Shown piece after piece: positions 1-36,533 of a stretch of 36,533 nt of DNA. The translations under genes were made by a program, and so were the position numbers. Under the pieces are notes generated by a model, which had not been told where the DNA came from, searched no databases, and saw only the letters and a list, made by a program, of their open reading frames with translations. The DNA comes from a virus: the IMG/VR virus record IMGVR_UViG_3300027852_000111, positions 1 through 36,533 of that record, one strand, 5' to 3'. Positions within the stretch are counted from its first letter, which is position 1; every line of letters begins with the position of its first letter.

Positions 1-133
1 GGTAACGCGCGAGCACAAATGATTTCTAGTGATAGAATTTCTGAGTTAACTTAACTAATATTACGACGTTATGGGGATTATTGTTGATCATCGTTGATAT
101 TATGCGTATTTAATTAATTATTGGAGGTTTATT
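1..133 (+). promoter_or_regulatory. Left-end leader upstream of the packaging/structural operon
   Basis: This stretch has no gene. It is AT-rich and holds a palindrome AGTTAA-C-TTAACT (44-56), two GTTGAT copies exactly 10 bp apart (83-88 and 93-98), a TATTAT box (98-103) that could be a -10, and a strong Shine-Dalgarno GGAGG (123-127) six bases before the first ATG. No well-spaced -35 was found. In cos phages with lambda-type terminase, this position next to the small terminase gene commonly holds cos and terminase-binding repeats, so the repeats could serve packaging, transcription, or both. Neither role is proven by sequence alone. Confidence 0.4.
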
Positions 134-466
134 ATGTTCATTGAAATGTTAATGTTAATGGTGGTTGGTCACTTTATTGCTGATTATCCGCTTCAAGGTG
201 ATTTTTTATCAAAGGCTAAAAATCACAAACAGCCTATTCCCGGTGTACCGTGGTATCAGGCACTAACGGCACATTCTGCAATCCATGCTGGTTTTGTCGG
301 TGTCATTACCGGATCAATAATGATTGGTTTGTTTGAATTTGTCATTCATTGGGTGATTGATTTTGCTAAGTGTGACGGTCGATTGTCTTTTAACCAAGAT
401 CAGGTTTTGCACATATTGTGTAAGTGCTTGTGGGTCATTATCTACCCCGCGTTATTATTATGGTAA
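134..466 (+). CDS. DUF3307-family small membrane protein
   Basis: A 110-aa hydrophobic protein. Two family signatures are visible: HFIADYPLQGDFL near residues 13-25 and HWVIDFAK near residues 77-84, matching the H..aDf.lQ and HW..D..K pattern I associate with DUF3307. Helices with conserved His, Asp and Lys alternate with hydrophobic stretches (about residues 50-70 and 90-110), so it is probably an inner-membrane protein. The start has a GGAGG Shine-Dalgarno at ideal spacing. The role of DUF3307 in phages is unknown to me; it sits just ahead of the terminase genes and is probably co-transcribed with them. The stop overlaps the next start (ATGGTAA). Confidence 0.7.
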   Translation: MFIEMLMLMVVGHFIADYPLQGDFLSKAKNHKQPIPGVPWYQALTAHSAIHAGFVGVITGSIMIGLFEFVIHWVIDFAKCDGRLSFNQDQVLHILCKCLWVIIYPALLLW

Positions 467-708
467 AACGTACACGAAACGACCCCTGCCCTGTTGATAT
501 CACACTTGACGGTGTTCAGGTTAAACACATTGTTGAAGCAGATGATGAACTTGGTTATGTAAAACGATGGGTAACGGACACATCCGGCGCATTCGTAGGT
601 GACCCTAATGTTCCGGGAATACTTTTGACCGAAACGGTTTATGGTAAAGTAGTCATCACGCCGCGTGTTCAAAACACCCCTGTTGGTCAGGTAACACATA
701 CGCGATGA
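460..708 (+). CDS. Hypothetical protein preceding small terminase
   Basis: I do not recognise this 82-aa protein. I chose the ATG at 460, which overlaps the preceding stop, over an in-frame GTG at 424 that lies deep inside the upstream gene. The product starts MVKRTRNDPC and is mixed charged/beta-type, with no membrane segment or clear motif. Its stop codon overlaps the small-terminase ATG as ATGA (705-708), so it is translationally coupled to the packaging genes. That context suggests a head or packaging accessory role, which is inference only. Confidence 0.6.
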   Translation: MVKRTRNDPCPVDITLDGVQVKHIVEADDELGYVKRWVTDTSGAFVGDPNVPGILLTETVYGKVVITPRVQNTPVGQVTHTR

Positions 709-1280
709 CTACAAATCTACCAAGACAAGATGGCGAATTTTCACTACCAAATGAACTGGCAGCGGAATTAATCGGCACGACCACAACCACCTTATGGCAA
801 TGGGGTAAACAGGTTGACCCGCCACCGCGAAATGATGACGGCACATACCCTGCAAAAGCACTTGGTCAATGGATGCGCCAAAAGCAAATTATGCGCCGTA
901 ATGCGAAATCAGGTAATTATCCGTATATGCCTGACGGTGTGGTTATTCGTCATAAAGGTTTACCGTCTGGTGTGCCTACAAAAACCATGGACACAGAACG
1001 CATGCGTAAAGAAAGCGCACAGGCCGATAAGGTAGAAATGGAAAATGAACTCCAACGCGGCAATCTTGTTAAAGCATCTGATGTCGAACAGGCGTGGTCT
1101 GATATCTTAAGTCGTGTTAAAATGCGTATGATGCAGGTGCCGTATGTATCGGCCATGTTAGTTGTTGGTGATGATGACATGCCGTCTGTACAGGAAAAAA
1201 TCAAAAGCGCCGTAAAAGATGCATTAACTGAAATGTCAGCAGATTGGCAAGCTGCCGCTGATGAAGATAAGGACGATTAA
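705..1280 (+). CDS. terS: Terminase small subunit, Nu1-like
   Basis: A 191-aa protein with an N-terminal winged-helix-like segment (about residues 13-60, SLPNELAAELIGTTTTTLWQ...), followed by a charged helical segment (about 95-125) and a C-terminal helical/acidic tail ending DEDKDD. This layout fits lambda gpNu1-type small terminases, which recognise the packaging site and recruit the large subunit. The DNA-recognition helix is preceded by short Thr runs. The gene lies directly upstream of a gpA-type large terminase, as in lambda. It starts in an ATGA overlap and ends one base before the terL ATG. It also carries an internal KGLPSGVPT stretch, discussed in the findings. Confidence 0.82.
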   Translation: MTTNLPRQDGEFSLPNELAAELIGTTTTTLWQWGKQVDPPPRNDDGTYPAKALGQWMRQKQIMRRNAKSGNYPYMPDGVVIRHKGLPSGVPTKTMDTERMRKESAQADKVEMENELQRGNLVKASDVEQAWSDILSRVKMRMMQVPYVSAMLVVGDDDMPSVQEKIKSAVKDALTEMSADWQAAADEDKDD

Positions 1281-1281
1281 A

Positions 1282-3153
1282 ATGGCGTATCCGTTCCTTA
1301 GTGTAAAGGTCATTGCTACAGCAGCTTTGGCAGTTCTATCACCACCACCTGATCTTACAGTTAGTCAGTGGGCAGACAAATATCGCCGCTTAAGTGCTGA
1401 AAGTTCAGCCATGCCGGGTATTTATCGCACTAGTGTGACTGAGTATATGCGTGAACCCATGGATATGGTCGGGACACCGGGTGTTCGCCGGATCACCTGC
1501 ATGTTTTCAGCACAGGTTGCTAAATCCACATTTCTTGAAAATGTAATCGGTTATTTGATGCACTACGACGCATGTCCTATTTTACATGTGTCACCAACAC
1601 TTGCGTCTATGAAAATGTTCTCAAAGGAACGGTTGTCGCCAATGTTACGCGATACACCTGTGCTGAAAGGACTGGTTAAGGACGCAAGATCACGTGATAG
1701 TGATAATACCATCGACACAAAGAAGTTTCCCGGTGGAAATTTGGCAATGGTGGGCGCAAACGCACCTGCTGGTTTGGCTTCGCGCCCTGTACGCGCTGTT
1801 TTTTTCGATGAAGTGGATCGTTTTGAGCGGTCAGCAGGTAGTGAAGGTGACCCGATTGCCTTGGCTATCAAACGTGCAACAACATATTGGAACCGCATCA
1901 TCATCATGGTGTCGACACCCGGCAACAAAGGTGCGTCCAGAATTGAAGAAGAGTTTGAGAAGGGCGACCAACGGTATTATTACGTTCCGTGTCCTGACTG
2001 TGGACACTACCAGCGTTTGCGTTGGGAACATGTTCATTTCGATAAGGAAGACCCTGACGGTGCTGTTTATGTATGCGCCGCGCCTGAGTGCGGATCAATC
2101 TGGGATGACGCCACACGTAATAAAATTGTTCACAAGGGGCATTGGCGTGCCACAAAACCCTACAACGGCAACATTTCCTATCACCTGAACCAGTTGTATA
2201 GCCCTTTTGCACCGCTGGCAGATGGTGTGCGTGAGTTCTTGGAAGCGAAAGGCAACCCTGAATTATTGAAGACATGGGTTAACACATTCCTTGGTGAGAC
2301 ATGGGAAGATGCAGGTGAGCGCATCGACTACACGGACGTGATGGATAAACAGGAAGAATATGAAAGTCAGATACCATACGATGTGACGTTATTGACATGT
2401 GGTGTGGATATCCAAGACACATGGTTTGAAGCTGAGATTGTTGGGTGGGGTGATGACAATAAATCATGGTCAATTGACCATAAGAAATTCTACGGTGACC
2501 CCTCAACACCTGCGCCATGGGCTGAATTACGTGCATACTTAAAACAAATATATGTTCATCCTGAATTTGGTGAAATACCGATACGTTCCACATGTGTTGA
2601 CACTGGTGGTCACTTTACAACCGAAGTGTACAAATTCACTGCTGCCATGACACGTGTGTATGCGATCAAAGGTGTAGGTGGTGAAGGTAGGCCAATGGTC
2701 GGTAAACCATCACGCGCCAACGTGTTAAAAATACCATTATATCCGTTGGGTGTTCATACGATTAAAGAAACCGTTGCTGCCCGATTAAGGATAGATAATC
2801 CTGATTTGGCTGGTAACTGTGTGTTCCCGAAAGGTGAAGGCTATGATGACAGTTATAATGATGATTATTTTAAAGGTTTGGTATCTGAAAAACTAATCAC
2901 TAAGTTCAAAAACGGACGCAAAGTGAAGGAATTTCTGCCGTTTCGGAAGCGCAATGAACCTTGGGATTGCAGGGTTTATGCTACTGCTGCGTTAGAGATT
3001 ATGGGCGTTGACTTAAATGCACAAAGACGAGCATTGATGAATGAGGTAATGCGTGCTAAACCCATCGAAGAAACTGTGGTTGAAGAAAAACCATATACGC
3101 CTTCAAAAACCAGAAGGAAGAAGAAGTGGGTAGATGGATGGAAAAATGATTGA
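1282..3153 (+). CDS. terL: Terminase large subunit, lambda gpA family
   Basis: The ATP-driven DNA packaging motor and nuclease, 623 aa. From the ATG at 1282 (right after the terS stop; an in-frame ATG at 1261 lies inside terS), the ATPase shows a gpA-type Walker A-like loop SAQVAKST at about residues 76-83 and Walker B VFFDEVD at about 173-179. A zinc-binding insertion CPDCG...CAAPECG follows near residues 235-270. The C-terminal nuclease has acidic motifs in CGVDIQD and CVDTGGH. The tail is strongly basic (SKTRRKKKW). The gpA family typically cuts at cos, so this phage probably has cohesive ends. The end overlaps the next gene by 20 bases. Confidence 0.93.
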   Translation: MAYPFLSVKVIATAALAVLSPPPDLTVSQWADKYRRLSAESSAMPGIYRTSVTEYMREPMDMVGTPGVRRITCMFSAQVAKSTFLENVIGYLMHYDACPILHVSPTLASMKMFSKERLSPMLRDTPVLKGLVKDARSRDSDNTIDTKKFPGGNLAMVGANAPAGLASRPVRAVFFDEVDRFERSAGSEGDPIALAIKRATTYWNRIIIMVSTPGNKGASRIEEEFEKGDQRYYYVPCPDCGHYQRLRWEHVHFDKEDPDGAVYVCAAPECGSIWDDATRNKIVHKGHWRATKPYNGNISYHLNQLYSPFAPLADGVREFLEAKGNPELLKTWVNTFLGETWEDAGERIDYTDVMDKQEEYESQIPYDVTLLTCGVDIQDTWFEAEIVGWGDDNKSWSIDHKKFYGDPSTPAPWAELRAYLKQIYVHPEFGEIPIRSTCVDTGGHFTTEVYKFTAAMTRVYAIKGVGGEGRPMVGKPSRANVLKIPLYPLGVHTIKETVAARLRIDNPDLAGNCVFPKGEGYDDSYNDDYFKGLVSEKLITKFKNGRKVKEFLPFRKRNEPWDCRVYATAALEIMGVDLNAQRRALMNEVMRAKPIEETVVEEKPYTPSKTRRKKKWVDGWKND

Positions 3154-3733
3154 TCCTTTTGACCTAAGTGAAGCACCCGAAGGCGAGCCTTTAAATTTCT
3201 CTACCGATCAATCCGTTCAGTGGCAACGATGTGTTAACATCGACAGCGCTTTATATACGGTCAGATACAAACTACGCCCCTATGCACCATTGGCAGATGG
3301 TGTTGCTGCCATAGACCAAGATATTACAATGGCGGTTGTGTCAGGCACAGATTGGGCTGTTGATCTTGTACCCGCTGATATGACAGATTGGGTTTCTGGT
3401 GATTTTTTCTGGGATTTAATCGTTACACGCATTGCTGATGATCGTGAATTGATTGTAGACAGTGGTGAAATTGAGATATTTACAACCACATCTGAGCGTA
3501 GATCACACGCGCAAATCATGGTCAAAAAGATCGAAAGCGTGTTGAATAACCGTGCAGATAGTGATGTCGAAAGCTATTCTGTTAAGTCGCGTTCAATCAC
3601 TAAAATGTCAGTGTCAGACCTTCGTCAGTGGCGCGATTACTACATGCGTGAAATCAATAATCAACCAAGGCAACTTGGTATTTTTAATGACAAACCAACC
3701 AATGTAAATTCAATTCGGGTAAGGCTTAAATAA
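3134..3733 (+). CDS. gpW-position head-tail connector with extra N-terminal beta domain
   Basis: A 199-aa protein in two parts. Residues about 20-125 look like a BppU/Ig-like beta domain (alternating hydrophobic strands, a WVSGDFFWDLIV...DDRELIVDSGEIEI core). Residues about 130-195 contain SVKSRSITKMSVSDLRQWRDYYMREI, which resembles the helical gpW-type connector. In lambda, gpW lies between terL and the portal, exactly the position here, but is only about 68 aa; the N-terminal domain is therefore an addition. Start choice: ATG at 3134 behind a GA-rich Shine-Dalgarno; ATG at 3146 (overlapping the terL stop) is an alternative. The stop overlaps the portal start (TAATG). Confidence 0.6.
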   Translation: MDGKMIDPFDLSEAPEGEPLNFSTDQSVQWQRCVNIDSALYTVRYKLRPYAPLADGVAAIDQDITMAVVSGTDWAVDLVPADMTDWVSGDFFWDLIVTRIADDRELIVDSGEIEIFTTTSERRSHAQIMVKKIESVLNNRADSDVESYSVKSRSITKMSVSDLRQWRDYYMREINNQPRQLGIFNDKPTNVNSIRVRLK

Positions 3734-5286
3734 TGTCTATATTTGCACGTATTTTTGGGCTAGCCCCTTCTGTAATCGAAGCGAAATCGAACGTCCCTTC
3801 TGTAAAACGGTCACGTCGTTCACACCGCAACCCTGTAAAATCACGCGGCTATACTGCCGGAATGAATAAAGCATATTATGGTGATTTCGCGTCATCGCCC
3901 GGTTCTGCTGATTATGAATTGGCAAATGTATTGCCGAAGGTTCGAAATAAGATACGTGCGATGGCACGAAACAGCAGTGCAGGTAAGCGTTATATCCGGT
4001 TAATGCGTGACAATGTGGTAGGTGTTGCCGGGTTCAAACTAACCGTGCGTGTGATGAAACATGATGGTGTCTTGGATACTACGTTAAATACGAACGTTGA
4101 AAAAGCATTCAAATCATTCATGCGGAAACCAATGGTTGATGGTAAAACATCAGGTAACCAATTTCAGAAACTACTTGTATCTGCTTATTGCAACGACGGT
4201 GAAGTATTCGTTGAACGAGTGGAAAACGCTAAATACCCTGACGGGTTCAAATTTAACGTGTTTGAAGGTGACCTACTTGATGAAACATTGAACACAATTA
4301 ACCCGAACACAGGCAATGAAATTCGACTTGGTGTGGAAATCGATAAGAACGGTGAACACGTTGCGTACCATTTCCTGCATCAACACCCCGGTGATATGTC
4401 ATGGGTAATGCCGCGAACTAACACACGTTATCGCCGCGTATCTGCATCAAAGATATTACACCTGTATGAGCGCCTTCGCCCCGGTCAAACACGTGGTGAA
4501 CCACCTGCAAGTTCCGTACCTAATTCCGTCAAAATGATTGATGGATATCGCGAAGCCGAAGTGACAGGACGTAGGGTAAAAGCAAGTGCCATGGGTATTC
4601 TTACCGAAAGTGCAATGGCAGATGGTGATACTGATCTTACGGGCATGGCTGATCGCGAAGACACTGTTGACGACACATTTGAAATGGACGTGGAACCCGG
4701 CACATTCAAAAAATTACCACGTGGTCTTGATCTTGAAATGTTTGATCCCGGTGGAACAGTTAGTGATTTTAGTGATTTTGAACAACAACTTAAAACCGAT
4801 GTTTCCATGGGCTTAAACATATCACCTGTGTCTTTGGGGTATGAAACGGCTAAGTTATCCTATTCAACACATCGTGGTATCATTGGTGAAGATCGTGAAC
4901 ACTATAGAAACACGCAGCAATTTTTCATTGAAGGTGGGATGGAAGAAATATTCCTTATGTGGTTGCCATCACACGTGGCATTCAATGTTGATAGTAAAAT
5001 CTTACCAAGTCGATCTAAAATCATCCTTGAAAGCTTTGGTTTTTCAGGTCGTGGTTGGGATCAAATCGATCCATCAAAAGATGTAAAAGCGGATAATGAA
5101 GCAATGGCATCACGGTCTAAATCATTATCACAAGTAGTGAGTAAAGCAGGGCGGTCTTTGGAAGAACATTTACGTGAGATACAACAGGATGAACAACTGC
5201 TTAGTGATTATGGTTTGACCCAAGACTTTGGTGGTGCTAGTAATATTGAAACTAAACCTAGTAGTGGTGATGATGATGATGAATAA
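3733..5286 (+). CDS. Portal protein, lambda gpB family
   Basis: A 517-aa portal subunit. It begins with a short basic segment, then a region rich in Y, D and R (ARNSSAGKRYIRLMRDNVVG near residues 76-96) and a core including CNDGEVFVERV and VSMGLNISPVSLGYE, all typical of lambda-class portals, which form the dodecameric ring used for DNA entry and tail attachment. The length is close to lambda gpB (533 aa). The acidic tail ends DDDDE, encoded by GAT/GAA repeats that supply the tandem ATGs of the next gene, so the two reading frames overlap. Confidence 0.92.
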   Translation: MSIFARIFGLAPSVIEAKSNVPSVKRSRRSHRNPVKSRGYTAGMNKAYYGDFASSPGSADYELANVLPKVRNKIRAMARNSSAGKRYIRLMRDNVVGVAGFKLTVRVMKHDGVLDTTLNTNVEKAFKSFMRKPMVDGKTSGNQFQKLLVSAYCNDGEVFVERVENAKYPDGFKFNVFEGDLLDETLNTINPNTGNEIRLGVEIDKNGEHVAYHFLHQHPGDMSWVMPRTNTRYRRVSASKILHLYERLRPGQTRGEPPASSVPNSVKMIDGYREAEVTGRRVKASAMGILTESAMADGDTDLTGMADREDTVDDTFEMDVEPGTFKKLPRGLDLEMFDPGGTVSDFSDFEQQLKTDVSMGLNISPVSLGYETAKLSYSTHRGIIGEDREHYRNTQQFFIEGGMEEIFLMWLPSHVAFNVDSKILPSRSKIILESFGFSGRGWDQIDPSKDVKADNEAMASRSKSLSQVVSKAGRSLEEHLREIQQDEQLLSDYGLTQDFGGASNIETKPSSGDDDDE

Positions 5287-7201
5287 CGAATTGATTAAGC
5301 GCGAAGCACCTGTTGCGGATACGTTGGAACATCGTAATTTAGGTATGAGTTTTGAACGCTCAGGCGATGGCGCAGAAGCCACATATATTTTCCCACTGTC
5401 GTCAGAAACACCTGTTCCACGCTGGCGCGGTAATGAAATTTTAGTGCACGACAAAAAATCTGTTGATTTGACGTTCCTTAACAGTGGTCGTGCGCCTTTG
5501 TTGTATCAACATAATTCATGGTCAGGTCAAATTGGTGTGATCTTGAAAGCATGGTTAGACGCCAAGCGTGTTTATGTTGAAGTTAAATTTAGCCGTCGCC
5601 CGGAGGCTCAGGCGGTCAAAATGGATGTCGATGACGACATCATGCGGAATGTTTCGATTGGATATAATGTGTCCAAAGTCGAACATACGGAACGTGACGA
5701 TGATCTACCAAGTGAATATCGCGTTACGCAATGGAAACCGATGGAAGCCTCTATCGTGTCGATACCTGCTGATGAAACAGTCGGTGTGGGTCGAGCAAAC
5801 CAACTAAATATGGAGGGCATCATGCCTAACACAAATCCCGTAACCCCTGCTGCTACTCCACAAAATGGTGGCGCACAGGGTCAACGTGCGTCGGGCGGTC
5901 TACCGTCAGGCACACCCCCGGCTGATGGTGTCATCGCTGGTAATGTACTGAGCGATGAAGCACGTGCTGCTGAGATTGCAGATCAAATGTCAGAAATCAC
6001 GGCCCTTGGCCGTTCGCACAATCGCGCTGATGAAGCTGCTGCTTTTATTGAAAAGGCAATGCGTGCAGGGGCGGTTCCGTCACTTGCTGCATACCGTGGT
6101 GAATTGCGTATGGCGCTACCCGATGACGTGCCGTTGGTTAACAACGATATTGGTATTTCAAACCAAGAAGCGCGTGAGTTTTCAATTGTTCGCCTAGCAC
6201 GCACATTTCAAGATGGTGCGCGTAATGAAGATTACGAAGCCGCTGCATTTGAAATGGAAGCTACCGAAGCTGCTGCACGCAATTTCAACGGACAGACAAA
6301 CGGTGCGCGCTTGCCCGAAGAAATCATGCGTAACTGGTCAACGTTCGGTCAGGACGGTGTTCGTGCGCCAATGGCCACAACTGCACACCCTAACGTGCAA
6401 ACTGTTGATCACTTGGCAAATCGCTTCATCGATAATTTGCGCAATCAATCGGCAATTCTACGGGCTGGTGTTACGATCCTTCCGGGTCTGGATAGCAATG
6501 TGGAAATCCCCGGTGGTGACACAAATTCTGCCGCTGCATGGTTAGCTGCTGAGGGCGATGACGCTGCCGAAACCAACCCGACATTCCGTAAGATCACCCT
6601 GTCTGTAAAAGACATCGCTGGTCGTACTGAAATGACACGGCGTATGCTGATGCAATCAACCATTTCCATGGAAATGTATGTGCGTACTCAGTTGTTGACC
6701 GCGATTGTGTTGGGTATTGATCTTGCAGGTTTGCAGGGTTCCGGTGCAGCGGGTGTACCAGAAGGTATCAAAAACACTACTGGTATCGGGTCAGCAACGT
6801 TTGCTGCCGCACAACCAACACGTGATGAAATCATTGACATGCGTACAGAAGTAGCGGGTAACAACGCGCTTCTTGGTAACCTGCACTTCTTATCCAACTC
6901 CAACATGGTTGGTGGTTTCTTGAAAACCAAATTGGATGCTGGTTCTGGTCGTTTCTTGATGGAAAATGACGGTGATCGCTTGATTGGTCACAGCAACATC
7001 GAAAGCAACCAAGTTACCGATGGTGACTTATTCTTCGGCAACTGGTCAGATATGCTGATGGGCATGTGGGGTGGTCTTGATTTGGATCGTGATACAAGTA
7101 TCTTGTTCAAATCAGGCGGCATCATGCTTCGTGCAATTCAGTCGGTTGACTTTGGTGTACAGCGTGTAGGTTCGTTCGTTCTTGGTAACGACGGGGTATA
7201 A
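5279..7201 (+). CDS. Prohead protease-major capsid protein fusion
   Basis: One 640-aa polyprotein. Residues 1-180 are an HK97-type prohead protease: His in LLYQHN (about 78), Ser in NVSIGY (about 126), and Glu in MEASIVSIPAD (about 156). Residues about 182-300 are a Pro/Ala/Gly-rich then helical linker, possibly the scaffold (delta) domain. Residues about 300-640 are an HK97-fold capsid protein with AWLAAEGDDAAETNPTF, a TEMTRRML helix region and a GLQGSGAAGVPEGI loop. Four tandem in-frame ATGs (5270, 5273, 5276, 5279) leave the exact start open; 5279 best fits the weak GGTG. Such fusions are known in other phages. A strong internal start exists at 5822. Confidence 0.9.
   Translation: MNNELIKREAPVADTLEHRNLGMSFERSGDGAEATYIFPLSSETPVPRWRGNEILVHDKKSVDLTFLNSGRAPLLYQHNSWSGQIGVILKAWLDAKRVYVEVKFSRRPEAQAVKMDVDDDIMRNVSIGYNVSKVEHTERDDDLPSEYRVTQWKPMEASIVSIPADETVGVGRANQLNMEGIMPNTNPVTPAATPQNGGAQGQRASGGLPSGTPPADGVIAGNVLSDEARAAEIADQMSEITALGRSHNRADEAAAFIEKAMRAGAVPSLAAYRGELRMALPDDVPLVNNDIGISNQEAREFSIVRLARTFQDGARNEDYEAAAFEMEATEAAARNFNGQTNGARLPEEIMRNWSTFGQDGVRAPMATTAHPNVQTVDHLANRFIDNLRNQSAILRAGVTILPGLDSNVEIPGGDTNSAAAWLAAEGDDAAETNPTFRKITLSVKDIAGRTEMTRRMLMQSTISMEMYVRTQLLTAIVLGIDLAGLQGSGAAGVPEGIKNTTGIGSATFAAAQPTRDEIIDMRTEVAGNNALLGNLHFLSNSNMVGGFLKTKLDAGSGRFLMENDGDRLIGHSNIESNQVTDGDLFFGNWSDMLMGMWGGLDLDRDTSILFKSGGIMLRAIQSVDFGVQRVGSFVLGNDGV
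5812..5824 (+). promoter_or_regulatory. Internal Shine-Dalgarno and ATG for free capsid protein
   Basis: A GGAGGG motif (5812-5817) lies four bases before an in-frame ATG at 5822 (six bases when counted from the GGAG core). This is the best ribosome site near the fusion gene, clearly stronger than the one at its annotated start. It falls exactly at the junction between the protease domain and the linker. Initiation here would give a 459-aa scaffold-like linker plus capsid product without the protease, ending at 7201. Confidence 0.6.
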
Positions 7202-7220
7202 TAACCCTTCTTAAGATTAG

Positions 7221-7242
7221 GGTCAGCGGTAACCTGCTGACC
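7221..7242 (+). terminator. Hairpin after the capsid gene
   Basis: A perfect 7-bp inverted repeat, GGTCAGC (7221-7227) and GCTGACC (7236-7242), with an 8-nt loop, 19 bases after the capsid stop. No T run follows, so it may be a weak terminator, an RNA processing site, or a stabiliser of the capsid mRNA 3' end. Confidence 0.4.
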
Positions 7243-7298
7243 TTCAAAGCCTGACACGCTAAACTGTTTTAACGCAAATCGACATTGGAGATAAAATC

Positions 7299-7541
7299 AT
7301 GTCAGATAATAAGAAAAAAGGTAACATTCGTGCACTAAAATCGTTTCGTGTTGGTGGCGCACCTATTCAGGTAGGTCAGGTGATTTCGAAACGTGAATTC
7401 AGCAAAACTGGTGATTGGCAAAACCTATGCCACATGTCACCACCTAAAGCGGAAGAAACCAACGATCCCGTTGGTGACGGTAAACCCAAAACCAAAGGCA
7501 AAGGTAAAACCGAAGGCAAACTACCCGGTGGTACCACCTAA
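7299..7541 (+). CDS. Small capsid-adjacent protein, SH3-like
   Basis: An 80-aa protein of unknown function. Residues 8-45 (RALKSFRVGGAPIQVGQVIS) look like a small SH3-like beta barrel seen in many short phage structural proteins that lie after the capsid gene. The rest is a low-complexity Lys/Gly/Pro tail with KTKGKGKTEGK. A GGAGA Shine-Dalgarno precedes the ATG. The position between capsid and head-tail joining protein suggests a head accessory or completion role. The stop overlaps the next start (TAATG at 7539-7543). Confidence 0.6.
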   Translation: MSDNKKKGNIRALKSFRVGGAPIQVGQVISKREFSKTGDWQNLCHMSPPKAEETNDPVGDGKPKTKGKGKTEGKLPGGTT

Positions 7542-7858
7542 TGCCAATGGCGTGTCTGGAAACAGATTTAGATGTTATTTTCTCTTCCTCAGAATTTGGG
7601 GAAGAGATTTTAGCCGTTCTGAATAACTATACAGACAAACCAATAGCTGGCATTTTTGATGATGAACATATTGACGCACAAAACGGCGAAGGGATAACGG
7701 TACTTATTCCTGAAACCACATTTACATGTGCATCATCAAAGCTGCAAGATATTGCTGAGGGGCAAATCCTAACAGTTCGAAATACTGATTATAAAGTTCG
7801 CATGTGGAAACATGATGGTTCAGGTGTGACTGTTATATACTTGGAAGACGCATGTTAA
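7541..7858 (+). CDS. Head-tail joining protein, gpFII-like
   Basis: A 105-aa protein with an N-terminal helix and a beta-rich body (GEGITVLIPETTFTCASS..., then DYKVRMWKHDGSGVTVIYLED). The pattern of a short beta sandwich with a final V..V..L strand, the length and the place right before the tail terminator match lambda gpFII-type head-tail joining proteins. It would bind the bottom of the head connector and receive the tail. Function rests on position and fold-like pattern rather than on catalytic residues. Confidence 0.65.
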   Translation: MPMACLETDLDVIFSSSEFGEEILAVLNNYTDKPIAGIFDDEHIDAQNGEGITVLIPETTFTCASSKLQDIAEGQILTVRNTDYKVRMWKHDGSGVTVIYLEDAC

Positions 7859-7859
7859 A

Positions 7860-8297
7860 ATGGCACACGTAAGAACGCAGATACGCAATCTGGTCAAGAG
7901 CGCATTGAAAACTGCCTTCCCTTCCTACAGTATATTTTCATCAAGGAAATATGCGATAAATTCCGATGAATTACCTGTCATTGATATGAAGTTCTTGAAT
8001 GAAAACTCAGAAACTATATCAATGGATAACCTGCATCAAAACACAGCTTCGTTATATATTCGAACAACAATTGCGGCAGCAAGTGAAAATCTGGACGATG
8101 ATTTAGATAGTATTTCGGTGCTGCTTGATGCGGCAATGGACGGTGCCGGATTGGACAATATCGTCAAGCATTGGGATTTAGTACAAACTAACTTTACGGA
8201 TAGTGCAGATGGTGTTAAACCATTAGCAGAAATAGTAATGCGGTACGATATGGTGTACCATACACGTGGCGGCAACAGCGAAGTTGCAATAACATAA
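7860..8297 (+). CDS. Tail terminator, gpU-like
   Basis: A 145-aa protein starting MAHVRTQIRNLVKSAL, the helical beginning typical of lambda gpU-family tail terminators, followed by strands and a helix SENLDDDLDSISVLLDAAM, and a C-terminal strand LAEIVMRYDMVYHT. gpU forms a ring that caps the tail tube and fixes its length. It begins one base after the preceding stop, with no strong Shine-Dalgarno, implying coupled translation. The neighbours on both sides (head-tail joining and tail tube) agree with this role. Confidence 0.75.
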   Translation: MAHVRTQIRNLVKSALKTAFPSYSIFSSRKYAINSDELPVIDMKFLNENSETISMDNLHQNTASLYIRTTIAAASENLDDDLDSISVLLDAAMDGAGLDNIVKHWDLVQTNFTDSADGVKPLAEIVMRYDMVYHTRGGNSEVAIT

Positions 8298-8307
8298 GGA
8301 TTATATC

Positions 8308-8706
8308 ATGAGTACCATTTTCGGTGAAGCAGGTTCGGTTAAATTCGGCGCTGGTGTCGTTGCTGAAATCAAGAACTTTAAACTCAATCAAAGCGCGGCA
8401 ATGCTTGACGCACATGTTATGGGTTCGGGTGGTTGGGATAAGAAGAAGACAGGGTTAAAAAACTGGTCTGTCGATCTTGAATGCCTGTATGATCCTTCGG
8501 ACGCCACTGGTCAATTAAGTGTTCGTGTCGGTGATGAAATCGCCGCTGTGGAAATGTACCCAGAAGGTGACACAACAGGTCTTGAATTTTTCAGCGGTGC
8601 TGGAATTGTTGAGACAGTTGATTACACGGTAGCGCACGATGGTCTTATTGAATACACAATGAAGATCATGGGTAACGGCGCACTAACACCTGCTGATGTA
8701 GCATAA
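8308..8706 (+). CDS. Major tail tube protein
   Basis: A 132-aa protein preceded by AAGGA at good spacing. It shows the tube-protein pattern: GSVKFGAGVVAEIKNFKLNQSA at the start, GLKNWSVDLECLYDPSD in the middle and an EMYPEGD...GLEFFSGAGIVETVDYTVAHDGLIEYTMKIMGNG end. Tail tube subunits stack as hexamer rings. The stop overlaps the chaperone start (TAATG), as is common between tube and chaperone genes. The product is expected to be among the most abundant virion proteins. Confidence 0.85.
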   Translation: MSTIFGEAGSVKFGAGVVAEIKNFKLNQSAAMLDAHVMGSGGWDKKKTGLKNWSVDLECLYDPSDATGQLSVRVGDEIAAVEMYPEGDTTGLEFFSGAGIVETVDYTVAHDGLIEYTMKIMGNGALTPADVA

Positions 8707-9140
8707 TGGGTATTTTATCTAACGCACTTATTGCGCAAGTCGAAAAACAATCTGCAAGTATTGCCACAATTGAACTTGACGGTACCAAGCACCTATTGGG
8801 TACATTGCCGTTAACACCTGCTGATTTTGATGCGATCAATACGCATATATCCAAGAAGATGAAAATGCCGTTCTATTTCCAGAACAACGCTAACGACTTT
8901 ACTGGTCAAATCCGTATGGTGGTTCGCAAGGCACGTGTTGTCACCGATGAAGAAAATAAAACTCTTGGTGACAAAGCGTTTGACGCTACCGATATTCCGC
9001 GTCTGGACAGGCTTGGTGTTGAAGTTATATCCGAGATTTTTTTCGCGTTGTTTGGTGAACAAATGAGCGAAGAAGATAGTGACCTTGATGAAGAAGACGG
9101 TAGTGATGAAGACGATGGTGACGCCATAAAAAAGAACTAG
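8706..9140 (+). CDS. Tail assembly chaperone, G-like (zero-frame product)
   Basis: A 144-aa protein between the tail tube and the tape measure. Most of it is a helical/beta domain (residues 1-115, including LGTLPLTPADFDAINTHISKKM and FTGQIRMVVRKARVV), followed by a highly acidic tail. Lambda gpG-type chaperones wind around the tape measure before tube polymerisation. The gene ends AIKKN-stop immediately after a slippery heptamer, so this is the short, more abundant product of a pair. Confidence 0.82.
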   Translation: MGILSNALIAQVEKQSASIATIELDGTKHLLGTLPLTPADFDAINTHISKKMKMPFYFQNNANDFTGQIRMVVRKARVVTDEENKTLGDKAFDATDIPRLDRLGVEVISEIFFALFGEQMSEEDSDLDEEDGSDEDDGDAIKKN

Positions 9141-9286
9141 AAGAAGACCAGCTATTATTTTCTGTATTTGCCGTTGCCGATAGGTTAAACAAAGATGCAA
9201 GAGAAGTGTATGGTTGGCCTGTTGACATAATCGACGGTTGGATGGCATATTTCCAAATAGTCAAAGAAGCACAAGATAAAAAATAA
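8706..9286 (+). CDS. Tail assembly chaperone GT-like fusion by -1 frameshift
   Basis: If ribosomes slip back one base on A_AAA_AAG (9128-9134), translation continues in a frame that stays open from 9134 to 9286. The result is 143 zero-frame residues plus 50 more. The extension starts ELEEDQLLFSVFAVADRLN and includes EVYGWPVDIIDGWMAYF, a T-domain-like sequence (aromatic, GWP and W.AYF). Without a frameshift the extension has no start codon of its own. Lambda makes gpGT by the same strategy; the T part recruits tail tube subunits. The product ends 12 bases before the tape-measure ATG. Confidence 0.85.
9128..9134 (+). other. Programmed -1 ribosomal frameshift site A_AAA_AAG
   Basis: The zero-frame codons ATA AAA AAG AAC TAG contain a textbook X_XXY_YYZ heptamer (A_AAA_AAG, one of the most slippery sequences in bacteria), one codon before the zero-frame stop. 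An acidic GAA/GAT-rich coding stretch lies upstream. I did not find a convincing downstream pseudoknot by eye. Confidence 0.85.
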
Positions 9287-9297
9287 GGTGGTTTGTG

Positions 9298-11034
9298 ATG
9301 TCTAGGGGTTTACGGTTTAATGTCACAGCTAACGACAGATCACAACGTAGCTTCGGTACGGTTCAGAACAACATCAAAAAAACACAAGCGTTACAGGGTT
9401 CGTGGAACAAAGGTCTGAACCAAAATCGCAGGGCAGTACAGCAGTTCGGTTTTCAAATGACTGACTTTGCAGTTCAGATTGCAGGTGGTCAAGATGCTAT
9501 GCTTGCGTTCACTCAACAGGGCGGTCAGATGCTTCAATTCTTCGGGCCATTCGGCGCTATCATGGCGGCGTTGCTTGCGGTCTTCGGTTCACTATTTATT
9601 GCCTTCGATAAGTCAGGCGCGGCGCTATCATCCATCACACCGATACTTGGGGTGTTGCAAGATGATTTCAGTGCGCTTATTGAGAAGATGCAAATCTTCG
9701 GTAATTTCATGATCGACATGGCCAATGTGGTCGTAAACAACCTTGACCGGATTATAATTACAGCAGCGGTTGTTGTTGGATTTTTTACGGTTAAATGGGT
9801 TGCTGGTTTTCTTGTAGCACGTATAGCTACGATGTCACTTGCCGGGGCAATGGTGTTCTTGAAAGGCGCATTGCTTCGCACAGGGATTGGTATCTTTTTG
9901 GTCGGGTTGGGTGAAGTTGCTTTTCAATTTACACGTCTTGTTCGCAAGACAGGTGACTTTGGTTCTGCTATTGCGGTACTCAGTGAAGTTGCTGGTGATT
10001 TCTTTGACTTTTGGCGGTTCAAGGTGAATGCTTGGGTTGCCGAAGGTAAGGCGGCGTCTGCTGCTGTTGATGCGGCGTTCACCATTGCAATCGGTAATAT
10101 CGTGCTGGTGTTCCAAAAGGCCATGAATTTCATGCTTAAGGGGTGGAATGCGTTAATGGATTTGTTACCGGAAGGTGTCAAGAACGCGGTCGGCCTTAGC
10201 AAATCAAGTTTTGTCGCGTTCGGTGATAACATTGTGGCCATTGGTAACCGCGCCAAGGACATGGTTCCTATCTGGAAAAATGTTGCTGATAAATGGAACA
10301 CTGCATCACGTCACACTGGTGCTGGTCTTATAAAATTGCAGGGATTGCTTAAGGATACGAATGATCAGGGTAAACGCATTGATGTTCGTGATTGGTTCAG
10401 CGGTGGCGGCAGCGACGGTAAAGGCGGCAAGAGCGGTGTTGCTGATAAACTATCCGAGGATGCAAAACGCATTAAGAAGATATTCGAAGATGTGAGTAAA
10501 TCAATATCTGGTTCAATAGCTTCGAATTTTAACGCTTTGCGTAAAGGAACTAAGTCGGCAGGGGACGCCATGATGAGCATCTTGGAGAATATCCTAGATA
10601 AAATGATCGAAGTGGCTACACAGCCCATATTTGACGCCATTGGTGCAGGTATTGCAGGGGCTATTACGTTTGGGTTGGGTGGCATTGGTAATCCATCTGG
10701 TACTGGCACACTTGGTCTGCCTTCATTCATGGGTGGCGGCAGCACTGGTCAAGGATCGCGCACAGGTGGTGTTGACGGTCGCGGTGGTTTCCATGCCATC
10801 CTTCACCCTAACGAAAGTGTGATTGATCACAGTAAAGGTGGTGGGTCAGGTGGTGATCAGAATGTTGTTGTAAACATATATGAAAATTCTGCCGATGAAA
10901 CACGTGTTGACCAATCGCCCGGTCGTATTGATGTATATCTTCGCAAGACCATGACGGAAGTTGTCAACAATGGTGGTATGGATAAAGCTTTGAAATCACG
11001 CTTTGGCCTTAAACAACAACCGATGGGGGCATAA
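9298..11034 (+). CDS. Tape measure protein
   Basis: A 578-aa protein that sets tail length. ATG 9298 is chosen over GTG 9295 because AAGGTGG lies at proper spacing. It has an N-terminal basic segment, hydrophobic membrane-like helices (about residues 80-103, 150-190 and 198-212) and a Gly/Ser-rich linker (about 360-390). A C-terminal segment carries the Gly-rich FHAILHPNESVIDH motif common at the end of tape measures. At roughly 0.15 nm per residue this predicts a fairly short tail of about 85 nm. It is the longest gene after the chaperone pair until the tail tip protein, as expected. Confidence 0.88.
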   Translation: MSRGLRFNVTANDRSQRSFGTVQNNIKKTQALQGSWNKGLNQNRRAVQQFGFQMTDFAVQIAGGQDAMLAFTQQGGQMLQFFGPFGAIMAALLAVFGSLFIAFDKSGAALSSITPILGVLQDDFSALIEKMQIFGNFMIDMANVVVNNLDRIIITAAVVVGFFTVKWVAGFLVARIATMSLAGAMVFLKGALLRTGIGIFLVGLGEVAFQFTRLVRKTGDFGSAIAVLSEVAGDFFDFWRFKVNAWVAEGKAASAAVDAAFTIAIGNIVLVFQKAMNFMLKGWNALMDLLPEGVKNAVGLSKSSFVAFGDNIVAIGNRAKDMVPIWKNVADKWNTASRHTGAGLIKLQGLLKDTNDQGKRIDVRDWFSGGGSDGKGGKSGVADKLSEDAKRIKKIFEDVSKSISGSIASNFNALRKGTKSAGDAMMSILENILDKMIEVATQPIFDAIGAGIAGAITFGLGGIGNPSGTGTLGLPSFMGGGSTGQGSRTGGVDGRGGFHAILHPNESVIDHSKGGGSGGDQNVVVNIYENSADETRVDQSPGRIDVYLRKTMTEVVNNGGMDKALKSRFGLKQQPMGA

Positions 11035-11036
11035 TC

Positions 11037-11402
11037 ATGGCAACCGCTGTATGGCCCATTGCTGTATCATTCATAGCATCACCGCAATCAGTCAAGGAAA
11101 GCGGCCCTGACGCTGTTATACGAACCCCTATGAGCAAAGGCGCGGCAAAGACACGCACGCGGTTCACAGGTGCACCAAAACCTTACAGTGGGCTTACTGA
11201 CAGCATGTCTATTGCAGATACCGAAGTCATTGCGGATTTTCACGCTGTAACACTTGCTATGGGCGCTCTACCGTTCACCGCCACACACCCGCGCACTGGT
11301 GTAACGGAAACATTCCGGTTTCTGTCACCACCTGAATATATTTATGAACAAAATAGCGATGATCTGTATCGGGTCGGTATGTCGTTAGAGGTTATGCCGT
11401 AA
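11037..11402 (+). CDS. Minor tail protein (gpM-like position)
   Basis: A 121-aa protein immediately after the tape measure (2-base gap). It starts MATAVWPIAVSFIASPQSVKES, contains IRTPMSKGAAKTRTRFTG, and ends with FRFLSPPEYIYEQNSDDLYRVGMSLEVMP, a late beta-strand pattern typical of small distal tail proteins that form the tube-tip interface. In lambda this slot holds gpM. The stop overlaps the next ATG. Exact family is not certain. Confidence 0.6.
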   Translation: MATAVWPIAVSFIASPQSVKESGPDAVIRTPMSKGAAKTRTRFTGAPKPYSGLTDSMSIADTEVIADFHAVTLAMGALPFTATHPRTGVTETFRFLSPPEYIYEQNSDDLYRVGMSLEVMP

Positions 11403-11869
11403 TGCCAAACACCCTTAGCCCTGCTGCAACTCAATCTGTCAATGAACGCTCGACAGGCGAAGTGTGGTTGACATTGATTAAGTTGTCACAAGGTGCGTGG
11501 GTTGAACGTTTGGTGAATGACCATTTACCTTTGACACACGGCGGTGACATATACAAAGCTTTTTCATTTGAAATCAACTTGCCTGATGAAGTTGATGACG
11601 GTGTACCTGTGTTATCATGGCGTGCGGATAACACCGATAGGCGGTTAGTTTCTGCACTCAGACAGGTCACAGGTAAGGTCACCGCAACCGTGTCATGGGT
11701 ACTGGCTTCACAACCGGATATAATCGAACGTGGCCCAATGGAATTGGAATTGACCGCTGCAAAATACAATATGTTTTCAGTGTCAGGCACATTAGGTGCA
11801 GAACCCGTACTTGACAGACAATGTGGTTATAAAACGATGACACCCGGTAGAACCCCCGGTTTATTCTAA
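11402..11869 (+). CDS. DUF1833-family tail tip protein (gpL-like position)
   Basis: A 155-aa protein matching DUF1833: GEVWLTLIKLS near the start, an FSFEINLPDEVDDGVPVLSW region, DNTDRRLVSALRQVTG, TVSWVLASQPDIIERGPMELEL and a closing GTLGAEPVLDRQ. Members lie between tape measure and NlpC/P60 genes in many phages and form part of the tail hub. A single Cys occurs near the C-terminus (QCGYK). It overlaps the following gene by one base (TAATGG). Confidence 0.82.
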   Translation: MPNTLSPAATQSVNERSTGEVWLTLIKLSQGAWVERLVNDHLPLTHGGDIYKAFSFEINLPDEVDDGVPVLSWRADNTDRRLVSALRQVTGKVTATVSWVLASQPDIIERGPMELELTAAKYNMFSVSGTLGAEPVLDRQCGYKTMTPGRTPGLF

Positions 11870-12255
11870 TGGTTTGGTCGGATCAGTGGATTGGTATTCC
11901 TTACTTGGAAGATGGTAGATCACTTGACGGCATAGACTGTCTTGGATTTTTTCTGCGCCTACAAAAAGAACGAATGGATAGGGATTTATTTGATCCATTA
12001 TGTGACATGCGGTCTGCTGTGCGAAACAGGACGGTTGAAAATGCCAAACTGATTTGGAACAAGATTGACCCATCAGAAGCAACCGAAGGCGACGGTGTAT
12101 TATTTAATGTTGCTGGTAGGGCTTTGCATATCGGTTATTGTCTTGACCGTCGTTTTATGCTTCATTGTGAAAAAGAACCGGGTTCAGTTATCGAGAACTG
12201 GAAATCATCAATCTGGTTGCCACGCCTTGAAGGGGTTTACAGGTATGTTGATTGA
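11869..12255 (+). CDS. NlpC/P60-family tail peptidase (gpK-like)
   Basis: A 128-aa cysteine peptidase domain. The catalytic Cys is in DGIDCLGFF (about residue 24), and the His in ALHIGYCLD (about residue 86), with a later LHCEK. Such domains cleave peptidoglycan peptides or process tail proteins, and act at the tail tip during DNA injection. Lambda gpK has the same domain but also a JAB/MPN domain, which is missing here, so this is a minimal version. The end overlaps the tip attachment protein start by 11 bases. Confidence 0.85.
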   Translation: MVWSDQWIGIPYLEDGRSLDGIDCLGFFLRLQKERMDRDLFDPLCDMRSAVRNRTVENAKLIWNKIDPSEATEGDGVLFNVAGRALHIGYCLDRRFMLHCEKEPGSVIENWKSSIWLPRLEGVYRYVD

Positions 12256-15200
12256 AACAGTATCATTTGAACACCCTTTTGGTTCCCCACCTAATGCTAT
12301 TGAAATTGGTGCAGGGGCGACCGTAACGGACATCATCAGAAATCATAACCTGCCACCTGAACAATTAATGCATTATCAGGTTGTCATTTCTGTTGGTGCT
12401 GCCAGTGCAATTGTTCCTATGAGTAAGTGGCACCTTGTGCGACCAAAAGCAGGTGCGTTTGTTACAATTTCACAACCTGTCCATGGCCCTTTAATCGGCC
12501 CGATTTTTTCCGCTATCATTGCGGCAGCGGCACCTGCAATCGCAACCGCTATTGGTTTTACTGGTTTTGCTGCCACCATTGCAACTGCTGTAATCAGTGT
12601 TGTTGGTGCACTTTTGATTAGTGCGCTAATCCCACCACCAAAACCACCGTCACGCGCGTTACAATCAGAAGATGGCACTAATTTTACCATCACCGGGTCA
12701 TCTAATGCTGAAAGGCGGTATGGTGTTTTCCCAATCTTGATTGGTCGCCATTTGCTCTACCCGCCAAAATCAGCACGCGGTTATACACAAATGGACGGAC
12801 AAGATGTAATCTACCATGGTCGATATACGTTTGGTTATGGCCCTATATCGCTTGAAACATTGAAAATAGGCACAACTGATATCACTGCATTTGAGGGTGT
12901 TGAAATTGAGTTCAGGAATGTTGATGAAGACCTGACCATTGCAAATATCCCTGAAATTGAAGACATGGTGGTTGGTTGGCGTGACTGGTCGGAACCTATG
13001 GTTTTGTACCCTGATAATATCACACAAGATGGTTACAATATCTTATTGAATTATCAAGATATCATTTTTCGCGAAACACGAAACGATACAACATTTGCCA
13101 GTGTGGATATCCGGTTCCCACGTGGGTTGCTTTATTACAGTGGTGGCAGCAAGACACAAACAACCGCTGCTTTTGAATACTATTATCGTCTTGCCGGGAC
13201 ATCTGGTGATGATACTAACCTTGGTGTAATGACACCCGGTGACGAAGTTGTTGTGGAATACCAAACAGTGTGTACAAGTGTAGGGCGTGATGGCCCTGTT
13301 GTTTGCACACGATATGCGTTACCACCTGCACCACTGGAAGTCGGCGTGTTTGATGATGTTGGCAGTGTAGAGCCACACCCCGGTGATAGTTGGGTGTTCG
13401 CAGGTACAAAACACTTTACAAATATTGTCACATCTGGATTGCAATACACGCACGAAATCCAATTCCCGACCAATGGTAAATATGAAGTAATGGTACGCAG
13501 GGTTACCGAAGATGATGATGTCAGAAATGATGGCGCGGCGGTCGGTAATCAATATGTAACTGAAAGTTATTTTTCGGTATTGCGCTCTTTTAAAGAAGGT
13601 TCATTACCTAACGATCCTGATATGTCAGAAGTTGCTATTCGTATTAAAGCCAGTGATCAACTAAACGGTGTAGTTCAAACACTGAACGCTGTTGCACAAC
13701 AACTGGTGCCCAAGTGGGATGGTGCTGCGTGGGGTGATCCAGAACCCAACAGGCACCCTGCTTGGGCGTTTGCGCGAATACTACAAGGCCCGATGAACCA
13801 GCAACCGCTTGCTGATAACAAGATATTATTGGACGATCTTTTAGATTGGGCCACTGAGGAACCCCATTGGACGTGTGACGGGGTGTTTGATCAGGTTATT
13901 ACAATACGCGATGCACTTGATGCTATTGCGGCGTCAGGGCGTGCGTCACGCGGTTTCCGTGATCTTAAGCATACAATTATCCGTGATGGTGGTGCCGGGC
14001 CTATTGTGGGCCACCTGACACCGCATAACAGTTACAACTTTGATGGGGAAATTGTATTTCCTAAAGCAATCCATGGTTTTAAGGTACAAGTTATATCTGA
14101 ACAACGCAATTGGCAAACCGATGAATACGTTGTTTATGCTGACGGGTATGACGAAACCAATGCGACAGAATTTGAAACACTTCCGTTACCAATGGTGGTC
14201 TTAAGTGCAAGCGATATTGATCAATCAAACGGTTGGCGGTTGGGTAGATATCATTTGGCACAAGCCATTCACCGCCCTGAGCGTATTTCAGTAAATGTCG
14301 ATCTGGAACACATGCCTTGGTCAAAAGGTGATAAAATACGTGTCGTGCATGATGTGTCGTTGATGGGCTTGGATAGTTCATTAATCAAAAACGTATCGTA
14401 TGATATCGGTGAAGACGAAACAACCGTGATATTCACTGATCGCATCAATGTTGATGCTGGCACTTATACGTTTTATATTCGTGACACGGCAACAGGTGAC
14501 GAAAGCAGTTTTTCAACAAGTATTGACGCAGACGGTGATACGGTTGTGGTGCCGGGGCAAATCCTTGTTTATGAAGGTGACTTGGTTCAGGTTGTCGAAA
14601 TGGGTACTGTTGCGTTTGAGGGTTTGATAGCCAATATAAACCACTTGGGTGATCTTCAAGCATCTATAGAACTGGTACCAGCAGCATCAATTATTCTGCA
14701 AGCTGACCAAGGTGTGATACCGCCATATGTACCCAGTGTTTCCAATATAAGGGCGCATGATCAACTTGAACCACCAATTGTGTTCAGGGTTTTTTCCGGC
14801 GAGCAAGCCGCGCTTGTTGAAGAAGGTGCAGTTGACCGTGCACGCATTGGTGTTGAGGCAGAACCGAACTTCGAAGAAGGTGCTGTACCTGATCATTTTC
14901 AACTTCGTTGGAAGCCGTCATTTAGTGAGGTATGGGAAGTCGGCCCAATGCTGAATATTAGATCAGTTATATATTCGAACGTGGTGAACCAAAAGATAAG
15001 CTACAATGTCGACATACGTGTTGTCACCAACTCAGGTATCGCCAGCCCATGGGTGAATGCTGGTTCCGTATATTCTACGGTGACAGATCGTGTACCCGGT
15101 ATTGTCAGGGATTTTGAAGTGCAAGTGGCGGCTGGTCAATCATTCTTCACATGGGCTGATGCCGGATCAGACATAAGCCATTATCGCATGCGGTTTTCAT

Positions 15201-16084
15201 CAGATGTCAGCCCTGTGTGGTCATCTTCAATCGATGTAAATAATAATATCACCGCCTCACATTTGACGGTTCCGGCACGCAACGGTACATATTTAATCAA
15301 AGCAATTTCACAATTAGGTGTTGAAAGCGCTGATGCTGTATTGGTAACTGTAAATTCAGCAGATGTCGCCGCGTTTCAAGTTGTTGAAACTGTTAATTGT
15401 GACCCTGATTTCACAGGTACATATGACACTGGCATCACTCTTGATACTGGTACAGACACATTATCATTTTTACCACCTGACGCGGAAACGCTAGAAGGCA
15501 TATACACTTCCGATACAGTCCTTGATCTTGGTGCGGTGTATGAAACACGCCTTAAAGCCGACGCAACAGTCGAAGGTGTGGTTGCAGGTAATGACCTGTT
15601 TGAAATAGTAAATTTGTTTGATGAATTGAATTTATTCGATAAGGCGGCAACCGATTGGTCGGCACGAATACAAATTGCATTTACATCAGATGATCCATTG
15701 GTAAGCCCTGTATGGTCTGCATGGGAAAACCTGTCAATCGGTGAATACATTGCGCGTGCGTTTAAAACACGCATTATATTGACGGTGGGGGACGCAACAC
15801 TAACCGTTAAGTTAACTGCATTATCACTATCCGCTGATGTACCAAAACGAATAGAGGAAGACCTTGATGTTACAGCGCCTATTGGTGGCGTGACAGTATC
15901 ATTTACAGATGAATTTAGATCAGTACCTTCATTGCTGATAGACGGTCAGGGATTGCCAAGTGGATTTACAACCACTAGAACTGTCACAGCAACAGGTTTC
16001 ACCATAGAGTTTTTTGATAGTGGTGCCTCTTCAATTGCTGCCACTTTTGACTGGCATGCTATCGGGTTTGGTAAGAAAATATAA
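12245..16084 (+). CDS. Tail tip / host specificity protein, gpJ-like
   Basis: A 1279-aa hub-and-fibre protein. I place the start at ATG 12245, overlapping the NlpC/P60 stop; an in-frame ATG at 12065 lies within that gene. Near residues 75-135 there are two long Ala/Ile-rich hydrophobic helices followed by IPPPKPPSRA, typical of gpJ N-termini. The central part (GVFPILIGRHLLYPP..., ISLETLKIGTTDITAFEGVEIE) matches the conserved J hub. FN3-like segments (about residues 900-1080, PPIVFRVFSGEQAAL... and FQLRWKPSFSE) precede a variable receptor-binding end. Confidence 0.88.
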   Translation: MLIETVSFEHPFGSPPNAIEIGAGATVTDIIRNHNLPPEQLMHYQVVISVGAASAIVPMSKWHLVRPKAGAFVTISQPVHGPLIGPIFSAIIAAAAPAIATAIGFTGFAATIATAVISVVGALLISALIPPPKPPSRALQSEDGTNFTITGSSNAERRYGVFPILIGRHLLYPPKSARGYTQMDGQDVIYHGRYTFGYGPISLETLKIGTTDITAFEGVEIEFRNVDEDLTIANIPEIEDMVVGWRDWSEPMVLYPDNITQDGYNILLNYQDIIFRETRNDTTFASVDIRFPRGLLYYSGGSKTQTTAAFEYYYRLAGTSGDDTNLGVMTPGDEVVVEYQTVCTSVGRDGPVVCTRYALPPAPLEVGVFDDVGSVEPHPGDSWVFAGTKHFTNIVTSGLQYTHEIQFPTNGKYEVMVRRVTEDDDVRNDGAAVGNQYVTESYFSVLRSFKEGSLPNDPDMSEVAIRIKASDQLNGVVQTLNAVAQQLVPKWDGAAWGDPEPNRHPAWAFARILQGPMNQQPLADNKILLDDLLDWATEEPHWTCDGVFDQVITIRDALDAIAASGRASRGFRDLKHTIIRDGGAGPIVGHLTPHNSYNFDGEIVFPKAIHGFKVQVISEQRNWQTDEYVVYADGYDETNATEFETLPLPMVVLSASDIDQSNGWRLGRYHLAQAIHRPERISVNVDLEHMPWSKGDKIRVVHDVSLMGLDSSLIKNVSYDIGEDETTVIFTDRINVDAGTYTFYIRDTATGDESSFSTSIDADGDTVVVPGQILVYEGDLVQVVEMGTVAFEGLIANINHLGDLQASIELVPAASIILQADQGVIPPYVPSVSNIRAHDQLEPPIVFRVFSGEQAALVEEGAVDRARIGVEAEPNFEEGAVPDHFQLRWKPSFSEVWEVGPMLNIRSVIYSNVVNQKISYNVDIRVVTNSGIASPWVNAGSVYSTVTDRVPGIVRDFEVQVAAGQSFFTWADAGSDISHYRMRFSSDVSPVWSSSIDVNNNITASHLTVPARNGTYLIKAISQLGVESADAVLVTVNSADVAAFQVVETVNCDPDFTGTYDTGITLDTGTDTLSFLPPDAETLEGIYTSDTVLDLGAVYETRLKADATVEGVVAGNDLFEIVNLFDELNLFDKAATDWSARIQIAFTSDDPLVSPVWSAWENLSIGEYIARAFKTRIILTVGDATLTVKLTALSLSADVPKRIEEDLDVTAPIGGVTVSFTDEFRSVPSLLIDGQGLPSGFTTTRTVTATGFTIEFFDSGASSIAATFDWHAIGFGKKI

Positions 16085-16093
16085 GGATTTAAT

Positions 16094-17221
16094 ATGAGCC
16101 AATACACACGCGAAAATCCGATAACTGCACCATGGTCAGGTACCGAAGCTGCTGGTGATATCAATGCCATATTAGATGCGATGCTATCAGGTAATTCAGG
16201 TGCATCTAGGCCACCTGACGCGGCATTGGGTTGTTTATGGGTAAAGTCCACAGTCGATCCTGATATCTGGGAAGTTATGATCTACAACGGTACTGACGCC
16301 GATATAAAAATGGGTGAGTTTGATATCACAACTGATATTTTTACTGCTGTTGGTAGTTCAGATTTAGTTGATGACGCAACACCTGAACTTGGTGGTAATC
16401 TTGACACCAATAACCACATGATTATTGAAAGCCAAGGTGCTAATGTTACAGCAGCATCAAGCATATCCTTTGATGGCACTGGTAATTTTTATATCATTGA
16501 TGGTGACACAAACATCACAGGAATTGCTAATATTGGCGGCGCTGTGGCTATTGAAGTATATTTCACAGGTGCGCCGTTATTATCACACCATGCAACAAAT
16601 TTCAGGTTGCCCAATGACGAAGACATACAAGTTCGCGCCGGGGATAGGGGGTGGATACGTCAGATCGCAACAGGTCAGTATCGTTTGTCATTTTTTCAAC
16701 GCGGTGATGGCACAGCGTTAGCGGGTGCACCAGCGTTTAACCATATTATCACCAAATCAGTAACCCCGCTTGATGCTGAAATGACGTTCACAGAATTTAA
16801 TAATACAAAATATGTAGATTATCAGTTTGTATTCAGGAATTTCTATGGGTCATTAAACGGCACACAATTGCAAATGCGTACAAGTTCCACAGGTGGCGCA
16901 CCATATGACAGCGCTGTGAATGATTATCTAAAGACGAACCTCTTGACTGGGCAAAACGAAATGACACTCACTGCTGCCATTGGTAATATGGTGAATAAGG
17001 GTTTTTCAGGCACGGTTAATCTATACGACCCTGCCGGGGCTAATTTTACACTTGTGGATTTAGTCGGTACAATCTTCGATCCTTCTGGTAGGATACAAAT
17101 TGAACAAGGCGCTGGTGTGCGCGTATCAAATGATGCGGTTAATGCGGTATGGTTCTCTTTGTCAAGCATTGGCACTTTAACATCCGGTGAAGTATCTATG
17201 TATGGCAGGTTAAGACAGTAA
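16094..17221 (+). CDS. Tail fibre protein
   Basis: A 375-aa protein with an N-terminal anchoring segment (SGTEAAGDINAILDAMLSGNSG...), a DLVDDATPELGGNLDTNNHMI motif often found in phage tail fibres and a long beta-rich C-terminal part with repeated hydrophobic/polar strands and few charges. It follows gpJ after a 9-base gap, with AAGGA upstream. It probably binds to the tip and contributes to receptor recognition. It lacks a recognisable chaperone or enzymatic domain. Confidence 0.75.
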   Translation: MSQYTRENPITAPWSGTEAAGDINAILDAMLSGNSGASRPPDAALGCLWVKSTVDPDIWEVMIYNGTDADIKMGEFDITTDIFTAVGSSDLVDDATPELGGNLDTNNHMIIESQGANVTAASSISFDGTGNFYIIDGDTNITGIANIGGAVAIEVYFTGAPLLSHHATNFRLPNDEDIQVRAGDRGWIRQIATGQYRLSFFQRGDGTALAGAPAFNHIITKSVTPLDAEMTFTEFNNTKYVDYQFVFRNFYGSLNGTQLQMRTSSTGGAPYDSAVNDYLKTNLLTGQNEMTLTAAIGNMVNKGFSGTVNLYDPAGANFTLVDLVGTIFDPSGRIQIEQGAGVRVSNDAVNAVWFSLSSIGTLTSGEVSMYGRLRQ

Positions 17222-17241
17222 TGCAATAAAACAAAGGATGA

Positions 17242-18006
17242 ATGAAAATGGCTGATTTAAACCTTGGGTTATCGAAAGAAATAATCAGATTTGCAAAACA
17301 ACAGGGTCTTTTACGAAACGAACTTGCCTGTGTTCTTGCGACGGCGTATTGGGAAACCGGAAGAACGATGCGACCAGTTGTCGAAGCATATTGGTTATCG
17401 GAAACTTGGCGCAAAAACAATCTGCGTTATTACCCGTGGCACGGTCGTGGGTTGGTACAGCTAACGTGGGAACAAAACTATCATAAAATGGGAATGCGAC
17501 TTGGTGTGGATTTCCTGACAAACCCTGATGATGTGCTGTTACCTGAAAATACTGTTCAAATCTTGGTAATCGGTATGGCAGAAGGGCTGTTCACAGGTAA
17601 AAAACTCAGTGATTATTTCTCATTGGATAAGTCTGATTACGTGGGTTCGCGACGTATTGTAAACGGCACAGATAAAGCACAGGCGATTGCTGAACTCTGC
17701 CGTGAATACGAAACAGCACTGGTCGCTGTTAACTATGGTGTTGAAAAAGCAGCGCCGATTGTCAATGAACGCAGGGATGGTACACAACCCCGTACAAGTA
17801 TGGTGCAATCATCAACAGGTAATATGACAATCACAGCAGCTATTGCGACCGCTGCTAACCTGTCAGATCAGGCCAAAGGTATTGTAGGGTCATTCACTGA
17901 AAGCTTTGGTGTATCACCACAGTTTGCACTGGCAAGTGTTGCATTAGGGTGTTTGGCATATGTGTTTCGTGAGCGCATCAAAAAATGGACACAAGGGGAT
18001 CGTTAA
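17242..18006 (+). CDS. Endolysin, GH19-like, with C-terminal membrane segment
   Basis: A 254-aa lysin. Residues about 10-165 carry a GH19-like muramidase/chitinase fold: ATAYWETGRTMRPVVEAYW with Glu38 and Glu48 as candidate catalytic acids, then YYPWHGRGLVQLTWEQNY and a VNGTDKA segment. Residues about 166-225 form a Ser/Thr/Ala linker, and about 228-246 (QFALASVALGCLAYVFRERI) is a predicted transmembrane helix followed by a basic end. No N-terminal signal is seen. ATG 17242 is close to AAAGG; ATG 17248 has better spacing. It leads the lysis cassette. Confidence 0.85.
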   Translation: MKMADLNLGLSKEIIRFAKQQGLLRNELACVLATAYWETGRTMRPVVEAYWLSETWRKNNLRYYPWHGRGLVQLTWEQNYHKMGMRLGVDFLTNPDDVLLPENTVQILVIGMAEGLFTGKKLSDYFSLDKSDYVGSRRIVNGTDKAQAIAELCREYETALVAVNYGVEKAAPIVNERRDGTQPRTSMVQSSTGNMTITAAIATAANLSDQAKGIVGSFTESFGVSPQFALASVALGCLAYVFRERIKKWTQGDR

Positions 18007-18008
18007 TC

Positions 18009-18281
18009 ATGCTGAACTTACTAGGTATCGGTAAAAGCTACACCATGTTGATTTATGTGACACTTGCAATAGCGATTTTTTCCGCTGGTGTGGTTGTAAT
18101 TCGCAAAGATGCACGTGATGACGTGGTTACGGAAATCGATGCAGCGGGTAAAGCTGCCACGGTTGAAAACATAAAAGAGGATAGGAAAAGCGATGACAAA
18201 ATTGATAATCTCACTCCTGATGATCTGGTTGACTTCGGGTGTAAGTGGTTGCATTTTGACGACCCAGACTATTGCGGTTGA
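18009..18281 (+). CDS. Inner-membrane spanin (Rz-like)
   Basis: A 90-aa protein with an N-terminal membrane anchor at about residues 9-31 (SYTMLIYVTLAIAIFSAGVVVIR), then a charged region (KDARDDVVTEIDAAGKAAT) that can form a periplasmic coil, and a C-terminal end with two Cys. This topology is that of i-spanins. Start: ATG 18009, three bases after the endolysin stop. Its 3' end overlaps a second gene in the +1 frame that encodes a lipoprotein, which strongly supports a spanin pair. Confidence 0.72.
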   Translation: MLNLLGIGKSYTMLIYVTLAIAIFSAGVVVIRKDARDDVVTEIDAAGKAATVENIKEDRKSDDKIDNLTPDDLVDFGCKWLHFDDPDYCG

Positions 18282-18423
18282 AAAAGAAGCCAAGTTTTGC
18301 GATGTGGAAGAACGACGTAGGTTCAGTAAACTTGAACTTGAATGGCGTGCAGCTAACGCACCTACCAATCTAAAAAAAGACTTCAAGACGAATAAAACAG
18401 GCGAACGAGAATGTAGTTGGTGA
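18193..18423 (+). CDS. Outer-membrane spanin lipoprotein (Rz1-like)
   Basis: A 76-aa protein beginning inside the i-spanin gene in the +1 frame (89-base overlap). It has a lipoprotein signal: MTKLIISLLMIWLTSGVSGC, with lipobox VSGC and Cys20 as the lipidation site. The mature part is about 57 aa, polar, with a charged helix (EKEAKFCDVEERRRFSKLELEW). Rz1 proteins join Rz across the periplasm and fuse inner and outer membranes at lysis. It implies a Gram-negative host with Lol sorting. Confidence 0.75.
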   Translation: MTKLIISLLMIWLTSGVSGCILTTQTIAVEKEAKFCDVEERRRFSKLELEWRAANAPTNLKKDFKTNKTGERECSW

Positions 18424-18431
18424 CTATCTTA

Positions 18432-18447
18432 AGTTGTGCTAACAACT
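18432..18447 (+). repeat. Short hairpin between spanin and holin genes
   Basis: AGTTGT (18432-18437) and ACAACT (18442-18447) form a perfect 6-bp stem with loop GCTA, eight bases after the spanin stop. No T tract follows. It may be a processing site or a weak attenuator, or chance. Confidence 0.3.
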
Positions 18448-18488
18448 AACCTAAAGACAGGTACCCATTACGCAAGAAAGTTAATACC

Positions 18489-18806
18489 ATGTTATTTAAT
18501 AACGAAAGCGACCTTATAGATACGGTTCGAAGTTTCTCAGGGGGCGCTGGCGTTACCATTATAGGTGCAGCGTTAGGGCGTATTATGTGGCATATAGGCG
18601 AAGTCAGAAAACAGAACCGCAAGTTTTTTAGCATTGAATTATTGTGGGAAATCCCAATTGCGTTGGGTATGGGTTTCTTTGGCGAAGCTGCCGCAAACTG
18701 GATGGGCGCAAATGATCACGTGCAGATAGGTGTTATCATAATGCTCAGTTACTTAGGGCCGCGTGGGGTTGAAGCATTTTTCACAAGATGGCTATCCAAG
18801 AAATAA
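18489..18806 (+). CDS. LydA-like holin
   Basis: A 105-aa membrane protein with an N-terminal amphipathic segment, TM1 (about residues 18-34, GGAGVTIIGAALGRIMW), a basic loop (EVRKQNRKF), TM2 (about 50-68, LLWEIPIALGMGFFGEAAA) and TM3 (about 76-90). The ending SYLGPRGVEAFFTRW resembles the conserved end of LydA-type holins. Holins oligomerise in the inner membrane and trigger lysis. It completes the cassette endolysin-spanins-holin. It may also release the membrane-tethered endolysin upstream. Confidence 0.78.
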   Translation: MLFNNESDLIDTVRSFSGGAGVTIIGAALGRIMWHIGEVRKQNRKFFSIELLWEIPIALGMGFFGEAAANWMGANDHVQIGVIIMLSYLGPRGVEAFFTRWLSKK

Positions 18807-18821
18807 GAAAATAGGTTGTTG

Positions 18822-18849
18822 TTGATCTAAAGTCAGATATTGTTATAAG
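18822..18849 (+). promoter_or_regulatory. Possible promoter before the distal virion genes
   Basis: TTGATC (18822-18827) and TATAAG (18844-18849) are separated by 16 bp, in the 79-bp gap between the holin and the next gene. The element could give extra expression of the distal genes. It matches sigma-70 consensus only partly. Confidence 0.35.
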
Positions 18850-18885
18850 TATTTTATCATATCTAACAGTCAAGGAACATAACCT

Positions 18886-19251
18886 ATGAGTACTTTATCA
18901 ACAGCGGCCCGTAATGCGGCCTGTGACGCAGTAAACGCCCTGCTTGACGGTGGTGGATACATTGAATTCCAAGATGTCAGTAACGCAGAAATTGCAAAAC
19001 TTCCGTTCTCAGCAACGGCGTTTGGTGCTGCTGTAGCTGGTGTGGCCACGGCTAACGCGATCACGTCCGATGTGACAACACAGGCCGGGACAATCACGCA
19101 AGCATTTTACAAAAGTGTAGCAGATGCCGTAATCGTCACCGTAACCGTTGGTCTGGTTGGTTCCGGTGCCGATATTGAATTAACAGGTTTGACATATGCG
19201 TTGAATGAGGAATTGAAAATAAACTCAGCAACACGTACACAACCCGCATAA
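18886..19251 (+). CDS. Conserved phage structural-type protein, unknown role
   Basis: A 121-aa protein starting MSTLSTAARNAACDAVNALLDGGGYIEF, with FSATAFGAAVAGVATANAIT in the middle and a beta-rich C-terminus ending NSATRTQPA. Ala/Thr/Gly-rich beta proteins with this beginning occur near tail fibre and decoration genes of many phages, so a minor virion protein is plausible. It follows the lysis cassette and precedes a repeat protein of the fibre type. The function is unknown. Confidence 0.6.
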   Translation: MSTLSTAARNAACDAVNALLDGGGYIEFQDVSNAEIAKLPFSATAFGAAVAGVATANAITSDVTTQAGTITQAFYKSVADAVIVTVTVGLVGSGADIELTGLTYALNEELKINSATRTQPA

Positions 19252-19261
19252 GGCATAACCC

Positions 19262-20887
19262 ATGGGAACGCCGTCCTTTGTCCCCTTTGGTGCGCCAACG
19301 GAAAGTACAACTGGTGATGCAACCGTTGCGTTGCATGCCAGCTTTGCTGCTGGTGACACGGCGTATGTCATCATTGAAACAAACCCTTTAAATAGCGAAC
19401 CAGAGAACGTAGGTAGTGACGGTTTTGAACTTATAGGGCATATAATTAGCGCAGGTGTTACAGCTAAAGATACCCGCCTTTCACTATTTGAAAAACAAGA
19501 TATTAGCGCGTCTGAAAGCGCCCCTACATTTGGGTGCGCTGGCACAGAAGATCACTTTCATGCAGTATCTTTTGGCTGGTCGCCTTCAACAAGTGGCAAC
19601 ATAGTCAGCGTTGCAGATTTCACCACTGCAACTTCTGGTACCATAGCGCCTTATGTTTCTTTTTCTACTGTCACAACAACCGAAGTCGCACAAATGTGTA
19701 TGCACTTATTTACTGGTGGTGATAATAAAGCGGCGACAGCGTGGACAGATAGTGATCTTGCTAGTTTAACCACAGGACTTGACCTAAGCAGCGCTGGTAA
19801 TGACAGTATGCTTGGTGTCGCATATGGACAGCGCACCGCGATAGGTACGGTTGGGCCTAACGCTTCTGTAAGTGTAACTGGTACCCACCAACTTTGCTCT
19901 ATGACGCTGACATTGATAGATGCACCCCCTGCCAGTTCCGGTGGTGAAGGTGACGCAGCAACTACTGCTTCTGATCAAACCGATGACGCAACAGGTGTAC
20001 GTGTTAGGTCAGGTGATGCTGACACGATGGTAACACCCCAAACAGATGATCTGGCTGGTTCACGTGCCGGGGTGGGTAACGCTGCTGACACGTCCACCAG
20101 CCAGATTGATAACGCTGTGGGTGTGGCAACAGGACACGGCGATGCTGCTGATGTAGTTGCTGCACAAACCAGTGCTGCCACGGGTAAGCGTATTGCGTCA
20201 GGTGATGCCACTGATGTATCTGCCGCACAGATCGATATTGTGACAGGTTCACGTATTGGTTCAGGTAACGCTGCTGACACATCTGCAAGTCAGATCGATA
20301 ATGCGGTAGGTACGGCCACAGGGCAGGGTGATGCAACTGATACGGTTGCTGCACAATTAGACAGTGTGGCAGGTTCGCGTGTTGGATTGGGTAATGCATC
20401 TGACACGTCCACCAGCCAGATTGATGACGCCACAGATGCAGATGGGCCGGGTGTCGGGTCAGGTGTTGCAGACACTATGGTTACACCCCAAACCGATAGC
20501 GCCATAGGTGAACGTATTGGCTCAGGTAATGCTGCTGACACATCTGCCGTGCAGTTAGACAGTGTGACAGGCTCACGTATTGGTTCAGGCAACGCTGCTG
20601 ACACATCTGCAAGCCAGATCGATAATGCCGTGGGTGTCGCTACTGGTGAAGGTGACGCAGCAGATACGGTCACAGCACAGACCAGTGCTGCCACGGGTTC
20701 ACGTGTCGGGGTGGGTAATATTACCATGGTCACTTCTGCACAAACAGACACCGCTACAGTTGAAACATTGTCAAAAAGACGTGTATCTATTGCGAAGAAA
20801 AGCAGGAATTTTGGGCGCATTGTGGCCAAACAGAAAATAAACAGTGTATTAGGTAATCAACATCGTGGTAGGGTTTTTGAAATATAG
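19262..20887 (+). CDS. Repeat-rich virion fibre/adhesin-like protein
   Basis: A 541-aa protein. Residues 1-225 form a beta-rich N-terminal domain (FAAGDTAYVIIETNPLN..., FHAVSFGWSP, ATAWTDSDLASLT, SVTGTHQLCSMTLTLIDAP), resembling domains found at the start of phage surface proteins. Residues 230-505 are 13 tandem 21-aa repeats with consensus like GNAADTSASQIDNAVGSRIGS. The last 35 residues are strongly basic (SKRRVSIAKKSRNFGRIVAKQ), perhaps a virion anchor. The regular 21-residue unit suggests an extended beta-solenoid or shaft. I do not know its exact function. Confidence 0.6.
   Translation: MGTPSFVPFGAPTESTTGDATVALHASFAAGDTAYVIIETNPLNSEPENVGSDGFELIGHIISAGVTAKDTRLSLFEKQDISASESAPTFGCAGTEDHFHAVSFGWSPSTSGNIVSVADFTTATSGTIAPYVSFSTVTTTEVAQMCMHLFTGGDNKAATAWTDSDLASLTTGLDLSSAGNDSMLGVAYGQRTAIGTVGPNASVSVTGTHQLCSMTLTLIDAPPASSGGEGDAATTASDQTDDATGVRVRSGDADTMVTPQTDDLAGSRAGVGNAADTSTSQIDNAVGVATGHGDAADVVAAQTSAATGKRIASGDATDVSAAQIDIVTGSRIGSGNAADTSASQIDNAVGTATGQGDATDTVAAQLDSVAGSRVGLGNASDTSTSQIDDATDADGPGVGSGVADTMVTPQTDSAIGERIGSGNAADTSAVQLDSVTGSRIGSGNAADTSASQIDNAVGVATGEGDAADTVTAQTSAATGSRVGVGNITMVTSAQTDTATVETLSKRRVSIAKKSRNFGRIVAKQKINSVLGNQHRGRVFEI
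19949..20776 (+). repeat. Thirteen 63-bp coding repeats in the fibre-like gene
   Basis: Thirteen in-frame units of 21 codons each (unit 8 has 24). Each begins GN or GD and contains D-T/V and Q-I/T/L at fixed places. Units 3, 6 and 11 are nearly identical (GNAADTS.SQIDNAVG), and units 2 and 9 share ADTMVTPQTD, so a higher-order order is visible. The DNA repeats are diverged, so recent slippage is not the only source. Confidence 0.85.
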
Positions 20888-20923
20888 CAAACAGGGACGG
20901 GGCGACAAGGCTTCGATAATAAA

Positions 20924-21271
20924 ATGTCAATGAACTTTTCAATCAAAAGCGGTGACACATCACCGTCAATTGCTTATGTACCTATTCTACAAGCCGATCA
21001 AATATTGACCGGGGCAACGGTTGTGTTTTCAGCGGTGGGTGATAACGGATTGCTAACTATTGATAAACAAGCTGCAAGTATTGCAATGATTGATGTTGAT
21101 GGTGAAGGCACGATGGAAGAGGGTTTCAAATACGACTGGAAAACAGCGGACACCCTTACGATGGGTTTGCTCAAAAAAGGTGAATTTCAAGTGACGTTCG
21201 CAGATGGTTCAATTGAGACATTTCCGAATGTCGGTTATATCGATTTGACCATGACAGAAGAACTGGCTTAA
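20924..21271 (+). CDS. BppU N-terminal-domain-like baseplate/tail protein
   Basis: A 115-aa protein with an Ig-like beta domain: FSIKSGDTSPSIAYVPILQ, GATVVFSAVGDNG, GFKYDWKTADTLTMGLLKKGEFQVTFADGSIETFPNVGYIDLTMTEEL. This is the arrangement of the BppU N-terminal family of phage baseplate proteins (the paired Y.W...Dt...G.f.v.f.dG...tfPn pattern). It likely joins fibre units or the repeat protein to the tail. It is the last gene of the rightward structural block, ending base-to-base with the leftward polymerase gene. Confidence 0.72.
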   Translation: MSMNFSIKSGDTSPSIAYVPILQADQILTGATVVFSAVGDNGLLTIDKQAASIAMIDVDGEGTMEEGFKYDWKTADTLTMGLLKKGEFQVTFADGSIETFPNVGYIDLTMTEELA

Positions 21272-23206
21272 TCAGTTTACCCACGATGTCAACTTCTTGG
21301 CTTCTTCAATATAATACAACCAATTCACATCATCCCATGAAAAATCTTTGATGTCATTGACCACTTTAACTGTCCAACCTTTTTCGACACCAATGGGGCG
21401 TTCCCTGTCCGGGTTCCGCGCTAATGGTGGCATGATCTTGGTCAGTGTACAGCCTTTTGTTGACACGTAGTAGCGACAGGTTTTTTGCACAGGTTCTTTC
21501 CGGCCATCCAACCACCACATTTCCAATCGCGATGTCTTTGGTACTTTGACTGACAATAGGAAATCAAATGGGTCTTTATGTCGCATGATAAAATCTGCGA
21601 TATCTACGTTGTTTACAAGTTTAGCTTCGGCGGCTTTCGGTACCACCAGCATTGAATGGTCTTTATGCCACAGGCATTCACGTGTGTATGGGTCTTCGGC
21701 GGGTGTGACATGACAATATGCACCAATGCGTTTGTTGCCCTTACCGTCCGGTTTTACAGCAATATAACTATTTACGTCACGTATATGCATTGCGTCATAA
21801 TTGGTGTATTCCAATTCAAGCGCTGTGTGATCTTCCCATTCTTTACATATTTTATCAAACGCCGCTCTATTGTTTTTTGGAACAAGACAGGTGATACCAT
21901 CTGTGTTCACTTGAACCATTTTAGCACCTGTGGACATAGCCCATTCTGCTAACATACATATCATCAGTTGGCCATTGATGGTTATCGACATCATATATTT
22001 TGTATCATAGAACGGACTGTAAGCGTTGCCGCTATCGCCATATACTCCATTCATTGCTAGTTTCAACATTGCACCTTCGGCGGTTTTTTTACCGACAGCA
22101 AGTCGTTGATCAAATAATTGTTTATTGATGTCACAGAATTTTTCCGAAAGGTGCTTAGGGTAAAACCTATTTGATATAGCAAGTGATGGGTAATAGCTGG
22201 CAACATCAACGTCAACAAGATCGTATTCATCATCAGGGTAAACACTTGTAAGATGCAACGACCCATGCATGCCCCCAACACCAAAAACAAAATCAATTCC
22301 ACCAGCGGTACACATCATGTCATCAAACACCCCTTTAGTTTCCACGATGACTGCCGCGTTGATGCGATCCAGAATTGCCTTGAACTGTGGTAATCTAAAA
22401 TGCACCTTTGGTGACACAACATCACCTAGCGCAATCATTGGGTGAAGTGTTTGCCTTGGTACCCGTTTACCATTCACACGTTGGCGACAAGTACCGGGTG
22501 CATCTTGTTCAATGATATACTCAAAGAACTTTTTGCCAATCTTAGGTTCGTTAAAATTAATTACGTCACCAAGATCAGGATATTTTAATTGCATTTCATC
22601 ACGAAACTTTATTTGTTCCAGTGAATGATGATAGAATTTCAATGTTTCTGATACATCATGGCACATATACCTGATCAATACGTCCATTTCTTCGAACGTG
22701 AGCGCCTTGTGGGGGTCGTAGGGCAGATCAACGACATTATCTGACCGCATGTTTATTTCAAGCTTCTTAAGGCTAGTGGGTTTAGCCCCAAATGGATCAT
22801 GATGCCATATCTTCATTAGGTCACATTGGTGAACCAAACGTTTGTTTGCCCATATCATTTGAGGGAAGCGATCTTTACTGTTAAATATTTTCTGTGCTTC
22901 AACATAACCATCATATGCAGTGAAGCTATTTTGTATTTTAAAGGTGGCAATAAGATTATGAATAACCACATAATCAAATGCTTCATTGTTGTATCCGAAC
23001 AGGCGATAATTACCGTCGCGCAACCAATATAAGAACGCTACTAATAGCGCTGATTGATTACGACGATCTGATATTTCAAATATCCATCTGGTTTGTGACG
23101 CAACATGAACAAAGCAAACACAAAAGCAATTCATGTATGTTTCGATATCATATACGAAATCACGGTTGTAATTTACGTGCGGTATTTGATCAAACTGGTG
23201 GGTCAT
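21272..23206 (-). CDS. Family B DNA polymerase with 3'-5' exonuclease
   Basis: A 644-aa replicative polymerase. Exonuclease motifs: Exo I Asp20-Ile-Glu22 (VYDIETY), Exo II GYNNEAFD (71-78), Exo III YMCHD (180-184). Polymerase motif A is DVDVASYYPS (332-341), motif B KLAMNGVYG (382-390), motif C VNTDGI (433-438). A GGMHGS loop precedes motif A. It is short compared with herpes/T4-type enzymes (about 900 aa) and lacks a visible terminal-protein-type insertion. Motif C has Asn in place of the first Asp (NTDG for DTDS). The start overlaps the preceding small gene (TAATG), so translation is coupled to it. Confidence 0.93.
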   Translation of the reverse strand: MTHQFDQIPHVNYNRDFVYDIETYMNCFCVCFVHVASQTRWIFEISDRRNQSALLVAFLYWLRDGNYRLFGYNNEAFDYVVIHNLIATFKIQNSFTAYDGYVEAQKIFNSKDRFPQMIWANKRLVHQCDLMKIWHHDPFGAKPTSLKKLEINMRSDNVVDLPYDPHKALTFEEMDVLIRYMCHDVSETLKFYHHSLEQIKFRDEMQLKYPDLGDVINFNEPKIGKKFFEYIIEQDAPGTCRQRVNGKRVPRQTLHPMIALGDVVSPKVHFRLPQFKAILDRINAAVIVETKGVFDDMMCTAGGIDFVFGVGGMHGSLHLTSVYPDDEYDLVDVDVASYYPSLAISNRFYPKHLSEKFCDINKQLFDQRLAVGKKTAEGAMLKLAMNGVYGDSGNAYSPFYDTKYMMSITINGQLMICMLAEWAMSTGAKMVQVNTDGITCLVPKNNRAAFDKICKEWEDHTALELEYTNYDAMHIRDVNSYIAVKPDGKGNKRIGAYCHVTPAEDPYTRECLWHKDHSMLVVPKAAEAKLVNNVDIADFIMRHKDPFDFLLSVKVPKTSRLEMWWLDGRKEPVQKTCRYYVSTKGCTLTKIMPPLARNPDRERPIGVEKGWTVKVVNDIKDFSWDDVNWLYYIEEAKKLTSWVN

Positions 23207-23352
23207 TATGACCAGTTCGCCCGACGACGATTGATTATATCAGCGTGTCGTTTTTCGGCGGGTGTTGCTTTAGGTGTAACGTGTTTGTTTTTTGATATTT
23301 TATCCTTACGGATTGCAACTTTATATTGCTTGTAAAGTGATTTGTTAGCCAT
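23206..23352 (-). CDS. 48-aa basic protein upstream of polymerase
   Basis: A small ORF read by hand: MANKSLYKQYKVAIRKDKIS..., with Lys/Arg-rich composition and ending IINRRRANWS. The ATG at 23352 has a GGA eight bases upstream. Its TAA overlaps the polymerase ATG, so the two are coupled. It has no membrane segment and no clear domain; a nucleic-acid-binding or regulatory role is a guess from charge. Coding potential is supported by the tight overlap, the Shine-Dalgarno and the lack of any other gene here. Confidence 0.65.
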   Translation of the reverse strand: MANKSLYKQYKVAIRKDKISKNKHVTPKATPAEKRHADIINRRRANWS

Positions 23353-23374
23353 GATTTTTTCCGATTGTTTGGGT

Positions 23375-23412
23375 GCGTCCGGTAAGAAATGCGGGGCAAA
23401 AATACCGGACGC
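23375..23412 (-). promoter_or_regulatory. Perfect 10-bp stem-loop between SSB and polymerase genes
   Basis: GCGTCCGGTA (23375-23384) and TACCGGACGC (23403-23412) pair perfectly with an 18-nt loop. On the leftward transcript it lies 50 bases after the SSB stop and 22 bases before the 48-aa ORF. There is a T run only in the loop, so it is not a standard terminator. It could be an RNA operator, processing site or mRNA end-stabiliser. Confidence 0.6.
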
Positions 23413-23462
23413 TCTATTGATAAAGTTTAGAGGCCCACCAATAGATGGAACCCTATTAACAT

Positions 23463-24428
23463 TTAGCCGCTTGGCATACCACCATTATTATTTTGACCAC
23501 CAGCGTTGTTGTTTTGAGGCCCATTAAGAATTTCAGTATGCGGTGCCACATTACCATGGGATGCAGTCGAATTGCCCGGTTGCCCCGCAGGTATTCCAGC
23601 ACCCATTTGCTGCTGTTGTCCACCCTGTACATTGGGATCGTACCCTTGCTGATTGGTGGCGGCAGGGTTCCCAGAAGGGTTTCCCATTGGTTGCTGTTGC
23701 TGCATAGGCTGTTGCTGCATAGGCTGTTGTTGCTGTTGCTGTTGCTGCATAGGCTGTTGCTGCATAGGCTGTTGTTGCTGTTGCTGTTGCTGCATAGGCT
23801 GTTGTTGCTGTTGCTGCATTGGCTGTTGTTGCTGCATTGGCTGTTGCCCATCACGATTAGCGAAAGCACTTGATGCTTTGATGCCGCTGACAATTGGGTC
23901 ACCAACCTGTGTCAGTTTTACTGCGTTTGGATACAGGATAATCCCGGCGTTATGGTCAGTGCGACCGTTGACCTGTGCTGCAAACATAACGTCCACATAA
24001 TCGCCACGTTTGATTTCATTACGTGGAATATCATTGTGGTATTGATCACAAGCGCCAAATTCAAATTGCGATTTAAACTTAAAGATATAGCAACCGCGCG
24101 TGTATTCGCTTGGTTCTTTAGGTTTACCTGTTGCTTTGTCAAAACCGGGTATGTCGCCATCTTCAATCTTCCATGAAAAATCGCGTGCACTCAGGCCCGT
24201 ATTGATTTGCGCCATGATCATTTGGTTCTGACCATAACCAGCAGCAGCAAATTGCCACAACTGATCGACAATTGGTTGCGATTGTTGTTTTGGTACTGCT
24301 ATAGCAAAATAATATTCCCGTTCTTCCGGTGGAATATCGTTGCCATCATAATCTTTGGTGCCTTTGGTGTTCATGTCACCGCTAAAATAGCGACCATGCC
24401 CTGTAAATAAACCTTTGAGGTTATCCAT
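23463..24428 (-). CDS. Single-stranded DNA-binding protein (DUF2815-type) with Q/P/M tail
   Basis: A 321-aa protein. Residues 1-185 match the phage SSB-like family: GHGRYFSGD near the start, EYYFAIAVPK, ARDFSWKIEDGDIPG, GCYIFKFKSQFEFG, IKRGDYVDVMFAAQVN and AGIILYPNAVKLTQVGDPIVSG, an OB-fold protein with conserved aromatics. Residues 195-248 are almost only Gln, Pro and Met, followed by a Gly/Asn-rich flexible end ending GGMPSG. Disordered Q-rich C-termini are known in SSBs for partner recruitment. The start overlaps the nuclease stop (TAATGG). It belongs to the replication block with the polymerase. Confidence 0.8.
   Translation of the reverse strand: MDNLKGLFTGHGRYFSGDMNTKGTKDYDGNDIPPEEREYYFAIAVPKQQSQPIVDQLWQFAAAGYGQNQMIMAQINTGLSARDFSWKIEDGDIPGFDKATGKPKEPSEYTRGCYIFKFKSQFEFGACDQYHNDIPRNEIKRGDYVDVMFAAQVNGRTDHNAGIILYPNAVKLTQVGDPIVSGIKASSAFANRDGQQPMQQQQPMQQQQQQPMQQQQQQQQPMQQQPMQQQQQQQQPMQQQPMQQQQPMGNPSGNPAATNQQGYDPNVQGGQQQQMGAGIPAGQPGNSTASHGNVAPHTEILNGPQNNNAGGQNNNGGMPSG
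23685..23846 (-). repeat. CAG/CAA low-complexity repeat in the SSB gene
   Basis: About 160 bp of mixed CAG/CAA codons punctuated by CCT-ATG (Pro-Met) every 3-8 Gln. The nearly identical units (ATGCAGCAACAGCCT-like) make the tract slippage-prone, so its length may vary between isolates. Confidence 0.9.
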
Positions 24429-25537
24429 TATGTTTGTCCTTTCTTGAACAGTTTCGTATAGTAATCCGGTGCACGTTTCACCAGCTTTGGGGGTATCCGT
24501 GGGCGACTGGTATGTCGCGCAATGAATTTCTCAGCTTGTTTCTTATTTTTAGATCGCCTGACAATTTCAGCAGGTGTTGCTAATTTTGGTGAAGCGTAAG
24601 GATCAACACCTGTCAGCGCTTTTATTACATCAGCAGATGCAGTGAAAACCTTGCGGCCATATTGATCTTCAAACCCATATCCCGGTATGTGTTCTGATCG
24701 TTTCATGCGGCTCTTGGCTTCTGTTTCAAGTGCAGATGCTGCTGCGTCCATCATAGCCTTGGCTTTCTTATAGAAATCCAATTTATGCGCGATCATTTCC
24801 GGTGGCATATCAACCATGCTATCACCAGAAATAACATCATAGTTACGATAATTTGTGCGATCCAGTGCGTCACATTTATGTGCTGCCTGACAATGCATAC
24901 AATGTACGCCGGGTGTGGCCTTACATGACACATCTTGTGCTGCATGGGCGCGTCCCTCAATCCATGCTACAAATTCCATAAGTGCGTTGGGTGTCAGTTC
25001 CCACGTTCGATAAATACCTTCCGGGTGTGAAGCACGTGGTTGATAAATGCCGATAATAATCTTGTCAATAATCACACCATGGTGATTTAACATTTTCAAC
25101 AGTGCAGCAGCATATATTGCAACCTGAGTATTTCGATATGGTTCAACAATTTTATAACCATATTTTAAGTCATCGGCAATTAATGTAGTGTTGTTAACTA
25201 CTGCATATGCGTCAGGTGTGCCTTCAATCATAGGGTTTAAATAAACTTTACGTTCCGCTTCGATTGAACCGCCATGTGCGCGTAGATGATCAATATATTT
25301 TTGAACATCATGCACCATTTGGACATCCACAAGCCAACCGTTTTCATGTGACGCATCAATTAAATCATCGGTTTTTTCTGCTTGCCCTGTTAATACCATT
25401 TCTGCAACCCAAGCGGCACATGTACCTTCGCGTGCCGGGTCATTTGGTTCTTGTTCTGGCAGTTCAAGAGCGAACCGTGCAGAACGTAAACACTCTGTCC
25501 AACGGTGCGATGCTGATGGTCTACATGGAATAATCAT
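24428..25537 (-). CDS. DUF2800-family PD-(D/E)XK nuclease
   Basis: A 369-aa Cas4/RecB-like nuclease. Catalytic pattern: EGT near residue 37, GTPD (Asp109), ADDLKYG (Asp123-x-Lys125) and Q138VAIYAAAL, the QxxxY-like motif. A Cys-rich segment (about 208-226, CKATPGVHCMHCQAAHKC), plus Cys16, may hold an Fe-S cluster. The family DUF2800 is common in phage replication blocks, often next to an SSB of this type and a polymerase, and probably processes DNA ends in recombination-linked replication. The start at 25537 follows a hairpin; the coding end overlaps the SSB start. Confidence 0.85.
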   Translation of the reverse strand: MIIPCRPSASHRWTECLRSARFALELPEQEPNDPAREGTCAAWVAEMVLTGQAEKTDDLIDASHENGWLVDVQMVHDVQKYIDHLRAHGGSIEAERKVYLNPMIEGTPDAYAVVNNTTLIADDLKYGYKIVEPYRNTQVAIYAAALLKMLNHHGVIIDKIIIGIYQPRASHPEGIYRTWELTPNALMEFVAWIEGRAHAAQDVSCKATPGVHCMHCQAAHKCDALDRTNYRNYDVISGDSMVDMPPEMIAHKLDFYKKAKAMMDAAASALETEAKSRMKRSEHIPGYGFEDQYGRKVFTASADVIKALTGVDPYASPKLATPAEIVRRSKNKKQAEKFIARHTSRPRIPPKLVKRAPDYYTKLFKKGQT

Positions 25538-25559
25538 AATCTAGAACCCTTGTTCGTAA

Positions 25560-25585
25560 AACCGGGTACCATATGATACCCGGTT
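25560..25585 (-). terminator. Terminator-like hairpin in the leftward replication operon
   Basis: AACCGGGTA (25560-25568) and TACCCGGTT (25577-25585) form a perfect 9-bp stem with an 8-nt loop. On the leftward strand the stem is followed by TTTTACG, and on the other strand by ATTTATA. It could attenuate transcription into the DUF2800 gene. Confidence 0.55.
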
Positions 25586-25603
25586 ATTTATATACATGCT
25601 GAT

Positions 25604-26233
25604 TTATTCAGGTTGGATTGCCAACAGTTCAGCGTATAATGCAGCACGCAATGTTTCATTTGCTTCGGTTGCTGCACTTGGGTCTTTGACAGGAACACCA
25701 GCACGTTCAAGTGCCGCTGTCCACGAACCGTCATCCTGTGACAAGCTACCATCACCGAACATACGCATCACCTTAGCTTCCATCACTTCTTGTGTGACAG
25801 GTGGTGTCGCTGCGTTTCCGGCTGGCATACCACCAGCAGGGGCCGCACCTGTTGGCATACCGCCGCCTGTATCCGCACGTTGTTCGTTGGTGGGTGTGAC
25901 AGGGTTGCCATCAGTACCATTACCTGCTGCTTTATGGGCAGCAATGGCAGCTTTAGCTGCGTCAGCAGAACCTTTGCGTACTTTCCACGCACCTTTGTCT
26001 GTCATTTGTTTTGTGCTTGCGTGGATTGTTTCATCCCAACGCATGCCATGACAGTCAAGAACCTCATCACCAACAGGTGGTTCAGGTGTACGTTCCACTG
26101 TAGTTGTTGGTTCAGATACAGCAGGTGTTGTCGCAACAGGTGCAGTGGTAGCAGGTGTTGTCGCCCGACCTTCCATTGTATCCAGTAGCGCACGTGCTTC
26201 TGATGCGTCAGTTGTTTCAAAAGTAATTTTCAT
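25604..26233 (-). CDS. WDxxIHAS-motif replication-associated protein
   Basis: A 209-aa protein. An N-terminal ~25-aa segment (MKITFETTDASEARALLDTM) is followed by a Pro/Thr/Ala linker. The core LDCHGMRWDETIHAS (about residues 59-73) with TDKGAWKVRKG (79-89) is a motif I know from many phage replication-module proteins, often near SSBs. The rest is disordered, with GGMPTGAAPAGGMPAGNAAT (about 125-144), then a helical end (EVMEAKVMRMFGDGS...). The role is unknown. The gene opens the leftward replication set after a small protein. Confidence 0.65.
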   Translation of the reverse strand: MKITFETTDASEARALLDTMEGRATTPATTAPVATTPAVSEPTTTVERTPEPPVGDEVLDCHGMRWDETIHASTKQMTDKGAWKVRKGSADAAKAAIAAHKAAGNGTDGNPVTPTNEQRADTGGGMPTGAAPAGGMPAGNAATPPVTQEVMEAKVMRMFGDGSLSQDDGSWTAALERAGVPVKDPSAATEANETLRAALYAELLAIQPE

Positions 26234-26267
26234 GTTGTGTTTCCCTTTCTAGGGTTTGGTTAAAATC

Positions 26268-26285
26268 TAACGCAAGCGAGCGTTA
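26268..26285 (-). repeat. Short hairpin between two leftward genes
   Basis: TAACGC and GCGTTA form a perfect 6-bp stem with a 6-nt loop in the 66-bp gap between the genes starting at 26485 and 26233. On the leftward strand GATTTTAA follows; a weak attenuator is possible. Confidence 0.3.
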
Positions 26286-26299
26286 ATAGGGTGTGGGTA

Positions 26300-26485
26300 T
26301 TAAATTTCAACGATTGCGTCTTCATCCCACCATTTTTCAGTCATTCGACCGTCACCAGCCAAATATCGAATAAGATATTGGTTGTTACAGTTAGTGTAGC
26401 AACCTTGCCCAATAATAATGCCGTTTTCTTCACTGCCAGTGATGATCACAGCTTGTTTTAGTTCAAATCTAAACTTGGGGTTCAT
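26300..26485 (-). CDS. Small SH3-like phage protein
   Basis: A 61-aa protein, MNPKFRFELKQAVIITGSEENGIIIGQGCYTNCNNQYLIRYLAGDGR then KWWDEDAIVEI. The pattern (KF.f...V.itgs.E.G.vig...Y....NqYLiRY.aGDGR..E.WW.E.a) is known to me from other phages and looks like an SH3/KOW-type barrel. It has AAGGA seven bases upstream of ATG and is the first leftward gene from the divergent control region. Function unknown. Confidence 0.7.
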   Translation of the reverse strand: MNPKFRFELKQAVIITGSEENGIIIGQGCYTNCNNQYLIRYLAGDGRMTEKWWDEDAIVEI

Positions 26486-26521
26486 AGTGTTTTCCTTTTT
26501 TCCGTTTGGTTAATTTAATGT

Positions 26522-26549
26522 TTGACATGTTAGCATATGCCCATATAGA
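26522..26549 (+). promoter_or_regulatory. Rightward early promoter candidate
   Basis: A perfect -35 TTGACA (26522-26527) and -10-like TATAGA (26544-26549) with a 16-bp spacer lie 33 bp before the helicase ATG. It would drive the rightward replication operon from about 26556. Confidence 0.6.
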
Positions 26550-26563
26550 ACATTAGTTGTCAA
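26535..26563 (-). promoter_or_regulatory. Leftward early promoter candidate
   Basis: On the minus strand a perfect TTGACA (26563-26558) lies 17 bp from GCATAT (26540-26535). It would drive the leftward operon starting at 26485. Its footprint overlaps that of the rightward promoter. Confidence 0.5.
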
Positions 26564-26566
26564 CTA
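26554..26566. promoter_or_regulatory. Palindromic operator candidate
   Basis: TAGTTG-T-CAACTA is a perfect 6+1+6 palindrome covering the leftward -35 and the predicted rightward start of transcription. Its position suits a repressor that shuts off both operons. Confidence 0.45.
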
Positions 26567-26581
26567 TAAAAAGACCATCCA

Positions 26582-28222
26582 ATGTTTATACTCAGGCAAG
26601 ATCAAGCTGATTTAAAAACTGACCTGTATGCGTCGTGGGATGGTGGTAGTAAGTCGACAATATGTGTTGCACCAACTGGTGCGGGTAAGACGGTTATTAT
26701 GTCATCAATCGCTGTGGACATCAATGAAATTTGTTGTGCAATGGCACATCGTCAAGAACTTGGTCAGCAAATAAGCATGGCGATGGCCACAATGGGTTTA
26801 TATCATAATATTATTGCACCCATGAAAACCATCAACACTATAATTGCGATGCATATTCGTGATTTCGGCAAGTCGTTCTATGATCCACGCGCAAAGCTGA
26901 CGGTTGCTGGTGTCAACACGCTTAACGCACGGAAGGATGAACTGGTACAATGGGCCAACACCGTTCGTTATTGGATGGGCGATGAATGTCACCATTTCCT
27001 AGAAGAAAACCAATGGGGTCGTGCAGTTGCTATGTTTTCGAACGCACGTGGTGTAGGGTTTACCGCAACACCAATACGTTGTGACAGGAAATCATTAGAG
27101 TTGGGCAACGGTGGCGTCTTTACTGATTTGGTCGAAGGTTGGGATATGCGTATGTTAATCAACGCCAATCACTTAGCTGACTATCGAATATTTGGGCCAC
27201 CACAATCAATCAACCGTGATGACATAAAAATATCGGCAGCAACAAAAGAATTTACCCATAAATCTACTGTCGATATTGTCAAAAAATCATCTATAACAGG
27301 GGACATTGTTGATCATTACTTAAGGTTGGCAGAAGGTAAACGGGGCATCACATTCACCGTTGACGTTGAAAGTGCAATACGCACAGCAGAAGCGTACAAT
27401 GAAGCAGGGGTGCCAGCGGCAGCAGTGTCAGCAAAAACACCTGATACTGTACGCAATGAAACTATTCGTAAATTCCAGAATGGGTCGTTGTTGCAATTGG
27501 TAAACGTTGATTTATTTGGGGAAGGCTTTGATGTCCCTGCTGTTGAAGTTGTCAGCATGGCACGACCTACCCAATCGTTTGGTTTATATGCACAGCAGTT
27601 TGGTCGCGCATTGCGCACAGCAGATGGTAAAACACACGGTATCATTATTGATCACGTTGGTAATGTGAAACAACACAACCTGCCGGATCGCCCCATGAAC
27701 TGGACACTGACACCACAATATACGTCGCGTGGCGCATCAACACGTGATCCTGATATTATGCCAATTACAACATGCACCAAATGCTTTGAAGCGTTTGAAG
27801 CGGTTACTGCAAAATGCCCGTATTGCGGTTATTGTCAAGAACCCGAAAGCAGATCAGAACCTAAGTTTATCGATGGTGATTTAATTGAATTTTCACCTGA
27901 GTTGTTAGCGCTCTTACGTGCCGACATTGAAAAGATTGATCGTGATTTTGATTACGATACGATGCTGCCAAATTCAATTAAAGGTACACCGGGGCAAAAA
28001 AGTGTTGTTCGCGCCCATGGTAATAATCAATTGGCACAGGCTAGTTTGCGTGAAAGCATTGCGATGTGGGCAGGTTTTAAACGCCATCAAGGTCAATCCG
28101 ATAGTGAAATTTATAGACGGTTCTGGCATACGTTCGGGATCGATATAATGAGCGCACAGGGCTTAAAAGCCAAAGAAGCAACAGCCCTGACAACCAAGGT
28201 GACAGAAGGATATCAGGCATGA
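26582..28222 (+). CDS. SF2 DEAD/DEAH-type helicase
   Basis: A 546-aa helicase. Walker A APTGAGKT (30-37), DEAH-like box GDECHH (Asp134), motif III TATP (161-164) and motif VI QFGRALRT (about 339-346) are all visible. A zinc-binding element, CTKCFEAFEAVTAKCPYCGYC, follows near residue 400. The architecture resembles phage UvsW/RecG-like helicases for remodelling replication forks and recombination intermediates, and common replication-module SF2 helicases. It is the first gene of the rightward operon; its end overlaps the next small gene by ATGA. Confidence 0.9.
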   Translation: MFILRQDQADLKTDLYASWDGGSKSTICVAPTGAGKTVIMSSIAVDINEICCAMAHRQELGQQISMAMATMGLYHNIIAPMKTINTIIAMHIRDFGKSFYDPRAKLTVAGVNTLNARKDELVQWANTVRYWMGDECHHFLEENQWGRAVAMFSNARGVGFTATPIRCDRKSLELGNGGVFTDLVEGWDMRMLINANHLADYRIFGPPQSINRDDIKISAATKEFTHKSTVDIVKKSSITGDIVDHYLRLAEGKRGITFTVDVESAIRTAEAYNEAGVPAAAVSAKTPDTVRNETIRKFQNGSLLQLVNVDLFGEGFDVPAVEVVSMARPTQSFGLYAQQFGRALRTADGKTHGIIIDHVGNVKQHNLPDRPMNWTLTPQYTSRGASTRDPDIMPITTCTKCFEAFEAVTAKCPYCGYCQEPESRSEPKFIDGDLIEFSPELLALLRADIEKIDRDFDYDTMLPNSIKGTPGQKSVVRAHGNNQLAQASLRESIAMWAGFKRHQGQSDSEIYRRFWHTFGIDIMSAQGLKAKEATALTTKVTEGYQA

Positions 28223-28398
28223 AATATGTAATATTTGTAATAATGTATTTATTGATAGGTATTGGCTTTACTGCTGAATATAAATGGCCAAATGAAAACA
28301 TAGTACAGAAAAAACATGTCACTGTGATTTCATGGCCTGTTGGTTTGGGTGTAGTGCTTGGGGGTGCGATGAACAACATGATAGGTGCACGCAAATGA
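28219..28398 (+). CDS. 59-aa two-helix membrane protein
   Basis: Read by hand: MKYVIFVIMYLLIGIGFTAE as TM1, a polar loop (YKWPNENIVQKKH) and VTVISWPVGLGVVLGGAMNN as TM2. The start overlaps the helicase stop and the end overlaps the next start (both ATGA), so it is surely part of the operon. It sits among replication genes, where membrane peptides of unknown role are common. Holin or superinfection functions cannot be told apart from the sequence. Confidence 0.7.
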   Translation: MKYVIFVIMYLLIGIGFTAEYKWPNENIVQKKHVTVISWPVGLGVVLGGAMNNMIGARK

Positions 28399-28637
28399 GC
28401 AAACATAATTTAAGCCATCATTGGCGAACCGTATTAACTAAAATGTCAGAGTTCCCAAGCGGCATTGATAAGAAAACACTATGTGAAATACTAGGTGATG
28501 ATGACCGTAGGCGAATGACAAACGGTGTCCTGAACCAAATGTTTTTCAGCGATCACGAATATTACACAAATGGGCCAGCGGGTTCTAATATAATTAAAAT
28601 TACCGATGAAGGTTTGGAAGCAATCAATGAAACGTAA
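28395..28637 (+). CDS. Hypothetical 80-aa protein, winged-helix-like
   Basis: MSKHNLSHHWRTVLTKMSEFPSGIDKKTLCEILG, then a charged DDRRRMTNGVLNQMFF and NIIKITDEGLEAINET. The pattern of three helices plus a C-terminal beta hairpin (YYTNGPAGSNIIKITDEG) looks like a small winged-helix DNA-binding protein, though this is a guess from pattern. The in-frame ATG at 28332 lies inside the upstream gene; 28395 with the ATGA overlap is preferred. Confidence 0.6.
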   Translation: MSKHNLSHHWRTVLTKMSEFPSGIDKKTLCEILGDDDRRRMTNGVLNQMFFSDHEYYTNGPAGSNIIKITDEGLEAINET

Positions 28638-28797
28638 ATCAGGAAAATATACACGCTGCAAGAACTGTAAAGAGCTTGTTTTAGATGCTGATAACTGTGC
28701 GAATTGTGCAGCTAACAATGAGAATAGGCGACCAGTAAGAAACGGCAAACGCGGTATACCGACGTTGGATATTCAAGAAGGAAATGATGACCGATGA
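28627..28797 (+). CDS. Small zinc-ribbon protein
   Basis: A 56-aa basic protein with a CKNC...CANC pair (about residues 12-15 and 25-28) forming a likely zinc ribbon, flanked by KRKSGKYTR and NRRPVRNGKRG. It overlaps both neighbours (11 bases with the upstream gene, ATGA with the downstream). Such proteins are common in phage replication operons; the partner is unknown. Confidence 0.65.
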   Translation: MKRKSGKYTRCKNCKELVLDADNCANCAANNENRRPVRNGKRGIPTLDIQEGNDDR

Positions 28798-29297
28798 ATA
28801 ACGACCTGCACAATTGGATGGCACGTAATAGTATCTACGGTAATGCCGCAACAGAACTTCTTTCAATACTTGATCCTATGTTTGGTGTCACTTTGTTACC
28901 ATCGGGATCAAATTCCGAAGCGGCAGTTCAGGCCGAATGTCGCGCAATTGCGCCACGCTATGGTGGGTCACTTTGGCGCAACAACAACGGTGCAGCACAG
29001 GTCATTGAAGATGATGGGCAAACACGCTTCATTCGATTTGGTCTTGGCAATGATAGTACAAAATTAAACAAGGTGTGGAAATCAAGTGATGCAATCGGTA
29101 TAACCAAAGTGTATTCAGAGTACGTGGGGCAACCTTTCGGTGTATTTACAGCAGTAGAATTTAAAGAACCGGGGTGGAAAAACCCCCGTACCAAACGCGA
29201 ACTTGCACAAGCTGCATTTCTCACAACAGTAAGGTCAAAAGGTGGCATTGGCATCTTTGCTCAATCCACAGCAGATTATGAAGGAATATTCAAATGA
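28794..29297 (+). CDS. VRR-NUC/Holliday-resolvase-like nuclease
   Basis: A 167-aa protein with a PD-(D/E)XK pattern: Glu near residue 43-48 (SEAAVQAECRAI), SSDAIG with Asp99, AVEFKEPG with Glu122-x-Lys124, and Gln139 in ELAQAAFLTTV. Phage VRR-NUC-type enzymes of this length resolve branched DNA. The order E-D-ExK-Q is the hallmark of the fold. It is encoded right before a TetR-like HTH protein and the primase-helicase. Confidence 0.78.
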   Translation: MNNDLHNWMARNSIYGNAATELLSILDPMFGVTLLPSGSNSEAAVQAECRAIAPRYGGSLWRNNNGAAQVIEDDGQTRFIRFGLGNDSTKLNKVWKSSDAIGITKVYSEYVGQPFGVFTAVEFKEPGWKNPRTKRELAQAAFLTTVRSKGGIGIFAQSTADYEGIFK

Positions 29298-29551
29298 GAA
29301 TGCAAGCAGAAACGCGACGTGCTATGATTGTTTCGGCAATTGTACGCATGGCTGTAGATAAAGGATTGGCAGGGGTAACCCATGGTGGTGTTGTCAAGTA
29401 TTGTGTCATTCGGACATCAAAATCATCACTGCGTAAATACTTCCCAACACAAAAAGATTTGTGGGAAGCAGCACATGATTATGACCCTGTAGGATTTAAA
29501 GAACAAGCGATTGAACTTGGTCTTATTTCAGGGGTGGGTGATGCAAAATAA
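29294..29551 (+). CDS. Stand-alone TetR-type HTH protein
   Basis: An 85-aa protein. The region MIVSAIVRMAVDKGLAGVTHGGVVKYCVIRTSKSSLRKYFPTQKDLWEAA matches the TetR N-terminal DNA-binding pattern (I..Aa...a..G...vT...Va.......s...ly.yFp.k..Lw). The ligand-binding domain is absent: only about 25 aa follow. A full TetR has about 200 aa, so this is a minimal or specialised form. It lies within the operon (ATGA overlap upstream), 11 bases overlapping the next gene. It could regulate the nearby divergent promoters. Confidence 0.72.
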   Translation: MRMQAETRRAMIVSAIVRMAVDKGLAGVTHGGVVKYCVIRTSKSSLRKYFPTQKDLWEAAHDYDPVGFKEQAIELGLISGVGDAK

Positions 29552-31799
29552 TATGCCCAATCAGTTCATGAATTGGACTGATTTTAATCCACTTACTGGT
29601 GAAAAAGGTAAATTTCCCTGCCTTACGACAGGTAAGATTGTTGACCCCCATGATCCAAACAACTGGACGACATATGATAACGCCGCACAATGTGGTAATG
29701 TCGCATTTGTAATTACTGAAAACGACCCTTATTTTTTTCTGGACTTGGATAAGTGTCGCGATGATCAAGGCAACTGGTCTGCTGCTGCACAATCGATATA
29801 TCTGAGTTTTGCCGGGGCGATGGGTGAGATATCCACATCTGGAAAAGGTTTGCACATCCTTGGTAAATGTAACAAACACATGTTGCAAGATCGCCGTAAC
29901 AAATGGGATGGTTGGTTAGAGTTTTATACGACTGGTCGGTTCATTGCTTTCGGTAACACAGGATGGCAACCCATCAATGATGTGAACAACCCAGATGTAG
30001 ATTGGACACAGCAGCTTCTTCATTTTGTACCGCAACGCCAAGAACTTGGTGAAATAACAGAAGGCGTTGACCCTGCATACACCGGGCCGTCAGATGATGA
30101 TGAATTGGTTGCTAAAATGCTGGCATCAGTTGGTGGTGCCGGGCAAGCGTTTGGTGGCAAAGCAACTGTGGCACAATTATGGAATGCAGACCCAATACTA
30201 TGTCAAATTTACCCTGATTATCAGGATCGTCCTGATCACTTTGATCATTCATCTGCCGACGCTGCATTGTTCGCACACTTGGCGTTTTGGACAGGCAAAG
30301 ACATGCCGCGCATGGACAGGTTGTTTAGAAAATCTGCATTGATGCGTGACAAATATGACAAGCGCGAAGACTACCGTACTAAAACAGTATATGACGCGGC
30401 TCGCATGTGTAATCGCGTGTATGATTTTGAGAAGAAGGACAAGAAACCAAAGGCACTGCCAGCGCCGGAAGTATACCTTACCGTTAATGAACAAATAGCC
30501 CATTTTGAAGGGTGCGTTTACATTCGTGACTTACATCGTGTGATGGTACCTGACGGTACACTGCTTAAGCCTGAACAGTTCAAATCAACATACGGCGGTC
30601 ACATCTTTCAGATGAACCCTGACGGGACACAACCTGAAAAAAATGCATTCATTGCGTTCACTGAAAATAGGACACATCGGTTCCCTAAAGTGAATACCGC
30701 CATCTTCAATCCCAACCTGCCATCAGGGTTTGTCAATGATAATGAAGTTAACATATATGTTCCGGCTGTGATTGACAGTCGACCGGGAGACATCACACGT
30801 TTCACAGCGTTCTTAACTAAACTAATGCCTGAGCAATCAGATAGGGAAATCATACTTGCATGGATGGCGGCGTGTGTGCAGAACCCCGGTAGTAAATTTC
30901 AATGGGCACCTGTTCTTCAAGGTACCGAAGGTAACGGTAAAACGTTCTTGATGAACTGTGTGGCACAAGCCATCGGTGAACGACATACGCACCGCCCCAA
31001 CGCCAAAGAACTAGGTGAAAAATACAATAGCTATGTTGAAACATCGTTGTTTATCATTGTTGAGGAAATCCACATGCAGGGGCGTCGTGAAATGCTAGAT
31101 GACCTAAAGGATAAGATCACCAACGAATGGCTTGAAATACGCGGCATGGCACAGGATAAACGCATGGCTCGTAATTTCAGCAAATGGGGTTTCTGTACCA
31201 ACCATATGGATGCGGTATTGAAATCACAGAATGATAGACGCTACGCGATATTTTTTCTGGCACAACAATGCTACGCCGACATTGTACGCGACGGGATGAA
31301 CGGTGATTATTTCCCTGATCTTTATAATTGGGCAAGAAAAGAAGGTTATGCCGCTGTTACGCATTTTCTAATGAATTACGCGATACCTGAACACTTGAAC
31401 CCCGCCACCCTTTGCCACCGTGCACCAAACACAACCAGCACAGCCAAGGCCATCACCAAATCAATCGGTATGATTGAGGGTGAAATCATTGAAGCGGCTA
31501 ACGATGGTACGATAGGTTTCAAAGGTGGTTTTGTGAGTTCATTGATGCTCGACAAACTGATGCGCGATAAAGGCTTTCGTGTTGGTCGGAACAAACGTGT
31601 GGATATCATGATTGAACTTGGCTACTCAAAATGCACTGCATGGGTCGATGGTCGTTTTCCAAAGGCCATAGTCGAAGAAGGCTCTAAACGGCCTGTAATC
31701 TACGTTAAAAACGATCTGACGTTAGAAAACGACGTAGTCAAACAGTATTATGAGGCACAAGGATATATGTCTCAGGGTTTTGGTATGCCATCGGGGTAA
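29541..31799 (+). CDS. Primase-helicase (PrimPol + D5-like/DUF5906)
   Basis: A 752-aa bifunctional protein. The N-terminal AEP/PrimPol domain has FFLDLDKC (D68xD70 type, about residues 65-72) and STSGKGLHI (about 98-106) with the catalytic His. A C-terminal SF3/D5-type helicase follows, with Walker A GTEGNGKT (about 461-468) and Walker B FIIVEEIH (about 504-511). Start ATG 29541 with GGGGTGGG upstream; an ATG at 29511 lies in the HTH gene. The C-terminus ends GMPSG, like the SSB. With the polymerase and SSB it completes a self-sufficient replisome. Confidence 0.88.
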   Translation: MQNNMPNQFMNWTDFNPLTGEKGKFPCLTTGKIVDPHDPNNWTTYDNAAQCGNVAFVITENDPYFFLDLDKCRDDQGNWSAAAQSIYLSFAGAMGEISTSGKGLHILGKCNKHMLQDRRNKWDGWLEFYTTGRFIAFGNTGWQPINDVNNPDVDWTQQLLHFVPQRQELGEITEGVDPAYTGPSDDDELVAKMLASVGGAGQAFGGKATVAQLWNADPILCQIYPDYQDRPDHFDHSSADAALFAHLAFWTGKDMPRMDRLFRKSALMRDKYDKREDYRTKTVYDAARMCNRVYDFEKKDKKPKALPAPEVYLTVNEQIAHFEGCVYIRDLHRVMVPDGTLLKPEQFKSTYGGHIFQMNPDGTQPEKNAFIAFTENRTHRFPKVNTAIFNPNLPSGFVNDNEVNIYVPAVIDSRPGDITRFTAFLTKLMPEQSDREIILAWMAACVQNPGSKFQWAPVLQGTEGNGKTFLMNCVAQAIGERHTHRPNAKELGEKYNSYVETSLFIIVEEIHMQGRREMLDDLKDKITNEWLEIRGMAQDKRMARNFSKWGFCTNHMDAVLKSQNDRRYAIFFLAQQCYADIVRDGMNGDYFPDLYNWARKEGYAAVTHFLMNYAIPEHLNPATLCHRAPNTTSTAKAITKSIGMIEGEIIEAANDGTIGFKGGFVSSLMLDKLMRDKGFRVGRNKRVDIMIELGYSKCTAWVDGRFPKAIVEEGSKRPVIYVKNDLTLENDVVKQYYEAQGYMSQGFGMPSG

Positions 31800-31809
31800 G
31801 CCATTAGCA

Positions 31810-31831
31810 ACCCAAGCAATCACGCTTGGGT
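31810..31831 (+). terminator. Intrinsic terminator-like hairpin after the primase-helicase
   Basis: ACCCAAGC (31810-31817) and GCTTGGGT (31824-31831) make a perfect 8-bp stem with a 6-nt loop, 10 bases after the stop, followed by ATATTG rather than a clean T run. It may attenuate expression of the next small gene. Confidence 0.55.
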
Positions 31832-31849
31832 ATATTGAAGGGAAATAAC

Positions 31850-32038
31850 ATGTCAAAAGAAACTACAATGCCGGGTTTTAACCCATCGGGTTCTGAGGTT
31901 GTCGCAGAGACAAAGCGGATAACCGAAGAACTTATGGAATACATTCGCAATAATGTACCAGACAACCGCTGCCGCTCTATTGCTCTTATAAATATTGAAC
32001 AAGGTGCAATGTGGGCCGTTAAAGCGAACTTTACTTAA
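31850..32038 (+). CDS. Acb2/Tad1-like small protein (candidate anti-CBASS/anti-Thoeris sponge)
   Basis: A 62-aa protein. After a short N-terminal segment, ETKRITEELMEYIRNNVPDNR and CRSIALINIEQGAMWAVKANFT form two helices with a turn at VPDNR. This matches the helical hairpin I know from Acb2/Tad1-like proteins (..l...i...lPd.RekslALt.lEeA.mWA.aai). Those form hexamers that bind cyclic di-/trinucleotides or gcADPR and block CBASS or Thoeris. The start is ATG 31850 behind AAGGG at good spacing; the in-frame ATG 31826 lies in the hairpin stem. It is the last gene of the rightward operon. Confidence 0.62.
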   Translation: MSKETTMPGFNPSGSEVVAETKRITEELMEYIRNNVPDNRCRSIALINIEQGAMWAVKANFT

Positions 32039-32046
32039 GACAAAGA

Positions 32047-32106
32047 AAGACCCGGCTGGTATTTTGGTAATTCCGGGAAGAAATATCCTAAATTGCGCCG
32101 GGTCTT
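32047..32106. terminator. Bidirectional terminator-like stem between convergent operons
   Basis: AAGACCCGGC (32047-32056) and GCCGGGTCTT (32097-32106) are a perfect 10-bp inverted repeat around a 40-nt loop that itself has weaker self-complementarity (TTCC-G-GGAA). The rightward side ends TCTTCT; on the leftward strand AAGACCCGGC is followed by GCAATT. It lies in the 123-bp gap between convergent genes and probably stops both operons, although the loop is unusually long. Confidence 0.55.
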
Positions 32107-32161
32107 CTAACGAACAGGTTCTAAGTGTTCATCTGTTTTATATCTGTCAGGTTGTGCGCGG

Positions 32162-32458
32162 TCAAGTACAAACCCCGACATAAAATATATCATATATGCC
32201 ACCGCGCGTTTTTCGAACCGGGGTGCGTGATCGAATTAAATACCCGTTCGGGCATTGACCTGTTTCCGCTAAAAACTGGTTCAAACGATCATAGCGTTTT
32301 AACTCAGCTTCGCGTGAATTTGGCGGGTATATTTTATCAGCTATATTGCGGTATCTAAAACCGTCAGGAACGGGTTCGAAACTTGCATTTATGCTAAGAT
32401 CATATGATGCACAACCTGCTAAAGTTGCTAATACTACCATGGTTAATTTATGCTTCAT
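32162..32458 (-). CDS. Lipoprotein, possible superinfection exclusion
   Basis: A 98-aa protein with a lipoprotein signal MKHKLTMVVLATLAGCASYD (lipobox LAGC, Cys16). The mature part is charged/aromatic with two Cys (GQCPNG and GVCT at the end), perhaps forming a disulfide. AAGGA is placed eight bases upstream. Small phage lipoproteins made early often block the receptor from inside (T5 Llp-like) or alter the envelope; the role here is inference. It is the last gene of the leftward block. Confidence 0.6.
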   Translation of the reverse strand: MKHKLTMVVLATLAGCASYDLSINASFEPVPDGFRYRNIADKIYPPNSREAELKRYDRLNQFLAETGQCPNGYLIRSRTPVRKTRGGIYDIFYVGVCT

Positions 32459-32793
32459 TACCCTGTTCCTTCCGGTTCTGCCATTTTCAAATCGAATATC
32501 ATAAACAATTTATTTACAGCTTCGTGGCGTTTCTTTTCAGCGGCTTCTTTTTCGTCCACAGATGCAGACGGTGATACGATTACTGCCAGTGCTTCCAACA
32601 TATCTTGTGTTGATTGCTTATCAATATCTGTTAGTTGGATAGACCACATTCCCATCACAATGGTCATAAATGATAAACCTGACGCACCTGTTTTATGAGT
32701 GAACTCTTCACATGCTGCTAACATGCACACGTTGGCATAGTCCCGTACAGCAGCAGCGCCGTCACTCTTGCTTGATCGAATTTCCATTGGCAT
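32458..32793 (-). CDS. Hypothetical 111-aa protein
   Basis: I do not recognise this protein. It is mainly helical (YANVCMLAACEEFTHKTGASG, DKQSTQDMLEALAVIV, DEKEAAEKKRHEAVNKLFMIFDL), soluble, with three Met-rich stretches. It has an AAGGGT ribosome site and overlaps both neighbours by one base, consistent with a co-expressed early gene. Confidence 0.55.
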   Translation of the reverse strand: MPMEIRSSKSDGAAAVRDYANVCMLAACEEFTHKTGASGLSFMTIVMGMWSIQLTDIDKQSTQDMLEALAVIVSPSASVDEKEAAEKKRHEAVNKLFMIFDLKMAEPEGTG

Positions 32794-33134
32794 TATGATA
32801 CCCTTTCTTCTTTGATTTTACCGCGCCCGTAAAACTCTTGTATCCTCAATACATGGGGCATTTTGCGATCTTTGTAGAGGCATTTTTTACCGTCCATCAG
32901 TTTATATATGACTTCCGCTGGTTCTTTGCGAATATCCACACCATCAATGAAGTTTCGCATTAATCGATAATAACCTTCGGTGCCATTTTTACTGTAATAA
33001 CCAATATCAACCATGGCTTCATTGACACCCTCTTGCTGATCGGTGGTTAGCTTTGACCATGGTCGATCTAAAGGAAAACCATATACTTTCATCAGTTTGA
33101 AAATCAACGCTTGTGTTAATACAGGGTTTGTCAT
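32793..33134 (-). CDS. Hypothetical 113-aa protein
   Basis: I do not recognise this protein. It begins with a helix-rich domain (TQALIFKLMKVYGFPLDRPWSKLTTDQQEGVNEAM) then IGYYSKNGTEGYYRLMRNFIDGVD and a basic end (DGKKCLYKDRKMPHVLRIQEFYGRGKIKEERVS). AGAGGAA precedes the ATG at six bases. It is soluble and basic, so nucleic-acid contact is possible but unproven. Confidence 0.55.
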   Translation of the reverse strand: MTNPVLTQALIFKLMKVYGFPLDRPWSKLTTDQQEGVNEAMVDIGYYSKNGTEGYYRLMRNFIDGVDIRKEPAEVIYKLMDGKKCLYKDRKMPHVLRIQEFYGRGKIKEERVS

Positions 33135-33171
33135 ATGTTCCTCTTGTAAGATAATTTCTGTTTGGTAACTG

Positions 33172-33200
33172 ACCGGGGGCTTTTAGCCTTCGGTTTTTTT
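33172..33200 (+). terminator. Plus-strand intrinsic terminator overlapping the end of a leftward gene
   Basis: ACCGGGGGCT (33172-33181), TTT loop and AGCCTTCGGT (33185-33194), followed by six more T (33195-33200). The ten-base stem has eight canonical pairs and two G-U pairs in RNA. It points rightwards, against the operon, so it may stop read-through from the convergent operon. Confidence 0.5.
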
Positions 33201-33440
33201 ATGCGCCTCATTCCCCACATCAATAAGCTTTTGTGCACGGCGCACAATTACATCAACATCATCACCATAAGTTGTTATAGGTCGCGCACCATTATGAGGG
33301 AAACAAAGCGCGTGGTATTTGTGACCACCTGTGCCTGACACCAACTGATAGACGTGTATAATGTCGTTGGTTTTTTCTGCTGGTTTTGCGGCTGGTAGCC
33401 CCATCGGTAATCTTTGTGGTTTTCCTGTAGGTAATGTCAT
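33183..33440 (-). CDS. Hypothetical protein with LPTGKPQ leader
   Basis: An 85-aa protein. The ATG at 33440 has GGGGAT upstream and follows the ATGA overlap with the gene before it; upstream in-frame codons belong to that gene's region. The first about 22 residues (MTLPTGKPQRLPMGLPAAKP) are a Pro/Gly/Leu/Lys leader also found at 34679. The remaining domain, EKTNDIIHVYQLVSGTGGHKYHALCFPHNGARPITTYGDDVDVIVRRAQKL, is beta-rich with helices and of unknown function. Confidence 0.6.
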   Translation of the reverse strand: MTLPTGKPQRLPMGLPAAKPAEKTNDIIHVYQLVSGTGGHKYHALCFPHNGARPITTYGDDVDVIVRRAQKLIDVGNEAHKKTEG

Positions 33441-33613
33441 TCTGATCCCCAAATAAGAGTTATCATGGCCACACCACATAGTGCAAGACCACCCCCAATA
33501 CCATACCTAGCTAGGTCGTGCATTTCGTCACTGTCGATAAGCAATATAGACAGAATGGGTGGCCCTACGCCAACAATAAGGGCAGCGGTTATCAGGATTT
33601 TGAACGTCGTCAT
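33437..33613 (-). CDS. 58-aa two-TM peptide
   Basis: Read by hand: MTTFKILITAALIVGVGPPI then LSILLIDSDEMHDLARYGIG and GGLALCGVAMITLIWGSE. Two membrane helices flank a charged loop, like small holin- or exclusion-type peptides. AAAGGACAATAAAATG gives a good start, and the stop overlaps the next ATG. It is part of the leftward early operon and shares its initiation site with the genes starting at 34154 and 34396. Confidence 0.65.
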   Translation of the reverse strand: MTTFKILITAALIVGVGPPILSILLIDSDEMHDLARYGIGGGLALCGVAMITLIWGSE

Positions 33614-33644
33614 TTTATTGTCCTTTAATGTTTCAATTTTAAAG

Positions 33645-34154
33645 CTAGTATGAAGTTACACCCCCAATAAGGCCGTGTAGAACTTCCCCGTCTTCTTGGG
33701 GGAATTGCGACACCCTTCCTATCATACTCAATTCACACCGCTCTTTAGGTATTAACCCCAAAGCATCGTTGACGCCTTTAACTGCGTCAGCTTCGTTATC
33801 GTACACATTACCCCAAAATTCCAAACGCGGCTTACTAAGGCGAATTAACCAAGAATACTTCTTACTTGTTGGTTCACCCTTTTGATGCGGCACCTGTTCA
33901 GCTTGATGTGGTATCTGCCTAGCTTGATGTGATGCTTCTATTGTTATTCTTCTTGCAGCGGCCAAACCAGCTTCAAAACCCATTTCATAGTCATCATCGT
34001 TTGGTTTGAACTTGATATATGCGTCCTCAATTTTATCGTAACCATCCAACAATGTCGCAATTATCATTTGATCCCTTGTTTTTTCCATTTTATTGGTCAC
34101 ATTGCTGGTCATAGGTTGGCCATCTTTAGGGTCTAAATCCATGTAATCACTCAT
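33645..34154 (-). CDS. Hypothetical 169-aa protein with PHQ repeats
   Basis: I do not recognise this protein. Residues 1-85 are mostly helical and acidic (DGYDKIEDAYIKFKPNDDDYEMGFEAGLAAARRI), followed by a repeat-like stretch (SHQARQIPHQAEQVPHQKGE, about 82-102), and a beta/alpha domain (WLIRLSKPRLEFWGNVYDNEADAVKGVNDALGLIP). It starts at MSDY with the shared ribosome site. Function unknown. Confidence 0.6.
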   Translation of the reverse strand: MSDYMDLDPKDGQPMTSNVTNKMEKTRDQMIIATLLDGYDKIEDAYIKFKPNDDDYEMGFEAGLAAARRITIEASHQARQIPHQAEQVPHQKGEPTSKKYSWLIRLSKPRLEFWGNVYDNEADAVKGVNDALGLIPKERCELSMIGRVSQFPQEDGEVLHGLIGGVTSY

Positions 34155-34171
34155 TTTATTGTCCTTCCGTA

Positions 34172-34396
34172 TTATGTTATGTCGCCGTTTTCGATTGCAT
34201 CTGCAATCATTCGCAAATTCCCAACAACTAAAGTTGCATCGACTTCATCACCCAACTGCCCAACATCAATAACTTCATCCACAATCACATTGGATAGAGC
34301 ATTTGTAATGACAAACATGAATTGTTCGGTGTTACTTACAAGCTTGTCGGCCATTTCGCCGCGCAGCATTGAAGCATCAAAATAATAATCACTCAT
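34172..34396 (-). CDS. Hypothetical 74-aa acidic protein
   Basis: I do not recognise this protein. It begins MSDYYFDASMLRGEMADKL, has hydrophobic helices (FMFVITNALSNVIVDEVIDV) and an acidic end, with no membrane-type length. It shares its start site with 34154 and 33613. A small early phage protein of this type often binds a host enzyme, which is inference. Confidence 0.55.
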   Translation of the reverse strand: MSDYYFDASMLRGEMADKLVSNTEQFMFVITNALSNVIVDEVIDVGQLGDEVDATLVVGNLRMIADAIENGDIT

Positions 34397-34397
34397 T

Positions 34398-34679
34398 TTA
34401 TTGTCCTTTGTTATCTAAGATTAATTGCATTGCCAGTTCAGGGGTATCATCAATAGCCTCAACCCACTTTTTAACCGCATGATTATAGATTGAAGCGCGG
34501 CATTTTCCGGTTGGTAATCTTGCCAGCGATAATGACGTTTTGCCAAACCCCGGTGTATTCAATAATTGCGTTACCTTGCAATCACCTGCCATGGGTACCG
34601 AATGATATGATTTTTCATTGGTTTTTTCCGGCGACCTGCCTGACGGCAAACCCTGTGGTTTTCCTGATGGTAGTGGCAT
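34398..34679 (-). CDS. Hypothetical protein with LPSGKPQ leader
   Basis: A 93-aa protein beginning MPLPSGKPQGLPSGRSPEKTN, almost the same leader as the gene at 33440, then a different body (EKSYHSVPMAGDCKVTQLLNTPGFGKTSLSLARLPTGKC and YNHAVKKWVEAIDDTPELAM). GAGGGGG lies about ten bases upstream. The start overlaps the preceding stop. Function unknown. Confidence 0.6.
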   Translation of the reverse strand: MPLPSGKPQGLPSGRSPEKTNEKSYHSVPMAGDCKVTQLLNTPGFGKTSLSLARLPTGKCRASIYNHAVKKWVEAIDDTPELAMQLILDNKGQ

Positions 34680-34855
34680 TATTTGCTACCCCCTCTTGGT
34701 TCCCATTTGCTACCCCATGTGCGATACACAAGGCTCAATCCTTCTTGACGGTACTGGAAGCGTTCAAGCCACACCCAACAGTCATTGCTGTCTACTTTAC
34801 ACGGTAATATTGCAAAACCTGTGTGCCAGTCGCTATCGTTACCACCCCAACGCAT
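34679..34855 (-). CDS. 58-aa Trp-rich small protein
   Basis: Read by hand: MRWGGNDSDWHTGFAILPCK, VDSNDCWVWLERFQYRQEG and LSLVYRTWGSKWEPRGGSK. Six Trp in 58 residues, two Cys and a basic end make it look like a compact beta protein. It starts in a TGATG overlap with the GapR-like gene and ends in a TAATG overlap with the next gene. Function unknown. Confidence 0.6.
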   Translation of the reverse strand: MRWGGNDSDWHTGFAILPCKVDSNDCWVWLERFQYRQEGLSLVYRTWGSKWEPRGGSK

Positions 34856-35121
34856 CACATACCCAACGCTTCGCGATATAATTCAAGAATGGCTTCTTCT
34901 TCCGATACCTCACCGGGGTCTTTCTTGCGCATGGCAATTATGTTGCGCATAATTTTAGTGTCATATCCGCGTGATTTTGCCTCAGCCATTACTTCTTTTT
35001 GCTGGTCAGCAATGTCCTTTTTTTCCGCTTCTAATCGCTCAAAACGTTCAATGAATGATCTTAGTTCATCAGCAGCTACGCGATATGATCCGGGTGATGA
35101 ATTTCCTGATGGTAATGGCAT
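34855..35121 (-). CDS. gapR: GapR-like (DUF2312) nucleoid-associated protein
   Basis: An 88-aa protein. Residues 14-88 match DUF2312: VAADELRSFIERFERLEAEK, then KEVMAEAKSRGYDTKIMRNIIAMRKKDP and EEEAILELYREALGM. GapR of Caulobacter is a tetrameric DNA clamp that binds overtwisted DNA ahead of forks and polymerases. The extra N-terminus MPLPSGNSSPG belongs to the LPSG leader type. A phage copy could help replicate or silence DNA. It indicates an alphaproteobacterial host. Confidence 0.85.
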   Translation of the reverse strand: MPLPSGNSSPGSYRVAADELRSFIERFERLEAEKKDIADQQKEVMAEAKSRGYDTKIMRNIIAMRKKDPGEVSEEEAILELYREALGM

Positions 35122-35990
35122 TATGTTTCCTTTTCTGGGTGGTTTTTCTCATTACAAGCTATGCAAGCGCCACCATCGCAATCATTATGCATATTTTCAG
35201 TATGCTCTTGGTGGACAAATTTCGTTCGCCACCCTTCTTTTGATCTGTCTAGTGCAATACCTAATGCCACTTCTGCACCAGATAATTTATGAGGTAGAAT
35301 ATCAATACATTTTTTCAACATCTTTGCCATAAATTCCCACTCAGATCGTTCGGCACTATCACACCATTCAGATAATCCTATTATTATTTCCTGTTTGTCC
35401 CTGTTTAGGTAAGGGCGTAGGGCGGTGATGATACGGGCGGGTATGGTGTGGGTTTGGTCACAATCTTCTGCAAAGATAGCCCTCATAATTTCAGTACTAT
35501 CCATTCCAATAGCGCCTTGGATAATTTCCACAAGTTCATCTTCGTTGGGCAGTGGGGCGCGGGTGTTCCATGCGGTGACTTGTTTTATGTCATCGGCAGG
35601 AATTGCCATAGAAGATAAAATGCATCCTCCTTGGGATTGTTGGGCGTGCGCCCACATGTTTGATTTGGTTAGAGATAAACACTCTCTGCAAAACGGACAC
35701 GGCACCAACTCACTTGCTTTTGTTGTCTCTGTCATTTCGCGGGCTTGATCGAAACGATCTTCGAATTGTTCTAAAGCCGCCTCCAACTCAGCTACCCGTG
35801 CGGCTTCGTCACGCCAACGTTCTTCCCAATACCTTTCAGCACCACCACGACCCAGCCTGTCGCAATGTGCTTCCAACTCTGCAATGCGGTCTGCCAATGC
35901 AGCTATAAGAGTGCCATATTTAACATGACGAGTTTCGTAGCATTGAATTACAGCACGTTTGACCGCTTCTGGGGTTATATCTATACTCAC
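35121..35990 (-). CDS. Lar-like zinc-finger protein with coiled-coil, possible anti-restriction
   Basis: A 289-aa protein starting with GTG (35990), overlapping the preceding stop. Residues 25-90 form a coiled coil (DRIAELEAHCDRL, RVAELEAALEQFEDRF). Residues 95-146 resemble the Lar restriction-alleviation zinc domain: ELVPCPFCRECLSL, then one Cys at 123 and TAWNTRAP (140-147). The usual second CxxC is not intact. The C-terminus has another Cys motif, CDGGACIAC. Lar modulates type I restriction; here only the domain is visible, so the role is tentative. Confidence 0.6.
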   Translation of the reverse strand: MSIDITPEAVKRAVIQCYETRHVKYGTLIAALADRIAELEAHCDRLGRGGAERYWEERWRDEAARVAELEAALEQFEDRFDQAREMTETTKASELVPCPFCRECLSLTKSNMWAHAQQSQGGCILSSMAIPADDIKQVTAWNTRAPLPNEDELVEIIQGAIGMDSTEIMRAIFAEDCDQTHTIPARIITALRPYLNRDKQEIIIGLSEWCDSAERSEWEFMAKMLKKCIDILPHKLSGAEVALGIALDRSKEGWRTKFVHQEHTENMHNDCDGGACIACNEKNHPEKET

Positions 35991-36181
35991 GGTGTTTCCT
36001 TTTTTATGTAAGCGGCTTTTAACTCCGCCAACTCTTTTTTGTCACTTGCAATTTTCCGTTCAAGATCGCGAATTTGTGAACCGTCTTGACTGTAAAAAAG
36101 AAGTTTGCAGCGACGATCTATCCGCCACATTACACGGCCAATTTTTACGTCTTCATGATACTCTTCATAGAGATGACCCAT
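35987..36181 (-). CDS. 64-aa small coiled-coil protein
   Basis: MGHLYEEYHEDVKIGRVMWRI, then SQIRDLERKIASDKKELAELKAAYIKKETP, a charged C-terminal coiled coil. The ATG at 36181 has GAGGTG upstream; a GTG at 36184 is an alternative. It overlaps both neighbours. Its coil may pair with that of the following protein. Function unknown. Confidence 0.55.
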   Translation of the reverse strand: MGHLYEEYHEDVKIGRVMWRIDRRCKLLFYSQDGSQIRDLERKIASDKKELAELKAAYIKKETP

Positions 36182-36533
36182 CACTTCACCTCTATAGCTG
36201 ATTTAACTGCTACTTCGTATGGCACAACAACCCAAGCATCATCATCCTCTAGATGTGCCGCTTCTGCATCTTCGCGGCGATGGTATCTTGTGGCTAAAGC
36301 CCTATCTGATGTCCACTTTGGTAAACCATTTTGCCACGCTCTCCAGTGCTTCCCACCACCATCACCGATAACCCAACCCTGATTAAGCGGTTGTGCTTGT
36401 CCAGCAATGTGACCCTTGTGGTGGGCTGACCTCAACCACTTCCAAAAATGGTGATGAAACTTTTTATCTAGGCCCTCTAATAAATGTTCTATGGCTTTAC
36501 GGGGTGTCCAACTTTGAGGTATCAAAGTTGGAC
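36181..36533 (-). CDS. Hypothetical protein, 5' end at the window edge
   Basis: The frame is open up to the window edge, so the N-terminus may be missing. A TTG at 36525 would give 114 aa but lies within the terminal palindrome. Content: PRKAIEHLLEGLDKKFHHHFW, GWVIGDGGGKHWRAWQNGLPKW, TRYHRREDAEAAHLEDDDAWVVVPYEV. The W-rich strand and the DA-rich helix resemble small accessory proteins of phages; function unknown. If the two window ends join, a GTG at 16-14 on the minus strand and an upstream TAG at 28-26 would bound it. Confidence 0.5.
   Translation of the reverse strand, partial: PTLIPQSWTPRKAIEHLLEGLDKKFHHHFWKWLRSAHHKGHIAGQAQPLNQGWVIGDGGGKHWRAWQNGLPKWTSDRALATRYHRREDAEAAHLEDDDAWVVVPYEVAVKSAIEVK
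36506..36533. repeat. Terminal 12-bp perfect palindrome
   Basis: GTCCAACTTTGA (36506-36517), loop GGTA and TCAAAGTTGGAC (36522-36533) end exactly at the last base of the window. It could be a real DNA-end feature (cos- or hairpin-related) or an assembly/amplification break at a palindrome. Confidence 0.85.

Follow-up and report, generated by a model that had tools for sequence, protein, structure and literature searches.

A gene for a protein of only 62 amino acids, lying in a viral window of 36,533 nucleotides (the whole stretch of DNA that was analysed), is quite likely to encode a minimal Acb2-like cyclic-oligonucleotide sponge directed against CBASS. The family to which the protein belongs, its single-chain fold, its conservation and the mobility of its gene between phages are directly established. 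The range of Acb2-type sponges is extended in this way: in alphaproteobacterial phages, namely those of roseobacters, sphingomonads and their relatives, some of them marine, they form a clade that is compact, mobile and highly conserved. To our knowledge, counter-CBASS genes are little known in such phages, the marine ones included. Moreover, at 62 residues the gene raises the question of what the smallest working sponge might be.

The open reading frame is a real, conserved gene. It extends from an ATG at 31850 to a stop codon at 32036–32038, with the translation MSKETTMPGFNPSGSEVVAETKRITEELMEYIRNNVPDNRCRSIALINIEQGAMWAVKANFT, and 55 relatives align with the protein, such that its conservation is evident at the level of the family. 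Pairwise comparisons with seven relatives give pN/pS values of 0.17–0.24. Taken with the conservation across the 55 relatives and the match to a curated family, these values place the frame beyond chance. An earlier note on this DNA had described the same frame, with its own ribosome site and a position at the end of a replication operon, and its coordinates and sequence, the site and the position are all confirmed. A Shine–Dalgarno sequence precedes the gene (Table 1), and the ATG lies 50 bp past the stop codon of the primase gene, at the close of a block of helicase, endonuclease and primase genes. The true start of the primase may be downstream of the TTG that is listed for it.

Table 1. 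Locations of the 62-residue protein gene, its surroundings in the window and related elements at other loci.
Feature	Location	Strand	Basis or remark
Gene for the 62-aa Acb2/Tad1-hairpin (PF24729) protein, candidate cyclic-nucleotide sponge	31850..32038	+	Pfam, alignment, AF2, pN/pS
Shine–Dalgarno AAGGGA of the 62-aa ORF	31838..31843	+	sequence
8-bp leader hairpin ACCCAAGC-AATCAC-GCTTGGGT	31810..31831	+	shuffle test
DNA primase, upstream gene (NrS-1-polymerase-like HBD, DUF5906)	29511..31799	+	762-codon ORF
Endonuclease-like gene, upstream in the same operon	28794-29297		
Helicase, upstream in the same operon	26582-28222		
Inverted repeat AAGACCCGGC (32047-32056) / GCCGGGTCTT (32097-32106)	32047..32106	.	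sequence; fold z = -3.05
GapR-like DNA-binding protein gene	34855-35121	-	PF10073, 115 bits
SUFG_00048, RyR + hairpin fusion, 188 aa	L073:3632-4198		PF02026 40.5 bits, then hairpin 33.4 bits
R1 leaders before Acb2-like genes	L011:4941-4983, L012:4944-4986, L015:4941-4983, L017:911-953, L018:4942-4984		
R1 leaders before Acb2-like genes, continued	L022:4940-4982, L024:2101-2142, L031:4941-4982, L080:5941-5983, L117:3670-3712(-)		
R2 loci, first set	L137, L149, L152, L154, L165, L170, L173, L174, L175, L187, L188, L192, L197, L200		
R2 loci, second set	L081:5956-5984, L079:2843-2871, L043:4945-4973, L013:4070-4098		

The sole Pfam-A match of the protein is to PF24729 (Acb2_Tad1_hairpin); its score of 43.1 bits exceeds the cut-off of 27 by some 16 bits. 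The match spans residues 9–61 of the protein and positions 1–57 of the 58 in the profile, and the same profile is matched by all 55 of the aligned relatives from viral contigs. Judged by its sequence, the protein is a short new member of the known Acb2/Tad1 sponge family. Within the alignment of relatives, R40, E50, Q51, A53, M54, W55 and A56 are invariant, and P12, V18, A45, T47, N48, A52 and K58 are nearly so. AlphaFold2, run on an alignment of 55 rows, gives a two-helix hairpin (helices 16–35 and 40–59) with a mean pLDDT of 94.5, in which the first helix is preceded by a segment of about 15 residues that is extended, with no clear helix and no strands.

Comparison of folds and profiles points in the same direction. 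The top named Foldseek matches in BFVD are mostly Acb2/Tad1-hairpin proteins (probability 0.8–1.0, TM up to 0.82). Against the PDB, neither model finds anything significant with Foldseek, Tad1 chains ranking first at an E of about 3, but a bare helical hairpin has little fold information and this null result therefore carries little weight either way. A profile search of the PDB places ‘Acb2 homolog 43’ (9ptq, E 0.13) and T4 Vs.4 (7uq2, E 0.79) second and third, both below significance, and the family HMM, run against a panel of 23 proteins, picks out T4 Vs.4, which is Acb2, at an E of 4.6e-6. A single-sequence search of solved structures returned chance helical matches only, a search of NCBIfam gave no match, and the Pseudomonas Acb2, sought in PaP2, had no clear match among the ORFs tested. 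The family and the hairpin pattern proposed in the earlier note are thus borne out, by PF24729, by the folds in BFVD, by the reach of the HMM to T4 Vs.4 and by the predicted structure; the profile and fold comparison that it suggested is positive in the first three respects and not significant against the PDB, by profile or by Foldseek. Its label of Acb2/Tad1 needs to be narrowed, in that the Acb2-like hairpin stands and the Tad1 part does not, there being no N-terminal β domain.

Like the 62-residue protein, Acb2 (T4 Vs.4; Pseudomonas phage PaMx33/PaP2) is a small, stand-alone phage protein with the PF24729 hairpin, and the two share a C-terminal MWA-(C/V)-(R/K)-A-x-F motif, whose Phe stacks on bases in T4 Acb2, together with an N-terminal aromatic-x-Pro motif. 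Acb2 is, however, 89–94 residues in length, each arm of the present protein is roughly 11–12 residues shorter, and the pairwise similarity of the two is below the reach of BLAST or phmmer. Acb2 consists of three helices, two of them long and one short (PMC12043709). In the T4 protein Phe82 stacks on bound cyclic dinucleotides, with F82C abolishing activity, and Tyr8 is needed too, since Y8A abolishes binding (PMC12657218). F61 of the 62-residue protein aligns with this Phe82 in HMM alignments, and its invariant GFNP (F10) aligns, although only weakly, with the GYKP of T4 (Tyr8). F10 and F61 are 51 residues apart, as against 74 between Tyr8 and Phe82 of T4 Acb2; in other words, the protein is a much shortened hairpin.

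The Acb2 assembly is a hexamer of head-to-head pairs, and Acb2 is a trigger of Panoptes (OptSE). By analogy we infer the oligomer, the ligand and the counter-defence role of the 62-residue protein, which would most likely self-assemble in the same fashion, trapping cyclic di- and/or trinucleotides between its protomers, where the aromatic side chains of F10 and F61 would stack on the bases of the ligand. With the signals so trapped, CBASS effectors would be kept inactive during infection, as possibly would NucC of type III CRISPR. This picture needs some tempering. Since the hairpin arms are shorter than those of T4 Acb2, the known hexamer may not form, and some members of PF24729, not all of which have been characterised, may bind other ligands. 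In Microbacterium phage Statler a putative Acb2 is likewise a predicted sponge by profile match only (PMC13348362), and this protein and other hypothetical PF24729 phage proteins of its type share that profile-based status with the 62-residue protein, although they are from actinobacterial phages and are distant from it in sequence.

A sponge of the same fold might instead take up ADP-ribose-type signals, such as the gcADPR of Thoeris, rather than the cyclic oligonucleotides of CBASS. This is unlikely, even though Tad1 (from a Clostridium botulinum prophage, and others) has the C-terminal helical hairpin in common with the present protein, PF24729 covering both, and even though Tad1 chains are the top, if not significant, fold matches in the PDB. 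The gcADPR pocket of Tad1 is built from loops of its N-terminal β-sheet domain (PMC12043709), and it is exactly this defining, four-stranded domain which is absent here. The known gcADPR pocket therefore cannot form and the protein is Acb2-like, not Tad1; a gcADPR pocket is unlikely.

The same alternative draws some further weight from the nearest relative in an isolated phage, SUFG_00048 of Sulfitobacter phage phiCB2047-B (39% identity, E 5e-8), in which the hairpin is fused to RyR, a family acting on cyclic ADP-ribose signals. This protein retains the FNPSG of the 62-residue protein, has Ala in place of Phe61 and possesses an N-terminal RyR domain in addition. Phage RyR-domain proteins (RyDEP) were shown in 2026 to act on the cyclic ADP-ribose signals of Thoeris, which they cleave or sequester by means of H75, W78, H100 and D117 (PMC13232231); as read from its sequence, SUFG_00048 has this pattern of ligand and catalytic residues, with H, W, H and D identically spaced (+3, +25, +42). 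That paper does not contain the words Tad1, hairpin or Sulfitobacter, nor did we find the fusion described in it (PMC13232231). PHROG 5154 spans both RyR and hairpin, stand-alone relatives of each half exist, and among the proteins examined for further fusions both domains reach their family cut-offs only in phiCB2047-B. A fusion of this sort appears more sensible if its halves trap different signals, which argues against gcADPR as the ligand of the hairpin. The fusion supports, without proving, a counter-defence role of the hairpin in this lineage, and SUFG_00048 may be a two-signal counter-defence protein, this natural fusion suggesting that one protein is set against two immune signals.

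The distribution of the relatives bears further on function. They are encoded at 64 viral-contig loci and on seven bacterial genome contigs (Roseivivax, Croceicoccus, two of Novosphingobium, Hoeflea, a pseudomonadote and a myxococcal bin), the loci in the four named genera being of prophage type. The closer relatives are 55–82% identical and are found in phages with almost no neighbouring genes in common. The only genes of the window that recur near relatives are the endolysin-like gene (two loci) and the GapR-like match (three loci). The immediate neighbours of the relatives, named from sequence reading and not from profiles, include genes for terminase/portal, endolysin, ribonucleotide reductase and polymerase. 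Well conserved, yet in unrelated contexts, the sponge gene has the pattern of a mobile, exchangeable accessory gene, for example one of counter-defence.

This pattern also weighs on the proposal that the hairpin has an unrelated role, perhaps in replication as a small factor for regulation or assembly, as the generic nature of the fold and the place of the gene at the close of a replication operon might be taken to imply. Such a role is improbable, since the variable neighbours of the relatives include none that is shared, so that a replication role does not travel with the gene, and since the protein matches a single, specific curated family, within whose motif all of the invariant residues fall. 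A decayed, non-working family member, for which the I-N-I in place of the consensus T47-N48-Y49 and the lack in the window of the leader elements R1 and R2 of the relatives (see below) might speak, is most improbable given an intact frame with its own ribosome site, the pN/pS values above and the retention of all the invariant family residues.

With regard to a sponge acting against CBASS, the SMODS nucleotidyltransferase, which is the CBASS signal maker, is encoded by two of the six genomes or MAGs in which a relative occurs. Of 81 genomes from the Roseivivax family, seven have it as well, a background against which two in six is not a clear enrichment and the association not significant. CBASS is present in the likely host group, yet uncommon.

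A covarying RNA fold before the gene is well supported in the relatives. In the type designated R1, a first hairpin (4-bp stem, 5-nt loop) is followed by TTTCGCC, a second hairpin (5-bp stem, loop AGCGTCAA), about 20 nt and the ATG. In an alignment of 10 sequences each of the nine pairs has, in one sequence or more, both of its bases replaced with pairing kept, 97.8% of the cells are paired, and none of 500 shuffles does as well; RNAalifold recovers both helices unaided. When the linker (CGC) and the loop (GCG) are also paired, as a pseudoknot, covariation is seen at 11 of the 12 pairs, CCC:GGG and TGC:GCA variants included. A covariance model of R1 scores 43–60 bits at 12 places, 10 of which, or their duplicates, were in its training alignment; all 12 are directly upstream of sponge genes, and scores elsewhere are at most 16 bits. 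Across 289 alphaproteobacterial genomes the single strong R1 match lies before the Roseivivax sponge gene, and among Rfam matches at E up to 10 there is no family of the R1 type. When IMG/VR was scanned by motif alone, with a portion of R1, 21 stretches emerged; the six with an intact second stem all lie before a sponge-family gene, and the 15 that lack this stem do not. One of the six gave a divergent sponge ORF (at L117; PF24729, 32.2 bits) which the protein search had missed. In the scans made, R1 is seen before sponge genes only.

Of 54 sponge leaders, 24 have an H-type pseudoknot architecture, and they fall into 16 clusters at 75% upstream identity. Shuffles would lead one to expect about 1.8, and among control gene starts seven of 148 have it, although the Fisher p of 1e-10 for the latter comparison is indicative only, because the score threshold was set after first inspection. 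In one leader subtype a second hairpin precedes the pseudoknot. The mean upstream folding energy in the relatives is unremarkable (mean z -0.14), and the leader signal emerged only once position and pairing were tested. The R2 subtype, CCGC-GCCCG-GCGG-NNC-CGGGC, is an H-type pseudoknot before the Shine–Dalgarno sequence, found before some sponge genes and before many unrelated phage genes, with no strong matches seen elsewhere in 81 sphingomonad genomes; it is a candidate for a new phage RNA family. For R2, the many other genes that it precedes rule out a sponge-specific leader, and the leader is hence an expression element of phages rather than a device confined to sponges.

The RNA leader appears to be undescribed. 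Tentatively, and with rather less confidence than is attached to the sponge itself, it may be proposed that an undescribed structured leader, its pseudoknot ending 16–24 nt before the start codon, serves the expression of this clade's sponge genes and of further genes in alphaproteobacterial phages. Such a leader would control or boost the translation, or the mRNA stability, of a protein that is needed in stoichiometric excess and, at the furthest reading, would itself sense the nucleotide signal. Through the covarying leader, which stands before many of these genes, one could test how phages come to produce sufficient sponge at a sufficiently early stage.

In the window, the position of the relatives’ pseudoknot leader is occupied by a hairpin with a perfect 8-bp stem and a 6-nt loop, which ends 18 nt before the ATG and has no convincing pseudoknot partner. 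It is reached by none of 200 dinucleotide shuffles, the leader fold has a z of -2.4, and a stem as long as 8 bp is found at about 3% of control gene starts. The stem had been called attenuator-like in the earlier note; the hairpin is real, but the terminator or attenuator reading falls, as there is no T-run and no plus-strand terminator was found there. Membership of R1 or R2 was also rejected; for R1, on which relatives score 43–60 bits, no match above chance was found near the gene. The hairpin looks like a local form of the structured 5′ leader of the relatives, of which it would be a reduced version; it is either a relic of that leader or an independent stem.

The source phage is tailed, with a terminase nearest to those of the Roseobacter phages CRP-8xx (about 48% identity). 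This terminase is consistent with an alphaproteobacterial host, as is the GapR-like gene, PF10073 being a chromosome-structuring family that is mainly alphaproteobacterial. Three further sponge loci (L078, L079 and L081) have GapR-like relatives in their vicinity too. Just past the stop codon of the sponge gene, between convergent operons, the 10-bp inverted repeat may serve one strand or both as a terminator; its tail is richer in T on the minus strand. Elsewhere in the window, a 321-residue ORF on the minus strand (23463–24428) contains a long run of QQQQPM repeats; its product is presumably a single-strand-binding/DUF2815-like protein of the replication module.
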